In this document: positions 1 through 64,000 of the stretch, in pieces
Position numbering within the stretch: position 1 is the stretch's first letter
Layout: each line of letters opens with the position of its first letter
Source: Desulfoplanes formicivorans
GTDB taxonomy: Bacteria > Desulfobacterota > Desulfovibrionia > Desulfovibrionales > Desulfomicrobiaceae
Direction of reading: 5' to 3'
DNA: 64,000 nucleotides
Assembly (NCBI RefSeq): GCF_001748225.1
Contig: NZ_BDFE01000016.1
Coordinates: forward strand, 62,001-126,000
Program-made: the position numbers and the translations under genes
The notes under the pieces: generated by a model
Seen by the model: only the letters and a program-made list of their open reading frames with translations
Databases searched by the model: none
What the model was told of the DNA's origin: nothing

Positions 1-410
1 ATAAAACGGGGATCATCCGTTTCCATGTGGCTGACGGCCTTGAGTTCGCTGATATTGCCACCTGCCCGCTTGATAACCTCGGACACCCTGGCTACCTGTC
101 CCTGGCAATCGGGCCCGCTGGTGGTCACGACAAGGGGCTTGGTCGGCTGTGCTCCCCGCTTTGGGGGGGAGGCAGCCGTGCGAACGATGACGCTTAACTC
201 CAAAGGCTCCAGTGCCTGCTTGAGGTCAGCCTTGAGATTATCCAGACAGGACGAGGGACAATCAACCAACAGGATGGCCGCAAACTCGGCCTGTAAAATG
301 GTCTGGGAAATATCCTCGATATTGCACCCATGGGCATAAAGAATGTTCGAGACAGTAGCCACAATCCCCGGACGATCCTGCCCCAAGACGGATACCACAA
401 TTTTTTTCAC
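1..410 (-). CDS. ACT-domain regulatory protein (GcvR-like), partial at window edge
   Basis: The minus-strand frame starts at a GTG at 408-410, preceded by AAGGAG at 8 nt, and runs off the left edge after about 136 residues. The start, KKIVVSVLGQDRPGIVATVS, is the classical ACT fold opening (GxDRPGIV). A second ACT-like repeat follows (PLVVTTSGPDCQGQVARVSE), so this is a tandem ACT protein of the glycine-cleavage repressor type, which usually senses amino acids. It begins only 20 nt after the hydrogenase protease stop, so it is probably cotranscribed with it. No enzyme domain is visible in the part seen. A direct role in hydrogenase metabolism is not indicated by the sequence. Confidence 0.75.
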   Translation of the reverse strand, partial: MKKIVVSVLGQDRPGIVATVSNILYAHGCNIEDISQTILQAEFAAILLVDCPSSCLDNLKADLKQALEPLELSVIVRTAASPPKRGAQPTKPLVVTTSGPDCQGQVARVSEVIKRAGGNISELKAVSHMETDDPRF

Positions 411-430
411 TGTTTGTGCTCCTTGAACGA

Positions 431-901
431 TCACAGGTTGAGCAAAGCCCGGATTTCCCGACGGACAATATCCATGTACCGGGGAAAGGCCTTTTGCAAC
501 ACAGGGGTCATTTCCATTTTCCACGTATTCAGTTCCTTGGGCTCGATTCCCAGCACCGTGAGTTCCGGTTTGTTGCCCAGCAGTTCAGCCATCTTCAGGG
601 AGTCCAGCAGATCAATGTCGTGAAGCGAAAGGGCCTGGTTCTTGTTTTCCCGCAGATCCTTTTCTTCATGCCGATAGATGGTTCCTGGCTCTCGACCACC
701 CCGTACCGCATCGAGAACCAGAAGTTTTTCATATTCCTGAAACAGATAAAAAATATCCTGGGTAAAGGTTCCCCCATCAATAAAATCCACCCGGTCCAAC
801 GGCCAGTCTGCTTCCTTTTGCAGTTCCTGAACCGCATAGACCCCCACGCCTTCGTCCATGAGCAGAAGATTTCCCACCCCGAGAACAAGCAATTCTTTCA
901 T
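431..901 (-). CDS. hysD: [NiFe]/[NiFeSe] hydrogenase maturation protease (M52 family)
   Basis: A 156-residue protein of the HyaD/HybD/HupD family, the endopeptidases that clip the C-terminal tail of the hydrogenase large subunit once nickel is inserted. GVGNLLLMDEGVGV gives the conserved glycine-rich start, and the nickel-sensing ligands of the family align with Glu17, Asp64 (in LVLDAV) and His94 (in LSLHD). The start is supported by GGAG 8 nt upstream. It lies just downstream of hysA on the same strand, with a strong terminator in between, so expression may depend on readthrough or an internal promoter. The family call is secure. The symbol is assigned by position next to hysAB. Confidence 0.9.
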   Translation of the reverse strand: MKELLVLGVGNLLLMDEGVGVYAVQELQKEADWPLDRVDFIDGGTFTQDIFYLFQEYEKLLVLDAVRGGREPGTIYRHEEKDLRENKNQALSLHDIDLLDSLKMAELLGNKPELTVLGIEPKELNTWKMEMTPVLQKAFPRYMDIVRREIRALLNL

Positions 902-943
902 CGCACAATCTCCACAATTACAAATGCCTTGCTGACGGATACG

Positions 944-972
944 AAAAAAGGCCGGACAAGATCCGGCCTTTT
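944..972 (-). terminator. Rho-independent terminator after hysA
   Basis: Perfect 11-bp arms (946-956 and 962-972, AAAAGGCCGGA with its complement) with a 5-nt loop, followed on the minus strand by six T residues. It begins 35 nt after the hysA stop and separates hysAB from the maturation protease gene. Confidence 0.85.
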
Positions 973-1006
973 AGGTTCTTTGGGCGCTGGTTGTCCAGCA
1001 CGAGGT

Positions 1007-2575
1007 TTAGATGCAGTCGTAGGTAACGACGTTCTCTTCACCGGTTTCAGCGTGCAGCACGTGCACGGCACAGCCCAGTCACGGATCAAAGGCACGGATC
1101 AACCGGCCCACGTTGACGGGGTTCTTGGGATCGGGAACAGGAATACCCACCAGACATTCCTCAATGGGTCCGCGCTGACCCATGTCATCCATGGGGTTGG
1201 CGTTCCAGATGGTAGCGGAAATGATCTGGTAGTTGCTGATCTTCTGATCCTTGACATCAACATAGTGGAGCAGGGCGCCACGAGGAGCCTCGGTCATGCC
1301 AAGCCCTTCGCCGGACTCGGGCACTTCATATTCCATGTAGGTGGATTCACCGGGAACGATCTGCTTGAGCCAGCCGGCTATGGCATTGGCAACATACAGG
1401 GTTTCCTCGGCACGGGCCACGTGACGGCCCATGATGGAGAAGGCCTTGTCGCCCAGGTCGCGGACCTTTTTGGCATTGATGCCGTATTTTTCCTTGAGCA
1501 TCTTCTGACCGACTTCACTGAGCTCGGGGTTGGTGACCCACATGCGGGCCAGAGGACCTGCTTCACAGGCCTTGTCGGCATAGCGGGGAGATTTGATGAA
1601 GCTGTAGGCACCGGCCTTGTCAACATTGGGCACGGTTTCACCCTCGGCAAAGTTGAGACCGGACTTGCTCTGGTTGAACCAGGAGTGACCGACATATTCC
1701 TTGATCTTGGCGGGATCGACTTCAACATCCTTGCCGTCGATGTAGGCACCGCGCTTGAGCAGAAGATCCAGAGGATCCGTATCACTCAAGGGAAAGACTC
1801 CCCAGGAAACACAGTTCTTGTACCCGGCTCCGGTTTCAAAAAGATCAGGATACACGGTTCCAAGGGTGTAGATGAGAGGCAGATATTCGTCCTTCACAAA
1901 AGCGATGACTTCCTTGAACCGAGCGTAGTACTTGGCGATCTTTTCCTTGGACGGAGCTTCGGTAGTACCACCGGCAACCATACCCTGGACATGGGGCATC
2001 CTGCCGCCCAGCAGGGCGACCATTTCATGACAGATGCGGCGTATTTCAAGGGCCTTGAGGTACTGATCCAGACCGTACTGGTTGACGGCTGCGGCCTTTT
2101 TGGCATCCTTGATCCGGTCGGTGAGCAGATCCGGATTGTCATACCGGGGAATGAAAGGTGCGGCATCAGGGCCCTTGACGTAGTCCAGGGCGGCCAGATG
2201 ATAAAAATGCAGAATATGGGACTGCAGATAGTTGGCACCAAGGATGAGGTTACGGGCAATGCGACCGTTGGTGGGAACCTTGACGCCAAAAGCATCATCA
2301 AGAGCCAGAACCGATGCCGTGGCATGGGCTGTGGGACAGACGCCACAGATTCTCTGGGTCAGCTGGGAAGCATCCCGGGGATCACGACCAACCAGAATGT
2401 TTTCAAAACCACGGTACATGCCGCCGACACACTTGGCCTCGACCACCTTGCCATCCTTGACCTCGACCTCGACCTTGAGATGACCTTCAATACGGGTCAC
2501 CGGGTCGACGGCAATCTTGATTTTCTTGGAAGAAACTCCTGCAACCGGAGCCTTACTGGGCTTGCATCCTGACAT
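1007..2575 (-). CDS. hysA: [NiFeSe] hydrogenase large subunit, selenoprotein (in-frame UGA at 1079-1081)
   Basis: Catalytic large subunit of periplasmic H2-oxidising hydrogenase. RICGVC (Cys77, Cys80) provides the first pair of nickel ligands. The open frame stops at a TGA at 1079-1081, just after IRAFDP. The same frame continues past it as LGCAVHVLHAETGEE and so on to a TAA at 1007-1009. Read through, the C-terminus is DPU-LG-C-AV-H, the DPxxxCxxH signature with selenocysteine (residue 499) in place of the first Cys, Cys502 as its partner, and cleavage expected after His505. Full length is 522 residues. An ordinary gene caller would end it 24 residues early. The start ATG has AAGGAG 7 nt upstream. 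The N-terminus reads MSGC, a possible lipidation site. Confidence 0.95.
1051..1067 (-). promoter_or_regulatory. Putative bacterial SECIS hairpin
   Basis: On the mRNA, 11 nt after the UGA codon, CGUGCA and UGCACG pair as a 6-bp stem around a CGUGC loop. Bacterial SelB-recognised elements lie immediately 3' of the UGA inside the coding region, so position and size fit. No other hairpin of similar quality is close by. The loop sequence alone cannot prove SelB binding. Confidence 0.6.
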
Positions 2576-2609
2576 ATATGAACTCCTTATTCAGAATTTC
2601 GATTCGTGG

Positions 2610-3542
2610 TTAGCCTTCTTCGTAGAACGGGGACATGTCATCGGGAAAACCGGGTTCAACGCAACCAATACAAACGGCATTCTCGATACACCAGTTCACG
2701 CCGCCGTTCCAACGCCGTTTGTAGCAATCCGCATAGGCATTGGGGCCTTTACAGCCGATCTGATAGCGACACTTGTCCTTGTCCATGAACGTATCGGCCA
2801 GTTCATCATTGTCGAACTTGTCAAGGAACGGACAATTTTCATGAATATTCTCGCCGAAGAAAAGCGTGGGCCTGCCGTCACTGTCCAGTTCGGGCAAGGG
2901 TCCTTTGCCAAGAGCGTACTGCCAGGCAGCCAGAAGCGTACCTATCATCCAGTCGGGATGCGGAGGGCATCCGGGTACATTGACGACCAGTTTGTCAGCA
3001 AGTCCGTTGGCCGCAAAGAAGTCCTTGACGCCGGTGGCACCGGTAAGATTGCCCTCACCGGCCGGGATACCACCATAGGCAGCGCAAGTACCAACAGCCA
3101 CAGTAGCCAGAGATTTTTTGCCCAGCTCAAGGGCCAGATCCTTCATGGTAATCTCATGACCATCCTTTTCGCCTACAACGCAGTACCGACCGTCAGCCTT
3201 GGTCGGAATGGCACCTTCAATGAGCAGAAAAAACTTGCCCTGAAACTTTTCGGCAACCTCGTACATGTGTTCCAGGGCCATGTCGCCCTCGGACGCCATG
3301 ACAGTGGGGTGATACTCAAGGCTGATCACCTTGAGGAGGACATCCTTGATCTTGGGATGAACCGAGTTGAGCAAGGAAACCGAACAACCCGTACACCCCT
3401 GTCCCTGGAGCCAGATCACAGGAGCCTTTTTGGCACCCTCTTCCATGGCCTGTATGACCTTGGGATTAAAAACCTGCGAAATCCCGAGGCCGGCCACAGT
3501 GCCGGAACAAAGTTTGACAAATTCTCGTCTGTTTAAACCCAT
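2610..3542 (-). CDS. hysB: [NiFeSe] hydrogenase small subunit, Tat-exported
   Basis: Electron-transfer subunit of 310 residues carrying the iron-sulfur clusters that pass electrons from the NiFeSe site to periplasmic cytochrome c. The N-terminus NRREFVKLC is a twin-arginine signal (Arg5, Arg6) followed by a hydrophobic run. GQGCTGCSVSLLN holds the proximal cluster cysteines. VGTCAAYGG, VPGCPPHPDW, HENCPF and CIGCVEPGFPD supply the remaining ligands. The match to Desulfovibrio HysB is close throughout. The gene begins after GGAGGAGGG and is followed 34 nt later by hysA. Its Tat signal should carry the folded heterodimer out of the cytoplasm. Confidence 0.95.
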   Translation of the reverse strand: MGLNRREFVKLCSGTVAGLGISQVFNPKVIQAMEEGAKKAPVIWLQGQGCTGCSVSLLNSVHPKIKDVLLKVISLEYHPTVMASEGDMALEHMYEVAEKFQGKFFLLIEGAIPTKADGRYCVVGEKDGHEITMKDLALELGKKSLATVAVGTCAAYGGIPAGEGNLTGATGVKDFFAANGLADKLVVNVPGCPPHPDWMIGTLLAAWQYALGKGPLPELDSDGRPTLFFGENIHENCPFLDKFDNDELADTFMDKDKCRYQIGCKGPNAYADCYKRRWNGGVNWCIENAVCIGCVEPGFPDDMSPFYEEG

Positions 3543-3565
3543 ACCCTCCTCCTTATACTGATGAT

Positions 3566-3582
3566 TTATACGTTACGTATAA
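3566..3582. promoter_or_regulatory. Perfect palindrome in hys leader, candidate operator
   Basis: TTATACGT-T-ACGTATAA is an exact 8+1+8 inverted repeat lying 24-40 nt upstream of the hysB start. It sits just downstream of a candidate sigma-70 promoter, where a repressor could block transcription. The cognate regulator is unknown. Confidence 0.45.
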
Positions 3583-3605
3583 CCTGCATCTTTTTAGGTG
3601 GGCGG

Positions 3606-3634
3606 AAAGTAGCCAGCTCAATTACCTATGTCAA
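3606..3634 (-). promoter_or_regulatory. Candidate sigma-70 promoter for hysBA
   Basis: On the minus strand a perfect TTGACA (3629-3634) is followed after 17 nt by TACTTT (3606-3611). The -35 box and spacing are ideal, while the -10 box is weak. The start point would be near 3599, about 57 nt before the hysB ATG. Confidence 0.4.
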
Positions 3635-4049
3635 TATTTACTTGATTTTTTGATCCCTTTTTTCAATAGCATTGTATGACGAAAAATATACCAACCCAAG
3701 AAACAGACGGCATATCAAAAAAAATATCGTGTTACGATATTTTGAAATTTTCCTTTTCCAAAAAGAGAACAAGGAGGTATGACACAAAACTTTTCAAAAA
3801 GTAACACGGAAAACATACGGGTTAGGCATCAAAATTCCCTGAAATAACAGACAAATCATATCGGGAAATGGAATTCTTGCCATTTCAGACATGAAACAGT
3901 AATCATTTTACAAGTCAGGTGCATGCTGTGGGCTACCTTTTCCCGACTTGACACGATGCAACGCTCTCAATCACACCCTTTGCCACCCAAGTTGAGAACC
4001 CCATCATCACCCCTTTTATGTTTGTACGGCAATACGAGGAGCCATATCA

Positions 4050-5411
4050 ATGAAAACCATGTTCAAAGCGATGTGCGGGCTAGTTGTGGCTGCCGTCCTT
4101 ATCAGCGCGGCAATTCTGGGCTACATGAAATTTTTTGAATCAGAACTTCCGGACATTTCCCTGGTTCCCGAAGCCCAGACAGTGACCAACAAGACACGCT
4201 TCATCCTCAAGGCCCATGACCAAGGCTCCGGTCTTGAAATCGTTCAGGTAGCCGTGCACCAGAATGGACGACAGGCAATCGTCCTCAGTCAGACCTTCAG
4301 TACTACACAGCATTCCTGGTCCGCCACTTTTGATCTCAAGACTGCCAAGCTGCAGGAAGGTCCGTTTGAACTGCTTGTCTCATGTACCGACAAATCATGG
4401 AATCAATTGGGCAAGGGAAATACACGCCTCATCAAGTATGATCGCATCCTGGACAACCATCCTCCAGTGGTCAGTGTTGTTTCCAGACAGCACAATATTG
4501 CCATTGGAGGTTGCGGTATGGTCGTGTATACCATTTCCGAACCTGTCAGCAAATCAGGAGTCATGGTCGGCCAGCGATTCTTTCCCGGATTCAGGCAGCA
4601 GGGTACTGAATATTATCTTTCTCTTTTTTCCTTTCCCTATGATGCCGATACCCAAAAGGATGTACCCAGAGTCATTGCTGTGGATGATGCCGGCAATACG
4701 GGTCAAAGCGGCATCTATTACCATCTCATCCCCAAACGGTTCAGAAAGGACACCATCCGCATCACCGACGGGTTTCTGGAACGCAAAATGCCCCAATTCA
4801 CCAACATGTTCCCCAACGAATCCAGCCTGCTGGATGTTTTTCTCAAGGTGAACAATCAGGGTCGAGCCGAAAACAGGGCCCAGTTGCATACCTTTGCACG
4901 CCAGACAACCCCGTCCTTTGTGTGGAACAAACCCTTTTTGCGCCAACCAGGTGCTGCCAACCGGGCAACCTTTGGTGATCAACGCACCTATACGTACAAG
5001 GGGAAGGTCATTGATCACCAACGCCATCTGGGCATTGACCTGGCATCTGTTGCACGGGACAATGTTCGGGCCGGCAACAACGGCAAGGTTGTTTTTGTCG
5101 GATTCATGGGTATTTACGGGAATGTGATCATCATTGACCACGGAATGGGCCTGCAAAGCCTGTACGCCCATTTGAGCCAGATCAATGTGCACAAGGGAGA
5201 TACCATCACCAGAGGACAGGTTATCGGCAGAACCGGGGCCACAGGCATGGCTGGCGGGGATCACCTCCATCTTGGCATTATTCTGGCCGGTCTTCCGGTG
5301 AACCCGGTCGAATGGTGGGACAGTCACTGGATCAGGGACAATATCGAGTCCAAACTCGAAATTGTCCGTCAGGCAGCACGGCCGGCACAAACAGGGGAGG
5401 TCGCTCCATGA
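4050..5411 (+). CDS. Membrane-anchored M23 (LytM) family metallopeptidase
   Basis: A 453-residue protein with an N-terminal hydrophobic anchor (about residues 5-25), a long middle region of beta-rich extracytoplasmic character, and a C-terminal M23 domain. Zinc-binding motifs are visible: HLGIDLAS (HxxxD) near residue 330 and DHLHLGI (HxH) near 410, with YAHLSQ between them. Such enzymes cut cross-links in peptidoglycan or act as envelope scaffolds. GGAGCC lies upstream of the ATG. The stop codon overlaps the next gene's start as ATGA, so the two are translationally coupled. Confidence 0.88.
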   Translation: MKTMFKAMCGLVVAAVLISAAILGYMKFFESELPDISLVPEAQTVTNKTRFILKAHDQGSGLEIVQVAVHQNGRQAIVLSQTFSTTQHSWSATFDLKTAKLQEGPFELLVSCTDKSWNQLGKGNTRLIKYDRILDNHPPVVSVVSRQHNIAIGGCGMVVYTISEPVSKSGVMVGQRFFPGFRQQGTEYYLSLFSFPYDADTQKDVPRVIAVDDAGNTGQSGIYYHLIPKRFRKDTIRITDGFLERKMPQFTNMFPNESSLLDVFLKVNNQGRAENRAQLHTFARQTTPSFVWNKPFLRQPGAANRATFGDQRTYTYKGKVIDHQRHLGIDLASVARDNVRAGNNGKVVFVGFMGIYGNVIIIDHGMGLQSLYAHLSQINVHKGDTITRGQVIGRTGATGMAGGDHLHLGIILAGLPVNPVEWWDSHWIRDNIESKLEIVRQAARPAQTGEVAP

Positions 5412-6061
5412 GCACGAACCAAAGGCTTCATGTCCTTTTCCTGCATGGCTTCACCTCCTCGGCCCGGTCGGGCAAGGCGAATTTTCTGAAGGACCAATGC
5501 GCCTGCCTGCCCCATGTTGATTTCACCATCTTTGACTTCAACCCCACTCCCAAGGATTTCGAATATCTGACCGTCACCGGCATGATCAATCGGGTCAGGC
5601 AGTTTTTGCTGGAACGGACCTGGGACAAGGTGTTCATCATTGCCAGTTCCCTGGGGGGGCTGGTGGCCACCCGTTATGCCCGGCAATTTGGCGGCATCCA
5701 TCAGATGTTGCTCCTTGCGCCTGCCCTGTTCTATCACCCTTGGGGAACCTCACAGGAGCAGATCGCCCAATGGAAACGCATGCAGGTGGCTCCTGTGGAC
5801 CATCATGGTTTCCAAAAAGCAATTCCCCTGCGCTACACTTTTCATGAGGATGGCCTCAGGTACACGGAACCTGTTCCCCCGGCAGTTGATACCACCATTA
5901 TTCACGGCAGGCAGGATCAGACCATTCCCATTGCCTACAGCCGCGACTATGCGGCAGCCTATCCCCACAAGGTGAAACTGGTGGAAATTGATGCCGACCA
6001 CCGGCTCACCGATCACCATGAGTTTCTCTGGAAAATGGCCCGTCCCCTCTTGCACCCGTAA
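5408..6061 (+). CDS. Alpha/beta hydrolase, YqiA/UPF0227-like esterase
   Basis: A 217-residue alpha/beta hydrolase. The oxyanion-side motif FLHGFTSSARSGKA is at the N-terminus, the nucleophile elbow is IASSLGGLVA, and the catalytic histidine is probably in DADHRLTDHHE near the end. This small single-domain architecture resembles YqiA-type esterases. The substrate is unknown. The start at 5408 is chosen over longer in-frame options because it forms an ATGA overlap with the upstream peptidase gene and follows GGGGAGG. A strong terminator closes this two-gene operon. Confidence 0.8.
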   Translation: MSTNQRLHVLFLHGFTSSARSGKANFLKDQCACLPHVDFTIFDFNPTPKDFEYLTVTGMINRVRQFLLERTWDKVFIIASSLGGLVATRYARQFGGIHQMLLLAPALFYHPWGTSQEQIAQWKRMQVAPVDHHGFQKAIPLRYTFHEDGLRYTEPVPPAVDTTIIHGRQDQTIPIAYSRDYAAAYPHKVKLVEIDADHRLTDHHEFLWKMARPLLHP

Positions 6062-6085
6062 AAACAGCCCCCCTGTTCTCACGAC

Positions 6086-6127
6086 AAAACGCCCAAGGCC
6101 CTTGCATGCAAGGGCCTTGGGCGTTTT
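6086..6127. terminator. Perfect 21+21 bp palindromic terminator, probably bidirectional
   Basis: The 42-nt segment is a perfect palindrome: arm 6086-6106 is the exact complement of 6107-6127. The arms start with AAAAC and end with GTTTT, so both strands give a GC-rich hairpin flanked by A and T runs. It lies 25 nt after the hydrolase stop and downstream of the convergent trmO-like gene. Confidence 0.8.
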
Positions 6128-6286
6128 GAATCAACTGGAGTACGGGCAAGCCCATCAGAACAGATGGGCCGGATCAAGCAGCAACATCAGGGGAGACTAC
6201 GGGACAGGGGGTAACCTGACCTGATCACCATCGGCAAGATCCCCAAAGAGTATGATCCCATCCTGGAGTCAGTCAGAAACAGACAA

Positions 6287-6679
6287 CTAAGCATCAATAT
6301 CCGGTTTGATATCCAATATGGGAGTCTTGTTGCGCATATCAATGCCCTTGACCCCAATAACATTCCCGTTGATGTGAAGAACCGTGACCACGGACAGACC
6401 AATGGCATTGGGTCGGTGGGGAGAACAGGTGGCAAAAACCCCTTTTTTCCGGCCATGGGCATGGGGAGGACGCTGCAGCAGAGAATCCGGGGAAAAAGGC
6501 GTACTCTCGTGAAAATGAAACAAAACCACGATTCTGCTACCTTCCTGAATACCTTGAAGCCCCAGGGTATACGATTCTTCAAGAACCAATTCCCCTTCCA
6601 CGTCCGATACAGACCAATGGCGTGGAAGCGTGGTGGCGGTTGTTCGTACATACCCTATGGGTTTGAAAACAACGGACAT
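6287..6679 (-). CDS. trmO: TrmO/TsaA-family tRNA (adenine-N6) methyltransferase-like protein
   Basis: A 130-residue TsaA-like beta-barrel domain (VirR/UPF0066). It shows FKPIGYVRT at the start, VVLFHFHES in the middle, and the hallmark FATCSPHRPNAIGLS and LDIKPDI motifs. In TrmO this fold uses S-adenosylmethionine to methylate the threonyl-carbamoyl group at tRNA position 37. The E. coli enzyme is about 235 residues, so this is the short single-domain form found in many anaerobes. AGGAG lies 6 nt before the second methionine, so the start is placed at 6679, not 6685. The substrate could differ from TrmO. Confidence 0.8.
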   Translation of the reverse strand: MSVVFKPIGYVRTTATTLPRHWSVSDVEGELVLEESYTLGLQGIQEGSRIVVLFHFHESTPFSPDSLLQRPPHAHGRKKGVFATCSPHRPNAIGLSVVTVLHINGNVIGVKGIDMRNKTPILDIKPDIDA

Positions 6680-6874
6680 GAACATCTCCTGGTATTTGTG
6701 CCATGTTGAGCCTGCCTTTGGGAAATGGCACGCGCATCATCAGAAGGCAGAGTCAATCCGGACTGGATGCGCAAGGGCAATACACATCTTGAAATCGTTG
6801 CAACGGCAAAGGTGCACAACCCTCACAATATTCCGACACCTGCAAGGACTTATCTGTGTCCCGCTACTGCTCCC
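6680..6874. other. Short intergenic stretch, nothing recognised
   Basis: 195 nt between two minus-strand genes. No RNA, repeat or convincing promoter was seen on either strand. Confidence 0.4.
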
Positions 6875-7495
6875 TCATCTCAATTTGCGTTTGAGACGCT
6901 GACGGGCCTTCTTGAGTTGGCGCATCCTGAAACGGCCTGCTTCTGACGGCTGGTTGTCAGGGGGAGCCAGCACCAGATGCTCAAGGTGCGTCTTGTATTC
7001 CGGGGATCTGGTATCCCATGCCAACAGACAATGCTCATTGGCTGCGTGTTCAAAGGAGGTATAATTGCCCTCCCTGCCTGGCAGATAGGCCCGAACCGCT
7101 GCGATCATGTCCCGAAAGAGTCCTCCCAGGGCGCGAATACTTGGGCCGGGACTTTGGGCATACCAGGCACAAATCTGTGCCACAAACCGAAACTTCTCAT
7201 GATCCGACACAATAACTTCCCTGCACTCGGCAAGGGAAATCCGGCCCTGTTCCAGCCGGGTCATGAGCTGATCCAGGCTGTTGAGATCTGCCTCATGAAT
7301 CTCGGGACGGGACAACAATCGAATGATATGACCCAAAAAACCATAACGTCCATTGGGAAGGGAAATGTTACCCCCGCAGGTCGGACAACCTGGACGACTC
7401 TGCCCAGCAAGACATATTCGCCCCTCAAGGGTCCCGCCAAAACCATCAATAAAGGATCGGCCACATTGGTCACAGACAGCTGGAAACGGTATCAT
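6875..7495 (-). CDS. Unrecognised protein with N-terminal zinc ribbon
   Basis: A 206-residue cytoplasmic protein without a signal sequence or membrane segment. The first 40 residues carry CDQCGRSF and CPTCGG, two CxxC pairs spaced like a treble-clef zinc ribbon. The middle is helical and the last 20 residues are very basic (RMRQLKKARQRLKRKLR), suggesting nucleic acid contact. Its ATG follows the rlpA stop directly (TAA then ATG), so the two genes form a translationally coupled pair. I recognise no family, and any RNA- or DNA-binding role is inference. Confidence 0.7.
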   Translation of the reverse strand: MIPFPAVCDQCGRSFIDGFGGTLEGRICLAGQSRPGCPTCGGNISLPNGRYGFLGHIIRLLSRPEIHEADLNSLDQLMTRLEQGRISLAECREVIVSDHEKFRFVAQICAWYAQSPGPSIRALGGLFRDMIAAVRAYLPGREGNYTSFEHAANEHCLLAWDTRSPEYKTHLEHLVLAPPDNQPSEAGRFRMRQLKKARQRLKRKLR

Positions 7496-7954
7496 TTACT
7501 GTAAAGCCTCCACCCAAACCCTGGTAACCCCCTGATCAAGCATGTCCAGCTTTTTGGCCGCTGCCCAGGAAAGATCAATGATCCTTCCCTTTCCATGCTT
7601 GAATGGTCCCCGGTCATTGACCCGCACCAGAACAACCCGATCGTTGGCAATATTGGTCACCCGCAGGATGGTGTCAAAAGGCAGGGTCTTGTGCGCACAG
7701 GTCAAGGCCCGATAATCATACGGTTCGCCCGAAGCCGTCATCCGTCCCTGGGCGCTTTTCCCGGTCCAGGAAGCCAGCCCCCGCTCCCTGTATCCATAGG
7801 CTTCATCCTGTGGATGATACTTTTTGCCATACACGGAATAAGAATCTTTGTAAGGCGGCACGGGATCAGGCTCAATACTTTTTTTGGCACAAGCAAGACA
7901 ACTTCCAAACACCATGAAGACCAATGTCCAGACAATTGCACAATCGTACTTCAC
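7496..7954 (-). CDS. rlpA: RlpA-like septal ring lytic transglycosylase, lipoprotein-like
   Basis: A 152-residue exported protein. The hydrophobic N-terminus ends in FGSCLACAKK, a near-lipobox. The rest is a double-psi beta-barrel RlpA domain: GLASWTGKSAQGRMTASGE, then TILRVTNIANDRVVLVRVND and the basic/aromatic end RIIDLSWAAAKKLDM. RlpA cleaves peptidoglycan strands lacking stem peptides. There is no C-terminal SPOR domain, so this is the short form. It is the first gene of a pair with the zinc-ribbon protein. Confidence 0.88.
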   Translation of the reverse strand: MKYDCAIVWTLVFMVFGSCLACAKKSIEPDPVPPYKDSYSVYGKKYHPQDEAYGYRERGLASWTGKSAQGRMTASGEPYDYRALTCAHKTLPFDTILRVTNIANDRVVLVRVNDRGPFKHGKGRIIDLSWAAAKKLDMLDQGVTRVWVEALQ

Positions 7955-8025
7955 TTCATCTTACCTCATTTTCATACATTGAACCAATACCACTTTTTTT
8001 TATTGTACGCAGCACCAAGGCAAAC

Positions 8026-8319
8026 TCATGCCGGAGGGACTACTTCCATGGTGGGTAAACTTTCTTCGGGTTTGACAATGGCATGATAATACCGTTGCCC
8101 ACTGGGGTTGGATCCGTAAAGGATCTTGACCTTGTCTCCAACCGAAAACTCCTCAAGGGTCATGTTTTCATTCACGGGATAATAGATATGACCATTTACG
8201 GTTATGGCATTGTTTTCCTTTTCCTGGATAACACCTATTACCACTTGCAAGCCATCCGCCCAAACCAGAGGAGTCATCACCACGAGTAACACAACCAGGC
8301 ACCAAACAGCTTTTTTCAT
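8026..8319 (-). CDS. Small exported protein downstream of pilY1, function unknown
   Basis: The longest frame starts at 8382, but the start at 8319 (MKKAVWCLVVLLVVMTPLVWADG) gives a clean cleavable signal peptide with AGAGG upstream. The mature part is about 75 residues, predicted beta-rich (VVIGVIQEKENNAITVNGH), reminiscent of small OB-like exported domains. It is read in the same direction as the minor-pilin operon, 144 nt after pilY1. It might be a periplasmic accessory of the pilus or an unrelated gene. I recognise no family. Confidence 0.65.
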   Translation of the reverse strand: MKKAVWCLVVLLVVMTPLVWADGLQVVIGVIQEKENNAITVNGHIYYPVNENMTLEEFSVGDKVKILYGSNPSGQRYYHAIVKPEESLPTMEVVPPA

Positions 8320-8463
8320 ATCCCACAACCTCTTTTGAGGTATGCCGCACCCGAAAAACGGATGGGCTTGTTTAGATTGCAAGTTATTCCCTTTCCCGTC
8401 AAATCAGCTGATAGGCGCCCCTGTTTGGAGATCGACCAAAGAGACGTCTAGAATTTGCTCCAT

Positions 8464-11400
8464 CTACTCATCTTCATCGGCATATTTCCACCAGTAAAGA
8501 TGGGTTCCCAAATCCGACTCAAGATACCTGTTGATGATCTTGCTGCCGGCGCTAGCTTTGAGAATGACGCCGCCCCCAGGACCGGATATGAGATTGATGG
8601 ACGAAGGTGGCGTGCTCTCTTTCACGCTGAAATATCGATCCGTAATGGTTTTTCCGGCATTATTCGGATCCAGATCAAAGGCAGCGTCTCCATAACAATA
8701 TCCCAGGGCATAAAACAGAGCGATGCCTTTGGGATTGCACGGGTCGTCAACCGTTGGAATGTATGAATTGAAGTAGATTTTCTTGTTGAACAATCTGGCA
8801 GCATTGGTGATTTTCTCACCATCATGGCTCATACTTCCATAATACATGGGGCAATCATCTTGCCCATCCAAAACAATATACCAGCCCTGGGCCTGGGTGT
8901 CATAATCATCACCCAGTATCCCCTTGAGGTCGAGCTTTTCATCTTCCGTCAGGGTTCCATTGCTGTCCAGTTCATCACAGGTGATATTGAGCAGATCAGT
9001 TTCATCCAGAGGAATCAGGGATGCATTGTGGCTCATGTCAAAAACCGCATAAAACCGGTTGCTCACTGCACTGGACTTGGGCTGGGCCTTGTCCCCCGTT
9101 CCAAAATAAATCACCGGGCGATCAGTGGAACAATCTCCTGCATAGGAAACTTCGGGCGTTGCAAAACATTTGCGAAACTTGTCCTGGGCATTATAGTCCC
9201 GCGTTCCATCCAGCTTGTCCACAAATCCACTCAAGGCCGAAGCTCCCCCCGCCATTTGCGGTCCATTGGCCTCAAAGAGCATGGACACTGACCACGCAGT
9301 ACCATTGTGGGCGACTTTCCAGACCCGGCTGGCAATATCAATGGCATAAATGACAAGATGCTGACCATCACTTGCCTGGGGATCGGTAATGACCGTTGAA
9401 GAACCCGGAAAACAGAAATCCATGTCGGTTCGCGTGATCGAAGTAAGGGTGCTGTTGCTGCTCGTGGAGTTGCTTGCTCCATGGGTCACCCGGAAAACAG
9501 GGGAACCGTCATGCACATTGACGACAAAAATGCCACGACCCTGTGTATCTGCAGCAGGCAATGTCCCATTGTACTCATCTTCCGCCGGATCATATCCGCC
9601 GCAAAATATGCCAAGATCCATAAGGCTGTCCGCACCCGTTCCAACGGGTACATCCGTGGCAATAACCATTTCCGACCATGATTGACCCATTTCGGCAAAA
9701 GCACCTGTGGGAGCGATATGCCAGGCAACTGTCCATTGGGCAGGATCGCTGCTGGTGCAATCCAATGCCCAATAATGCGATCCGCCTCTTCGTTCCCCGA
9801 AAATGAGCAACTCCGGGTTTCTGCCTGTCTGGTACGTGCTCAGATATCCGTCAACTCCGTAAACATGCTGGGACGCATCGGAATAATCCGATAGTTTGGT
9901 CCACAAATCAGGAGGCACAAAGGCGAGCTTCTCCCCCCCGGTCTCACTATCAAAAACATGCAGCATGCCATCATTAGCTCCTACAACAACATAGCGATGA
10001 GTCAGGTTACGCGCATTGGTACTGCCCACATAGTCCAGAACCAAAGGCTCGGAATGGATGATATCTCCCATGACCCAGGACCGGACACCCACGGGTTTGC
10101 CGTCGGCATCCGCGTCATAGGCATACCCGTGCATGTAATTGATGATGGCGTGAGCATCACTATCCTGTTCCACCCCGAAATCCGTTGCATTCATGGTGAC
10201 GGGAGTAAAATCGACCATCTGATCATTTTTCCAGGTTTTGACCACCCGTTGGTAATACTTTTTCTGAGTATAGGAGGCATCGGCCTGGGTCTTCAAGAGG
10301 GCGCCCGCTCCCCCCTTGTCCACCTGTCCACCATCCTGGGTGGTGGACCAATAGGAAGTGGCCGAATCCTTGAAAAGCCCGTCTGAAGTCGTTGCCGTTG
10401 CATTGCCCGCATCCAGTATCTCTTCGGTTCCATTGGTATACCATTTGAGATAATACCGTTTGAGATTACCCTGCCAATAACCGTTGGTCACTGGTTTGAA
10501 AAAGGCCATGTACAATTCGTTGCCCGATTGGGCACGGTTGGCTTGGTCCACGGAAATGGCCGGAGCCGTGAAGGAAACAGCATCGGTCATGGCCAGGCCA
10601 AGGCTGTAAAAGGCATTGACCAGCTGTTCCTGATCATAGGCGGTCAGATGCAGCCCGCCACTTTCATCGGCAATGTCCTGGAGCAGGGGATTTTCAAGAC
10701 CAAATCCAATGGTATGGGTGGTGAAATGATAGTCGGCCTCGGGGCTGGTGGCCAGCCAACGGGCAACATCATCGGAATAATTGGGCACATCTCCCGCATT
10801 CTGAGTCGGGTCCCCTCCCCAGTTGTCATCATCATGGTAGGCGGGATCACTGAAATCAGGATCATCGTCATCCTTGGAAATCCGTCTCCAGGAATCATCA
10901 CCCGAAGGAAACCCGTCGGTCAGAACCAGCAGATAATTTTGGCTGCACAGGGAAAGATCCGTGTTGGCGGCAAGATAATCATAACTGTAGTCATAGGCCT
11001 CCTGCATGCCCTCGCCCATGGGTGTTCCCCCATAGGCAGACAGATTATCCATGGCCGACTGGATGGTGGGCACGGAAGAACCCAGCTGGGCCTCACCTGA
11101 AATGCTTTGACCGCTCCACTGCAGCACTCCCCAATTGATGGAGTCTGCGGTGTCTTCAACCACCTGATCCATGGCCTGCTGCACCACTTCCAAACGGGAA
11201 AAGATCTTCTGGCCCACACCGTCATCGCCATTGCAACAGGAAAAGGTTCCTGAAGCCGTGGGCTCTGCATCACCAGAGGCAGTGATCCACTTCATTCTGG
11301 TGATCCTGAACCCACTATCATAGCCATTGCAATTATCGCCACCCTTTGGACCAACATAAAACTTAGCGTAAATTCTGTCCTGGTCGGAAACATCATAATA

Positions 11401-12618
11401 GCCGGTCCACCCCCGCTCATCGCATCCGTACAATTTGCCGTCATCGGTCTCCGGAAGCTGACGGGATGACTGTTTGAGAACACGTCCCGATTGGGTGACC
11501 AGCGAGACCCCGTCATTGTTGGACCCGGTCGAATACCCACACCAGCACCCTCCATCCCCGCTGTTGTTTTCTATGTCTAGGGTCTCGAAATAGAAGGCAA
11601 CCCGTGTGACACCGGCAAATTGATTCAAATCGATGAGGAAGTGCTCTTCATTACGGTTCGAGCTGTAATCGCTAGGATACTGCTTATTGCTAACAGGTCC
11701 CACATCCGTAATGGTCCACTGGGCGGACGAAGGCTGGTAGCACAGATTTTCCCAGCCCTCTCCCGAAAGATTGCACGCCCCTTCATCCTCCATATCCTCG
11801 ATCAGTTTGATAAAGCTCAGAAAATTGCCCGTGACAAAGGCGTAAACACGCTGCTTACCGTTCGTTGTAGTTGAGGCGTTATCAGGATCGTTTGTCAGCC
11901 GAAACGGGGGGCTACCTGTCTCAAACAATCCGGAAAAATACAAACCAGCAGACTTGAGATACCCGACAAATCCATAATCCTTGGCAATATTGGTTCTGGG
12001 GTCCGTACGCTGATCCGTCACCAATATATTCTGATAATTGAACAGGGTATGCCCGGCAATTTCGTCCGAAACATAAGCAACATCATAGTCCGTGCGACCC
12101 AAAGGGTAGGTATCGATCAACTCCGGGTAGACCACATACCCGTCCTCGTTTGTGGCAATGGTATTCCTAGTGACATCATCCCAGTCGGTTATCTGCCATC
12201 CCGTATCAATAACCCCCCCAGTAACCCATTTCTGACGCAGGGATGAACCTTCATACATGGGATCGCCAATAACAGCATGGGTTGTCCCTTGGGGGTCCGT
12301 GATTTCGCTGTACCCGATGTAGGCGCTGACAAGATAGATTTTGTTCTTTTCCCAGGGAAGATTGTTGTAGGCAACACCCAAATCGTTGTCATCAGACGCA
12401 TACCCGTTAGCCACGGCCCAGGTAAAAAACGCCTCATAATCGATATTATGATTGTACACCGGCCACTCCATGCTTCCCGAGGTATCAATAGCCAGCATGG
12501 CATTGCTTTTGACGGACGGAGCAAAGGCGTCAATGTCTTCGGATAATGCCGGGCCTGGAAGACAAAGCATACCAACCACCAAGCATATGAACCAGATCAG
12601 TTGTCGTGCACCTGACAT
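8464..12618 (-). CDS. pilY1: PilY1-like type IV pilus tip adhesin
   Basis: A 1384-residue exported protein, the size of PilY1. The start at 12618 follows AGGAGGTGGGAC and gives a signal peptide (LIWFICLVVGMLCLPGPALS). A VWA-type metal site follows (MLAIDTSGSMEW, MIDAS DxSxS). The C-terminal half is a PilY1 beta-propeller, with YDADADGKPVG (DxDxDG calcium loop type), SEPLVLDYVGS and repeated VVVGANDGMLHVFD. PilY1 sits at the pilus tip, mediates adhesion and helps start fibre assembly with minor pilins. It is the last and largest gene of the FimT-PilW-PilV-PilX operon. An upstream in-frame start at 12822 would destroy the signal peptide. Confidence 0.93.
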   Translation of the reverse strand: MSGARQLIWFICLVVGMLCLPGPALSEDIDAFAPSVKSNAMLAIDTSGSMEWPVYNHNIDYEAFFTWAVANGYASDDNDLGVAYNNLPWEKNKIYLVSAYIGYSEITDPQGTTHAVIGDPMYEGSSLRQKWVTGGVIDTGWQITDWDDVTRNTIATNEDGYVVYPELIDTYPLGRTDYDVAYVSDEIAGHTLFNYQNILVTDQRTDPRTNIAKDYGFVGYLKSAGLYFSGLFETGSPPFRLTNDPDNASTTTNGKQRVYAFVTGNFLSFIKLIEDMEDEGACNLSGEGWENLCYQPSSAQWTITDVGPVSNKQYPSDYSSNRNEEHFLIDLNQFAGVTRVAFYFETLDIENNSGDGGCWCGYSTGSNNDGVSLVTQSGRVLKQSSRQLPETDDGKLYGCDERGWTGYYDVSDQDRIYAKFYVGPKGGDNCNGYDSGFRITRMKWITASGDAEPTASGTFSCCNGDDGVGQKIFSRLEVVQQAMDQVVEDTADSINWGVLQWSGQSISGEAQLGSSVPTIQSAMDNLSAYGGTPMGEGMQEAYDYSYDYLAANTDLSLCSQNYLLVLTDGFPSGDDSWRRISKDDDDPDFSDPAYHDDDNWGGDPTQNAGDVPNYSDDVARWLATSPEADYHFTTHTIGFGLENPLLQDIADESGGLHLTAYDQEQLVNAFYSLGLAMTDAVSFTAPAISVDQANRAQSGNELYMAFFKPVTNGYWQGNLKRYYLKWYTNGTEEILDAGNATATTSDGLFKDSATSYWSTTQDGGQVDKGGAGALLKTQADASYTQKKYYQRVVKTWKNDQMVDFTPVTMNATDFGVEQDSDAHAIINYMHGYAYDADADGKPVGVRSWVMGDIIHSEPLVLDYVGSTNARNLTHRYVVVGANDGMLHVFDSETGGEKLAFVPPDLWTKLSDYSDASQHVYGVDGYLSTYQTGRNPELLIFGERRGGSHYWALDCTSSDPAQWTVAWHIAPTGAFAEMGQSWSEMVIATDVPVGTGADSLMDLGIFCGGYDPAEDEYNGTLPAADTQGRGIFVVNVHDGSPVFRVTHGASNSTSSNSTLTSITRTDMDFCFPGSSTVITDPQASDGQHLVIYAIDIASRVWKVAHNGTAWSVSMLFEANGPQMAGGASALSGFVDKLDGTRDYNAQDKFRKCFATPEVSYAGDCSTDRPVIYFGTGDKAQPKSSAVSNRFYAVFDMSHNASLIPLDETDLLNITCDELDSNGTLTEDEKLDLKGILGDDYDTQAQGWYIVLDGQDDCPMYYGSMSHDGEKITNAARLFNKKIYFNSYIPTVDDPCNPKGIALFYALGYCYGDAAFDLDPNNAGKTITDRYFSVKESTPPSSINLISGPGGGVILKASAGSKIINRYLESDLGTHLYWWKYADEDE

Positions 12619-12637
12619 GTCCCACCTCCTTCCACCC

Positions 12638-13141
12638 CTAATTGGCCACCCGTCTGTACACCTGACACATGAGACTTGCACTGCCGGACCTCTTGGCCTC
12701 GATTTGATTGAAAATGATATCAACCGTTCGTGCGCCTTCACCTTTGATAATGGCCTGCTTTCTGGTGATAAACTTGACAGCGTATTTATATTCGTGATTG
12801 CCGACGTAATGAGCCGTTGCATTCATTGGAATAGTGTCTGTACTATTATCTTCAGGGAATCCACCATCCATGCTTTTAACAATATAATATGGTTCATGAT
12901 TTTTCTGTTCGGCCTTGGTCAACACAACCGGATAGGAAAAAACCAACGAGGACTCTGCATTCAGTCCACCATCGGCGACGAAAAAATCCTGCTGATAGTC
13001 ACGATCATTGGAAGCAATCATCAATTCAGTGAGCGTTGTATTGGTGGCCACCATTCCCATGACTGTCATCACCACAAGAACGACAAGAATGGTGACCAGA
13101 ATAGATCCGTCATTATGGTACAGGAAATTTGAATTATTCAT
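12638..13141 (-). CDS. pilX: PilX-like minor pilin / pilus assembly protein
   Basis: A 167-residue protein with the PilX N-terminus: a short polar leader (HNDGSILVTILVVLVVMTVMGM) and one hydrophobic helix, followed by NTTLTELMIASNDRDYQQDFFVADGGLNAE, the conserved region that includes the A-x-x-G-hydrophobic signature. PilX-type pilins lack the standard phenylalanine at +1 and join PilV, PilW, FimT and PilY1 in a priming complex. It overlaps the pilV stop by 8 nt and is followed 19 nt later by pilY1. Confidence 0.85.
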   Translation of the reverse strand: MNNSNFLYHNDGSILVTILVVLVVMTVMGMVATNTTLTELMIASNDRDYQQDFFVADGGLNAESSLVFSYPVVLTKAEQKNHEPYYIVKSMDGGFPEDNSTDTIPMNATAHYVGNHEYKYAVKFITRKQAIIKGEGARTVDIIFNQIEAKRSGSASLMCQVYRRVAN

Positions 13142-13499
13142 AATTTGAAGTTTTTATATAAGAAAAAGTCGAGTTCATCCCATCAACAGATACGACAATC
13201 TGTACTTCCTTATGCTTGAGTGTTGCGTTTTCGTTGACAGAACATGTTATATCGTATGTTTTGTTGTTCATGATAACCGATGCATTATAGTCCTGGCATT
13301 CGTCATAGGGCGTGTTTATCATCTTTTCCAATTCAGTATTGGCAAGCATGGTTGCCAGGGAAATGGTTTGGGATTGGGCATTCCCCGTGGCATTGCGCCC
13401 CTGAAGGGTAGAAAACCCCATCACCCCAATGGTCAGGATGAGTAGGGCCATCAACACCTCAATAAGGGTGAATCCTGTGGCAGCATGCGAAGTGTTCAT
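13134..13499 (-). CDS. pilV: PilV-like minor pilin
   Basis: A 121-residue type IV prepilin. The class III leader TSHAATG is cut before FTLIEVLMALLILTIGVMGF, with the invariant Glu at +5. PilV family features follow (QSQTISLATMLANTELEKM). The start at 13499 is chosen because it overlaps the pilW stop (ATGA) and leaves a short leader. The longer reading adds a 14-residue extension with no ribosome site. It is an inner-membrane prepilin processed by PilD, which is not encoded here. Confidence 0.85.
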   Translation of the reverse strand: MNTSHAATGFTLIEVLMALLILTIGVMGFSTLQGRNATGNAQSQTISLATMLANTELEKMINTPYDECQDYNASVIMNNKTYDITCSVNENATLKHKEVQIVVSVDGMNSTFSYIKTSNYE

Positions 13500-14077
13500 T
13501 CCAGTCCCAGATTCCTGCATCGTACCGTAGCGTTCAGACAACGCGGGGCATCATATTTTTGCGCATAGGGACCCGAAATCCGGCCACAGAGCTGAATGCT
13601 TACCATTCTGATATCGTCTGTGTCCCAGGGACTTGTAGTCAAGGTTCCATTGCTCATACCATATACAAACTCACACGAAGCAATATCATAAACAACAGGT
13701 TGATAGCCACCTGCATCGGACAACTGAACCTTGAGGGCCCCCTCGGCAGCAACATACTTGAAGTCCAGATCATTCTCGCACATACCGTCCCCTTCCTGAT
13801 CATATTGCAGGTGCAGGGAGGTAGCGTTGGCTCGTGTAATGCCTGCGCATGAAGCGTTCCTGCTGGGATCAAGTCCTGCCATACGCAGATGCCTAGTCAC
13901 CAAGGCCAGGGAAGCCCTGATATCTTGCCGCAAGTGGACTATTTGTTCCTGAGAAGTGAATATCTCGCTGCTGGAACGAAACAGGACATACATGGCGCCA
14001 AGAAGGAGTATCCCGGCCACCATGGCCACCAGCAACTCCACAAGGGTGAATCCCTGTCGTGGGCGTAATACGGTCAT
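13496..14077 (-). CDS. pilW: PilW-like minor pilin
   Basis: A 193-residue prepilin: leader TVLRPRQG, then FTLVELLVAMVAGILLLGAM, with Glu at +5 and a typical PilW tail (VHLRQDIRASLALVTRHLRMAGLDP). Cysteine pairs in the C-terminal part (CAGIT, CEFVYG) are typical of PilW globular heads. The start at 14077 follows the upstream stop by 1 nt. An upstream ATG at 14104 would overlap that gene. It is part of the four-pilin operon with PilY1. Confidence 0.85.
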   Translation of the reverse strand: MTVLRPRQGFTLVELLVAMVAGILLLGAMYVLFRSSSEIFTSQEQIVHLRQDIRASLALVTRHLRMAGLDPSRNASCAGITRANATSLHLQYDQEGDGMCENDLDFKYVAAEGALKVQLSDAGGYQPVVYDIASCEFVYGMSNGTLTTSPWDTDDIRMVSIQLCGRISGPYAQKYDAPRCLNATVRCRNLGLE

Positions 14078-14078
14078 A

Positions 14079-14696
14079 TCAGTACGCTTCCCACCTGGTA
14101 CCATTCCACCGTTTGGCCAGAATGGTGCCGATTGTTAGGGTCCCAACGGCACGGGCCTGGCCCGCATCATTGGTAATGTAGGCATACCCGGCATGCCTGG
14201 CAGTGCCTCTGGAAGTAAAAACAACCCGGTTGGCTGTATAGGAGATTTCGTCGGCTCCAAAGCTCTCGCCAATGGCCTCCGTCGCCTTGCCATGCCCGTA
14301 CCTGATGCCGCTGGCATAGGAAGCCAAACGCACGATCTGGGGGCAGGTATTGTCACCTCTGGTAGACCATTCTCCGTCGCCATTGGCCGTACACAGGCTG
14401 TAGGTCCCGTTGACAGGATCAAAAAAAACAGCGGTTTCGGCATTGTTCCGAATAGCCGTCATGCGTGACTTGTGTAAAGTGCCGATCAAATCACGAGTAG
14501 CCGCATTGATCCTGTAGTTATCCAGATTGACGACCAGGTAGACACCGCCCCAGGCGAGAAGAAACCCCAGAATGGCCAGGACAACAAGCAACTCAATCAG
14601 TGAGAAACCCCACCAGGTACAATACCCGGCAGCATCAATATGATGCCCCCAAGTGCCTAGTCTGGCCTTTGGAACACGAATCCATGAATCGGACAT
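14079..14696 (-). CDS. fimT: FimT/GspH-type pseudopilin
   Basis: A 205-residue prepilin with a long leader: processing is expected before FSLIELLVVLAILGFLLAWG (Glu at +5) near residue 31. The following LIGTLHKSRMTAIRNNAETAV is the GspH/FimT signature. The C-terminal half includes VFTSRGTARHAGYAYITND, the GspH beta-rich head. It is first in the operon fimT-pilW-pilV-pilX-pilY1. The unusually long leader (about 30 residues) might reflect a later start, but no good internal ATG with a ribosome site was seen. Confidence 0.83.
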   Translation of the reverse strand: MSDSWIRVPKARLGTWGHHIDAAGYCTWWGFSLIELLVVLAILGFLLAWGGVYLVVNLDNYRINAATRDLIGTLHKSRMTAIRNNAETAVFFDPVNGTYSLCTANGDGEWSTRGDNTCPQIVRLASYASGIRYGHGKATEAIGESFGADEISYTANRVVFTSRGTARHAGYAYITNDAGQARAVGTLTIGTILAKRWNGTRWEAY

Positions 14697-15100
14697 CTCT
14701 CACATCCTTGCAATGCCTGCGGCGTAACGAACACCATGGTTGGACGGAAAGTCAGCAGGAAGAGGGAAAAAGCTCGGAAAAATGCGTGACAGAAGAAAAT
14801 GCGGCAGGAAGACAAACTCATATCCGGCAACCTGGCGATCTCCGTGAGACCCATGGCTTTCCGTCCCTGCCTCGCGACAGGTTTGGCATTGTTCGCGAAT
14901 GATTATATACTTGGGAATATTGAATGAAAAAAATGGTTCCGTCAATCAGATTTCAGAGGAAAAGTCTGACGCCGGAAGGCATGAAAAGCTCGTGATTCTT
15001 TTCCCATGGGTTGACTTTCGCCTCACGACAACCCCAAGTAAACAAAGTTTTGTATACTGCGCAGTAGTGAAACGCATCCCACACATGCAGCGAGGCCTCC
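14697..15100. other. Divergent intergenic region between fimT operon and acpS
   Basis: 404 nt without a credible gene. I examined it for sigma-54 sites because pilus genes flank it. A GG-N10-GC pair upstream of fimT has almost no other consensus bases, so I do not call it. TATACT near 15055 could be part of an acpS promoter, but no matching -35 was found. Confidence 0.4.
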
Positions 15101-15475
15101 TTGATCATCGGAATAGGTACCGACGTTGTCGAAATGGACCGAATCGCATCAAGTATCCGCAGATTCGGCAATCGTTTTCTGGAAAAAGTTCTGACCCGGC
15201 AGGAACGGGACCACCTGCCAAATCACCCCACTGCGTATGTGGCAGGCCGATTCGCTGCCAAGGAAGCCTGCGTCAAGGCCCTTGGAACCGGCTTCTCCCA
15301 GGGCATTTGGTTTCAACACATAGATGTCGTTTCACTGGACTCCGGACAACCGACCATCGTGTTGCACGGTCCGGCGCTGGCAAGAAGCACGTCTCTTGAT
15401 GTTCATGGTATTCATATCAGTATAACACATGGTCGTGATATTGCTTCGGCCATGGTCATTTTGGAGGGAAAATGA
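15101..15475 (+). CDS. acpS: Holo-[acyl-carrier-protein] synthase
   Basis: A 124-residue 4'-phosphopantetheinyl transferase that activates acyl carrier protein for fatty acid synthesis. IIGIGTDVVEMDRI carries the metal-binding Asp, and GRFAAKEACVKALGTG carries the second metal Glu and the CoA-binding lysine. The reading starts with TTG (GAGG 5 nt upstream). The length is normal. Its stop overlaps the nnrD start by ATGA. Confidence 0.93.
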   Translation: MIIGIGTDVVEMDRIASSIRRFGNRFLEKVLTRQERDHLPNHPTAYVAGRFAAKEACVKALGTGFSQGIWFQHIDVVSLDSGQPTIVLHGPALARSTSLDVHGIHISITHGRDIASAMVILEGK

Positions 15476-17073
15476 CAAAATCTCGTTTGTGTCCCGCCAC
15501 CCATTCCTCTGACGACCTGTCCACCGTGTACGCCCCTCTTCCAACCCCCGAAGAAATGGCTCATTGGGACAAGGTATGCATGGATACCTATGGACCGTCC
15601 GGTGCTATTCTCATGGAAAACGCCAGTCGTGAGGCCTACCACGTTCTGTCCAAAAATTTCGGGAGTCTCAAGGGCCGCAGCGCTGTGGTCTTTGCCGGTT
15701 CCGGCAACAATGGAGGTGATGCCTTTGCCCTGGCCAGACAGCTCTGGAATCACGGGGTCAAGGTGATGATCCTGCATACCAAGGACCGGGACAAGTATTC
15801 CGGAGACAGTGCCTACCACATGGATCTGGCCCTGCGCCTGGACATTCCCTGCCTGTATCTTCCGGATTACCATCTGGACTTCTTGCGAAAAATCGACATT
15901 GTTGTTGACGGCCTTTTGGGAACAGGCTTTCAGGGCCCTTTGCGCCAAGAATTCCAGACCTGGATCAAGGCTATCAACAAACTTGGCAAAAACAGCTTTG
16001 TCCTTTCCCTGGACATCCCTTCGGGTGTTAACGGCACCACAGGCATACCCTCGCCCATTGCGGTCAATGCCCATGTCACGGTCACCTTTGAAGCCGCCAA
16101 GCTGGGCCTTTTTCTTCCCCCTGCCAAAGAATTCATCGGCAAGCTTGAAATCAAGAAAATCGGGATACCCAAAATCATCCGCCAACAGCATCCGGCCAAG
16201 CACGTGGCCCTGACCGAAGACATTCTCCACTACCTGCCCAAGCCCCATGCCACCATGCACAAGGGCGAAGCAGGTCATGTGCTCATTCTGGGAGGTTCCC
16301 CGGCTCTGACCGGCGCGCCCATGCTCAGCGCCCTGGGCGCCATACGCAGCGGCGCCGGACTGGTGACCATTGGCAGTCCCAAACAGCTTGTCCATGAAAT
16401 CAAGCATGACTGGCCGGACATCATGGGCCTGCCCCTGGGTACAGGCGACGACTGGGATGCCTCATGCGCCCGGGAACTTGAAGACCATCTGTCTCGATTT
16501 GATGCCGTGGTTCTGGGTCCCGGCCTGGGAAGAACTCCCGGAGCCCTTGCCTTTCTCACCCGTTATCTGGACAACCCCCATCCCAATACCCTGCTGGACG
16601 CCGATGCCCTCTACTTTCTTGCCCAAGACAAACAGGTGATGGCCAAGGTCCCCAAAACATCCATTGTCACCCCGCATCCAGGGGAAATGGCCCGTTTTTT
16701 CAATGTCACCTCCCGCGACATCAACGCCGACAGGGCCGCCTATGTCAGAAAATTCACCCAGGAATTCAAGGTGAACATCCTGCTTAAGGGGGCCGCCACC
16801 ATCATATCCGACGGCGAGGATCCCGTGTACATTTCACCTTTTGCCACGCCCAATCTTGCCCTGGGAGGATCGGGCGATGTCCTCTCGGGCATTATTGCCG
16901 CAATCATGGCCCGGGGCGTGCCAACCCTCATGGCGGCCCAGATCGGCGTCTACTGGCACGGCCTTTGCGGTCGTGTTCTGGCCCGGGAATATCCCTTGCG
17001 GGGGAACATGCCCCAGGAAATCGCCCATACATTGCCTTTGGCCATCAAGGAGTGGAACGATGCTCACTGCTAA
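15472..17073 (+). CDS. nnrD: Bifunctional NAD(P)H-hydrate epimerase / ADP-dependent dehydratase
   Basis: A 533-residue fusion that repairs damaged NAD(P)H hydrates. The N-terminal YjeF_N epimerase (NnrE) domain holds FAGSGNNGGDAFALAR and DIVVDGLLGTGFQG. The C-terminal carbohydrate-kinase-like dehydratase (NnrD) domain holds the catalytic loop NLALGGSGDVLSG and the nucleotide site TPHPGEMARF. Full-length fusions of 490-540 residues are standard. Start overlaps acpS; stop lies 14 nt inside the CBS gene. Confidence 0.95.
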   Translation: MTKSRLCPATHSSDDLSTVYAPLPTPEEMAHWDKVCMDTYGPSGAILMENASREAYHVLSKNFGSLKGRSAVVFAGSGNNGGDAFALARQLWNHGVKVMILHTKDRDKYSGDSAYHMDLALRLDIPCLYLPDYHLDFLRKIDIVVDGLLGTGFQGPLRQEFQTWIKAINKLGKNSFVLSLDIPSGVNGTTGIPSPIAVNAHVTVTFEAAKLGLFLPPAKEFIGKLEIKKIGIPKIIRQQHPAKHVALTEDILHYLPKPHATMHKGEAGHVLILGGSPALTGAPMLSALGAIRSGAGLVTIGSPKQLVHEIKHDWPDIMGLPLGTGDDWDASCARELEDHLSRFDAVVLGPGLGRTPGALAFLTRYLDNPHPNTLLDADALYFLAQDKQVMAKVPKTSIVTPHPGEMARFFNVTSRDINADRAAYVRKFTQEFKVNILLKGAATIISDGEDPVYISPFATPNLALGGSGDVLSGIIAAIMARGVPTLMAAQIGVYWHGLCGRVLAREYPLRGNMPQEIAHTLPLAIKEWNDAHC

Positions 17074-17509
17074 AGATATCATGACCCCCCAACCCCTGAC
17101 TGTAACTCCGGAAACCGACATTGCCCAGGCAGCTGCCATGCTGCTGCAAAACGATATCAACGGACTTCCTGTCATTGATCAGGACGGCCACCTTGTGGGA
17201 ATTCTGTGCCAGAGCGATCTGGTTTCCCTGCAAAAGAAATTTCCCCTGCCGTCGGTGTTCACCTTTCTGGATGGCTTTCTTCCCCTAAGCTCCATGTCGA
17301 CAATGGAAAAGGAAATCCAGAAAATCTTTGCCTCCACTGTTGCGGACGCCATGACGCCCTCCCCCGTGACCGTGAAGGTCGAGACCCCAGTGGACGAAAT
17401 TGCCGGCCTCATGGTTGACCGCAAGTTCCACTCCCTGCCTGTCATGGACGGGGACAAACTCGTGGGCATGGTCGGCATGAAGGATATTTTGAAAACCGTT
17501 GTCAGCTAA
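17060..17509 (+). CDS. Tandem CBS-domain protein
   Basis: A 149-residue protein made only of two CBS domains, MLTAKDIMTPQPLTVTPETD and VADAMTPSPVTVKVETPVDE, each ending in a hydrophobic-Asp/Gly-I/V stretch (LVGILCQSDL, LVGMVGMKDIL). Such pairs bind adenosyl ligands (AMP, ATP, SAM) and usually regulate a partner. None is fused here, so the target is unknown. AAGGAG lies 8 nt before the ATG at 17060, which sits 14 nt inside nnrD. The stop overlaps tsaE by one base. Confidence 0.9.
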   Translation: MLTAKDIMTPQPLTVTPETDIAQAAAMLLQNDINGLPVIDQDGHLVGILCQSDLVSLQKKFPLPSVFTFLDGFLPLSSMSTMEKEIQKIFASTVADAMTPSPVTVKVETPVDEIAGLMVDRKFHSLPVMDGDKLVGMVGMKDILKTVVS

Positions 17510-17976
17510 TGGAAATCCTGCTCGCCTCCCTTGAGGACACACGGCGGTTGGCACGCAAGCTGGCTACCTGCATCCTGAAACAGAATGCCTTTGCGGCCAT
17601 TCTCCAGCAGGGCGATCTGGGCTCGGGCAAAACAACCCTGACCAGCATGCTGGTTCCCCTGCTGCCAGGAGGTGAGCAGGCAGAGGTGAGCAGTCCCAGC
17701 TTCACGGTCATGAATATCTACCCCACACGACCGGAAACCGTGCATTTTGATTTCTACCGGACCGAGGGGCTGGGGCTTGACGGCACCATGGAGGAGTACC
17801 TCTACAACACCCAACACCTGTGCATTGCCGAATGGATTGATTACCTGCCCGAACCCCTCTGGCCGGACAATCACCTTTTGATTCAATGGACAGTTGAGGA
17901 CACGGCTCGAAAGCTTGTCCTCAGCTCCCAGGGCGCTTTGGGCGACCAACTTCTGGCATGTCTGGCCACCTGTTGA
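17509..17976 (+). CDS. tsaE: tRNA threonylcarbamoyladenosine biosynthesis ATPase TsaE
   Basis: A 155-residue P-loop ATPase with GDLGSGKTT (Walker A) and the TsaE motif SSPSFTVMNIY followed by HFDFYR (Walker B-like). TsaE drives t6A modification of tRNA position 37 together with TsaB and TsaD, which are not in this window. The start overlaps the upstream CBS gene (TAATG). Length is normal. The link to the CBS protein is only positional. Confidence 0.92.
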   Translation: MEILLASLEDTRRLARKLATCILKQNAFAAILQQGDLGSGKTTLTSMLVPLLPGGEQAEVSSPSFTVMNIYPTRPETVHFDFYRTEGLGLDGTMEEYLYNTQHLCIAEWIDYLPEPLWPDNHLLIQWTVEDTARKLVLSSQGALGDQLLACLATC

Positions 17977-18167
17977 TTTCCTGCCGCCCACCGCTTATCC
18001 ATGTACAGGGCTATCACTGTTTTCTAAACTGTCTGCAATATCAGGCAAAAACGGCATGAACCCTGCCGGACGGATGCCAATGAGTGCATCTCTTTGAAAG
18101 GTGACCTTGCAACCCACAGGGACATCTTTTTTCAACCACCCATCTGCAACGTATCTTCGAGGAATTC

Positions 18168-19415
18168 ATGCGCATTTTGGTCCAAAAATTCGGCGGTACC
18201 TCGGTTGACGGCCACGAATGCATGCTCAAGGTCAGGGAAAAGGTCCTTGGCGGGCTGGACAACGGCTACAAGGTCATCGTGGTTCTTTCGGCCATGCACG
18301 GAGTCACCAATTCCCTGCTCGAAACGGCCCATTCATGGACGGAACAACCCGACCGGGCTGAACTTGATGTTCTGGTTGCCACAGGCGAACAGCAATCCGT
18401 GGCCCTTTTTACCATGCTCCTCAAAGAAATCGGCATCAAGGCCCGTTCCTGCCTCGGGTACCAACTGCCCATCCGCACGGATCCCACCTATGGTTCGGCC
18501 CGCATTCTGGATATCGATCAGAACGCCATATTTGATCTTCTGAAACGGTATGACGTCCTGGTGGTCGCCGGATTCCAAGGATGCGACTGTACCCGCCGCA
18601 TCACCACCCTGGGCCGGGGGGGATCAGATACAAGCGCCGTGGCATTGGCAGCAGCTGTCAACGCCAGTGTTTGCGAAATCTATACGGATGTGGACGGGGT
18701 ATACACCACGGATCCCAACATCTGTTCCAAGGCCCGCAAAATCGACACCATCGACTATGAAGAAATGCTTGAAATGGCCAGCATGGGAGCCAAGGTGCTC
18801 CAGATCCGGTCAGTCGAGTTCGCCAAGAAGTACAACGTCCCCATCCATGTTCGTTCCACCTTTTCCAACGAGCCCGGGACCATTGTCACACAGGAGGAAA
18901 ATTCCATGGAAGCAGCCCTGGTTTCAGGCATTGCCTATGACAAGGATCAGGCCAGAATCACACTCGTGGGGGTCAAGGACGAACCCGGTGTTTCGGCCCG
19001 CATTTTCGAACCCATTGCCGCAGCCAACATTGTTGTGGATATGATCGTCCAGAATCCGAGCAAGGATAATCGGACCGATCTGACCTTCACGGTCCCCAGG
19101 GGCAGTGTCAGGGACACCTTGGCCATCATTGACCGCATCAAAGACGAAATCGGTGCCCAGGACATCTTTCATGACGACAACGTATGCAAGATATCGGTCA
19201 TCGGCGTGGGCATGCGCACCCATGCGGGCATTGCCTCCATCGCCTTTGCCACCCTCAAGAAGGAAAATATCAACATCCTGATGATCAGCACATCGGAGAT
19301 CAAGATTTCCTGCCTGGTCAAGGAAAAATACACCGAACTGGCCATTCGCTCCCTGCACGAGGCATTCGGCCTGGACAAGGAAAAATCCCCTGCATGCGAA
19401 CAGTCCCTGGCCTGA
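18168..19415 (+). CDS. lysC: Aspartate kinase (LysC type)
   Basis: A 415-residue aspartokinase, the first step towards lysine, methionine and threonine. KFGGTSV opens the kinase domain, ITTLGRGGSDTSAVALAAA is the substrate loop, and two ACT domains follow from about residue 265 (ITLVGVKDEPGVSARIFE and VIGVGMRTHAGIASIAF), which bind feedback inhibitors. Start: ATG at 18168 with GAGGAA upstream. The gene is followed by cimA, an arrangement seen in related sulfate reducers. Confidence 0.95.
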   Translation: MRILVQKFGGTSVDGHECMLKVREKVLGGLDNGYKVIVVLSAMHGVTNSLLETAHSWTEQPDRAELDVLVATGEQQSVALFTMLLKEIGIKARSCLGYQLPIRTDPTYGSARILDIDQNAIFDLLKRYDVLVVAGFQGCDCTRRITTLGRGGSDTSAVALAAAVNASVCEIYTDVDGVYTTDPNICSKARKIDTIDYEEMLEMASMGAKVLQIRSVEFAKKYNVPIHVRSTFSNEPGTIVTQEENSMEAALVSGIAYDKDQARITLVGVKDEPGVSARIFEPIAAANIVVDMIVQNPSKDNRTDLTFTVPRGSVRDTLAIIDRIKDEIGAQDIFHDDNVCKISVIGVGMRTHAGIASIAFATLKKENINILMISTSEIKISCLVKEKYTELAIRSLHEAFGLDKEKSPACEQSLA

Positions 19416-19587
19416 ACCTTTCACCCAAAGCCGGTTGGTTATCCTGTTTTGTACAAGGATGACCAGCCGCACCAGCCACATATCGGAAAATCCCGGATCA
19501 CGCCCGGGTTAACGATAATGCCTCCTGTCCCGTGTTCGCTGTTTTCCTCTCATGATCCCCAACCCCATAACCGGATCCCATACGACC

Positions 19588-21216
19588 ATGCACAACATAG
19601 CCATCTACGACACCACCCTGCGCGACGGCAGCCAATCCGAGGAAATCCACCTGTCAACAGCGGACAAGATCAGGATCGCCTGCAAGCTCGATGATCTGGG
19701 CATCGGCTACATTGAAGGCGGTTGGCCGGGGTCCAATCCAACGGACATGAGCTTTTTCAAGGAGATCAAGAACTACGAGCTGAAAACCTCCAAGGTGGCC
19801 GCCTTTGGCAGCACGCACCTGGCCAATTCGTCACCTGAAACCGACAAAAATCTCCAGTCCCTGATTGCGGCCCGCACCGAGGTCATCACCATCTTTGGCA
19901 AAACCTGGGACATTCATGTGCAGGAAGCCCTGCGAACCACCCTGGATCGCAACCTGGAAATCATCCACAATTCCCTGGCCTTTCTCCGTCCCCAGGTGGC
20001 CGAGCTTTTTTTTGACGCTGAACATTTTTTCGACGGGTTCAAGGCCAACAGGGAATTTGCCATGGCCTGTCTGGATCGGGCCGTGCAAGCAGGCGCGGAC
20101 AGTATCATCCTTTGCGACACCAACGGAGGGACCCTGCCCCATGAGGTGGGAGACATCGTGGCCCAGGTCCGCAAGGCCTTTCCCCACACCGTCCTCGGCA
20201 TCCACGCCCACAATGACGGGGAACTGGCCGTGGCCAATTCCCTTCAGGCAGTGCAAAACGGAGTCAGGCATATTCAGGGGACCATCAATGGATACGGGGA
20301 GCGGTGCGGCAATGCCAATCTCTGCTCCATCATCCCCAATCTGGAAATCAAGATGGATATCCCCTGTCTGCCCCAGGGGTGCATGGCCAAACTGACCAAT
20401 GTTTCCCATGTGGTCTCGGAAATCGCCAATGTCCGCTCTTTCCACCGACAGCCCTTTGTGGGCAAGTCTGCCTTTGCCCACAAGGGCGGTGTGCATGTGA
20501 GTGCGGTGCAGAAGAACCCTAAGACCTATGAACATATTCCGCCGGCTCTGGTGGGCAACAAACAGCGCATCCTCCTCTCGGACCTTGCCGGCCAGAGCAA
20601 CATTTTGTTCAAGGCCAAACGGTACGGATTTGATCTGGACAAAAACGACCCCTTTGTTCTGGAACTCCTTTCAGAGCTCAAGCACCGGGAAAACAGGGGG
20701 TATGAGTTTTCCGCTGCCGAGGCGTCTTTCGAGCTTCTGCTCAATCGGGTCATGGGGAGATCACGGGATTACTTCAAGATCATTGCCTTCAGGGTCTTTG
20801 ATACCCAGCGAAGCGAGGACGACGACCCCTTTACCGAGGCAACCGTCATGGTCAAGGTGGGGGGAATGGTCGAGCATACTGCAGCAACGGGCATGGGCCC
20901 GGTCAACGCCCTGGACAATGCCCTGCGCAAGGCCTTGCAGCGATTTTATCCCAATATCGCCACCATGCATCTGGTGGATTTCAAAGTCCGCGTCCTCTGG
21001 GACCTGAAAAACGACGACGGTCAATTTGCCGGCACGGCATCACAGGTTCGCGTACTTATCGAATCCCGCGATCAGCATACCCAATGGGTCACCGTGGGTG
21101 TGCATTACAACATTCTCGAAGCCAGCCGACAGGCCCTGGAAGATTCCATCAATTACAAGCTGTTCAAGGATGACCAGGCAAAACTGACCAGAGCTCTTCG
21201 TGACAGGGATCAATAG
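19588..21216 (+). CDS. cimA: (R)-citramalate synthase
   Basis: A 542-residue protein of the isopropylmalate/homocitrate synthase superfamily. IAIYDTTLRDGSQSEEIHLS is the metal-binding start, HAHNDGELAVANSLQAV the second ligand segment, and GYGERCGNANLCSI and FAHKGGVHVSAV are diagnostic of CimA. The C-terminal regulatory domain (TEATVMVKVGGMVEHTAATGMGPVNALDNAL) is present. It condenses pyruvate and acetyl-CoA to citramalate, the pyruvate route to isoleucine. No ATG here has a good ribosome site. 19588 fits the family start best; 19552 would add 12 residues. Confidence 0.9.
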   Translation: MHNIAIYDTTLRDGSQSEEIHLSTADKIRIACKLDDLGIGYIEGGWPGSNPTDMSFFKEIKNYELKTSKVAAFGSTHLANSSPETDKNLQSLIAARTEVITIFGKTWDIHVQEALRTTLDRNLEIIHNSLAFLRPQVAELFFDAEHFFDGFKANREFAMACLDRAVQAGADSIILCDTNGGTLPHEVGDIVAQVRKAFPHTVLGIHAHNDGELAVANSLQAVQNGVRHIQGTINGYGERCGNANLCSIIPNLEIKMDIPCLPQGCMAKLTNVSHVVSEIANVRSFHRQPFVGKSAFAHKGGVHVSAVQKNPKTYEHIPPALVGNKQRILLSDLAGQSNILFKAKRYGFDLDKNDPFVLELLSELKHRENRGYEFSAAEASFELLLNRVMGRSRDYFKIIAFRVFDTQRSEDDDPFTEATVMVKVGGMVEHTAATGMGPVNALDNALRKALQRFYPNIATMHLVDFKVRVLWDLKNDDGQFAGTASQVRVLIESRDQHTQWVTVGVHYNILEASRQALEDSINYKLFKDDQAKLTRALRDRDQ

Positions 21217-21246
21217 TCCAAGTCGGTATGAAAACAGGCAGAGCCT

Positions 21247-22071
21247 ATGCCACAGATAGCCGTCTTCATCGACAACATGACCATGAATCCCCATCTGGCC
21301 TGCGAACACGGGCTGAGCATGGGGATTATTCTTGATTCCGGAGAACTGTGGATCTGGGATACCGGTCAGACCGGTTTGTTTATGGGCAACGCCATGGCCA
21401 TGGGCATTCATCCGGGACGTGCCACAGGAGTGGTCCTGAGTCATGGTCACTACGATCATACCGGCGGTCTGAATCGGCTGTGGGAACAGGCTGATTTCCA
21501 GGGGCCCATTTACGGCCATCCCATGATCTTTGCCCGGCGCTTTGCCTCTCATGGGGAGACTCCCCCACGCGCCATCGGACTGCGCACCAATGCTCCCCGC
21601 AGACTTACCAAACAGTTCATTTCCGTTGAAAACCGTATGGAACTTGCCCCGGGTCTGACCATGTACACCAACATCACCAGACAACCGGGACATTACGAAC
21701 CTATCCAGGGATTTTACCTGGATCAAGAAGCCACCCAACCCGATACCATCCCCGACGATGCCTGCCTGGTTCTTGAATCGCCCAATGGACCGATTCTCGT
21801 TCTCGGATGCTGCCACAGCGGCCTGGCCAACACTTGCGAACATATAGCCGAATGTCACGGCATCGATCGTTTCCACAGTCTCATCGGCGGACTCCATCTG
21901 GGCAGGGCGTCAGACGAGGCCATCGAAGAAACCTGCAGAACCATCAAGCGTTTCGGCTTCGAGTCCGTATTTGCTGGCCACTGCACGGGAGAAACGGCTC
22001 TGCCCAGCCTCCAAAAATCCCTGCCTGACATCGTCCACCCCATGGGTTCGGGCCTGTTCGTCAAATTGTAA
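21247..22071 (+). CDS. Metallo-beta-lactamase-fold hydrolase
   Basis: A 274-residue MBL-fold protein with SHGHYDHTGGL (HxHxDH), a later His in GCCHSGL, an Asp in DTGQTG and a C-terminal GHCTG. The spacing and the N-terminal IDNMTMN resemble the family annotated as 7,8-dihydropterin-6-methyl-beta-D-ribofuranosylaminobenzene-5'-phosphate synthase-like proteins, in which substrate is rarely known. Its 3' end overlaps the convergent acetyltransferase gene by 11 nt. I would not assign a substrate. Confidence 0.85.
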   Translation: MPQIAVFIDNMTMNPHLACEHGLSMGIILDSGELWIWDTGQTGLFMGNAMAMGIHPGRATGVVLSHGHYDHTGGLNRLWEQADFQGPIYGHPMIFARRFASHGETPPRAIGLRTNAPRRLTKQFISVENRMELAPGLTMYTNITRQPGHYEPIQGFYLDQEATQPDTIPDDACLVLESPNGPILVLGCCHSGLANTCEHIAECHGIDRFHSLIGGLHLGRASDEAIEETCRTIKRFGFESVFAGHCTGETALPSLQKSLPDIVHPMGSGLFVKL

Positions 22072-23128
22072 CAGCAGGGTCTTCGACCTGCGAACACAGC
22101 GCCATGACCTCTCTGCGATCACGTTCGATCGCATTGCAGAGCTCCCGGGTTTTTTCCGAAAGAATCTGTATCTGACTGAAATGATTCGGTGTCTTCTGCA
22201 TCATCATGGCATCGACACCAAACCATCCGGGAAGAACCGCTCCGAAGTAGAACCCGCGTCGTCTGAGCCCGGAACAGATCAACCCCGCTCCCGGTGATGC
22301 CAGGGAAATGAACACCTGGTTCACCTCAAAAGAATCATCTTCCAGTTCCCCATCCAGAACCTCCACTCCATCCCCGCCCACATGGGACAGATGAATACGT
22401 CTGATGGAGGGAGCCTCGAACCGTTCCACCCGCATTTCCGTCGAACCGCTTCCTTCCTCCTGACCGTCCGCCTTGAAACGCCGACTGACCGGAACTCCGG
22501 CGTACAGTTTTTTGATCATCTCTTCATAAACCGGGGGGATAAAAAGCGTCTGTCCCCCGTCCTCCTTGATGATGGAGAAAAAAAGACACGCCGTCCTTTC
22601 CCGTGAACCAACGTCTTCTGATCTGCCCTCATTTACCGGCATGAGCGCAACTTCCAGCCCTGTATAGGGGAAGTGAAAACTCTCAGCCATTTTCTGGGAA
22701 ATGAGATGATTGCACACGGCCTCGCCGTACAGGGCATGCAGTGAAGGTGTTTCGTCAAAATAGGTCATGGTTGCTTTGACCAGGTCCGAAGCGATCCCGC
22801 GCTTGCGATAGGCAGGAGCCACCATCATCATGCCCAGTTCCTTCATGCCCGGATGAGGGGCACTGCTCTGAAACATGGCATGAACACCCACCACCGTATC
22901 ATCGGAAGTCAGGCATACCAGGGTATGAACCTCTCCACTTGCATGACGGGCGCAAAGTTCATCGGGATCATACCAGATATCCACCGGGTAGGTTTCGCCG
23001 TAAAGAGCATACGTGAGCCGGGCTATGCCGGTTGCATGGTCAGGGGCAAAGGGACAAATACGAGTGGCAAGACCGGGCGTGTATACCCCGGGATCAGCAG
23101 CAAGCCGTTGCAAAAGTTGAACGCGCAA
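22061..23128 (-). CDS. GNAT-family acetyltransferase with extra C-terminal domain
   Basis: A 355-residue protein. The start at 23128 is a TTG with AAGGAGG 6 nt upstream. A longer reading from 23173 lacks a ribosome site. The first half is a GNAT fold: the acetyl-CoA loop is MMMVAPAYRKRGIASDLV. The second half (about 230-320) ends LRRRGFYFGAVLPGW and DAMMMQKT. This resembles the end of the divergent neighbour, which has LLERGFETAVFVPL and DQLVLQCC. The substrate is unknown, but the shared tail and divergent layout suggest the two proteins act in one process. Confidence 0.75.
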   Translation of the reverse strand: MRVQLLQRLAADPGVYTPGLATRICPFAPDHATGIARLTYALYGETYPVDIWYDPDELCARHASGEVHTLVCLTSDDTVVGVHAMFQSSAPHPGMKELGMMMVAPAYRKRGIASDLVKATMTYFDETPSLHALYGEAVCNHLISQKMAESFHFPYTGLEVALMPVNEGRSEDVGSRERTACLFFSIIKEDGGQTLFIPPVYEEMIKKLYAGVPVSRRFKADGQEEGSGSTEMRVERFEAPSIRRIHLSHVGGDGVEVLDGELEDDSFEVNQVFISLASPGAGLICSGLRRRGFYFGAVLPGWFGVDAMMMQKTPNHFSQIQILSEKTRELCNAIERDRREVMALCSQVEDPAVTI

Positions 23129-23315
23129 GGATGACCTCCTTATTCTGGGTGGCAAGATGGACAGAAGGGACAAACAAAGGATTTGTTATTGCCAAGGCGC
23201 TTTGTAATCAGTACTGCACAGGCGTTCAACACGCATTTATGCTGGATACCTTGCACGCGCAACGTATTTTCTTCCAGGTTACCCCCAAGAAGATGCCCAT
23301 TCCACGAGGCAAAGC

Positions 23316-24665
23316 ATGTCTAACAATGATGTCCGCTCATGTTGCTATCCCGCTCGAAATGAAGCCATCCCCGAGGTAACGGGTTTCATTGAAACAACCG
23401 CAAGCCGGCACGGATTCACCCCTCAGGCCAGCATGAAACTCCAGCTGGCCGTGGAAGAAATCGTCCAGTACATTGCAGGGACCGCTCCGGGACAAATGCT
23501 TACTTTCATGCTGCAGACCTGGGCCAATCACATGACCCTTTTGGTGGAGCTGGCAGCAGATGCCGTTGACCTGCGTATTTTCAATCTCACCTGGAAAACA
23601 GACCTGGAAAGCCAGGCATCCCTCAATGCCATGGGTCTGAACCTGGCCGCCCGCTATGCAGACCGGTTTGCCCTTTCCCAGACGGAAAACGGCATGCTCA
23701 GGTTCCAGTTCGGGGTGGACAGGGAAATCCCGGACATGGCCTCCGTAACAACACCCCCTGCGCCTTTTTCCCATTGGAGACTCACCCGGCCACGCGCCCA
23801 GCACATGCCCATGTGCCACGCGTTGGCCGCAAGGTGCCTGGGCCGATTCAAAAACCTTCCATCCCTCATCCATGTGGGGCGTCTTCACAACCTGTGCCTC
23901 CATGACGAACTCAACGGGGCCGTGGCTGTTTCCGACCAGGACCAGGTGGTGGGATGCGCCCTCTCTGCCCGTGGCCAGGATGGACTGACCTCTTTCTTCG
24001 GGCCCTTTGTCAGCCTCTCTTGTTCGACGGAGGAACGGCAGAGAATGGCGGTCTCCCTCACGGAATACGCGCTGGAACAGACCGCCCGCAAAAACATTCC
24101 GGGGATGTACTGCCTTTTCAACGATCCGGATTGTTTCCCGGCCCATTATTTCACCCGCATCGGAAAAATGGCCCTGCTGTGCCGGGATGGGAGCCGTGAA
24201 CACGTTCCCGCCCATTACTTTCCCCTGCGCGACGACCCCGGAGCTGATCTTTATTTTCATCCCCTGGTTCAGGATTTTCTTCAGGCCCGCATCAGGGAAC
24301 AATATCTTTCAAGACAGATGATCGATGCCAGCCCCCTGCACCAGGAGATCTGTTCCAAACACCCCCATACCGTGTTGGGAGTGGACATGGACCCCAAAAG
24401 TCTTACAGTGCGGATGCATCTGCTAATGTATGGAGCCGATGTGGTGACAATCCTTGATGATCATTTGCGCCTTTTTGCTCAAAAGGGCATGAGAACCCTT
24501 TTGTTCACGACCGATCTTTCCCGTCCTTCCCATGCCCTTATTCTTCCCCATCTCCTTGAACGAGGATTTGAAACCGCCGTATTTGTCCCCCTGGGCAATC
24601 AGGGAGGGGACCAACTGGTCCTCCAATGCTGTCGGGACGAAAACGGGGAGGGAGAACCGTCATGA
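23316..24665 (+). CDS. Anti-sigma-factor-type ATPase fused to GNAT-like domain
   Basis: A 449-residue two-part protein. Residues 1-140 look like an RsbW/HATPase_c_2 histidine-kinase-type ATPase: MKLQLAVEEIVQYIAG (N box) and NAMGLNLAARYADRF (G-box-like), with no phospho-acceptor domain. Residues about 155-445 resemble a GNAT-like acyltransferase region and end LLERGFETAVFVPLGNQG and DQLVLQCC, like the divergent neighbour. There is no signal sequence. The stop overlaps hisC by ATGA, so both are translated from one message. The ATPase part could sense or switch the acyltransferase part; that is inference. Confidence 0.65.
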   Translation: MSNNDVRSCCYPARNEAIPEVTGFIETTASRHGFTPQASMKLQLAVEEIVQYIAGTAPGQMLTFMLQTWANHMTLLVELAADAVDLRIFNLTWKTDLESQASLNAMGLNLAARYADRFALSQTENGMLRFQFGVDREIPDMASVTTPPAPFSHWRLTRPRAQHMPMCHALAARCLGRFKNLPSLIHVGRLHNLCLHDELNGAVAVSDQDQVVGCALSARGQDGLTSFFGPFVSLSCSTEERQRMAVSLTEYALEQTARKNIPGMYCLFNDPDCFPAHYFTRIGKMALLCRDGSREHVPAHYFPLRDDPGADLYFHPLVQDFLQARIREQYLSRQMIDASPLHQEICSKHPHTVLGVDMDPKSLTVRMHLLMYGADVVTILDDHLRLFAQKGMRTLLFTTDLSRPSHALILPHLLERGFETAVFVPLGNQGGDQLVLQCCRDENGEGEPS

Positions 24666-25795
24666 AATTCCAACCCTCCATGCTCGTTCCCGATTTTGTA
24701 CGGACCTTTGAGCCCTATATTCCGTCACAACCTGATCATGTGCTCAAGCAACGTTTTGGCGTCGATCATCTTTACCGGTTGAACAACAACGAAAATCCCC
24801 TGGGACCACCACCGGCTGCAGCCTCCATTCTGCGTTCCATGGATCCCATGATGGTTTCGCGCTATCCCAGCGGAGACGCCAGTGATCTGCGCACCAAACT
24901 GGCCCACCACCTGGATATGGGACCCGATCAGATCGTTCCGGGCAATGGGGCCACGGAAATCATCCAGTTCGTGATCAAGGCCTTTTGTGAGTCCGGGGAC
25001 AACATCGTCACTGCCGACAAGACCTTTGCCGTGTATGAATGGGTGGCTGAATTCTCCGGCATTGAGAGCCGTCTCACCCCTCTCAGGGACAACCGATTCG
25101 ATCCCAAGGCCCTGCTCTCCTTTATTGACCGCCGCACCAAAATCGTTTTCGTGTGCAATCCCAACAATCCCACGGGCACGTACTGGACCCTCCAGGAACT
25201 TGACGACTTCATGCAGCACGTGGACGGACGCTGCATTGTTGTGCTGGACGAGGCCTATTGCGAATTTGTGGAAGAGCCCGACTTTCCCGACGGATCCCTT
25301 TTGGTGGAAAAATATCCCAATCTTCTTGTCTTTCGGACCTTTTCCAAGATGTATGCCCTGGCCGGCCTGCGCATCGGCTACCTGATCGGTCATCCGGCCA
25401 CGGTCTATGACGTCTGCCGCACAAGAATCGTCTATTCCACCAATGTCATTGCCCAGCAGGCGGCCCTTGCGGCCCTGGATGACAAAGAACACATCACAAG
25501 AACCCGAAACATGGTCAGGGAATCGCGAAACTATCTGGAAAAAGAATTTGAACGCCTTGGCCTGCCATGCATCAGTGGACAGGGAAATTATATTGTCGCC
25601 CGCATGCCCTTTAACGACCAGCTGGCCTACAGGATGCTCATGAAACAGGGCATGATGGTCAGGACAATGACCGGATTCAGATTCCCCAATCACATCAGGA
25701 TCACTTTGCACAGCAAACCCGTCATGCAACGCTTTATCAACGCCCTTGAGCACGTTCTGGACCAGTGGTCTGCCTCCACCAGAAATCCGGTCTGA
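24662..25795 (+). CDS. hisC: Histidinol-phosphate aminotransferase
   Basis: A 377-residue PLP enzyme of fold type I: LNNNENPLGPPPAA, FVCNPNNPTGT, VVLDEAYCEF, then the PLP lysine in TFSKMYALAGLRIGY and the C-terminal NHIRITLH with its carboxylate-binding arginine. It makes histidinol phosphate in histidine synthesis. Start 24662 overlaps the previous stop (ATGA) and follows GGGAGGGAG. Length is normal. Confidence 0.93.
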   Translation: MKFQPSMLVPDFVRTFEPYIPSQPDHVLKQRFGVDHLYRLNNNENPLGPPPAAASILRSMDPMMVSRYPSGDASDLRTKLAHHLDMGPDQIVPGNGATEIIQFVIKAFCESGDNIVTADKTFAVYEWVAEFSGIESRLTPLRDNRFDPKALLSFIDRRTKIVFVCNPNNPTGTYWTLQELDDFMQHVDGRCIVVLDEAYCEFVEEPDFPDGSLLVEKYPNLLVFRTFSKMYALAGLRIGYLIGHPATVYDVCRTRIVYSTNVIAQQAALAALDDKEHITRTRNMVRESRNYLEKEFERLGLPCISGQGNYIVARMPFNDQLAYRMLMKQGMMVRTMTGFRFPNHIRITLHSKPVMQRFINALEHVLDQWSASTRNPV

Positions 25796-25877
25796 ATTCT
25801 CCCCGACAACAAACCAGAAATCCACCATGGTGGCCAATATCCAGGAAATCGGCTGCAGTTCCACCTGATTTGACGCC

Positions 25878-26168
25878 ATGGACAATGCATCAGGTGCCCT
25901 GCCCTTTGCCACGGACGTCCATCCTCCCGACGTGCTCTGGCCTGGTGCCAAACGGTCAGGGGTTCCCCACGCCATCAACAGGGCCATTCACACGGGCAGG
26001 GCCTCGGTAATGGCACGCAACAGGATTCGTCCCATTACTGACGTCCGTGTCTTGGGCAGCATATGGACAGCAGGTTGCAGGCAACCTCCTGTTCCGACTC
26101 CTGGATCATGGCCCCGGGTCATCGGATTGATGGTGTGGGATCAATGGCGATTGGTGGTTACCAAATGA
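25878..26168 (+). pseudogene. Decayed fragment of a molybdopterin hydroxylase (aldehyde oxidoreductase/xanthine dehydrogenase-like)
   Basis: An open frame of 96 codons whose start, SGALPFATDVHPPDVLW, followed by KRSGVPHA and IHTGRA, resembles the first part of the Mo-binding subunit of aldehyde oxidoreductase or xanthine dehydrogenase. There the pattern is TG--xFAxDhxxPGMLxxAhhRSPxPHAxI--IDT. The middle (ITDVRVLGSI, SWPRVIGL, WDQWRLVV) is weaker. Full enzymes have about 750-900 residues, and nothing upstream or downstream completes this one. It sits between hisC and a convergent MFS gene. I read it as a remnant; a chance resemblance is possible. Confidence 0.45.
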
Positions 26169-26175
26169 AAGATGC

Positions 26176-27390
26176 CTACGGTTGCTTGCAGACAGACGGC
26201 TGTTCATCTGACACCCTTTGAGGCAGCCGGGACACGCACACTACCCCACCCAAAGCGCAACAGGCTGCCACGCCGAAAAGTATGGCAAAGGAAGAGGTCC
26301 TGCCCATGATAAAGGCCCCGCACAGGGGACCGACAACAAAAGCCACATCCATCATGAACAGCATGAGGTTGGTGTTGAGACCGCGCAGGTCATCGGGAGA
26401 GATCAGGAACATGACAGCGTTGAGCAAAGGCAAAATAATGCCCAGACATATGCCATATATGACTGTAGCCAGAAGGAACTGGGGTCGGCCGGAAAGGTGA
26501 CCGAAAAAAACCAGGACCAGGCAGAAAAGTATGCCCGTACCCAGCAAAACCCTTTTTTTGTCCCACCTGTCGAAAAACATGTTCCCCCCAAGGCGCATGG
26601 CAATGATGGCCGCGGTGGAGACGGTAAAAAACACGCCTGCATTGGCCACGCCGATAGTCGGGGCAAAATCCTTGATCATGTAGAGGATGGTGGTGGAAGC
26701 CGTAAAAAAACAGAAGTTGGCCCCCAGGATATACCCAATGCCCGGTGTTGCCAGATTGGCAAGCAACAGGGCCAAGGAAATGGACTGTCTTGGGGGCCGC
26801 TTTTGATCCCGTTTTTTTCCGGCAAGAATGCCGCGCATGGGCGCCAAAAACAACAATGCAGGGATAACAAAGACCACGGCCATGGCATAGGTTGTGGACT
26901 CATCCAGGCCAAACCGCGCAAGGGCCCACTCGTTGAGTGGCGGCAAAATCGCATAAGGAATCAGGCTGGAAAGGGAAAAGATGCCAAATCCCTGCCCGCT
27001 CTTTTCCGGAGGGATGAACAGGACAAGAAGGGTTGCCACCGAAGAAAGCAGCACCACAAAGGCCACACCGTGAAGAATACGCACGGCCACCAATGCGGGA
27101 ATCGTCAAGGCAAAGGGATACCAAAGAAGAGCCAGACCATTGACCAATAAGGAAATGTACACATAGCGCAGACCATTGCCGGCATGCAGAAACGGACTGA
27201 TGAAGGGGCGAACCACACAGGCCGTCAGGGGCTGCAGAATCAGAAGAACCCCTATCCATTGATGGGGGATACCAAGGGTTACGAGGTAATGATAAAAGGT
27301 ATAAAAAATGGCGATATTACAAAAGCCGAACAAGGCTGTCAGACTTAATGTGACAAACCCGTAGGAAAAAAGACTGGATCTGGAGGCCAT
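26176..27390 (-). CDS. Major facilitator superfamily transporter
   Basis: A 404-residue inner-membrane protein with about twelve hydrophobic segments and an MFS layout: FGFCNIAIFYTFYHYLVTL at the start, a first cytoplasmic loop (VRPFISPFLHAGNG), VRILHGVAFVVLLSSVATLL, a polar central loop (AGKKRDQKRPPRQS) and a second bundle. The substrate cannot be told from the sequence. No regulator is adjacent. Confidence 0.85.
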   Translation of the reverse strand: MASRSSLFSYGFVTLSLTALFGFCNIAIFYTFYHYLVTLGIPHQWIGVLLILQPLTACVVRPFISPFLHAGNGLRYVYISLLVNGLALLWYPFALTIPALVAVRILHGVAFVVLLSSVATLLVLFIPPEKSGQGFGIFSLSSLIPYAILPPLNEWALARFGLDESTTYAMAVVFVIPALLFLAPMRGILAGKKRDQKRPPRQSISLALLLANLATPGIGYILGANFCFFTASTTILYMIKDFAPTIGVANAGVFFTVSTAAIIAMRLGGNMFFDRWDKKRVLLGTGILFCLVLVFFGHLSGRPQFLLATVIYGICLGIILPLLNAVMFLISPDDLRGLNTNLMLFMMDVAFVVGPLCGAFIMGRTSSFAILFGVAACCALGGVVCVSRLPQRVSDEQPSVCKQP

Positions 27391-27694
27391 GGCAAACTCC
27401 CACCATCAAGGCGTGATACACAAGACCAAATAGAGAAATGGAACGGGATTCACAACCGGATTCCCCATAGCCCTTGGGGTTGCATGCCAACACAATCCCA
27501 GGCCGCATTGTTTGGCAAAAAACACGCTCCTTTTGCACAATACATGCGATAAAACAAGAAAAAAAACAGCGTATTTGCCATGACCCCGGCATGGTGAACG
27601 CGTTGCGTCTCCCTGGCCGTAAACCAGCTGCCATATGACGTCGGGCCCCTGTTTTCCCTTGATCCGCAGGCCAAGGGGCTTTAAGAAAGAGGTT
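27391..27694. other. Divergent intergenic region upstream of rarA
   Basis: 304 nt without a supported gene. The last 20 nt contain the rarA ribosome site. A TGGCAAAAAACACGC at 27513-27527 has sigma-54-like GG and GC spacing but a poor -12 box, so I do not call it a promoter. Confidence 0.4.
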
Positions 27695-28951
27695 ATGCCC
27701 AACAAACCCCTTGCTGAATCCATGCGTCCCCAAAGCCTGGACGATTTTGTCGGTCAAAGCCATATCAAGCAGCGCATCCGGGCCATGATGGCCGCAACCC
27801 GTCTCCCGAGCCTGCTCTTTTTCGGCCCTCCGGGCTGCGGCAAATCAACCCTGGCTCTGCTCCTGGCCCGGCATACCGGTCGTCCCTTTGCCCGTTTCAG
27901 CGCTCCGGAAACAGGCATTGCCGCTTTGCGCAAACAGATTGCCAACCTGGAAATCATTGTTCTGGACGAACTCCACCGCTACTCCAAGGCCCAGCAGGAC
28001 TTTTTTCTCCCCCTGCTGGAAAACGGGGATATCATCCTTTTGGCCACCACCACGGAAAATCCTTCTTTCAGCGTCACCAACCAGCTTTTGTCGCGGCTTC
28101 ATGTCCTGCGCCTCAGGGGCCTCAACCTGGCCGAAATGGTGCAGATCGCCCAAAAAGGGGCTGCTCACCTGCACGAATACATTCCCGAAGAAAGCCTTGA
28201 TCTGCTGGGCCGCCAGGCCGGAGGGGACGCCAGAACCCTGCTCAATCTGGTGGAATACACCAGCAAGCTCGACCCCAAGGAACGGGATCCCAACAATCTG
28301 AGCGCGGCCCTGCCCGAAATCGTGGCCCGGGGAGACCGCGACGGCGATTCCCATTACGAACTCATTTCAGGGCTTATCAAGTCCATCCGGGGCAGCGACC
28401 CCGACGCCTCCCTGTACTACCTGGCCTGCTTGCTGGAATCCGGGGAAGACCCCAAGTTCGTTGCTCGAAGGCTCATCCTCTCGGCCTCGGAAGACGTGGG
28501 CCTGGCTGATCCCCGTGCCATGCCCATGGCGGTTGCCTGCCAGCAAGCCATTGAATTTCTGGGTATGCCCGAAGGGTTCATCCCCCTGGCAGAAACCACT
28601 GTCTATCTGGCCCTGGCTCCCAAGAGCAATTCAGCCTATGCCGGGTATCTGGCCGCCATGCAGGAGATCCGCCGCAACGGCCCCAAACCCGTTCCCCTGC
28701 ATCTGAGGAATGCATCCACCAGGTTGCAAAAGGAATGGGGATACGGCAAGGGATATAAATACCCCCATGCATTTCCCGAATCCTGGATCGAGCAGGAATA
28801 TCTGCCTCCCGAGGTGCGTGTCCGACAGTTCTATCATCCCAAGCAGCAGGGAGAGGAACCCAGACTGCAGACCTGGCTGCAGGCCAAAAAACGATCCGCA
28901 AAAGCGCCCCAACCAGGCCCCGGAAAAATTCCGAGAAAACAGGACTCCTGA
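27695..28951 (+). CDS. rarA: Replication-associated recombination protein A (RarA/MgsA)
   Basis: A 418-residue AAA+ clamp-loader-like ATPase acting at stalled replication forks. FFGPPGCGKSTLALLLARH is Walker A, IIVLDELHR is Walker B, TTTENPSFSV is sensor 1 and the Arg finger is in LSRLHVLRL. The C-terminal tetramerisation domain has the family's KSIRGSDPDASLYYLACLLE and YPHAFPESW motifs. Start 27695 follows AGAAAGAGG; an in-frame start at 27635 has no such site. Confidence 0.93.
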   Translation: MPNKPLAESMRPQSLDDFVGQSHIKQRIRAMMAATRLPSLLFFGPPGCGKSTLALLLARHTGRPFARFSAPETGIAALRKQIANLEIIVLDELHRYSKAQQDFFLPLLENGDIILLATTTENPSFSVTNQLLSRLHVLRLRGLNLAEMVQIAQKGAAHLHEYIPEESLDLLGRQAGGDARTLLNLVEYTSKLDPKERDPNNLSAALPEIVARGDRDGDSHYELISGLIKSIRGSDPDASLYYLACLLESGEDPKFVARRLILSASEDVGLADPRAMPMAVACQQAIEFLGMPEGFIPLAETTVYLALAPKSNSAYAGYLAAMQEIRRNGPKPVPLHLRNASTRLQKEWGYGKGYKYPHAFPESWIEQEYLPPEVRVRQFYHPKQQGEEPRLQTWLQAKKRSAKAPQPGPGKIPRKQDS

Positions 28952-29079
28952 ACCCTCTGTGTGGCCGACTCGGTCTGGAAATGTCAGACAGCCCTCTTGG
29001 CTGGCTGCTTCCAACGGTTAACACGACTGGCATTCATTCACCATTGAACACCTTTTCAACCCACAACACTCCATACCTC

Positions 29080-30168
29080 ATGGCAAACACCCTTCTTCCC
29101 CGTGATATTCATGCATTTCTGGCCACCCAGGTCCTTGGACAGGACGACGTCCTGCGCAAGGTGTCCGTGGCCCTGTACAAACACATAAACGGCCTTGGCA
29201 CAGGCAATATCCTGCTCATCGGTAACAGCGGCACCGGCAAGACAACCATCATGAAGGCCGTAAGAAGCTTTTACGCTTCCTACGAAGAACTGGCCCCCTT
29301 TCGGGCCACCACCATCCTCAACGCCAATATTCTTCAGGGCGAACAGGCCGGTGACGTGGATACCGGACGCATTTTCCGCAACCTGGAAACCGACGTGCGC
29401 ACCCGCTTTGGTGCGGATCTTCCGACCGAAACCATTCAGACCTATCTGGAACACGGCACCGTGTGCATAGATGAACTGGACAAGATCGCCTCGCGCATTC
29501 TTGGAAAGGTCAATGCCTCGGGCATTGGCATCCAGCAGGCCCTGCTGACCATTCTCGAAGGGGAAAAAATCTCCTTTGAACCGGCCGGAAGTCCCGATCC
29601 CATCCTTCTGGACACGTCCAGGATGTTCTTTCTCTGTGGCGGGGCCTTTGAGGACATGTACGACACCGTGTTCAAACTCATTTCCGAACATGGCGACGAA
29701 CGCCGTTTTCGGGAAAGCCTGGGAACGGATGCCGAAGGACGCATCAGCTATGTGGTTGATTTTTCGCTCAAGGAATATCTCAAACTGTCGGATCTTTTTG
29801 TCTACGGCATGGCTCCCCAATTCATTTCCCGTTTCAGCGATATTGCCGTGCTGGAAGATCTGGGGGAATCCGAGTTGAACAATATTCTGGTGTCAGCTCC
29901 CGACTCTCCTCTCAAGGCCGCCACCAGCTATTTCAAGGCCATGGGCTTTGACCTGGAAATCACTCCCGAGGCCAGGGAAACCATTGTCAAACAGGCCTTG
30001 CAGAACTCACGCATCGGAGCCCGGGCCCTGCGTGAGACCCTGGGACGGGTCATTGCCCCCCTGGAATTTGATCCGGCAGCTTCACCCTGCCTCACAACCG
30101 AGAATGACCAGAACATACTCCGCATTGACCCGGCCTGGGTGCAGGAACGACTGAGCCAGGGGAGGTAA
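29080..30168 (+). CDS. ClpX-like AAA+ protein lacking the zinc-binding domain
   Basis: A 362-residue AAA+ ATPase whose body follows ClpX: GNILLIGNSGTGKTTI (Walker A), VCIDELDKIAS (Walker B), FFLCGGAFEDMYD, then FVYGMAPQFISRFSDIAVLE and SRIGARALRETL (sensor 2). It lacks the N-terminal Cys4 zinc domain, and I see no IGF-type ClpP-binding loop. It may therefore remodel proteins without ClpP. It lies between rarA and pilT. The longest frame starts at 28981, but 29080 aligns with the domain start. Neither has a strong ribosome site. Confidence 0.75.
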   Translation: MANTLLPRDIHAFLATQVLGQDDVLRKVSVALYKHINGLGTGNILLIGNSGTGKTTIMKAVRSFYASYEELAPFRATTILNANILQGEQAGDVDTGRIFRNLETDVRTRFGADLPTETIQTYLEHGTVCIDELDKIASRILGKVNASGIGIQQALLTILEGEKISFEPAGSPDPILLDTSRMFFLCGGAFEDMYDTVFKLISEHGDERRFRESLGTDAEGRISYVVDFSLKEYLKLSDLFVYGMAPQFISRFSDIAVLEDLGESELNNILVSAPDSPLKAATSYFKAMGFDLEITPEARETIVKQALQNSRIGARALRETLGRVIAPLEFDPAASPCLTTENDQNILRIDPAWVQERLSQGR

Positions 30169-30185
30169 TCAAGATACATACATAA

Positions 30186-30200
30186 CGGAACGCATCTTGC
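30186..30200 (+). promoter_or_regulatory. Sigma-54-type -24/-12 promoter upstream of pilT
   Basis: CGGAACGCATCTTGC matches the consensus TGGCACG-N4-TTGC with exact GG-GC spacing and 9 of 11 fixed positions. The start point would be near 30212, about 58 nt before the pilT ATG at 30270, which has its own GAGGT. The site is in the 101-nt gap after the ClpX-like gene. Confidence 0.55.
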
Positions 30201-30269
30201 TTAAGTCAACAAGGAATTCAATTGGCACGCCTCACTTTCTCATATTACTGGAACAGTCTCGAGGTAGCA

Positions 30270-31463
30270 ATGCATACATTCACATCCCTTGTTGAACGCG
30301 GCGCCCGGGAAGGTGTCTCCGACATGCACATCAGTGGCGGGCATCCCATTGTCTACCGGAAAAACGGCAGCATAGTTTTTGTGGACACAGTGGTCCTGAC
30401 CCCCAGTCAGGTCGACGCCCTGGTACTCAAGATGCTTGGTCCGCGCCATTTGCGCATCCTGCGGGAACGCTTGTCCGTTGATCTGGGCATGAACCTTGCG
30501 GGCATCCGGCTTCGGGTCAATATCTTCAATACGGTCCGCGGCCTGGCCATTGCTACCCGTTTCCTCCCGGCCCATGTGCCCACCCTGACCGACCTGAATC
30601 TGCACCCGGCCCTTACCCGTTTTTGTTCCCTGGATTCCGGACTGGTCCTTTTCTGTGGTCCCACGGGTTCGGGCAAATCAACCACCATTGCCTCCCTCCT
30701 GGACAAGATCAACGCCACCCGGGCAGCCCACGCCATCACCCTAGAAGATCCCATTGAATACTCCTTCCGTTCAGGCAAGGCCTTTTTTCAGCAGCGGGAA
30801 CTGGGGGAACATTTTCTCTCTTTTGAACAGGGGCTGGTGGATATTCTCCGGGAAGATCCGGACATTATCATGGTTGGCGAATTGCGCGATCCCGAAACCA
30901 TCCGTTTGACCCTCAGCGCTGCCGAGTCGGGCCACCTGGTTTTTGCCTCCCTGCATGCCAGCAACATGCAAGAGGCCATCTACCGCATATGCAATTCCTT
31001 CCCCCTGGAAGCCCAGGAATTTGTCAGGCACCAGCTTGCCTCCTGTTTGGGCGGCATTGTTGTCCAAAAACTCATCTATGAAAAACGGCTGGGCTTCAGA
31101 ATCCCGCATCTTTCCATGCTCTTTCCCTCCCCGGCCATTGGCAATACGGTCCGGGAAAACAAAATCGAACAGATTCATAACATCATGGAATTGAGTAAGG
31201 ACAAGGACGTGTACACCTTTTCCCGCTACCGCAAAGAATTTTTGAACACCAAAAACCGCTTCACTCCGCCATGGAACACGCTGACTCCCAGGATCACAGC
31301 CAAAGCAACACCACGGCACACCTCATCCGTGCTGACTTCTGCCCAGGTAGCTCCACAAGAGGATATAGACGCATCCTCCACGCGGTGCGTGAGCCTGGAT
31401 GGCAACACATGCCAGGTTGACGAGATCATCACCCGCATTGAATCACGCGGCATGGGGGCATAA
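30270..31463 (+). CDS. pilT: PilT-like pilus retraction ATPase
   Basis: A 397-residue secretion ATPase. The N-terminal domain has SDMHISGGHPIVYRKNG. The motor has GPTGSGKSTTIASLLDKIN (Walker A), the Asp box TLEDPIEY, Walker B DIIMVGELRDPET and the His box ASLHASNMQEAIYRI. It also has the PilT-type AIRNLIRE-like region (in variant form) and a C-terminal tail of about 60 residues. PilT disassembles pili and drives twitching. ATG 30270 has GAGGT 5 nt upstream. An earlier TTG at 30222 is too near the predicted transcript start. Confidence 0.9.
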   Translation: MHTFTSLVERGAREGVSDMHISGGHPIVYRKNGSIVFVDTVVLTPSQVDALVLKMLGPRHLRILRERLSVDLGMNLAGIRLRVNIFNTVRGLAIATRFLPAHVPTLTDLNLHPALTRFCSLDSGLVLFCGPTGSGKSTTIASLLDKINATRAAHAITLEDPIEYSFRSGKAFFQQRELGEHFLSFEQGLVDILREDPDIIMVGELRDPETIRLTLSAAESGHLVFASLHASNMQEAIYRICNSFPLEAQEFVRHQLASCLGGIVVQKLIYEKRLGFRIPHLSMLFPSPAIGNTVRENKIEQIHNIMELSKDKDVYTFSRYRKEFLNTKNRFTPPWNTLTPRITAKATPRHTSSVLTSAQVAPQEDIDASSTRCVSLDGNTCQVDEIITRIESRGMGA

Positions 31464-31477
31464 ACCGCCACCACACG

Positions 31478-31520
31478 AAAAAATAACGGGCCGGGATCAT
31501 ACCAGATCCCGGCCCGTTAT
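31478..31520 (-). terminator. Strong terminator between pilT and the convergent protease gene
   Basis: Perfect 16-bp arms (31483-31498 and 31505-31520) around ATACCA, followed on the minus strand by six T residues (31478-31483). It serves the minus-strand protease gene and can also stop pilT transcripts. Confidence 0.85.
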
Positions 31521-31548
31521 GGTATTTTCCAAGGAAACGACCTCGCCA

Positions 31549-32265
31549 TCAATCGGTTATCACGATCTCCCCGTTGCGCTCCTCAATATGCAATTCACTG
31601 GATGAAGGCCGAGATTGTTTGTTGATCACATCCCGGATCACCGAAGCAGGAATGGCAAAATTGAGGTTTTGAGTATGTTTCCCGTCCAGCATGAAAGCTG
31701 TCAGACCCAGAACTTCCCCCCTGCGGTTCAAAACCGGCCCCCCACTGCTTCCCGGAGAAATGGAGGCAGTAAGCTGTACATAGTGCTTTCCCCGTACCTT
31801 TCTGAAACCGCTTACAATCCCCTGTGACATGGTTTTTTCCAACCCAAGGGGAGAGGAAATCACAACAACAGGCTCACCCGTTCCAGAAGAGGAGGGGCTC
31901 AACACCAGAGGAACCCCGGTTTGGGCCGTGCGAAGCAGGGCAACGTCGGCTTCCCGGTCCACGGCCAGGATTTCCAAAACCCGGATGGGCTCATCCTTGA
32001 GATCCTTCTTCAGCTCCACATACCCGGCCCCATCCACCACATGGGCGTTGGTCACCACCACGTCAGGGGCAACATAAAAACCCGACCCCACTCCCGTGGG
32101 CGATCCCCCGCCAGTCTCATAGGTCAGAACAGTGACCACGGAATGGCGGGGTTTGGCGTACACCGCCTGAAAATCGTCAGAACCCGGAGGAAGCAACGCC
32201 CATGTAAAGGTTGATTGCAAAACCATAGCTGCCAGAACCAACCAACACCAACCGAAGATGCGCAT
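31549..32265 (-). CDS. Exported trypsin-like (S1C/HtrA-type) serine protease without PDZ
   Basis: A 238-residue exported protease with a cleavable or anchoring N-terminus (FGWCWLVLAAMVLQSTFTWA). The catalytic triad is readable: His in DVVVTNAHVVDG, Asp in READVALLR, Ser in ISPGSSGGPVL. The fold matches HtrA proteases but ends after the protease domain. Start 32265 has GGAG 8 nt upstream; the longer frame from 32292 puts nine extra residues before the signal. It follows the minor-pilin genes on the same strand, with 68 nt between. Confidence 0.88.
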   Translation of the reverse strand: MRIFGWCWLVLAAMVLQSTFTWALLPPGSDDFQAVYAKPRHSVVTVLTYETGGGSPTGVGSGFYVAPDVVVTNAHVVDGAGYVELKKDLKDEPIRVLEILAVDREADVALLRTAQTGVPLVLSPSSSGTGEPVVVISSPLGLEKTMSQGIVSGFRKVRGKHYVQLTASISPGSSGGPVLNRRGEVLGLTAFMLDGKHTQNLNFAIPASVIRDVINKQSRPSSSELHIEERNGEIVITD

Positions 32266-32333
32266 GGACACAACTCCATATCCGTTTGTCATTCAATTTC
32301 TCTGCCCCCGAAAATTTTCCATACTTGTCTTGG

Positions 32334-34721
32334 TCAATACGCAACAGCCGAAAGAAAACCACCGCGGTCATATCCGGGCGTAAAAAGCAACAGGGCAAAA
32401 TCATTGAATGATGCTACACGGAAATTCCCGGAACCGCCTTTATACACATTGCCAAAGGCATGCAAACCGATTTCCGGCACTTTGTAGGTTCCAGAATTCG
32501 GGGTGACCAGCTCGGAAATGGTTATGGTTCCGTCGTCAGCCAGTTCAAATACATCAAAATCGATATCCGTGCTGTTGTTCAGACCGTCCCACTGGAACTT
32601 ATCAGGGGAATCTTCCGAAGTTCCATTTTGAACATGGGTAAAATAATCCGTGTAAGAACTCCACTGGCTGATTTTTCGCGGAGGCCATTGAGGATTCCAT
32701 GTACCACTGATTACCGGTTCGCCATAGACATACCGCTTTCGGGGAACAATATCGTAGGCAATGCTGTTGGGATCTTCATGATCGGGGATTGAAGGATCTG
32801 AAGTATCGTACATGTCCCCATAAAAGACATTAATTTTGTTTACCTTGGTTGTTTTTTCATATCCCTCGCGCATCCGTACAACCAAGGAAGTGTTATCGTG
32901 TACAATTTGACCGTCATACGGAGTTCCGTGACCATACTGATTCCCCTGAATATACGGATCGTACGATTCAGGAAGTTCCTTATAGGCCAGCCATCGGCGC
33001 TGCAAGGAACCATCGTCCTGCACTTCCTGGTGCCAGAGAACCAAAAGCAGGGTATCGGTAAGATCCTTGCCCGGAATATGGGGCTTGATGCCATCGGGGA
33101 TCATATCGTGAAGATACGCTTCCTGGACAGTGGCAGATTTATTCCAGTTCCTACCCCAATACAAAGTGTTTCCAGACGTGACGAAATTATCAGCAGAATC
33201 ATCATAAAGGACCAAAATTTTTCTCTCATCAGGGAGGACATCGACAACGGTCGCACTTACCCAACTCCATTCTCTTATCCACCCCACCTCATTTCCAGCC
33301 TTCAACCTATTCGGCAGGTCATCGTTGAGAATAATATACGATGAAGTCCCATATCCCCCAAACTTCATCATGGAAACACCCAGGCAGTCATAATCTCCAT
33401 TGGAGGGACGCATGCGCACGCTCAGTCCTTCTCCTCCATATTTCAGGTCCTTACCATTGGACAGCTTGACCTGAACATCATAATCCAGCTGATACCCGTT
33501 CTGTCTCCACGCGTTTTCTATGGTATCTTCTTTTCTCAGAGCAAACGTGCCCATTTTGGTATCATCGGTACTTGTGGGAATGCTGGTCATGGTGGCAAAC
33601 AGGGAATTCCCACCTGCAGTGATATACGACGCAACCTCCATGCCTTCCCCGTTCACAGCACTGAAATTGTCACTCAGATCCTTTTTTGTTTTAAAAGTAA
33701 TTGATTCCGGAACCTCCCCCTTGAAACTGTCGGTCACGGGAACAGCATATTTCACTGTTCTGGATGCACCAAAGGAATCAGAACCAATGCTGCCCGTTGA
33801 TTCCAAAACAAGATTCTTTTTGAAAACTATTTTTGATTCGGACCCCGGACCAATGGTGATTCCTTCAAACTGTGTGTTGTCCCGATCAAAAACATCCTTC
33901 AGGGTCAGGGTTGTTCCATCAATAACTGCCCTTTCGTAAAACAACAAACGATCATCAAAATCACCAATGGTCGTTCCTTGCAAAATTCTGAAATATCCGT
34001 TTTTTGGAGGGATACAATATGTTCCTGATTGTAGTTGGTTATTCAAAGCAAGAGTGATATCGCCGCCTGGTTCAACCGTTTGACTTGTTTGAACAGGAAA
34101 GGCCAGATAAAGCATATCATCTGAATAGACTCTGCTTCTTACCCTACAGGTAACACGTAAACCGGAACGGTCGAGCACAGCACCGGAAAAATCAAAGGGC
34201 GTGCACTCGTCATTGTTTCTATCAAATCGTACAAGTGTCCCGCTGGCAGGGAAATCAAAATTATCCGGAATCTCGGCAGGAAAATACAAAGTTGCCCTGG
34301 ACCCGGAAGAAAAATCGCTTTTGGCATATAACCAGAAGGTTTTCACGTCCAAAGAAAATTGCCCTGTGCCATCAGGCATCTGATAGGTGCATCCATCCAG
34401 CTGGTTTTCCAGAACATCGCGTTTTTCATCATCAGCGTTTTTATCGTCAACTGATCCACCAGGGGCATTATCCGTATTCTTGTACAATGTTGCAGCATAC
34501 CGCAATCCTGCTTCTGCCAAATAATAGGCATTCTGGTTGCTGTTGTGAGACACGATGTTGAACATGCCCGTGGAATTCAGGGAAACCACTGCGGCTCCCA
34601 AAGCCCCAATGAGCACCATGGCGACAATAAGGACCACAAGGATCGAACCGCGATTTCTGGCAGGGCGGACACAAGCATCCAAGGGAAAAAATATTTGATG
34701 AATTTCGTGTTCGGTATGCAT
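32334..34721 (-). CDS. Very large PilX/MshQ-like minor pilin or pilus-associated adhesin
   Basis: A 795-residue protein. The first 80 residues are PilX-like: a polar leader ending RNRGSILVVLIVAMVLIGALG, then SLNSTGMFNIVSHNSNQNAYYLAEAGLRYA, with the standard A-x-x-G-L signature. The remaining 700 residues are beta-rich and have no repeat or recognised domain, roughly four times the usual PilX size. GAGGAG lies 5 nt before the ATG. It is the distal gene of the second pilin set. A role as tip or surface adhesin is inferred from size and position. Confidence 0.7.
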   Translation of the reverse strand: MHTEHEIHQIFFPLDACVRPARNRGSILVVLIVAMVLIGALGAAVVSLNSTGMFNIVSHNSNQNAYYLAEAGLRYAATLYKNTDNAPGGSVDDKNADDEKRDVLENQLDGCTYQMPDGTGQFSLDVKTFWLYAKSDFSSGSRATLYFPAEIPDNFDFPASGTLVRFDRNNDECTPFDFSGAVLDRSGLRVTCRVRSRVYSDDMLYLAFPVQTSQTVEPGGDITLALNNQLQSGTYCIPPKNGYFRILQGTTIGDFDDRLLFYERAVIDGTTLTLKDVFDRDNTQFEGITIGPGSESKIVFKKNLVLESTGSIGSDSFGASRTVKYAVPVTDSFKGEVPESITFKTKKDLSDNFSAVNGEGMEVASYITAGGNSLFATMTSIPTSTDDTKMGTFALRKEDTIENAWRQNGYQLDYDVQVKLSNGKDLKYGGEGLSVRMRPSNGDYDCLGVSMMKFGGYGTSSYIILNDDLPNRLKAGNEVGWIREWSWVSATVVDVLPDERKILVLYDDSADNFVTSGNTLYWGRNWNKSATVQEAYLHDMIPDGIKPHIPGKDLTDTLLLVLWHQEVQDDGSLQRRWLAYKELPESYDPYIQGNQYGHGTPYDGQIVHDNTSLVVRMREGYEKTTKVNKINVFYGDMYDTSDPSIPDHEDPNSIAYDIVPRKRYVYGEPVISGTWNPQWPPRKISQWSSYTDYFTHVQNGTSEDSPDKFQWDGLNNSTDIDFDVFELADDGTITISELVTPNSGTYKVPEIGLHAFGNVYKGGSGNFRVASFNDFALLLFTPGYDRGGFLSAVAY

Positions 34722-34751
34722 ATATTCTCCTCAACAGCCCTGTCTGGCATT

Positions 34752-35294
34752 CTAGAGATTGGGCAATACCGCGTTAGCGCGATGGTTATTACGCACGTCG
34801 ATCAAGGATACGTACTCCACATCAGATCCGTCTGGCCGGGCTAGAATCAAGGTCATCTCGATGAACGCAAGGTCATTGATACTATCACTAACCACCCAAT
34901 TGGACTCGTCTTCTTTCTTATACGACAAAAACTTTTTACCTGAATAATCTCCCAATCCATCAATAAGCAAACGATCAGGCGTGCCTTTTTCTTTGAGAAC
35001 AATGGTGCTCTCCGTCCTAATCAATCGGTATTCCTGATCCCCATCACCTCGGGTGGATATATAGTGGAGGCGGTTTTTCGCGGCTCTGGAAATCGATTCC
35101 AAAAATCCCAATTCCAGGGCTATGCGTGTTGAGGCAAGCTGGGCCTTTTCCGTCAAAGTCACCGTATCCCGGCTGAACATATACGACTCCACGGTCTGAA
35201 CCAATCCCATACCTGCAAAGGCGGTGATAATCGCCACCAACAGCAGAGAGACAATGATCTCGATCAGGGTGAATCCGTGTTGCTTGTGGTTCAT
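34752..35294 (-). CDS. Type IV prepilin-like minor pilin (MshO/PilW-like)
   Basis: A 180-residue prepilin with a short basic leader (MNHKQHG) cut before FTLIEIIVSLLLVAIITAFAG, Glu at +5. The rest of the chain (VESYMFSRDTVTLTEKAQLASTRIALEL) is similar in layout to the MshO/PilW type. GGAG lies 5 nt before the ATG. It is the third of four consecutive pilin genes. Confidence 0.8.
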   Translation of the reverse strand: MNHKQHGFTLIEIIVSLLLVAIITAFAGMGLVQTVESYMFSRDTVTLTEKAQLASTRIALELGFLESISRAAKNRLHYISTRGDGDQEYRLIRTESTIVLKEKGTPDRLLIDGLGDYSGKKFLSYKKEDESNWVVSDSINDLAFIEMTLILARPDGSDVEYVSLIDVRNNHRANAVLPNL

Positions 35295-35327
35295 GAAAAC
35301 TCCACGCTGTAGGCTCTTTATTCCATG

Positions 35328-35762
35328 CTATTCAACAAAAACAGAACTCAGGGATTGACCGTTTTTTTCCAGGGTAACCAGCAGAATGGAATTGGAACCC
35401 TGGCTTTGACTTATATTCGAGGCCACATAATTTTTCCCCCCGGATGATGTAAACGAAATGAAACCCGTCTTGGAGGAAGAAACATAGGGGCTGATTTCAG
35501 TATCCGTATCAATAAAACTTTTGAGAAGTCCCAAATTAAACTCATCCGCCTTGGTATTTTCGAGCAACGTCCTGTATTCCGTGGTAATACGTTCCATGGC
35601 TGCATGCAGATCTGTCTGGGTATTGAAACGGATCGCCGGACGAACTGCATTCAAGGAACTCGTACGCACAAACTGGACCATCATGACACCAAGAATAGAC
35701 CCCACAATGCAGACAAGGATGACCTCCAAAAGGGTAAAACCGTGTGCTGAGTGATTATTCAT
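35328..35762 (-). CDS. Type IV prepilin-like minor pilin (MshD/PilV-like)
   Basis: A 144-residue prepilin: leader MNNHSAHG, then FTLLEVILVCIVGSILGVMM, with Glu at +5 and a short globular part. Its size fits MshD, though a PilV label is possible. The gene is preceded by GTAGGTGTACT. It has no close relative elsewhere in the window. Confidence 0.78.
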   Translation of the reverse strand: MNNHSAHGFTLLEVILVCIVGSILGVMMVQFVRTSSLNAVRPAIRFNTQTDLHAAMERITTEYRTLLENTKADEFNLGLLKSFIDTDTEISPYVSSSKTGFISFTSSGGKNYVASNISQSQGSNSILLVTLEKNGQSLSSVFVE

Positions 35763-35822
35763 AGTACACCTACACCATTAACATCATTGACTGATTGAAA
35801 GGTTGCATCGGTATGGTATGTA

Positions 35823-36293
35823 TCAGGGAACATACCCCGTAAAAGAAACAATAGATATGGTGGCATTTTTCCCATTAGACGCAATAATGGTAATGATGGC
35901 ATTATCATCCCGAGGTTGACCTGTCTCATCCAAGGGACACCCCGTTTTATCAAAAGCGAAGCTACCGGGAGTCATAGACGCCATCCCCTTGTCGGCCAAA
36001 ATGATATCATCCGAATCCTCACCCGGAAACCGAACCTTGCCGGAACGTGCACTGTATAAGTAATAGCTGGTCCCGGTGCTGTTGACTCCCCAGACTTCTT
36101 CCATGGCCATGGCCCGGCTTTGGGCATAACGGAGGTGCGATTTGATGACATCTGTCTGACTCACAAGGTCAGCATTGGTATCCAATGATCGTGCAACAGC
36201 AACAACCGCCAAAATACCCAAAATGATCAACACGGTCACGACCTCAATCAAAGTAAATCCATCGGACCTGGATGACGATCTTTGCAGCAACAT
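35823..36293 (-). CDS. Type IV prepilin-like minor pilin (MshC/GspH-like)
   Basis: A 156-residue prepilin: a long leader (about 12 residues) before FTLIEVVTVLIILGILAVVAVA, then VIKSHLRYAQSRAMAMEE, a GspH/MshC-like helix and beta-rich head with AFDKTGCPLDETGQP. GAGG lies 5 nt before the ATG. It is the first of the four-gene minor-pilin group downstream of the major pilin. Confidence 0.82.
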   Translation of the reverse strand: MLLQRSSSRSDGFTLIEVVTVLIILGILAVVAVARSLDTNADLVSQTDVIKSHLRYAQSRAMAMEEVWGVNSTGTSYYLYSARSGKVRFPGEDSDDIILADKGMASMTPGSFAFDKTGCPLDETGQPRDDNAIITIIASNGKNATISIVSFTGYVP

Positions 36294-36387
36294 GAAAACC
36301 TCATTCCGTTATCAGGCTCATACCTACCCGCCCAACAAAACTATATGTTTCAAAACGATTTTTTTAAAGACAATATGGGGAACGACC

Positions 36388-36421
36388 TTGCCCCAGCAGA
36401 GTGCATTACGGTCTGGGGCAA
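36388..36421. repeat. Inverted repeat between pilus gene groups
   Basis: TTGCCCCA and TGGGGCAA pair (36388-36395 and 36414-36421) around an 18-nt loop, about 95 nt upstream of the minor-pilin group. It could be a weak terminator or processing hairpin; no T run follows on either strand. Confidence 0.35.
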
Positions 36422-36565
36422 ACATAGCTTTTCTAACCCATCACGTCAACATCATGAACAAAAAAACAGACCCAATGTATTACAATGGTTACCTGCCCAA
36501 AAACAAAAAAAGACAGAAAAACTGCCTTCTTTTCTCGGTAAACAACATGCCATCAAGAACTCGCA

Positions 36566-37030
36566 TTAAGTACGCTCCTCTTCCGAAGATTCAGGCATGT
36601 CCTGAAGAACATCCCCGACATCTTCCTGCCGGGCAATCCTGACCGTCTGCCCCATGCCTGAAGAAGCCCGGGGACGAGCTTTTTTGTGCAAATCAAATCC
36701 GGCCCCGCTATAACTCACCAGCCAGTTGTCCAAATCAGCCTGCAAACCCCGTACCCCAGGGATGCGCACAATCTCCCGCAACATGGCCTCCAGGCCTGAT
36801 GCGGAAAAATCCCCGCTGGGGTCTTTTTTAAGAATGCCGTTCAGATACACCGTGTTCTTGGTGGTGGTGAAATCCAGTTGGGAAAGATCTGCAAAATGTC
36901 GGACCAGGGCACTTTTTACAGACTGATTGATCTGATAACGCGAAAGAGTAAGATAAGAAGAGGAGTTTGAGTTCATAAAGTTCAAAGGGTACGACATAAA
37001 GAGAGTACATAACAATTCGGGCTGATTCAA
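36566..37030 (-). CDS. Small BON-like protein between pilin genes
   Basis: A 154-residue soluble protein, or shorter from the next methionines at 36997 or 36976. The stretch VYLNGILKKDPSGDFSASGL and REIVRIPGVRGLQADLDNW resembles a BON-like or secretin-associated fold, and the C-terminal 40 residues are charged and disordered. Start choice is uncertain because none of the candidates has a good ribosome site. It is read in the same direction as the pilus genes. The family is not recognised with confidence. Confidence 0.6.
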   Translation of the reverse strand: MNQPELLCTLFMSYPLNFMNSNSSSYLTLSRYQINQSVKSALVRHFADLSQLDFTTTKNTVYLNGILKKDPSGDFSASGLEAMLREIVRIPGVRGLQADLDNWLVSYSGAGFDLHKKARPRASSGMGQTVRIARQEDVGDVLQDMPESSEEERT

Positions 37031-37691
37031 AAATATTGTTCTTCATGTGACAAACATAATACACTAGGCAAATTCACCATTAATTCAGAAAACGCCAGAG
37101 AATAAAGAACGTTTTATCCAAAGCGCAAGTTAACATGAAAGATAGGCGTTCGGCAAAATTGTTTTTATCAAAAAAAATGGAAAGAAATATTGTCCTGCAT
37201 TGCTGTATACCAATAAAAATATTCCTGATAAGTAAATAGTTTTGTATATCTTGTTAGCGTTGGGAAATTGAAGTTTTTTTACACAGCAAAACATCACCTT
37301 GAATAGAAAAAAATGTCAAAAAAGATATTTTTATCCAATATTGCTTATACAAATATTGTAATGACATGATACATCTTTCTCTGCATAGAAAAACTCCGGG
37401 CAGAAATTCTAAGAGATCTGGACATCCTATTCCATCACTTCTGCGAGGAAGCTGTGAACTACACCCTGATTGAGGAACTAGGCAGAACTCTCGGTGCCAT
37501 GCTAAAAAATCTTCATACAATCAGATCAGTACCCGTAAATATCATCAACAAAATTTTGGAAATGATTTAAGAGAACATAGATATTTAGCCAGTGAAAGAT
37601 CGTTTATTGTTAGCAAAAAAATACTGTTAGTGGATAAAAGTTAACTTCGAAAGTCGACCCTTTATTCATATCCATCAATTCCAATAGTAGC
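37031..37691. other. AT-rich gap between the BON-like gene and major pilin
   Basis: About 660 nt of low-GC DNA with no functional gene recognised. It contains a short remnant-like reading frame on the plus strand (37373-37570). The spacer is far longer than others in the pilus locus, which suggests an insertion or decay. Confidence 0.5.
37373..37570 (+). pseudogene. Short coding remnant in the AT-rich gap, unidentified
   Basis: The plus-strand frame after a TGA at 37370-37372 reads as a helical peptide, including LRAEILRDLDILFHHFCEE and RTLGAMLKNLHTI, and ends at TAA 37568-37570. Codon composition looks protein-like, but there is no upstream start codon with a ribosome site. It may be the 3' end of an old gene truncated by rearrangement. 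No family was recognised, and chance is possible. Confidence 0.25.
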
Positions 37692-37745
37692 AAATAACAG
37701 ACACCAAAAGACAGTCATAAGCCTGAATTTTAGTGTCTGTTATTT
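37692..37745 (-). terminator. Hairpin after the major pilin gene
   Basis: Perfect 13-bp arms (37692-37704 and 37733-37745, AAATAACAGACAC with its complement) around a 28-nt loop, starting 9 nt after the pilin stop. The T run on the minus strand is short, so it may act more as a 3' stabiliser than a strict terminator. Confidence 0.6.
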
Positions 37746-37753
37746 TTTCTATT

Positions 37754-38155
37754 TTAAGAATTAGAAGCAGGATTTGGCATGGTACACGTTGAATTGTTTA
37801 CAGAATCAGTATAACCATCAGGCATGTCCAGCTCTATTGTTATAGTATCAGCTCCAAGAGTAACTGTTTTAATATCAAAATCTCCCAAGTCTGTATCAAG
37901 AATAGATGTGCTAGTAGCATTACCTATAGCAGCATCTACATCTCCACCATTATTGAGCAAAGAATCAGAAAAGTGCATCAGAATTTGAGAAGAAGCCGCA
38001 GCACAGGCTCCAAGTTTAGCTTTTTCACGAGCTTCATCCTGCATATTCATAAATTTCGGCACAGCCACTGCCGCCAAAATACCCAGAATGATCAAAACGG
38101 CAATGATTTCAATAAGCGTAAAACCCTGTTCCCTTTTTCTCGTTTCTCTCTTCAT
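37754..38155 (-). CDS. mshA: Major type IV pilin (MshA-like)
   Basis: A 133-residue prepilin. The leader MKRETRKREQG is cut before FTLIEIIAVLIILGILAAVAVP, with Glu at +5 and the canonical pilin helix followed by KFMNMQDEAREKAKLGACAAA. The two cysteines (in LGACAAA and NSTCTMP) can form a disulfide. Start 38155 has GGAGG 9 nt upstream; the longer frame to 38215 would break the leader. A sigma-54-type promoter and a leader hairpin lie upstream. It is separate from the minor pilins and next to the activator gene, which fits the structural pilin. Confidence 0.88.
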   Translation of the reverse strand: MKRETRKREQGFTLIEIIAVLIILGILAAVAVPKFMNMQDEAREKAKLGACAAASSQILMHFSDSLLNNGGDVDAAIGNATSTSILDTDLGDFDIKTVTLGADTITIELDMPDGYTDSVNNSTCTMPNPASNS

Positions 38156-38188
38156 CCGGTTCAACCTCCATAATAGATTATTCGGACA

Positions 38189-38225
38189 CATGTGATCCCC
38201 AAGGACCATCCTCACGGATCACATG
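38189..38225 (-). repeat. Leader hairpin of the pilin mRNA
   Basis: 10-bp perfect arms CATGTGATCC (38189-38198) and GGATCACATG (38216-38225) around 17 nt. With a sigma-54 start near 38227, this hairpin would be almost at the 5' end of the pilin transcript, which could protect it from decay. Confidence 0.6.
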
Positions 38226-38237
38226 ACACAAATACAA

Positions 38238-38252
38238 GCAAACTTAGGGCCA
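38238..38252 (-). promoter_or_regulatory. Sigma-54-type -24/-12 promoter of the major pilin
   Basis: On the minus strand TGGCCCTAAGTTTGC (38238-38252) has the conserved TGGC and TTGC elements with exact GG-N10-GC spacing. The start would be near 38227, giving a 5' leader of about 70 nt before the pilin ATG. The adjacent gene encodes a sigma-54 activator. Confidence 0.7.
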
Positions 38253-38445
38253 AATCACAAAAGAGTGGTGTATCCTCATCCGGGCTGCATACTCCTCCAG
38301 CAAGGCACCTACCCTGGCTCCAAACTTTGGAGTGTTCCCACCATAATTTGTTGTTCATGGCTCTGTGGCTGATTTCAGAGGCCCATAACGTCTTAATCCT
38401 CCGCCAACCATATTCACCTGAATCCCAAACAAGGTGCACAAAAAA

Positions 38446-39792
38446 TTATTGCTTGAATCTGCTCACATCAATTTCCAGCTTTTTGACCCGATGCCACAAA
38501 CTGCGCACCTGGATGCCCAAAAGTTCAGCCGCGCGCACCTGGACTCCGTGGGAACGTTGCAAGGCATCTTCCACCAGGGTCTTTTCAATTTCCTTGAGGC
38601 GATCATTGAGATTCAAGCTCTGCTGATGCTCCATGACAGGAAGAGCCCTCTTCAACGGGGGGGGCAAATGGGCTGGCAGGATCTCTCCTTTTCCGGCCAG
38701 AAGGGTGGCCCGTTCAAGACAATGTATAAGCTCGCGCACATTGCCGGGCCAGGAATGAGCCAGAAGCATCTGCCGGGCCTGGTTCGTAATCTTGATCTCT
38801 CTGTCTGCACGCTGTGCAAACCAGTCAATAAACAGGGGAATGTCTTCCAACCGGTCCCGCAACGGTGGCAGTTCAACGGGAAAAACATTGATCCTGAAGT
38901 AAAGATCCTCCCGGAACCGCTTGTCCCTGACCTCTTGGGGCAAATCCTTGTTGGTGGCGGCAATGACCCGCACATCAACCCTGATGGGTTTGCTTCCGCC
39001 CACCGGAATGACTTCCCTGTCCTGCAGCACCCGCAGCAGTTTGGCCTGGGTTTCCAGGGGCATATCCCCGATTTCGTCAAGAAAGATGGTTCCGCCTGAT
39101 GCCTGTTGGAATTTGCCCTGCTTGGCTGTGGTGGCTCCTGTAAACGCCCCTTTTTCATGGCCAAATAGTTCGCTTTCCACCAGAGTATCGGGAATGGCCG
39201 CGCAATTGACCTTGACCAGGGGACCATGTTTGCGCGGGCTGTTGGCGTGAATGCCCTGGGCAGCCAACTCCTTGCCCGTGCCTGATTCTCCCAGAATGAG
39301 GGCGGTGGTATCACTGCCTGCCACAACAAGGAGTTGGGAAAACACCGCGCGCATGGCCCTGCTCTCTCCCACCATGTCCGGGAAATGAGTCTTGCTTTCC
39401 ACCCGGGTGAGCATGTCTGTCACCCCGTCAAGGGCCTGGGTAAAACGCTCCAGCTCATTGCGGGGCGGTGCGTTCTGCTGTGCTGTCGGCACGCGTTCCC
39501 CTGGAGACTCCTTTTCCTTGATCTCTTCGATCCTGGAGGCAAAGTCCTCAATGGGGCGTACCATCATGTGCATGATGGCATAGGCAAGGCCAAAGGAGAT
39601 GGTCCACACGGCCAACCCCCAAAACCGCATGGCCCATGAGGACGGGTCATAATATCCGGCAAGAAGCAAGGCCAGCAAAAAGGAAAGCAGGGAAAACCCG
39701 CTAAAAATCACAGGAACCAGAAACCTGAGGCTCAAAACCACACGAGCATTTCTGAAGGGCAAACCAAAGCTCGGCATATGGTGTTCAGACAT
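38446..39792 (-). CDS. Membrane-anchored sigma-54 transcriptional activator
   Basis: A 448-residue bacterial enhancer-binding protein without a receiver domain. Two N-terminal hydrophobic segments (about 20-50 and 58-80) anchor it, followed by a HAMP-like VRPIEDFASRIEEIKE linker. The AAA+ core has ILGESGTGKEL (Walker A), GAFTGA (sigma-54 contact), GTIFLDEIGD (Walker B) and RFREDLYFRI. A C-terminal HTH follows (VRAAELLGIQVRSLWHRV). It may receive an envelope signal and drive the -24/-12 promoter of the adjacent pilin and possibly pilT. Ribosome site weak. Confidence 0.88.
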   Translation of the reverse strand: MSEHHMPSFGLPFRNARVVLSLRFLVPVIFSGFSLLSFLLALLLAGYYDPSSWAMRFWGLAVWTISFGLAYAIMHMMVRPIEDFASRIEEIKEKESPGERVPTAQQNAPPRNELERFTQALDGVTDMLTRVESKTHFPDMVGESRAMRAVFSQLLVVAGSDTTALILGESGTGKELAAQGIHANSPRKHGPLVKVNCAAIPDTLVESELFGHEKGAFTGATTAKQGKFQQASGGTIFLDEIGDMPLETQAKLLRVLQDREVIPVGGSKPIRVDVRVIAATNKDLPQEVRDKRFREDLYFRINVFPVELPPLRDRLEDIPLFIDWFAQRADREIKITNQARQMLLAHSWPGNVRELIHCLERATLLAGKGEILPAHLPPPLKRALPVMEHQQSLNLNDRLKEIEKTLVEDALQRSHGVQVRAAELLGIQVRSLWHRVKKLEIDVSRFKQ

Positions 39793-39878
39793 GAAAACAA
39801 TTTTTCCGTGACAATCAAAAACAGCCCGTTACATAAAACGATTGCTAGACGTCCCCAACCAATACAGGGTCAAGACAA

Positions 39879-40170
39879 CTGTCCCCTCTTCTACCCTCAC
39901 ATAAAGCGGCCCAGAAGAAAGAGACTCTTTCAGCAATAAACACCCAAAATCCACCTATCGCCACTGCGCCCTGCGTCCTGCGTACTGCGCACTTCCTGTG
40001 CCCTGCGCCCACCGTCAGGGAACCTGTCGCCTCTTCCAACCATACATAAAGCAGTCCAGAAGAAAGAACCTCTTTGCAGCAACAAACATCCAAATCCCAC
40101 GTATAGTCACTGCGTACTGTGCACTGTGTACTGCGCACTTTCTGTTCCCTGCGCCCTGTGCCCTGCGTAC
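39879..40170. repeat. Two tandem imperfect copies of a ~145-bp repeat
   Basis: Copy A (39879-40023) and copy B (40024-40170) match along their length, with shared blocks such as CATAAAGC, CCAGAAGAAAGA and CTGCGCACTT, then TACTGCGC-like tracts. Copy B ends with GCGTAC, 4 nt before the stop codon of the minus-strand MshG gene. No open frame is supported here. Confidence 0.7.
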
Positions 40171-40174
40171 TTTT

Positions 40175-41386
40175 TTAATGCACCATCTTTGTCAAATCCC
40201 ACATGGGCAAAAAGATGGCCAGGGCAAAAAAGCCCACAACAGCGGCAAGGCCCACAATGAGGATGGGTCCCAAGTTGGTGGACATCTGGGACACGGCATA
40301 GGTCACTTCATCGTCATAATGATTGGATACTTCCTGGAGCATCTCATCCAGATTCCCCGACTCCTCACCAATGGCCACCATGTTGACCACCATGGGTGTG
40401 AAAAACCGGGCCTGGCTCAGGGGGCCGGAAATTCCCTTGCCCTCCTTGAGGAGTTCCTTGATCTTGTCAAACTCCTTGGAAATGGCTGCATTGCCGATGG
40501 TCAGGGAAAGGATGTCCAAAGAGTCCAGGGCCGTGACCCCGCTGGCCTGAAGAATGGCAAAGATGGAGGCAAACCGGGACATGGCCGACTTGGTGAACAC
40601 CGGACCGACAATGGGGATCTTGAGCAGGACCCTATCCCGCACCAGTCGGCCCTGCGGGGTCCTGAAATAGTACCGAAGTCCCAGTATCAATGCCACGACT
40701 CCACCAAGACAGATATACCAATAGGTGGAGATGAATTGGTACAGATACATGCAGATGAGGGTGGGAACCGGCAAGTCGATGTGGGAGGCCTTGAAGATGC
40801 CCACGAATTTGGGAATAACAAAGGTGAGCAGGACAAAAAAGGCCACACCAAGGGCAATAAGGACAATGGTCGGGTATTGCAGGGCCGACTTGATATCGCT
40901 TTTGACCTTGTGCTCATGCTCCAGAAGATAGATGAGCCGGTTGAGGACCTCGGGCAGGGCGCCGCTGGCCTCACCGGCCTTGAGCATGTTGCAGTACAGG
41001 GGCGAAAAAACACGAGGATGCCTGGCAAAGGCATCGGCCAGGGAGGTGCCGCTTTTCACGTTTTCACCGATGTCAGCGATAATCTGCTTGAGCCGTCGAT
41101 TTTCGGTCTGAGCCTCCATGGTCCTGAAAATTTCCATGATTGATACCCCGGCCTTGAACATGGTCCTGAACTGTTTGGTGAACAGGATGAGTTCCTGGGG
41201 TTTGATTTTGGTCAAACGGGTTTGCAATCGCTCCCACAATTCCGAAGACCCGCTGTCCGTAACCACCCGTGTGGGGATATACCCCTTCTCGCTCAGAAGG
41301 GCGTTAGCGGCATCGACGCTTTCGGCTTCCAGGGTTCCGGTTATGGTGGACCCAACATCCGTAATGGCCTTGTACGTATATTTCAT
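40175..41386 (-). CDS. mshG: Type IV pilus / type II secretion inner-membrane platform protein (MshG/PilC/GspF)
   Basis: A 403-residue platform protein. Two GspF cytoplasmic domains flank three hydrophobic segments: the first domain has ELILFTKQFRTMFKAGVSIM and the second SRFASIFAILQASGVTALDSL and MVAIGEESGNLDEMLQEV. It is the inner-membrane base on which MshE pushes pilins. The gene follows mshE by 3 nt. Its stop is directly next to a repeat tract. Confidence 0.92.
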   Translation of the reverse strand: MKYTYKAITDVGSTITGTLEAESVDAANALLSEKGYIPTRVVTDSGSSELWERLQTRLTKIKPQELILFTKQFRTMFKAGVSIMEIFRTMEAQTENRRLKQIIADIGENVKSGTSLADAFARHPRVFSPLYCNMLKAGEASGALPEVLNRLIYLLEHEHKVKSDIKSALQYPTIVLIALGVAFFVLLTFVIPKFVGIFKASHIDLPVPTLICMYLYQFISTYWYICLGGVVALILGLRYYFRTPQGRLVRDRVLLKIPIVGPVFTKSAMSRFASIFAILQASGVTALDSLDILSLTIGNAAISKEFDKIKELLKEGKGISGPLSQARFFTPMVVNMVAIGEESGNLDEMLQEVSNHYDDEVTYAVSQMSTNLGPILIVGLAAVVGFFALAIFLPMWDLTKMVH

Positions 41387-41389
41387 TGG

Positions 41390-43096
41390 CTATACCATAA
41401 CGGCCCGAGTGGCCTCTTCCAGGGTTGTTACGCCTTGCAAAACCTTAAACGCGGCGTCTTCCTTGAGGGTACGAAGGTTACCATTCTTTTGCAGGGTTCT
41501 GGTGATTTCCTGGGAAGACGCCCGGTGCAGGATCATATCCTGGACCTGATCGTCATTGACCAGAATCTCGTAAACCCCACTACGCCCCTTGAAACCGGTA
41601 TTGTTGCATTGGTAGCACCCTTTGCCCCGCACAAAAACAGCATCCTTGACATTGTGCAGCCCCCAGAATTTCAAAAGCGCCGCATCAGGACGATACTCTT
41701 CCCTGCAATAAGGACAGACCTTGCGCACCAACCGCTGGGCAATGGTGGCAAGGAGCACCGAAGAAATCAGAAAGGGCTCGATGCCCATGTCCACGAACCG
41801 GGTGATGGCCCCGGCGGCATCGTTGGTATGCACAGTAGAAAGAAGGCGGTGACCGGTCAAAGCTGCCTGTACTGCGATATTGGCGGTCTCGTGGTCCCTT
41901 ATTTCGCCTACCATGACCACGTCCGGATCCTGCCGGAGAATGGAACGAAGGCCACTGGCAAAGGTCATGCCTGCCTTGGAGTTCAATTGGACCTGACGGA
42001 TATTGCTGACCCGATACTCCACCGGGTCTTCCAGAGTAATGATATTGATATCAGGAGTATTGATCATGCGAAGCATGGCATACAGGGACGTGCTTTTACC
42101 ACTTCCTGTGGGACCTGTGCACAGCAGCATGCCGTAGGGCTTTTGCAGCACCCGGGTGATTTTGTCCCGATCCGAATCAACCATGCCCAATTCATCAAGG
42201 GTATACCCTCCCGCACTCATGTCCAAAAGACGCATGACCACATTCTCGCCATAAATGGTCGGCAGAGTGGAAACGCGGACATTGATTTCCTTGGTCTCCA
42301 TGGTCACGGTAAACCGACCGTCCTGGGGAATGCGCGTGTTGGCAATATCCATGTTAGCCAGAATCTTGAGACGGGAAACAACCGCCAAGTGAAGGGATTT
42401 GGGAGGGGAAGGAATCTCCTGCAGTGCACCGTCAATGCGGAACCGAATCTGTACACTATTTTTCTCAGGACTGACGTGGATGTCCGATGCCTTTTCCCGC
42501 ACGGCCTGGGACAAAATGGAATTGACCAGACGGATGATCGGGACCTCTGAAGCCATGTCCTCCAAGGAACTGACCGCCACGTCGGCAGTAGCCGAGACCG
42601 CGGTATCAACATTGTCTTCCACATCAAGCTGACTGATGTTTTCCATGAGCCCATCCATGCCCGTACGCACACCGTACAAACCAGCAATGAGCTGATTGAG
42701 TTCCTGCTCCGTGCAGATGACGGGTTCCACCTCCATGTCGCTTTGGATCTCAATGGCATCTAGGGCGTTGATGTCCATGGGATCGACCATGGCCACCAGC
42801 AGAAGGTTGGACTGGGCACGAAGTGGGGCAGCCTTGAATTTGATGGCCATGTCTGCGGGGATGTACTGAATCAGGTCAACATCCAGAGGAAAATCCTGAT
42901 GTTTGAATTTTTTTATCCGCATCTGCCGACCGATCAAATCAATGGCCTGAGATTCCTTGATAATACTGTTTCGGATCAGGTACTCGCCCAATTTGAGTCC
43001 GGTCTTTTTTTGCTCGTTCAGGGCCTGAGTGAGTTGTTCCTCGGTCAGCAGACCTGCCGAAACCAGCATTTCTCCAAGACGCATTCGTTTTCTCAA
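41390..43096 (-). CDS. mshE: Pilus assembly ATPase (MshE/PilB/GspE)
   Basis: A 568-residue extension ATPase. The N-terminal MshEN domain (RLGEMLVSAGLL, LGEYLIRNSII) can bind cyclic di-GMP in this family. The motor has GPTGSGKSTSLYAML (Walker A), TLEDPVEYRVSNI (Asp box), VMVGEIRDHET (Walker B) and a His box (TVHTNDAAGAITR). A zinc-binding Cys4 region (CPYCREEY, CYQCNNTGF) is present. TTG start at 43096 has GAGGA 7 nt upstream and overlaps the mshM stop; ATG at 43084 is an alternative. Confidence 0.93.
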   Translation of the reverse strand: MRKRMRLGEMLVSAGLLTEEQLTQALNEQKKTGLKLGEYLIRNSIIKESQAIDLIGRQMRIKKFKHQDFPLDVDLIQYIPADMAIKFKAAPLRAQSNLLLVAMVDPMDINALDAIEIQSDMEVEPVICTEQELNQLIAGLYGVRTGMDGLMENISQLDVEDNVDTAVSATADVAVSSLEDMASEVPIIRLVNSILSQAVREKASDIHVSPEKNSVQIRFRIDGALQEIPSPPKSLHLAVVSRLKILANMDIANTRIPQDGRFTVTMETKEINVRVSTLPTIYGENVVMRLLDMSAGGYTLDELGMVDSDRDKITRVLQKPYGMLLCTGPTGSGKSTSLYAMLRMINTPDINIITLEDPVEYRVSNIRQVQLNSKAGMTFASGLRSILRQDPDVVMVGEIRDHETANIAVQAALTGHRLLSTVHTNDAAGAITRFVDMGIEPFLISSVLLATIAQRLVRKVCPYCREEYRPDAALLKFWGLHNVKDAVFVRGKGCYQCNNTGFKGRSGVYEILVNDDQVQDMILHRASSQEITRTLQKNGNLRTLKEDAAFKVLQGVTTLEEATRAVMV

Positions 43097-44787
43097 CCTG
43101 ATATCCTCGCCGTTTCAATATGCCGAGTCGTATTCGACTCAGTCGAAAATCTCACCGTTTGCACGGGGTTGTCATTAGGACCCGGCAGCGGTGTGAAAAA
43201 AACATCATTGGCCCATGTGTTCCGATCAATCACCACGGGCTCTTTGTAACGCCCTGACGGATAACTCCTAACAACCCGACTGGCACTCTCTTCATTCAAA
43301 AAACCCTGGGCATGCATCAGAGAAAATGAATACCCGTTCTCCCGATTCCAATGAACCACTAGGCACGTATATTCGCTGTCCTGCTCATGAAGACGATACA
43401 TGGATTCAAGCTCACCCGCATTATCCAGCATCACCCAGTAGCGTCCCCGACCAAAGGGATCCGGCACCGGATCGGGCGTGGGAAAAACCACCTTGGTGCC
43501 CACCAGCAGCCGGCCAGGACGATTTTTCAAACCAGGGTTGTGCCCGACCACAACCTGCAACCTGTCCTGAAGGTCTGCCAGGGAAGAAGGGGTATATATT
43601 CCCCGAACAAACCGGTACATCACATCGCCGGAACGGACACGGATCACGCCCAAAAACGGGGACGGGAAAACATTGTTCCTGAAAACAGCATCTTCATCCT
43701 GAGGAGGAACCGCTCCAAACTTCGAATTGGAAGTTGCCGTAAGCATGGCATCAGCAGCAGTACTGTTTCCTGCGCTCCCGTTATGAGATGCCGTTCCGGC
43801 AATCCCATCCGCCTGCTCGGGTACATCAGACGCCATGAATCGGGCCCAAATATCCACCGGCAAAAGGCCCTGGGCATGCCCTACCCATATTCCCGCCATG
43901 ATCAGCACACTCATGGCCAGGGCACTCTTCCAGGACGTCCGCCGTGATCCAGCACGCGACCGCCCACCCTGCACCGAACTGCCTGCAACCCTGACCATGT
44001 CCCACGTGATGCGGGTCTTGCCCTGAATGATCAGGGCAAGGAGAATACGATGACAGATGTGGATCACCTTGCGGGGATACCCCCGGGTCATGCGGTAAGT
44101 GAGCCAAAGAGCTGGAAAGGTGAATGATGGCAATCGCCGAACCCCGGGTTGAGCACTTTGCTGCAGGCGGAAACGAATCATGGCCCGCATTTCCCTGAAG
44201 GACATGGGTCCGAGATGATACAAAAAATTGATCCGGTCCTGAAAATTCTCCATCTGTTGCAGGGTCTGACCGAATTCCTCCTGGGCAAAAATAACAACCT
44301 GAAGAAGCTTGCCCGTATTGGTCTCGTAATTGAGAAGCTCCCGCACTATTTCCAGACAATCCAGGGAAAGTTTCTGCCCTTCGTCAATGAGTAGCACCGA
44401 GAGAGTCGACTCCTCCACCCCTGCCGCAAACAGCTGCTTTTTGATACGTTCCTTGCGCTGCCATCTGGAAATCCCCGGCTGGTTGTCCCCGAGCACCATC
44501 TTTTCGATGGCCACAAGAAATTCCTCGGCCGAGGCAAAGGACGGGTCAAGAACCAGATGAACACGCACATCACTCTGCCCGTCCAGCCGGCGTACAAGCT
44601 CCCTGGAAAGAGTGGTCTTGCCCGTACCCACCCGGCCCATGACCACATTGAGGCCACGGCGGAGATGAATGGCCAGTTCCAGCTGCTGCAGGCAGGTCAC
44701 ATGATGGGCTGATTCGTAAAAAAAAGCCGGATCAGGTGAATTGGAAAATGGCTCCCTTTCCAACTCCAAAAGTGCGAAATAATCCAT
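43093..44787 (-). CDS. mshM: MshM/ExeA-like AAA ATPase with a periplasmic LysM-like domain
   Basis: A 564-residue protein. The N-terminal part is an AAA ATPase of the ExeA/MshM type (MGRVGTGKTTLSRELV Walker A; VLLIDEGQKLSLD Walker B). A single membrane segment is near residue 290, and the periplasmic part has VIRVRSGDVMYRFVRGIY and NPGLKNRPGRLLVGTKVVFP, a LysM-like shape. Typical MshM ends after the ATPase, so the fusion to a peptidoglycan-binding-like module is notable. ExeA links secretin assembly to peptidoglycan, which suggests the same here. Start 44787 has GGAGAG upstream. Confidence 0.8.
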   Translation of the reverse strand: MDYFALLELEREPFSNSPDPAFFYESAHHVTCLQQLELAIHLRRGLNVVMGRVGTGKTTLSRELVRRLDGQSDVRVHLVLDPSFASAEEFLVAIEKMVLGDNQPGISRWQRKERIKKQLFAAGVEESTLSVLLIDEGQKLSLDCLEIVRELLNYETNTGKLLQVVIFAQEEFGQTLQQMENFQDRINFLYHLGPMSFREMRAMIRFRLQQSAQPGVRRLPSFTFPALWLTYRMTRGYPRKVIHICHRILLALIIQGKTRITWDMVRVAGSSVQGGRSRAGSRRTSWKSALAMSVLIMAGIWVGHAQGLLPVDIWARFMASDVPEQADGIAGTASHNGSAGNSTAADAMLTATSNSKFGAVPPQDEDAVFRNNVFPSPFLGVIRVRSGDVMYRFVRGIYTPSSLADLQDRLQVVVGHNPGLKNRPGRLLVGTKVVFPTPDPVPDPFGRGRYWVMLDNAGELESMYRLHEQDSEYTCLVVHWNRENGYSFSLMHAQGFLNEESASRVVRSYPSGRYKEPVVIDRNTWANDVFFTPLPGPNDNPVQTVRFSTESNTTRHIETARISG

Positions 44788-44806
44788 CAGACATTCTCTC
44801 CCGGTC

Positions 44807-46519
44807 CTACTGGGCGACCTGTTGGCCAAGGGTTGCATCATGAACGGCCAAAGGTGGTTTTCGGAAGGCCTCGGTATGCGTATCCAAAATGGTGGGGGTG
44901 ACAAAAATCAGAATTTCTTCCATTTCGTCACTTTTACTATTCCCTTTAAACAGCCATCCCAGACCGGGAACATCACCCAGACCGGGAACCTGTGACGTTG
45001 CATCGGACAACGTCTGCTTGGTCAACCCGGAAATAACAATGGTTTCATTGTTGCGTACAATAAGATTGGTACTGGTCTGCTTTTTCACGATGGTGGGATT
45101 GCCTTCCACTTTGGTGGCCTCACTGAAATCCACTTCATCCTTTTTGACCAGAATCTTCATTTTGAGATAGGTAGAATCAATGACATGGGGCGTAATCTCC
45201 AGACGGAGCACCGCGTCCTCGAACTCGACAGTCTTATCCCCGTCGTCATAACTGACATACGGCACCTTGGCACCACTTTCGGTAAAGGCCATGAGATTGT
45301 CCATGGTCGTGATGGAGGGACTGGAAAGAATATTGATTTCACCCTTGGTTTCCAGGGCCGTGAGCTGGGCCTCCAGGATGTCACTGGCTGAATTGCCGAG
45401 CATGAAATTGAGTCCCAGCCCGTTGGTCCCCATGCCAGGTGCCGCAATGGACCCAAACGGGAAGTTGGAAATCATGCCTTGCCCGCTCTTTCCATCCCCA
45501 AAAAGGGCCGTCGCACCGTCTTCTCCCCCCTTGGCACTGCCAATGGTGGCACTGTCCGAACTGCCTGAAAGGTTGTTGCTCCACTTGCCGCCCCATTGCA
45601 TACCCAGCTCCCTGCCGGTCGTCTTGGTGGCTTCAACAATATATGCCTTGAGGTGGATCTGCTTGGGCGGACGATCCAGAATGGCTATAAGATTGGTGAG
45701 CATTTCCATGTCTTCGGACCGAGCCTGGAGGATCAGGGAGTTGCTGTGCACATCCACAAAGACATTGCCCCGATCGGTTTTCTGCTCCGTGCTGACGGAG
45801 ACATTGCTGGCGGCTGCCCCGCTTGCATCTTCAGTTATGGAACCGGATTTCTTGCTCTCCCCGCCCAGAGCAGAGATAAGCGAGCCCTGAATATCCCAGA
45901 TATTGGCGTACTTGACCTTGATGACCCGGGTCTTGAGCGGAGCCAGCTTCTTGATGGCCATGTCCTGGCTTGTACTTTTGGCACGCAACGCCTCGATTTC
46001 CAACTGCTTTTTCATGTCTTCGATGCTCATAACCCGAATGATATCGCCTTCCCATTCGTATGTCAGGGCATGGGACTTGAGCAGCGCATTAAAGGCCTCG
46101 TCCCAGGGGGTTTTGTGAAAACGTACCGTGGCGGTACCCTTGATATTGGTATTGATGAGGATGTTCTGCCGCGCCGCCTTGGCAAGAGCCTGGAGCACGG
46201 CGCGAATTTCCGTGTCATGCACATCCAGGGTTGTTGGCATGGTGGGCAGGGGCCGCACGGAGACCGGTTTTTCCTCGCCGGAAAAAACCTCCAGCACGGG
46301 ATCCGGCTGATCCACATCAATCTTCTCCTGGGTCAGTTCGGGAGAATATCCGCGAGACTCCTGAGCCATTTTCTTCCACTTTTCCATAAAAGGATCTGTG
46401 GTCGGTTTCTTGTCAAGACATCCCGTCCCGACCAAAAGCATGGTTACGGCGATCAACGTCCCCGCATACCTCAACATTCTACAGAGAGTCTTGTGTCTTC
46501 TGTCTGCTGTTCGCACCAT
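44807..46519 (-). CDS. mshL: Pilus secretin (MshL)
   Basis: A 570-residue outer-membrane secretin. The N-terminal signal ends in LLVGTGCLDKKP, a lipobox. An STN-like domain (ATVRFHKTPWDEAFNALLKS) and secretin_N region follow. The secretin pore has VPGLGDVPGLGWLFKG and EILIFVTPTIL at the C-terminus. It forms the channel for the pilus. Start 46519 has GGAG 6 nt upstream and sits 53 nt after mshK. Confidence 0.93.
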   Translation of the reverse strand: MVRTADRRHKTLCRMLRYAGTLIAVTMLLVGTGCLDKKPTTDPFMEKWKKMAQESRGYSPELTQEKIDVDQPDPVLEVFSGEEKPVSVRPLPTMPTTLDVHDTEIRAVLQALAKAARQNILINTNIKGTATVRFHKTPWDEAFNALLKSHALTYEWEGDIIRVMSIEDMKKQLEIEALRAKSTSQDMAIKKLAPLKTRVIKVKYANIWDIQGSLISALGGESKKSGSITEDASGAAASNVSVSTEQKTDRGNVFVDVHSNSLILQARSEDMEMLTNLIAILDRPPKQIHLKAYIVEATKTTGRELGMQWGGKWSNNLSGSSDSATIGSAKGGEDGATALFGDGKSGQGMISNFPFGSIAAPGMGTNGLGLNFMLGNSASDILEAQLTALETKGEINILSSPSITTMDNLMAFTESGAKVPYVSYDDGDKTVEFEDAVLRLEITPHVIDSTYLKMKILVKKDEVDFSEATKVEGNPTIVKKQTSTNLIVRNNETIVISGLTKQTLSDATSQVPGLGDVPGLGWLFKGNSKSDEMEEILIFVTPTILDTHTEAFRKPPLAVHDATLGQQVAQ

Positions 46520-46572
46520 GGATATCTCCAGCTTAATCGATAAGTACTCAAGAGGGCTGATGGGCCCACAAC

Positions 46573-47061
46573 TCACTTGTTGTTCTTGTCATGATAGGGA
46601 ACGACGATGGTATTGTCCTGGCCGGGACCGGCAATAACCGCCTTTTTGGGCCCTACTTCAAGAAGTCGGTATCCCGGCTCCTTGAGCAGTTCACCTGGTT
46701 CGTATTCCCTGCCGTTAATGACCCCGACACAGGTTTTGCCTATGGAAACATACGCTGTATAGCGAAAGGTAACGATCGGCTTGTCACCTTTGACAACGGA
46801 TTGCTCATTCTTTTCAAGACTCACCTTGCGAAAAGGATCCCGGATCCACGGAGCATTCACCGATTGGATGGCGTATTGCGTGGCATCGGATAGAGCCAGA
46901 TTACCCATTTCCTTGTTCACGGCTGTTTTGGCACTCTTTGCCTCGGCCAGAGAGTTGTCCGAAACGGATTTCCTGGTACCGGAATCCATGACGAGCATGT
47001 ATATGCCCGCAACCACGACAACAGCCATGACCACAAGTATTATTTTTTCACGCTTTGACAT
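46573..47061 (-). CDS. mshK: MSHA biogenesis protein MshK-like (PilP-like)
   Basis: A 162-residue bitopic protein: N-terminal anchor (IILVVMAVVVVAGIYMLV), then an extracytoplasmic domain with IRDPFRKV and VGVINGREYEPGELL, features that fit MshK/PilP-type pilus alignment factors. GAAGG lies 6 nt before the ATG. The family is inferred from position between MshJ and MshL and from the layout. Confidence 0.75.
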   Translation of the reverse strand: MSKREKIILVVMAVVVVAGIYMLVMDSGTRKSVSDNSLAEAKSAKTAVNKEMGNLALSDATQYAIQSVNAPWIRDPFRKVSLEKNEQSVVKGDKPIVTFRYTAYVSIGKTCVGVINGREYEPGELLKEPGYRLLEVGPKKAVIAGPGQDNTIVVPYHDKNNK

Positions 47062-47094
47062 CGCTTGCCTTCATCCAGATAACAGGTTGAAGAA

Positions 47095-47628
47095 TTAGTG
47101 TAACCCGACCCATAATTTCAAACCGTACTCACGATCTTCCGGGATCGACCGGACCTTGATCTGCTGCACGCTCACCAACGAGGGCACCTGCAACAACTGC
47201 AGAAGAAATTCCCGAAACCGCAGGAAATCGCCCCGAATGACCACGTCCACCAGCACCATATGCTTTGCCCCGCTAATGGATTCCGGAGAAGGCGTTGCTG
47301 CCACGTAATCCATCCCCGTCCGGGTACACAGGGACGCAATGGTATTGCCAAAGGTACTGATATCCTTCTCGCGGGTCATTGTATCCTCGTAGGGGATCAA
47401 CCTGAATGCTTCCTGGGTCTGCTGCATCTTGAGAAGACGACTATAATCGGGATACAGCTCCTTTTTGACGGCCAGCCGTGTCTGGGCCCGTGCAATCTGC
47501 CGATCCAACCGGTTCATGTCCCGAAGCACGGGAAAAAGAAGCAAAAACCCGACAACACCAAGGACAAGCACACCGGCAACAAGGGCCAGGATCGTCTTTT
47601 TGGGCAAAATCAGCTTTTGATTACGCAT
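47095..47628 (-). CDS. mshJ: MSHA biogenesis protein MshJ-like (PilO-like)
   Basis: A 177-residue bitopic inner-membrane protein: hydrophobic segment (LALVAGVLVLGVVGFLLLFP), a coiled-coil helix (LDRQIARAQTRLAVKKELY) and a small ferredoxin-like domain (LVDVVIRGDFLRFREFLLQL). This is the PilO layout. It links MshI and MshK. Confidence 0.8.
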   Translation of the reverse strand: MRNQKLILPKKTILALVAGVLVLGVVGFLLLFPVLRDMNRLDRQIARAQTRLAVKKELYPDYSRLLKMQQTQEAFRLIPYEDTMTREKDISTFGNTIASLCTRTGMDYVAATPSPESISGAKHMVLVDVVIRGDFLRFREFLLQLLQVPSLVSVQQIKVRSIPEDREYGLKLWVGLH

Positions 47629-47717
47629 ACATCACCGACCACAGGTTAGAGAAAAGATTCAATGTCATTCGCCTCAAGTTCGGAATGACACCATATGAAC
47701 GACACGGCAGACGCCCC

Positions 47718-49544
47718 TTATGACATGGTCACACTGACGACAAAATGAATCGTGTCCCCGTTGCCCCCCTGCTCCATCTCCCGACGCTGGATCTCGGGGC
47801 TGGTAAACAAAGGAGACTTGTCCAGCATGACAATATAATTGGAAAGATACGAGTCCTGCATGCCGGACTCGCCCGTGACATAACCGTCAATGATAAGAGA
47901 TCCCGGCTTGTCTCCATTCTCCCCGTTGCTGGTGAGAATACTGGAAATCTCAATGGTGTGCGGCGTAAGGGTGGCAATCTCGGCAAACGCTGCAACAGGT
48001 TCAAATCGCTGACGGTATTTCTGCAGATAGTCATGGCGGTCCTTGACGGCGGCAAGCAGATTTCTGGTCCCTGTTGGCGTGATTTTTTCCGGATACGAGG
48101 CCAATTCCTGTTCCAGGGAATGGTACTCGGCCACCTTGTGACGACGTTCCTTGCTTGCCCATGCAAAAACCACCAATAGTGCGGCAAGAAGGACCACAAA
48201 GCCCATGGCCATCTTTTTATGCAGGGAAGCAAGACGTTTGTCCCGAATACGATCGCGAAATCCATGGAGAAGATTGGAAGCAGGATCAGAGGAAGAAAGC
48301 GCAGCAGCACAGGCATCTGCATAACCGAACCGATCCCAGGGAGATTTGGGAATGGGCGTTGCAACTGACAAACCGGGCAGGGCAAAGGGGTCCAGAATTT
48401 CCGCTTCCATATCCAGCTGGGCCCCGACATAGTTCACCAGCGGCGTGAAATTGGCGAGTCGGCCCACAAACACGAGTTTGACCGGAGCGGGAATCTGCAT
48501 GGTGGTACGGAAATAGGCAAAGGTCCTTTCTATTTGACTCACCAGACGACGTGCAGCCGGTTCAATGAACTCCATGATATCCGTGGACGGATTTTCCTCC
48601 AAGGTTTCTCCCTGGCCCTGCTGAAAATAGGCATGCAACAATGCCAGGGCCTCCTGGTCGGTCATGGTGTTTGGAGCAACCACCTTTGGGCTGCCGTCAT
48701 CAGGTGTTTCTTCATCCTGAGTCAGGAGCATGGCTGAATGTTCCCGGATGGCATCGACAAAACTCACCTCGCCGGTCTTGATGCGACGGCTGAATGCCAG
48801 GGCATTCTTATGATACAGATCAATCCGGCTCCATTGCGACTTGACATCAACAACCGCCACGATGCCGTTGTCCGTGGTCCCGGTCTGACCCAAAAGATTG
48901 CCCGCGCAAAGGGGAAAGGTGGCAATCCCCGAAAGGGAAACGCCCAGCTTGTCGTAAAGGGCCTGCACTTCGCGCATTTTTGTCCTGGGCACAGCATAGG
49001 CACCAAAGCGGTTTTTATCGATCCCCTTTTCCGTGCACTTATCAATAAAATAGTAATCAAACACGACCTCGGCTTCATCAAAGGTCTTTTTCTTTTTGGC
49101 AGCCCAGTAGACAGCGTTGGGTATTCCCTTGGAGTCAACACTCCTCGGTATGGAGACATTCCAGAAATCTATGGAATCGGAAGCAAGGATGGCCCAGTTC
49201 CTGGTTTTTTTCATCTGGAACGTTGCAACAATGTTTTCCTTGCTCAGCATGTCGTATGCAGTGTCCCAGTCGAGATCCCGGTCCGTGTTGTTGGCAAGAA
49301 AACGATAAGCAACAAGACGTTTTACCGCATGGACCCGCTCCACGGCGAAAACATGAATCCCCTCTTTGGCAACAGAAAGACCCACAGTTGTCTTGCCGGG
49401 ATCAAACACGACAGAAGTTACCGCAGAAGTACGCCGAATCCGAATATCTTTTCCAGCCTGTCCGACAACATCCTGTGTGAGGTCCTTTTTACCGCGTATG
49501 ATTTCGAGTAGATTGTCCGTAGAAGAAATATCCTTGTTTGGCAT
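47718..49544 (-). CDS. mshI: MshI-like PilM-PilN fusion protein
   Basis: A 608-residue fusion. Residues 1-400 resemble an actin-like PilM domain (TSVVFDPGKTTVGLSVAKEG, IVAVVDVKSQWSRIDLY). A membrane segment (MAMGFVVLLAALLVVFAWA) is near residue 440, followed by a PilN-like coiled coil and globular domain (HTIEISSIL, SLIIDGYVTGE). It connects the cytoplasmic ring to PilO/MshJ. Start 49544 is a good match for the domain; the longer frame to 49640 has no ribosome site. It is the first gene of the mshI-J-K-L-M-E-G operon. Confidence 0.82.
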   Translation of the reverse strand: MPNKDISSTDNLLEIIRGKKDLTQDVVGQAGKDIRIRRTSAVTSVVFDPGKTTVGLSVAKEGIHVFAVERVHAVKRLVAYRFLANNTDRDLDWDTAYDMLSKENIVATFQMKKTRNWAILASDSIDFWNVSIPRSVDSKGIPNAVYWAAKKKKTFDEAEVVFDYYFIDKCTEKGIDKNRFGAYAVPRTKMREVQALYDKLGVSLSGIATFPLCAGNLLGQTGTTDNGIVAVVDVKSQWSRIDLYHKNALAFSRRIKTGEVSFVDAIREHSAMLLTQDEETPDDGSPKVVAPNTMTDQEALALLHAYFQQGQGETLEENPSTDIMEFIEPAARRLVSQIERTFAYFRTTMQIPAPVKLVFVGRLANFTPLVNYVGAQLDMEAEILDPFALPGLSVATPIPKSPWDRFGYADACAAALSSSDPASNLLHGFRDRIRDKRLASLHKKMAMGFVVLLAALLVVFAWASKERRHKVAEYHSLEQELASYPEKITPTGTRNLLAAVKDRHDYLQKYRQRFEPVAAFAEIATLTPHTIEISSILTSNGENGDKPGSLIIDGYVTGESGMQDSYLSNYIVMLDKSPLFTSPEIQRREMEQGGNGDTIHFVVSVTMS

Positions 49545-49590
49545 TATCTGTTCTCTCGTTTTTTCAATAGGTACTCGGGAAACACTATCC

Positions 49591-49638
49591 TGACACAAAC
49601 CAGACCATACGGGCTGACACACCAGTTTGACACAAAAC
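49591..49638. repeat. Three TGACACA repeats upstream of mshI
   Basis: TGACACAAACCAG (49591), TGACACACCAG (49615) and TGACACAAAAC (49628) lie 47-95 nt upstream of the mshI start. They could be binding sites for a regulator. No sigma-54 site was found with them. Confidence 0.35.
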
Positions 49639-50707
49639 AAGTGCGTCCAGTCTGCAACATAAAATAAAAAGTCTTCAAAACAAAGACAATCACACTCCGC
49701 TTACCTTAAGACAAAGGATACAATAACTGAACCAAATTTATACCAAACGAGTTCATATCCTACAAAAATTCCAACAACAAGCCAATTTATTAATATTTTT
49801 TTACCGATTTTATTACATGTTGCATGACATTCGTCTCATTGCTGCCGATTTTTTATACTTTTTTTGGGAATCGGGCACTAAAACAGTCACGAATAACTAC
49901 TGTTACACATTGTAATTATTGAAGAAATATATTTCAAACTCGTCCAGTTAAACATTGCTCGAAATTTATTAAGAAAACGCGTAGAAAATAATCCGAACTC
50001 ACAGATTAAAATTGATTGCCCCCAATACCTCAGGATTAGTATCGTAATACTTCGTAATCTTTTGAATTTGAATCTATATAGCTGTTACTTCGAAGAAACA
50101 GGCGAACCTAAAACAACGTACGATTCAAGTAGAAAATCTTTATGGTCTTTCATGTGTGTTCAACAAGAAAAAGTACAAAACAAAACCCAAATAAGGTGCA
50201 CTCCAAGGACATCTTGGAGTCTTGTTTGAACATAATGTACCACATATATGAAGATGTGCCAAGGACAGTCTTTCCTTTGCCGCCTGACACAAACGTTTTT
50301 GTCCAACTTTTTAAGATTGCTTAAGGCCCTACGGAAATTGACTGACTTGACCGTGTCTGGGAAGACATCGCCCACAAGAGAACATAGCTTGATGAGCATA
50401 TAGTATTCTGACAATTTCCGTGGGTATCCGAAAAGGCACAAACCTCCCCATGCTACATCCAAAAATGACAGGACTGTTCTCGCTTCGTGCACAATGTTTT
50501 GATAGAGCCGAAACCAAAAAACCTTGCATATGTAACAAGGTATCAAGGACATACCCTTCAAGAAAGGGTGAACGGATCAAATGACCAACAGTCAAACAAT
50601 ATGAGCAAACAGACTCAAAATGCCATACGTTTCTTGAATTGATTTAAAAAAACGTGGTACGACTTTTTTTGAAATGAACCTGCCCTTGTCTTGACATTTA
50701 CGCCCAT
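49639..50707. other. Long AT-rich gene-poor stretch
   Basis: About 1.07 kb with no coding region, tRNA or terminator that I can support. The composition is much more AT-rich than the flanking genes. Frames on the minus strand near 50160-50595 are without a ribosome site and do not look like any protein family. It may hold a decayed element. Confidence 0.5.
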
Positions 50708-51007
50708 ATGATCGCAATGCACCCGGTATACACAAAATGGCATAAACACCATCAACACACAGGTACTCAAATGAGTGTCATCAAACACGTGACAATCACG
50801 GCAGCCTTTTGCAAAAAAGAATCACAACGATTCTGGGATACAAAAGGCAAAACATGGTGGAGCTGCGGCAAAACCTTTTCCACTCTGGCCTGCAAAGCCA
50901 TCCTTGAAGACGCTTTTGGCGGCCAAGAGCATATTGAAACTTTTTGCTACGAGGCACAGAGCGATGAACGGCTCATAAGCAGGGGATGCCAACAACTTAC
51001 ACGATAG
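50708..51007 (+). CDS. Small paralogous protein A, RFW/WWS motif
   Basis: A 99-residue protein of unknown function. The middle has RFWDTKGKTWWS (residues 41-52), then TFS and LEDAFGG (to residue 72). The protein 0.24 kb downstream shares this pattern (RFWEIKGRCWWS, FS, KKDAFNG) and a similar start (HHQHTGTQM vs HHQQSTDM), so they are a tandem gene pair. There is no signal peptide. A start at 50771 with AGGT is also possible. The gene follows an AT-rich gap. Confidence 0.55.
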   Translation: MIAMHPVYTKWHKHHQHTGTQMSVIKHVTITAAFCKKESQRFWDTKGKTWWSCGKTFSTLACKAILEDAFGGQEHIETFCYEAQSDERLISRGCQQLTR

Positions 51008-51245
51008 TCCAACCTGACTGACCGGGCTTCAGCGAACTGTCGAAATTTCTTGCCGTCCACTCGATACATCCCGTGCCTAGAGCAATCAGACAGTCTGGAT
51101 CACGACAATGCACTTAAAGTCATAAAAGCAGTTGAACTCGGGTCCATTTCCGTTTATATGATGAGGTAATCAAGACAAAGGGTTTCAACATAAGCATTCC
51201 AACACTGGTTTTGTCCAAACGACCATCAAACCCATCGAGTCGATC
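51008..51245. other. Spacer between the two small paralogs
   Basis: 238 nt, with no gene recognised and no terminator. Its upstream edge is rich in short AT runs. Confidence 0.4.
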
Positions 51246-51527
51246 ATGCATACTCATCATCAACAATCCACAGACATGCCCCGTTTTTCATGCGAACCCA
51301 ACCCGAACAAGCATGCCAAGGACTTTCGTGAAACAGCCGTGGCCTTCAAGACAACCCTGCAGGCAGCCTTCAGGCTGATCAAGGATCTTGTCGTTCTGAC
51401 ATGGGCATTCATCAAGCTTGCTGCGCTTCGATTCTGGGAAATCAAGGGACGCTGCTGGTGGTCCGTGGCCAGGGATTTCAGCAAACAGGGGTTGAGTGCC
51501 GTCAAGAAAGACGCGTTCAACGGATAA
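51246..51527 (+). CDS. Small paralogous protein B, RFW/WWS motif
   Basis: A 93-residue protein. The motif RFWEIKGRCWWSVARDFS is at residues 62-79, with the KKDAFNG end at 87-93. An upstream part (residues 38-60) is hydrophobic and aromatic (AFRLIKDLVVLTWAFIKLAAL) and may be membrane-associated. It shares about 16 of 41 positions with paralog A over the core. The chain ends exactly at the motif, whereas A has an extra tail. I recognise no known family. Confidence 0.6.
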   Translation: MHTHHQQSTDMPRFSCEPNPNKHAKDFRETAVAFKTTLQAAFRLIKDLVVLTWAFIKLAALRFWEIKGRCWWSVARDFSKQGLSAVKKDAFNG

Positions 51528-51660
51528 ATGCGTTGCTGGGGATCACCGCAGCATGCGCGTATTCGTGTCCGCCGCCTGAACCGGCACGTCGAACCAGCAC
51601 ATGCCCGATGCCGTGTTTGAAATTGCCCCGTACCATCTGTTGTACTCAAAGGAGTTTGTC

Positions 51661-51822
51661 GTGATAAAAAATATTGTGGTAGGTCTTCTGGGTTTTATCT
51701 TTGTTTTGGGACTTCTGGGTTTTTTGTTCTTTGGTGCCAAGCTGGGGGATGTTTTCCTGCCCATGCTCGTGTGCGCGGGAGGTATCGTGGCTATTGAACT
51801 CTATGCCAACCGCGAAGAATAA
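51661..51822 (+). CDS. Small two-helix membrane protein
   Basis: A 53-residue protein starting with GTG at 51661, with AAAGGAG 6 nt upstream, which supports translation. It has two hydrophobic stretches (IVVGLLGFIFVLGLLGFLFF and VFLPMLVCAGGIVAIELY) joined by a short loop, and a charged end (ANREE). The longer reading from 51601 has no such site. It follows paralog B by 133 nt and is closed by a strong hairpin. Confidence 0.65.
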   Translation: MIKNIVVGLLGFIFVLGLLGFLFFGAKLGDVFLPMLVCAGGIVAIELYANREE

Positions 51823-51863
51823 TCACCTTTGTTGTTGCTTAATCACCCCCCTCGATTGAAACC

Positions 51864-51907
51864 ATCAGGACGCGGTCATCTTCCATGATGACCGCGTCCT
51901 GATTTTT
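51864..51907 (+). terminator. Terminator after the small membrane protein
   Basis: 17-bp perfect arms (51864-51880 and 51887-51903) around TTCCAT, followed by five T residues on the plus strand. It overlaps the nhaA stop codon at its end, so it also marks the convergent gene's 3' end. Confidence 0.85.
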
Positions 51908-53102
51908 AAGTGTGTCGGGGCAAAACCCTGTGCAAAACAATGGCACCCAAGACACACGAAAACAGCGATCCAAGCATGATCCCGATGCGATTGATGGACG
52001 TACACAACCGGCACCCCTCCATCTCAAAAGCCAACGAACCGATGAACAGGCTCATGGTGAATCCCACTCCGCAAAGAATCGCCACGCCATAAATCTCCTT
52101 CCAGGAAAGTCCCGCAGGCAGGTGTACGAGACCCGCACGTACGGCCAGATAGAGGAATCCGAAAACTCCTGCCTGTTTGCCAATGAAAAGTCCAGCCATG
52201 ATTCCAAGGGGCACGGGGTGTAGCAGGGAAGAAAGCCCCATCCCACCTAGGGGGACTCCGGCATTTGCAAAGGCGAACAAGGGGAGAATGAGGAAAGTGG
52301 ACCAGGGATGCAGGGTATGCTCGAGCCGCATGGCTGGCGAATGTTCTATACCTTCCCTGACCCGCAATGGAATGGCAAAGGCAATGACCACCCCGGCCAA
52401 TGTGGCGTGGATGCCGGACTTGAGGACAAAAATCCACAAGATGGTTCCAACGATCAGATAGGCTCTTGGCCTTGTCACCCCCAACAGGTTCATGGCAAAG
52501 AGCACGCCAATGGCCACACAGGCCAGGACCATAGACAATATGGACAGGGCGCCGGAATAGAAAAGGGCAATGACAATGATCGCGCCGATATCGTCCATGA
52601 TGGCCAGGGTGAGCAGAAAAAACTTGAGGGCAATGGGTACCCGCCGTCCAAAAAGGGTCAAAATGCCCAGGGCAAAAGCAATATCCGTGGCCATGGGGAT
52701 GGCCCACCCGTGCAGGGCCGCTGGATCGGCAAGATTGAACAGGGCATAAATGAGCGCCGGAACGACCATCCCTCCCAGAGCCCCGATGCTCGGGAACATG
52801 ACCTGGCTCAGGCTTGACAACTGACCTTCGAGCAGTTCCCGTTTGATCTCAAGACCGACCAGCAGGAAAAAAACAGCCATCAGTCCGTCATTGATCCACA
52901 AGACAAGGGGTTTGGCCAAAATGAGCTGGCCGATGCTTACCTGCACGGGGATGGTCAAAAAATACGTGTACCACAAGGCCAGTTGCGAATTGCTGAACCA
53001 CAAGGCCAAAACCGTGGCCACCATGAGCAGAATGCCGCCAGCAGCTTCCAACCGGGCAAAATCAGCAAAGAACTGTCGGGTCCGCGATGCAAGCTTGTTC
53101 AT
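51906..53102 (-). CDS. nhaA: Na+/H+ antiporter NhaA
   Basis: A 398-residue NhaA. Features: [25 protein letters not shown] (helix IV region), [11 protein letters not shown] with the family's Asp, and [13 protein letters not shown]. The membrane segment pattern fits the 12-helix fold. It exports Na+ in exchange for H+ and supports pH or salt homeostasis. Start 53102 ([12 protein letters not shown]) has AGGA about 9 nt upstream; the longer frame to 53174 lacks a site. Confidence 0.93.
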
Positions 53103-53247
53103 GAAGATCATTCCTGCTAAGGTTACTTTCCCATGTAGTTTGTACCGTGATTTTCCAACCGCCAGGCAACACATGTTCTGCTGGACAATCTGTTTATGCT
53201 ATCATCTTGAACCAATAGATTCAACCGCTGTTTCAGGAGATCATCCC

Positions 53248-54888
53248 ATGTCGACCCATCCTCTTGCAGGCCGCAAGGCTCCGCGTAACATCCTGCCGGA
53301 TATTCCGGCTCTTGTTGCTGCATACTATGAACACATCCCTGATGCCGCGGATGCACACCAGCGCATCTCGTTCGGCACCTCGGGGCACCGCGGCAGCTCC
53401 CTCAAACAAACCTTCAATCAGAACCACATTCTGGCCATTTGTCAGGCCATCTGCGAGTACCGCCGGGTTCAGGGATACACCGGCCCCCTTTTTCTGGGCA
53501 GGGATACCCACGCCCTTTCCCAACCGGCCACCATGACCGCTCTGGAAGTATTTGCCGCCAACAGCGTTGAAACCGTCATCCAGGCAGATAACGGCTATAC
53601 TCCCACGCCGGTGATATCCCATGCCATTTTGACCCATAACCGAAACCGGACATCCGGCCTTGCCGATGGCGTGGTCGTTACCCCTTCCCACAATCCGCCG
53701 GAAGACGGCGGATTCAAATACAACCCGCCCAACGGAGGCCCAGCAGATACCGACACCACCAGATGGATTGCCGACAGGGCCAACGAACACCTGGCCAACA
53801 AACTCATGGGAATCAAGCGCCTCCCATATGCCAGGGCCCTGGCCAGTCACCATGTGCATGCGTACGACTTTGTCATGCCCTATGTGCGCGATCTGGCAAC
53901 CATCCTGGACATGGAAGCCATACAACGAGCCAGACTCAAGATCGGGGTCGATCCCATGGGAGGGTCGGGTATCGGATTCTGGGAGCCCATTGCCGAGGAG
54001 TATGGTCTTGATATCGACGTGGTCAACAAGAACGTGGACCCGACCTTTTCGTTCATGCGCGTGGACAGGGACGGCAAAATCCGTATGGACTGTTCCTCGC
54101 CCTATGCCATGGCCGGGCTCATCGAACTCAAGGACCGTTTTGACATCGCCTTTGGCAATGATCCCGATTATGACCGCCACGGCATCGTGACCAGACAGGC
54201 CGGACTCATCAAGCCCAATGACTATCTGGCCGCTGCCATCTCCTACCTTTTTTCCACCCGAACCGGATGGAACAGCCATCTTGCCATGGGCAAAACCATG
54301 GTCACCACGTCCATGATCGACCGGGTAGCCGGCGCCATGGGACGAAACGTGGTGGAGGTTCCTGTGGGCTTCAAGTGGTTCGTGCCCCATCTGCTTGAGG
54401 GAACATGCGGATTCGGCGGTGAAGAAAGCGCCGGGGCCTCTTTCCTGCGCAAGGATGGTACAGTCTGGACCACGGACAAGGACGGCATCATCATGGATCT
54501 TTTGGCCGCGGAAATGACGGCCGTGACGGGCAAGGATCCGGCCACCCTGTACAAGGAGCTGGAAGACCGATTCGGCACCCCGGTGTACCAGCGGATCCAG
54601 GCTCCGGCCAGCCATGAGCAGAAAAAAGCCCTCAAGCAATTGTCTCCGGACATGGTCAAGGCAACAACCCTGGCAGGAGAACCCATTCTTGCCAAACAGA
54701 CCCGGGCAGCAGGCAATGATGCTCCCTTTGGGGGCCTCAAGGTGGTTGCCCCAAATGGCTGGTTTGCAGCCAGACCTTCGGGCACAGAAGAAATTTACAA
54801 GATATATGCCGAGAGTTTCAAAGGGGAAAACCATCTGCAGGAGATCCTGGACCAGGCCCAGGAAATGGTGAACAAGGCCCTGGCATAA
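53248..54888 (+). CDS. pgm: Alpha-D-glucose phosphoglucomutase
   Basis: A 546-residue enzyme, the length of E. coli Pgm. It has FGTSGHRGSS (substrate loop), VVTPSHNPPEDGG with the phosphoserine, GNDPDYDRHG (metal loop), GFGGEESAGASFL and RPSGTEEIYKIYAE (phosphate-binding). It interconverts glucose 1-phosphate and glucose 6-phosphate. Start 53248 has CAGGAGA 8 nt upstream. The frame is open much further upstream, but antisense to nhaA. Confidence 0.95.
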   Translation: MSTHPLAGRKAPRNILPDIPALVAAYYEHIPDAADAHQRISFGTSGHRGSSLKQTFNQNHILAICQAICEYRRVQGYTGPLFLGRDTHALSQPATMTALEVFAANSVETVIQADNGYTPTPVISHAILTHNRNRTSGLADGVVVTPSHNPPEDGGFKYNPPNGGPADTDTTRWIADRANEHLANKLMGIKRLPYARALASHHVHAYDFVMPYVRDLATILDMEAIQRARLKIGVDPMGGSGIGFWEPIAEEYGLDIDVVNKNVDPTFSFMRVDRDGKIRMDCSSPYAMAGLIELKDRFDIAFGNDPDYDRHGIVTRQAGLIKPNDYLAAAISYLFSTRTGWNSHLAMGKTMVTTSMIDRVAGAMGRNVVEVPVGFKWFVPHLLEGTCGFGGEESAGASFLRKDGTVWTTDKDGIIMDLLAAEMTAVTGKDPATLYKELEDRFGTPVYQRIQAPASHEQKKALKQLSPDMVKATTLAGEPILAKQTRAAGNDAPFGGLKVVAPNGWFAARPSGTEEIYKIYAESFKGENHLQEILDQAQEMVNKALA

Positions 54889-54910
54889 CCTAGAAGCGCC
54901 CCTCTGGGCT

Positions 54911-54934
54911 GATTTGTGCTCAGATTTGTGCTCA
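54911..54934. repeat. 12-bp tandem duplication
   Basis: GATTTGTGCTCA occurs twice in a row at 54911-54922 and 54923-54934, immediately before the long inverted repeat. Confidence 0.7.
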
Positions 54935-55106
54935 TGGCCGGCTTGCCCTGTTCCGTACGGTTTGCAACTCTCTCGCCGGCCTCGTACCATCAAGCCGTTG
55001 CTCAATAAAAACAAACCGTATGGGCAAGATGTCAGGCAACGGCTTGATGAACGATGCCTGGCTCGCTCAGACAGTCAAACCGCCCGGAACAGGGCAAGCC
55101 GGCCAT
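54934..55106. repeat. Long imperfect inverted repeat between pgm and glnN
   Basis: Outer arms 54934-54964 and 55076-55106 match at 29 of 31 positions as inverted repeats; inner arms 54988-55001 and 55036-55049 match perfectly (14 bp), and the sequence between outer and inner arms also pairs in part. The whole 173 nt could fold into one long hairpin around a 34-nt loop. The size and shape resemble a miniature inverted-repeat element, but no target-site duplication was seen. Confidence 0.65.
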
Positions 55107-55179
55107 CATATTCCAGATACCAGCATGATAACAACTGTGCCTTGAGGCACCTCTCCCCATCATCTCTATCATCCAAACG

Positions 55180-55209
55180 AAAAGACCCGCCATAATGACG
55201 GGTCTTTTT
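55180..55209. terminator. Terminator between convergent pgm and glnN
   Basis: Arms AAAAGACCCG (55180-55189) and CGGGTCTTTT (55199-55208) around a 9-nt loop, with T residues on either strand side. It is 56 nt downstream of the glnN stop and may stop transcripts from both sides. Confidence 0.75.
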
Positions 55210-55256
55210 CTGCGCACTGCGCACTGTGTACTGCGTACTGAGCATTGCGTACTTTT
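55209..55256. repeat. TACTGCGCACTG-like repeat tract after glnN
   Basis: Alternating copies of CTGCGCACTG/CTGTGTACTG/CTGCGTACTG ending with GCGTAC, located 9 nt from the glnN stop codon. It is the same kind of tract found beside the mshG stop (39960-40170). Confidence 0.65.
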
Positions 55257-55264
55257 GTTTTTTT

Positions 55265-57445
55265 TTACTTGATAAACAGCATCTCCTGGTAGGTCGGCAG
55301 GGGCCAGAGATCATCGGCCACCACATCCTCCAGGGCGTCTGCACATTCCCGGACCTTGAGCATGGCCGGGATAACCTTGTCACCCATGTACCTGGCTTTT
55401 TCCAAGGGATCTTCCATCTCTGTTTCCAAAAGGACTTCAAGTTCACCAATGGCCTTTTTCAGGCTGCGCATTTTATCGGTGACATCCTCCAGAACCGCCA
55501 TTTCATAGTCCATACCAACCGACTTGAGGCTCGCACAGGTATCAGCCAGTTCACGCATGTAGCGCACGGCCGCCGGAAGGATCATGGTTTTGGCCATTTT
55601 CACCGTCAAAAGCCCCTCAGTGACCAGATGCTGGCCATATTGCTCGAGATAGACTTCCTGACGGCTGGCCAATTCCCGTTCGCTGAAGATCCCGTACTTG
55701 GTAAACATCTCGACAACAGGCGCTGACGTCAACACAGGCAGGGCATCAACAGCGGTTTTGAGGTTGGGAAGCCCGCGCCTGGCCGCTTCTTCCTGCCATT
55801 CCTGGGAATAGCCGTTCCCGTTGAAAATGATGTTTCCGTGTTTGGTGATGATCTCCTTGATAATCCCAAGGACAGCGTTTTTGAAGGCTTCGGGAGTACT
55901 TAGATCCATGGCCTCCAGCTTGGTGGCAATGTAATCCAGGGATTCGGTCAACAGAGCATTGATGGACACCAGAGGGCCGGCAATGGACAGGTTGGAGCCA
56001 ACGGCCCGGAACTCGAACCGATTGCCGGTAAAGGCAAAGGGACTGGTCCTGTTCCTGTCGCCGGCATCCATGGGCAGCGGAGGCAGGGTGTCCACACCCA
56101 CACGAAGTTCGCCCTTGGTCTTGCATCCGTTGCACGTGCCCTTTTTGATCTGTTCGAAGATATCGGTCAGCTGCTCGCCCAGATAAATGGACATGATGGC
56201 TGGCGGTGCTTCATTGGCCCCCAGGCGATGATCATTGCCTGCCGTGGCCACAACAGCCCGCAAGAGATCCCCGTGCAGATGCACGCCGCGAATGATGGCT
56301 GCACAAAAAAGCAAGAACTGCAGATTTTCGTGGGGTGTTTCACCTGGATCGAACAGACTTCCTAGGGACTTGGTACCTATGGAATAATTGAGATGCTTGC
56401 CCGATCCGTTGATCCCGGCAAAGGGTTTTTCGTGCAGCATGCAGGCCATGCCGTGCTTTTTGGCCACACCCTTGAGGGTGGTCATCACGGTCTGATTGTG
56501 GTCGTTGGCCAGATTGGCCTGCTCATAGAGGGGAGCGATCTCGAACTGGCCCGGTGCGACTTCGTTATGCCGGGTCTTCACGGGCACGCCAAGTTTATAC
56601 AGCTCATGTTCCACATTCATCATAAAGGAAAGAACACGCTCGGGAATGGCACCGAAATAATGATCATCAAGTTCCTGGCCCTTGGCCGGCTTGGCTCCGA
56701 ACAGGGTCCTTCCGGTGAGCTGCAGATCCGGGCGTTCAAAATAAAAATTGCGATCCACCAGGAAATATTCCTGCTCGGGTCCGGCAAATGATTGAACCTG
56801 TTCATCCAGGTCACGTCCAAAAAGGGCCAGGACCCTTTTGGCCTGGGCATTGAGGGCCTGATTGGAACGCAAAAGAGGGGTTTTCTTGTCCAGGGCCTCA
56901 CCTGTCCAGGAGACAAAGGCCGTGGGGATGCACAAAAACGTGCCATTGGGATTTTCCAGTATGTACGCAGGATTGGTTACGTCCCAGGCCGTATACCCCC
57001 GGGCCTCGAAGGTAGCCCGAAGACCGCCCGAGGGGAAACTGGAAGCATCCGGTTCCCCCTGAATGAGGAGCTTGCCACTGAATTCGGCCAGAGCGCCCCC
57101 CTTGCCGTCCGGTGTAAGAAACCCATCATGCTTTTCCGCGGTGAGTCCGGTCAGGGGATAAAAAACATGGGTATAATGGGTCGCGCCCTTGGAAACGGCC
57201 CAGTCCTTCATGGCCGATGCCACAGCGTCAGCCATGGAAGGATCAAGCTTGCCTCCGGTCTCAATGGTCTTCTTGATGGAAGCAAAAACATTCTTGGGAA
57301 GACGCTCCTCCATGACCTTCAGGCTGAACACATTGGACCCGAAAATCTCGCCGACCCCCTTTTCCGCATAGTTGAGGGGCGCGGAAGCGGGCGTATAGTT
57401 GGTCACAGCCTTGATGGCGTCTTGTCTCGATTGATTGCCACTCAT
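55265..57445 (-). CDS. glnN: Type III glutamine synthetase
   Basis: A 726-residue GSIII enzyme that makes glutamine from glutamate and ammonia. It is far longer than type I GlnA. Motifs include [54 protein letters not shown] and [22 protein letters not shown]. Start 57445 has AAAGGAG 8 nt upstream, and the first seven residues of the longer frame are excluded. A GC-rich hairpin (57484-57497) lies just before the ribosome site. Confidence 0.95.
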
Positions 57446-57933
57446 GGAAATATCTCCTTTGAACATAAGAGGGTGTGCATGCGCCCGCGCCGGCGGGACA
57501 CAGAAAAAATCATCAATAATACAGGATCTAACAACTTACAGACCAAATTGCATAAACTCATTAAAAACAAGATGTTATATCCAGAACCATCGCTATTCGC
57601 GGAATAAAATCCACAATTTTGCAATCCAAAAGCAAGTCACAAACCCTCTTTTCACAAATTTGTCAAGATGATTATTTTATTACACGAAACAGCACCCTTG
57701 TCCTCTCCTGCCTTGCCCGCACCGGGAGATATCCTCAAAAGGCAATATTATCTACATGTTACATTTTTATTTTTATAAATACACCCTATTTTCCTTTTTG
57801 AGAGGTCTGCATCCCTTTTTGTCCAAAATTGATATTACCACGACAGGCGCGCAATCCACCACCTCCCGGCGAACAAGATTGCTTGCAGGGAATCATTTTA
57901 CACCATTTCTTCTCTTTGCTAACAAAGCAGGCC
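57446..57933. other. Divergent intergenic region between glnN and the sirohaem/haem operon
   Basis: 488 nt with no gene recognised. It holds a small GC-rich hairpin (CCCGC-GCCG-GCGGG at 57484-57497) before glnN and long AT runs towards the sirC side. A sigma-54 search for glnN found no site. Confidence 0.45.
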
Positions 57934-58623
57934 ATGCGCTATTACCCCCTGCTTCTTGATCTTCACCACAAAAATTGTCTGGTCGTTGGGGCCGGCACAG
58001 TCGGTACACGCAAGATCCGTACGCTGCTCAAGGCCTCGCCCAAACATCTGCTTGTTCTGGATACGGCCCCCTTTTCCACCAAACTGACCCGCCTTGCCGC
58101 CCGGCATCCGGAGCTTGTTCTGGAAAACCGCACCTTTTCCGCCAACGACCTCGACCAGAAACATCTGGTCTTTGCCTGTACCAGCAATCGAACGCTTAAT
58201 GCCGCCATTGCCAGGGGGTGCCAGCAACGCAACATTCTGTGCAACATTATTGACGATCCACAGGCCGGTGATGTTGTTCTCCCGTCGATTATCCAGCGGG
58301 GAGACCTGCTTGTGACGGTATCGACTTCCGGAAAATCCCCCGCCCTGTGCCGAACCCTCAGACAAGAGCTTGATTGTCGGTTCGGAGAAGAATATGAGAT
58401 CCTGCTCGACCTTTTGGGCAGAATCAGGCAGGCAATGCTTCCCTTGGGCCAGGATAGTGATGACAACGCCGAATGTTTCAGATCGCTGGTCAATTCTTCC
58501 CTGCTTGCAGCCATCCGCGAAAAGGACACCGACGAAATCCGCACCATCCTGGCCAGACTTCTGCCCAAAGAACTCCACCCTTCCATCGGAGCCTTGACCC
58601 ATGACCTTTTTCCGTCTCTTTGA
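57934..58623 (+). CDS. Precorrin-2 dehydrogenase / sirohydrochlorin ferrochelatase-type protein (SirC/Met8/CysG N-terminal)
   Basis: A 229-residue Rossmann-fold protein: MRYYPLLLDLHHKNCLVVGAG (NAD-binding GxGxxG with VGTRKIRTLL), LVFACTSNRTLNAAI, ILCNIIDDPQAGDVVLPSI and GDLLVTVSTSGKSPAL are all typical of CysG-N/SirC. It oxidises precorrin-2 to sirohydrochlorin and may insert iron, towards sirohaem and, in many sulfate reducers, haem. Start 57934 is the family start; a longer reading begins at 57829. Its 3' end overlaps the next gene by 23 nt. Confidence 0.9.
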   Translation: MRYYPLLLDLHHKNCLVVGAGTVGTRKIRTLLKASPKHLLVLDTAPFSTKLTRLAARHPELVLENRTFSANDLDQKHLVFACTSNRTLNAAIARGCQQRNILCNIIDDPQAGDVVLPSIIQRGDLLVTVSTSGKSPALCRTLRQELDCRFGEEYEILLDLLGRIRQAMLPLGQDSDDNAECFRSLVNSSLLAAIREKDTDEIRTILARLLPKELHPSIGALTHDLFPSL

Positions 58624-59428
58624 GTTTTTGGTCGCCTTCCTGTACTTTGCAGGAGCTCTTGTGTTTCTTGTAGGTCTGGTGACGCACAAAACATCCTTCA
58701 CAAAAGTCTCCATCTGGACCACGGCGACCAGTTTTGGACTGCACACCATTGATCTTCTGGTCACCTGGCTGCATTCCGGAGGACTTGGGGCGGACCAGGG
58801 ACCCTTTTATTTCAGCCTGCTGGCCTGGTGTTTTCTGGTCATTTTCTTCGCATTCTGGTGGAGGCTGCGCATGAAATTCCTGGCACTCATCGCCTCTCCC
58901 CTCGCCCTCATCGTGTTCACCTCATCTTTGGCCATTTCTCCATCCACCCAGCCCGTTCCCCAGACCTTTGTGGGTCTTTGGTTCGGACTGCACATAGGCG
59001 CCCTGTTCGTGAGCATTGCCCTGCTGGCCATGGCCTTCGGGTCCGGGGTAACCTATCTGTATCTGGAAAAAAAAATCAAAACCAAAGCGCGTTTCAAGGG
59101 CTTTTCCCGGGATCTTCCCTCCCTGCACACCTGTGACCGCGTCAATCATGTCAGCGTGGTGGCCGGGTTTCCCTTGTACACCGTGGGTATCCTCAGCGGA
59201 TTCATCTGGGCGGCCTTTACCTGGAAACACATGTTCAGCTGGGACCCCAAGGAAGTTGTTTCCCTGCTCATCTGGCTGATCTTCGCCTATGTCTTCCACC
59301 AGCGACTGGCCATTGGCTGGAACGGCCGCAAACCGGCCAAGGCAGCCATCTGGCTCTTTCTTCTGGTGATCGCCTCCATGCTGTTCATCAATTTTTTCGT
59401 GCCCACGCACCACCAGTTTCAGATGTAG
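58601..59428 (+). CDS. Cytochrome c assembly protein of the CcsA/HemX family
   Basis: A 275-residue membrane protein with about eight segments. It contains the family motif FSWDPKEVVSLLIWLIFAY with TWKHM before it and HHQF at the end. The length is that of HemX/CcsA-like proteins, which are linked to haem delivery or regulation of glutamyl-tRNA reductase. It is sandwiched between the precorrin-2 dehydrogenase and hemA. It could work in cytochrome c maturation or haem synthesis control; both are inference. Confidence 0.85.
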   Translation: MTFFRLFEFLVAFLYFAGALVFLVGLVTHKTSFTKVSIWTTATSFGLHTIDLLVTWLHSGGLGADQGPFYFSLLAWCFLVIFFAFWWRLRMKFLALIASPLALIVFTSSLAISPSTQPVPQTFVGLWFGLHIGALFVSIALLAMAFGSGVTYLYLEKKIKTKARFKGFSRDLPSLHTCDRVNHVSVVAGFPLYTVGILSGFIWAAFTWKHMFSWDPKEVVSLLIWLIFAYVFHQRLAIGWNGRKPAKAAIWLFLLVIASMLFINFFVPTHHQFQM

Positions 59429-59596
59429 GAAGAAGACCCGACAGAAACAAGGACAAAAACGGGGAGAACAGGAGACAGCAAGGAACCACGGGTTCAAGAA
59501 GGTCTCTACCTTGCGCCTTGTCTTGTTGCTTTTTCCCGCATCCAGGTCATATCCCGTTTTCATCGCCATCACTCTTTATACACACGATTGCCCATA

Positions 59597-60958
59597 ATGA
59601 ATCAAACCATCTACCTCATAGGCCTCAATCACCGGACAGCCGATGTCTCCATCAGGGAGCAGCTGGCCCTGCCGGATTGCAATCCCTGTTTGCAAGGACT
59701 GGTCAGACCTGACGGTCCCATCAGGGAAGCCCTGATCCTTTCCACATGCAATCGGGTTGAATTTCTGGTTGTTGGCGATCCTCAAAAAGACCCTGTTCAG
59801 GAAGTGCTCCATTTCTGGGGATCAACGTGCTCTGTAGATGCGCAAACCATCAGCAAACACGCCTACACCTATCAGGGCCTTGAAGCCATCCATCACCTGT
59901 TTACTGTTGCGTCCAGCCTGGATTCCATGATTCTGGGAGAACCCCAGATCCTCGGACAACTCAAGCAGGCCTACCGCAAGGCCGTGGAATACGGCAGTGC
60001 CCGGGTTATCGTCAGCAGGGCCCTGCACAAGGCCTTTTCCGTGGCCAAACGCGTGCGCACGGAAACGGCCATTGCCTCCAATGCGGTCTCCATCAGCTAT
60101 GCAGCCGTGGAGCTGGCCAAGCGCATTTTCGGCGATCTTGCACCCCAGCGTGCCATGCTGGTGGGTGCAGGCGAAATGGCCGAACTTGCGGCAACCCATC
60201 TTCTGGGAGCGGGTATTCAGGGTATCACTGTGGCCAACAGAACCCTTTGCCGAGGGGAAGAACTGGCTGACAAATTCGGCGGCAAGGCCATCGCTTTTGA
60301 AGAGCTGGTCGATCACCTTCCCGAGGTGGACATCATCATCAGTTCCACGGGATCACAGCATGCGGTCATCAGGGCACGGGACGTCAAAAAGGTTCTCAAA
60401 AAACGCAAGCACCGGCCCATGTTCTTCATAGACATTGCGGTCCCCAGGGATATCGATCCCGACGTGAACGGATTGGACAATGTCTATCTTTATGACATCG
60501 ACGATCTCAAGGAAGTGGTGGAAGAAAACCTTGCCGAGCGCAAGGAAGAGGCGGGCAAGGCCGAGCTCATTGTCAAAGAGGAAGTGGACAGCTTTGCCCT
60601 CTGGCTCAAGTCCCTGGCCCTCAAACCCACCATTGTGGACCTTTTGGAACGGGGAGAGGCCATTGCCGAAAAAGAGATCAAAAAGACCCTCAAATCCCTT
60701 GGTCCCGAGGTATCGCCGGCCGTTCACGAGGCCCTTCAGGTCCTTGCCCATTCCCTCATCGGCAAATTGTACTGCGAACCCATTGCCTATCTCAAACGCC
60801 GAAGCAAAGAAGAAGACACCCTTACCAAATGCATCCACGACACCCGCAGGATGTTCAATCTTGACAACGAACAGGTTCCCCAGGACGCCCACAAGGACCG
60901 CAAAACCAGAACATGTCCCCACAAGACAGCCAATGAACGATTTTGGCCCCACAAATAA
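59597..60958 (+). CDS. hemA: Glutamyl-tRNA reductase
   Basis: A 453-residue GluTR, the first committed step of C5 tetrapyrrole synthesis. It has ALILSTCNRVEFLVV with the catalytic Cys51, the glutamate/tRNA-binding segment SSLDSMILGEPQILGQ, the NADPH site MLVGAGEMAELAATHLL and the dimerisation helix at the end. Start 59597 is the ATG in TTGCCCATAATG; the upstream TTG at 59588 would add three residues. It follows the CcsA-like gene by 168 nt. Confidence 0.95.
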   Translation: MNQTIYLIGLNHRTADVSIREQLALPDCNPCLQGLVRPDGPIREALILSTCNRVEFLVVGDPQKDPVQEVLHFWGSTCSVDAQTISKHAYTYQGLEAIHHLFTVASSLDSMILGEPQILGQLKQAYRKAVEYGSARVIVSRALHKAFSVAKRVRTETAIASNAVSISYAAVELAKRIFGDLAPQRAMLVGAGEMAELAATHLLGAGIQGITVANRTLCRGEELADKFGGKAIAFEELVDHLPEVDIIISSTGSQHAVIRARDVKKVLKKRKHRPMFFIDIAVPRDIDPDVNGLDNVYLYDIDDLKEVVEENLAERKEEAGKAELIVKEEVDSFALWLKSLALKPTIVDLLERGEAIAEKEIKKTLKSLGPEVSPAVHEALQVLAHSLIGKLYCEPIAYLKRRSKEEDTLTKCIHDTRRMFNLDNEQVPQDAHKDRKTRTCPHKTANERFWPHK

Positions 60959-60993
60959 TCCCTGTTTGCAGGCACACCTTCAAGGAAACCCGT

Positions 60994-61329
60994 ATGCGAT
61001 CCTATCAGATAGACGAATTCACTCCCCAACAGATGGAAACCATCAACGCCAGGCTCACGGAAAAGGGATTTGCCAGCTCCATTCCCCAGCTTTTTCAGAT
61101 TCCCCTTCCCGACGAGCTCATGGAACCGGAACAAAAGGAACATGCTGATTCATGCGGCCCCTTTTACATGGCTGTTGAAACCGGCAAGGATTGGCTCAGG
61201 TTGGAATTTCTGGTTCGGGCCCGTCAGATCCTGCGTTGTTCCTGTATTGCCTACGCCACCCCCAAGCAGCGGGACTTCATGATGGACTTTATCGACACCA
61301 CGCTGAAGGAATGGGATATCCCTGTTTGA
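60994..61329 (+). CDS. Small conserved-looking protein of unknown function
   Basis: A 111-residue soluble protein with no signal. The C-terminal part has CSCIAYATPKQRDFMMDFIDTTL, with two Cys in a tight pair. AAGGAAACCCGT precedes the ATG at 60994; an in-frame reading from 60943 lacks a site. It lies between hemA and tilS in what looks like an operon, with only one base before tilS. I do not recognise the family. Confidence 0.65.
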   Translation: MRSYQIDEFTPQQMETINARLTEKGFASSIPQLFQIPLPDELMEPEQKEHADSCGPFYMAVETGKDWLRLEFLVRARQILRCSCIAYATPKQRDFMMDFIDTTLKEWDIPV

Positions 61330-61330
61330 G

Positions 61331-62332
61331 ATGACCACCTGGCGCCTTCAGGATCTTCCCCCCAAATGGGCTCATTTCTGTCTGGGAATCGAACGGTTTG
61401 TCACCAAAGAGCTGAACGTTCGGCTCCAGGACACAACCCTGGTCATTGCCTATTCCACCGGGGTCGACTCCACGGCACTGCTGTACATTTTCCATATGCT
61501 GGCGCCCCGTCTGCACCTGCGTCTGGTGGGAGCCAACCTTGACCACGGGCTCAGACCCGAGGCCGCGCGGGAGCAACAGATAGCCCGACAAACATGCAGC
61601 CAACTGGGCATCCCCCTGGAATGCGCCCGCAGGGACATTGCATCCCTTGCCCGCCAACAGAGTCTGGGGCTGGAAGAGACCGGACGCCTGGAACGGTATC
61701 GCTTTCTGGAGGCTGTCAGGGCAAAGCACAACGCCGATTTCATCCTCACGGCCCATCAAGCCGATGATCTGGCCGAAGATGTGCTCATGCGGCTGATCCG
61801 GGGTGTTGGATGGCCCGGCCTGGCAGGCATGGCCGGGGTTGACCAGGATCGACACCTTGTGCGCCCCCTTTTGCAAACCCCCAAGCAGGTTCTTGAACAA
61901 TTTCTGACTCATCTGGGCATCACCTGGGAAAAGGACGCGAGCAATGCGGATCCCTCTTTTTTACGCAACCGGGTCCGATCAACCATTCTTCCCCTGTTTC
62001 TTCAAGAGAACCCTGGTTTTCTCAAAACCGTGTACCAGTTGTGGCAATGCGGTCAGGCCGACCGTTCCTTCTGGGACCAGCGCCTTGCCCAGCACCTTCA
62101 GGGCCGAAAACAATACATCCCTTCCAGCCTGGCCGGTCTGGACAAGGCCGAACGCTGCCGATTGATCAAGCATGTGCTTGAATCCATGGGCCCGGGACAA
62201 CCCCTGGCAGAATCGATCTCCCGACTTGATGCCCTCTGGCAGAACAGAGCCACCGGGAAAACCGTGCAGTTTCCCGGAGACAAGACCGCAACCATAACCC
62301 GGGACGGGATCGAGTTTTCCTGGAAACCATAA
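61331..62332 (+). CDS. tilS: tRNA(Ile)-lysidine synthase
   Basis: A 333-residue PP-loop enzyme that changes C34 of tRNA-Ile to lysidine. The P-loop reads AYSTGVDSTALL, with Thr in place of the usual first Gly of SGGxDS. The downstream motifs NLDHGLRPEAAREQQ and TAHQADDLAEDVLMRLIRG are intact. The length is somewhat short but normal for small-domain forms. The start is one base after the upstream stop. Confidence 0.9.
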   Translation: MTTWRLQDLPPKWAHFCLGIERFVTKELNVRLQDTTLVIAYSTGVDSTALLYIFHMLAPRLHLRLVGANLDHGLRPEAAREQQIARQTCSQLGIPLECARRDIASLARQQSLGLEETGRLERYRFLEAVRAKHNADFILTAHQADDLAEDVLMRLIRGVGWPGLAGMAGVDQDRHLVRPLLQTPKQVLEQFLTHLGITWEKDASNADPSFLRNRVRSTILPLFLQENPGFLKTVYQLWQCGQADRSFWDQRLAQHLQGRKQYIPSSLAGLDKAERCRLIKHVLESMGPGQPLAESISRLDALWQNRATGKTVQFPGDKTATITRDGIEFSWKP

Positions 62333-62366
62333 GGTCCCGGACAAAACATAGTTTGTCCGGGACCTT
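62331..62366 (+). terminator. Terminator after tilS
   Basis: 15-bp perfect arms (62331-62345 and 62352-62366) around ACATAG, overlapping the tilS stop. It lies between convergent tilS and nadD; no strong T run follows, but the stem is GC-rich. Confidence 0.7.
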
Positions 62367-62403
62367 GTTCTTATCATGGGGAGCATGCCGCCCTGCCAGA
62401 AGA

Positions 62404-63108
62404 TCACACGGCATCCACATCCTGCGGGCTGTTTGCCCCTGCTGGTGAAGTCCCCTCTCCCCAGACCCTTGCCACCTCTTCCCTGTGCTCCTGCACATAG
62501 TGTTCAACAGAATCCGGCACGAGATAACGAATGGATTGCCCCTTTCGCCATTTATCCCGGATAAGGGAAGAGCTGATGTCAAGCCGGTTCATTTCAAGGA
62601 AAAAAATGGCCAGGTGTCCCCTGGGAAGGTGCCAGCCCGTGGGGGTCATGCGGCTTGCAGGCCATATGTTTCTGATCAGTTCATCAGCTTCCGGGCGATC
62701 CACCCCGCCCCTGCAAACAACCACCAGATGGGCCAATTGCGGCAGACACGCGGCCTTGTACCATGAAGACAACAGGACAAGATCTTCGCTGCCCATGATG
62801 AAAAAAAGACGATCTTGTGGATCGGACAATCGATACGCCTGCAATGTATCATAGGTATAGGAAGGTCCTTGCCGTCGGGCTTCAAGATCATTGACCCGCA
62901 TCCCGGCAAGATCCTGGACCGTATCCCTGAGCAGCTTGTACCTGACGGAAAAAGGCAAAAGGTTCCGGGTTTCCTTGTGGGGAGGAACGGCCGCCGGTAC
63001 CAGGTCGATGCGATTGAGACCAAGCTGCTCACGCACCTCCAGGGCTAGGCGAAGATGCGCGATGTGAGGAGGATTAAAGGAACCGCCCAGAATACCGATT
63101 GTTTGCAT
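62404..63108 (-). CDS. nadD: Nicotinate-nucleotide adenylyltransferase
   Basis: A 234-residue NadD for NAD synthesis. GILGGSFNPPHIAHLRLAL holds the nucleotidyltransferase HxGH motif in the variant HIAH, and LDISSSLIRDK is the ISSTxIR motif. FIMGSEDLVLLSSWYKA completes the fold. Start 63108 has GGGGAG 5 nt upstream; the longer frame to 63150 has no site. Confidence 0.92.
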   Translation of the reverse strand: MQTIGILGGSFNPPHIAHLRLALEVREQLGLNRIDLVPAAVPPHKETRNLLPFSVRYKLLRDTVQDLAGMRVNDLEARRQGPSYTYDTLQAYRLSDPQDRLFFIMGSEDLVLLSSWYKAACLPQLAHLVVVCRGGVDRPEADELIRNIWPASRMTPTGWHLPRGHLAIFFLEMNRLDISSSLIRDKWRKGQSIRYLVPDSVEHYVQEHREEVARVWGEGTSPAGANSPQDVDAV

Positions 63109-63303
63109 ATGTTCTCCCCAAGGGTTGCAGAAAAAGACACATTGCATCATCGTGCTGCAAGCACATGGCGTCTGATGGCCCTATATGCCCTGTTCCCCTG
63201 AATCGCAATCTGCCCTGGAACGCAAAAAAGCCCATGACAACCCTGGCCCCGGCATGGCACTCTGCTGCCGCCATGCGGGGGAACATATCCTTTATGCTTC
63301 CCA

Positions 63304-63777
63304 TTGATATGTGGTTCATCGGAACATAAGAGTGATCTGCAACCGCCAACCCCGGAAAATGCGCCTGTGGACATTAACGCCATCCTGAAAAAAATCGACA
63401 AGGATTTCATCCTTTCCAAAGCCGAAAAACTCGGGAACACTGATTTTGCCAAGGTTCTCAAGGAATCGGAAACCATTCAAAAACTGGCGGCCAAAGAAGG
63501 ACCGCTCCAGAAATTTGTCAACGACGTCACCCTGCTCATCGCTCTGGTCAAAGACTATTACACGGGAACCTATCGGGATATCCCCATCAAGAGTGTGGCG
63601 GCCATTGCATTCACCCTGCTGTATATTCTCAATCCCCTGGATCTGATTCCCGATTTTCTGCCGGGCATCGGCCAGCTGGATGATGCAGCCGTTGTGGCCC
63701 TGTGCCTCAAGATCATCAGAGACGACCTTGACAAATATGCCCAGCACACGACCCAACAACCCGACACCAAATCATGA
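63304..63777 (+). CDS. DUF1232 (YkvA-like) membrane-associated protein
   Basis: A 157-residue protein. The C-terminal half has YRDIPIKSVAAIAFTLLYILNPLDLIPDFLPGIG and QLDDAAVVALCLKIIRDDLD, the DUF1232 signature (NPxDLIPDFLPxxGxLDD). The N-terminal part is helical and charged. The reading begins at a TTG at 63304; GTG at 63367 is an alternative, since neither has a clear ribosome site. The role of this family is unknown. Confidence 0.8.
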   Translation: MICGSSEHKSDLQPPTPENAPVDINAILKKIDKDFILSKAEKLGNTDFAKVLKESETIQKLAAKEGPLQKFVNDVTLLIALVKDYYTGTYRDIPIKSVAAIAFTLLYILNPLDLIPDFLPGIGQLDDAAVVALCLKIIRDDLDKYAQHTTQQPDTKS

Positions 63778-63849
63778 CCCTGGGAATGCTGCCATACGGG
63801 CCGTCATGACAATGTCCTCCACGTCTCTTTCCTGCAGCAGCCTGTGAAC

Positions 63850-64000
63850 ATGTCTTTCATTTCATTTCCAGATCTACCGATCATTCCGGTTCTAGGGGAT
63901 CTGACCTCCGCCCTTGGTTCGTGCAATCGCGCGGTTTTGCAGGCCCTTCCCGGTGCCGGAAAAACCACCATCGTCCCCCTGCATCTCATGCATGAACCCT
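63850..64000 (+). CDS. hrpB: ATP-dependent helicase HrpB, partial at window edge
   Basis: The frame starts at an ATG at 63850 and runs off the right edge after 50 codons. The sequence FPDLPIIPVLGDLTSALGS, then the Walker A ALPGAGKTTIVPLHLM, matches the start of HrpB-type DEAH helicases. Confidence 0.85.
   Translation, partial: MSFISFPDLPIIPVLGDLTSALGSCNRAVLQALPGAGKTTIVPLHLMHEP

Follow-up and report, generated by a model that had tools for sequence, protein, structure and literature searches.

Predicted folds, common descent and gene neighborhood of a co-inherited pair of GNAT-related proteins in Desulfobacterota, one of which carries a degenerate RsbW-like domain

The window analyzed here, a 64,000-nucleotide stretch of the Desulfoplanes formicivorans genome, contains two neighboring, divergently transcribed genes that raise the question of what a protein with both a switch-kinase fold and an acetyltransferase fold would do next to a second acetyltransferase relative. 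The first gene, HG (23316..24665, + strand), encodes 449 amino acids, and the second, GN (22061..23128, − strand), encodes a two-part GNAT protein of 355 amino acids from an ATG at 23128, or of 370 amino acids from an alternative upstream TTG at 23173. A first-pass annotation had taken this pair, together with an adjacent metallohydrolase, for a small regulated acylation module. The answer we tentatively favor is that GN is an acyltransferase of a small-molecule pathway, and that HG is its non-catalytic regulatory partner, to which a STAS protein would dock.

Searched as a single sequence, HG matched Pfam HATPase_c_2 below the gathering cut-off (E = 0.031, 14.7 bits against 27.4), had no GNAT match in Pfam, and reached an RsbA-type anti-sigma model at E = 0.0089, while a profile of 27 HG relatives picked up RsbW among the PDB chains (E = 0.014). 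The best Foldseek matches of its AlphaFold2 model (mean pLDDT 71.8, from an alignment of five sequences, the same depth as for GN) were RsbW/SpoIIAB structures (6m37_C, E = 2.4e-7), and VIA-align placed residues 3–137 on SpoIIAB (1th8_A, Z = 13.9) and residues 152–305, in a model of middling confidence, on GNATs (Z up to 14.9). Because the predicted structure matches both families where single-sequence searches were weak, it settles the fold assignment and bears out the proposed fusion of RsbW-like and GNAT-like domains. HG thus comprises a predicted RsbW/SpoIIAB-like domain (residues ~3–137), a GNAT-like domain (~152–305), and a second GNAT-like half (~310–440), the latter folded and fold-searched, like the C-terminal half of GN, only as part of the whole chain. 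GN passed the Pfam Acetyltransf_1 cut-off (E = 1.7e-7, 32 bits against 20.7), and its model (pLDDT 81.9) matched GNATs over residues ~20–194 with Z up to 13.3, in agreement with its description as a GNAT protein. It is this predicted fold that suggests an acylation role for GN.

HG and GN also resemble each other. A direct comparison of the two family profiles was significant (E = 3.8e-9) and aligned the C-terminal segments RRRGF-FGAVLPGW / LERGFETAVFVPL, so that the likeness noticed in the first-pass annotation reflects true homology; an unrelated HisC profile used as a control gave a probability of 1.7%, which is not significant. Both proteins further match a canonical family of ~500 amino acids with an intact HATPase followed by two GNAT-like halves, one member of which is encoded elsewhere in the same genome (G000:C9:192342-193868, ~510 aa) and shows unmistakable HATPase_c_2 (E = 5.8e-24) plus Acetyltransf_1 domains. 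HG matched the profile of this canonical family along its whole length (E = 8e-23 over 413 columns) at ~15% identity, GN matched it over the GNAT part (E = 5.7e-47), and the HG N-terminus also matched the profile of the RsbW proteins encoded in related clusters (E = 1.8e-10). These profile matches identify HG and GN as paralogues, derived from or sister to the canonical family. As to direction, we infer that a fused HATPase-GNAT-GNAT ancestor came first, from which, judging by sequence, GN would have dropped the ATPase and HG, though retaining the RsbW-like fold, would have lost its ATP site together with the GNAT motif. A side observation concerns a canonical HATPase-GNAT gene in another locus, near which lies an NRPS-like protein with condensation, AMP-binding, PP-binding, and NAD-binding reductase domains (L087:121-5085).

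Residue conservation, counted from alignments and sequence patterns, shows that the ATP-site and GNAT-motif residues of HG (23316..24665, + strand) are degenerate. The Mg-binding Asn of the N-box is replaced in all 46 HG sequences, 45 of which nevertheless have the N-box Glu pair. In the G1/G2 boxes, most of the 46 have exchanged the Asp and the first glycines for other residues, and 38 still have the last glycine. The label of ATPase initially given to HG is therefore misleading, since the residues that bind Mg-ATP are gone throughout the family. The same losses bear on the possibility that HG is an RsbW-type anti-sigma switch kinase, with a GNAT part modifying or sensing something and the pair regulating transcription. 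The closest solved structures are indeed RsbW/SpoIIAB, several of them in complex with RsbV/SpoIIAA or a sigma factor, but the family no longer has the N-box Asn, the G1 box, or most of the G2 box, we recognized no recurrent sigma factor family among the conserved neighbors that we scanned, and a separate canonical RsbW is usually present in partner-switch clusters. We regard this explanation as very unlikely.

On the GNAT side, the motif V/C-x(1-2)-H-x3-Q-K/R was found in 29 of 38 GN proteins and in all five canonical proteins, as opposed to a single one of the 46 HG. The first GNAT domain of the window GN (22061..23128, − strand) is canonical and includes this motif as VCNHLISQK. A strict CoA P-loop pattern (R/Q-x-x-G-x-G/A) was rare everywhere (1/46 HG, 3/38 GN, and 1/5 canonical) and did not tell the three groups apart, and the variation of the CoA P-loop among GN relatives counts against the reading of GN as an acyltransferase with HG as its partner. 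HG, for its part, could bind CoA or substrate by a diverged route, which would likewise speak against that reading.

Of 297 genomes sampled within the class, 69 contained an HG relative, and a phylum-wide sample gave 39 of 297, ~31 of these being full length. Named relatives include Desulfomicrobium, Desulfobacula, Desulfopila, and Pseudodesulfovibrio (four named loci with an HG alignment profile, none with the HG sequence alone). The closest sampled relatives belong to the same family as D. formicivorans and include a Desulfomicrobium contig (G214:C231). Two genomes of the class with weak or canonical-family matches (G048 and G059) were set aside, leaving 67 HG-positive genomes, and a close GN homologue occurs in 65 of these compared to 1 of 230 HG-negative genomes, in a count that ignores shared ancestry. 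The two genes lie at most 12 kb apart in 54 of 57 same-contig pairs. This neighborhood comparison upholds the pairing itself, while the face-to-face arrangement seen in the window is not kept: most relatives place both genes in a larger cluster, ordered HG, HisC-like aminotransferase, three-subunit molybdenum hydroxylase, MFS transporter, and GN. Within 11 kb of the 46 HG genes, based on a simple gene caller run on 60 sequences complemented by tblastn, we counted HisC 45 times, GN 34, MFS 32, XdhL 31, XdhM 31, XdhS 30, AMP-ligase 14, and an NMT1-like binding protein 12 times, although some of these matches, foremost those to MFS and AMP-ligase, belong to large superfamilies. Cluster-type XdhL was likewise present in 53 of 67 HG-positive and 1 of 230 HG-negative genomes. 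The metallohydrolase (21247-22071), which the first-pass annotation had included in the module, is excluded as a cluster member, as no homologue occurs at any related locus. In the open literature that we searched, we found no description of this RsbW-like/GNAT-like fusion or of the cluster, consistent with the initial impression that no system with this layout had been reported.

The closest neighbor of HG is the hisC paralogue (24662..25795, + strand), whose ATG at 24662 overlaps the HG stop codon (24663-24665) as ATGA, confirming the overlap noted at the outset. A HisC gene directly follows HG in 41 of 46 loci, often with an overlap. The window copy, a PLP aminotransferase, passes TIGR01141 (310 bits, cut-off 276.55), a second hisC in the same genome scores better (G000:C20:122888, followed by a cmk-like gene), and many cluster hisC copies fall at or below the cut-off. 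Among sampled genomes, a second, HG-linked hisC was found in 21 of 21 HG-positive and 0 of 16 HG-negative ones. The presence of the second hisC, the linkage to HG, and this restriction to HG-positive genomes together rule out the window gene as the housekeeping copy and mark it as a cluster-dedicated paralogue.

This association, tighter than that of HG with anything else, is an argument for a different view of HG, in which it would itself be an active pathway enzyme, either a diverged acyltransferase or a conjugating enzyme, working with HisC and carrying the RsbW-like domain as a structural relic. HG does have strongly conserved residues of its own in the GNAT-like and C-terminal parts, where G198, G214, P215, D287, D352, and D377 (HG alignment numbering) are invariant. 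However, 45 of 46 HG lack the H-x3-Q motif of GN and the canonical family, and the retention of an ATPase fold stripped of its ATP site is more easily explained by binding than by a relic. We thus consider a catalytic HG somewhat doubtful, and retain as our working model a non-catalytic HG that partners GN.

The window copy of the cluster differs from most by lacking the hydroxylase. Between hisC and the MFS gene, tblastn revealed a ~58-aa remnant of the XdhL (large subunit) N-terminus (25839..26012, + strand, best E = 3.6e-12), and right after it, in a different frame, what is likely to be left of the C-terminal end of XdhM, the FAD subunit (26014..26115, + strand). This second match is weak alone (E = 0.017) but found at the expected position with a QVAGNLLFRLL motif. 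As these remnants stand in this order between hisC and the MFS gene, the hydroxylase operon was probably deleted here, leaving a xanthine-dehydrogenase-type scar (25839-26115). Neither cluster-type XdhL nor the cluster-type binding protein was found elsewhere in the genome, and the window HG is the sole copy found when the genome is searched with HG. The transporter gene beyond the scar (26176..27390, − strand) encodes a protein 41–43% identical to copies in related clusters. The remaining window genes could in principle be leftovers with little function after this deletion, as the scar itself and the divergence of HG would suggest, the window HG being just 19–26% identical to relatives of which many are 34–57% identical to one another. 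Yet HG, GN, HisC, and MFS each have an intact frame, and HG-HisC-GN is also retained without the hydroxylase in several other genomes, which makes such decay improbable in our estimation.

The remaining question is whether the module is regulated, as the first-pass annotation had supposed. Partner-switch genes lie within 11 kb of HG in 14–16 of the 46 loci (RsbU 16, RsbW 15, and STAS 14, of which RsbW and STAS could include other members of their families), so that about one third of related clusters carry such a module, which speaks in favor of regulation; in the other two thirds it is absent near HG, and the D. formicivorans genome has a single SpoIIE-domain match and no cluster-type binding protein. 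These observations count against our model, and with partner-switch genes near only about one third of HG, regulation is its weakest link, the strongest being the joint occurrence of HG with GN, the HisC paralogue, and the hydroxylase. An obligatory link between the partner switch and HG can be ruled out, and the cluster-type binding protein, although enriched with HG (42/67 HG-positive genomes), also occurs in 32/230 HG-negative genomes, a further point against the model. In some loci, an NMT1/THI5-like periplasmic binding protein (L061:5775-6719 and relatives) adjoins a dCache-HAMP-SpoIIE phosphatase (RsbU-like); this pair, which exists without HG as well, is a possible ligand sensor for the partner switch.

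Additional context for GN comes from fused relatives. In some genomes a GN homologue forms the middle part of a fusion of ~1340 amino acids (L079:6536-10585, − strand, and also L086, L089, L090, and L094), flanked on one side by an AMP-binding domain and on the other by an aromatic amino acid ammonia lyase. Its position between an AMP-ligase domain and a lyase points to acyl chemistry. The NNLLRFL stretch of the fused lyase we take to be phenylalanine-type at the PAL/TAL selectivity residue. Runs of neighboring GN-type genes were also seen in other genomes of the phylum (four genes at G383:C100:7654-11778, and G411:C84).

Our working model would then read as follows. From a HATPase-GNAT-GNAT ancestor, two sisters would have come to share out the work, with GN keeping the acyltransferase active-site motif and HG the RsbW-like fold, and both would serve a small-molecule pathway with the HisC-type aminotransferase, the xanthine-dehydrogenase-type hydroxylase, and the MFS transporter. 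GN would acylate an amine with CoA as the acyl donor, and HG, itself non-catalytic, would have a regulatory or scaffolding role. Through its RsbW-like domain HG would dock a STAS (RsbV-like) protein, and a partner switch composed of the sensor phosphatase RsbU, the STAS protein, and the kinase RsbW could in this way turn the pathway enzyme on or off. A more specific version, with HG as a double pseudoenzyme sensing STAS phosphorylation through its dead RsbW-like domain and relaying it to GN, in a partner switch that controls a metabolic enzyme in place of a sigma factor, strikes us as rather unlikely. Partner switches are best known as controls of sigma factors, and a widespread cluster in which an acyltransferase and its inactivated sister of switch-kinase fold lie near partner-switch genes offers a test of switch control over biosynthetic enzymes. 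The cluster also points towards an undescribed product of sulfate reducers and their relatives, and the pair illustrates how a single fused ancestor has apparently given rise to two paralogues, one catalytic and the other not.

Compared to known systems, HG residues 3–137 have the predicted fold and the conserved Glu pair of the switch kinases RsbW, SpoIIAB, and UsfX, and STAS, RsbW, and RsbU genes occur in clusters of about one third of HG relatives. Unlike these kinases, HG lacks the ATP-binding residues and is fused to a GNAT, the cluster RsbW is a separate gene, and no sigma factor was recognized among conserved HG neighbors. With canonical HATPase_c_2 and Acetyltransf_1 fusions, HG has in common the three-part order and profile similarity over the whole length, but these fusions score above the Pfam cut-off for HATPase and still have H-x3-Q, whereas HG does neither and GN is devoid of the ATPase. 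Relative to the histidinol-phosphate transaminase HisC, the window copy passes TIGR01141 yet is a second copy beside a housekeeping hisC. Finally, GNATs such as PA4866/YncA and the phosphinothricin acetyltransferases have the fold predicted for GN residues 20–194 and HG residues 152–305, whereas HG and GN each bear a second GNAT-like half, and HG does so without the usual motifs.
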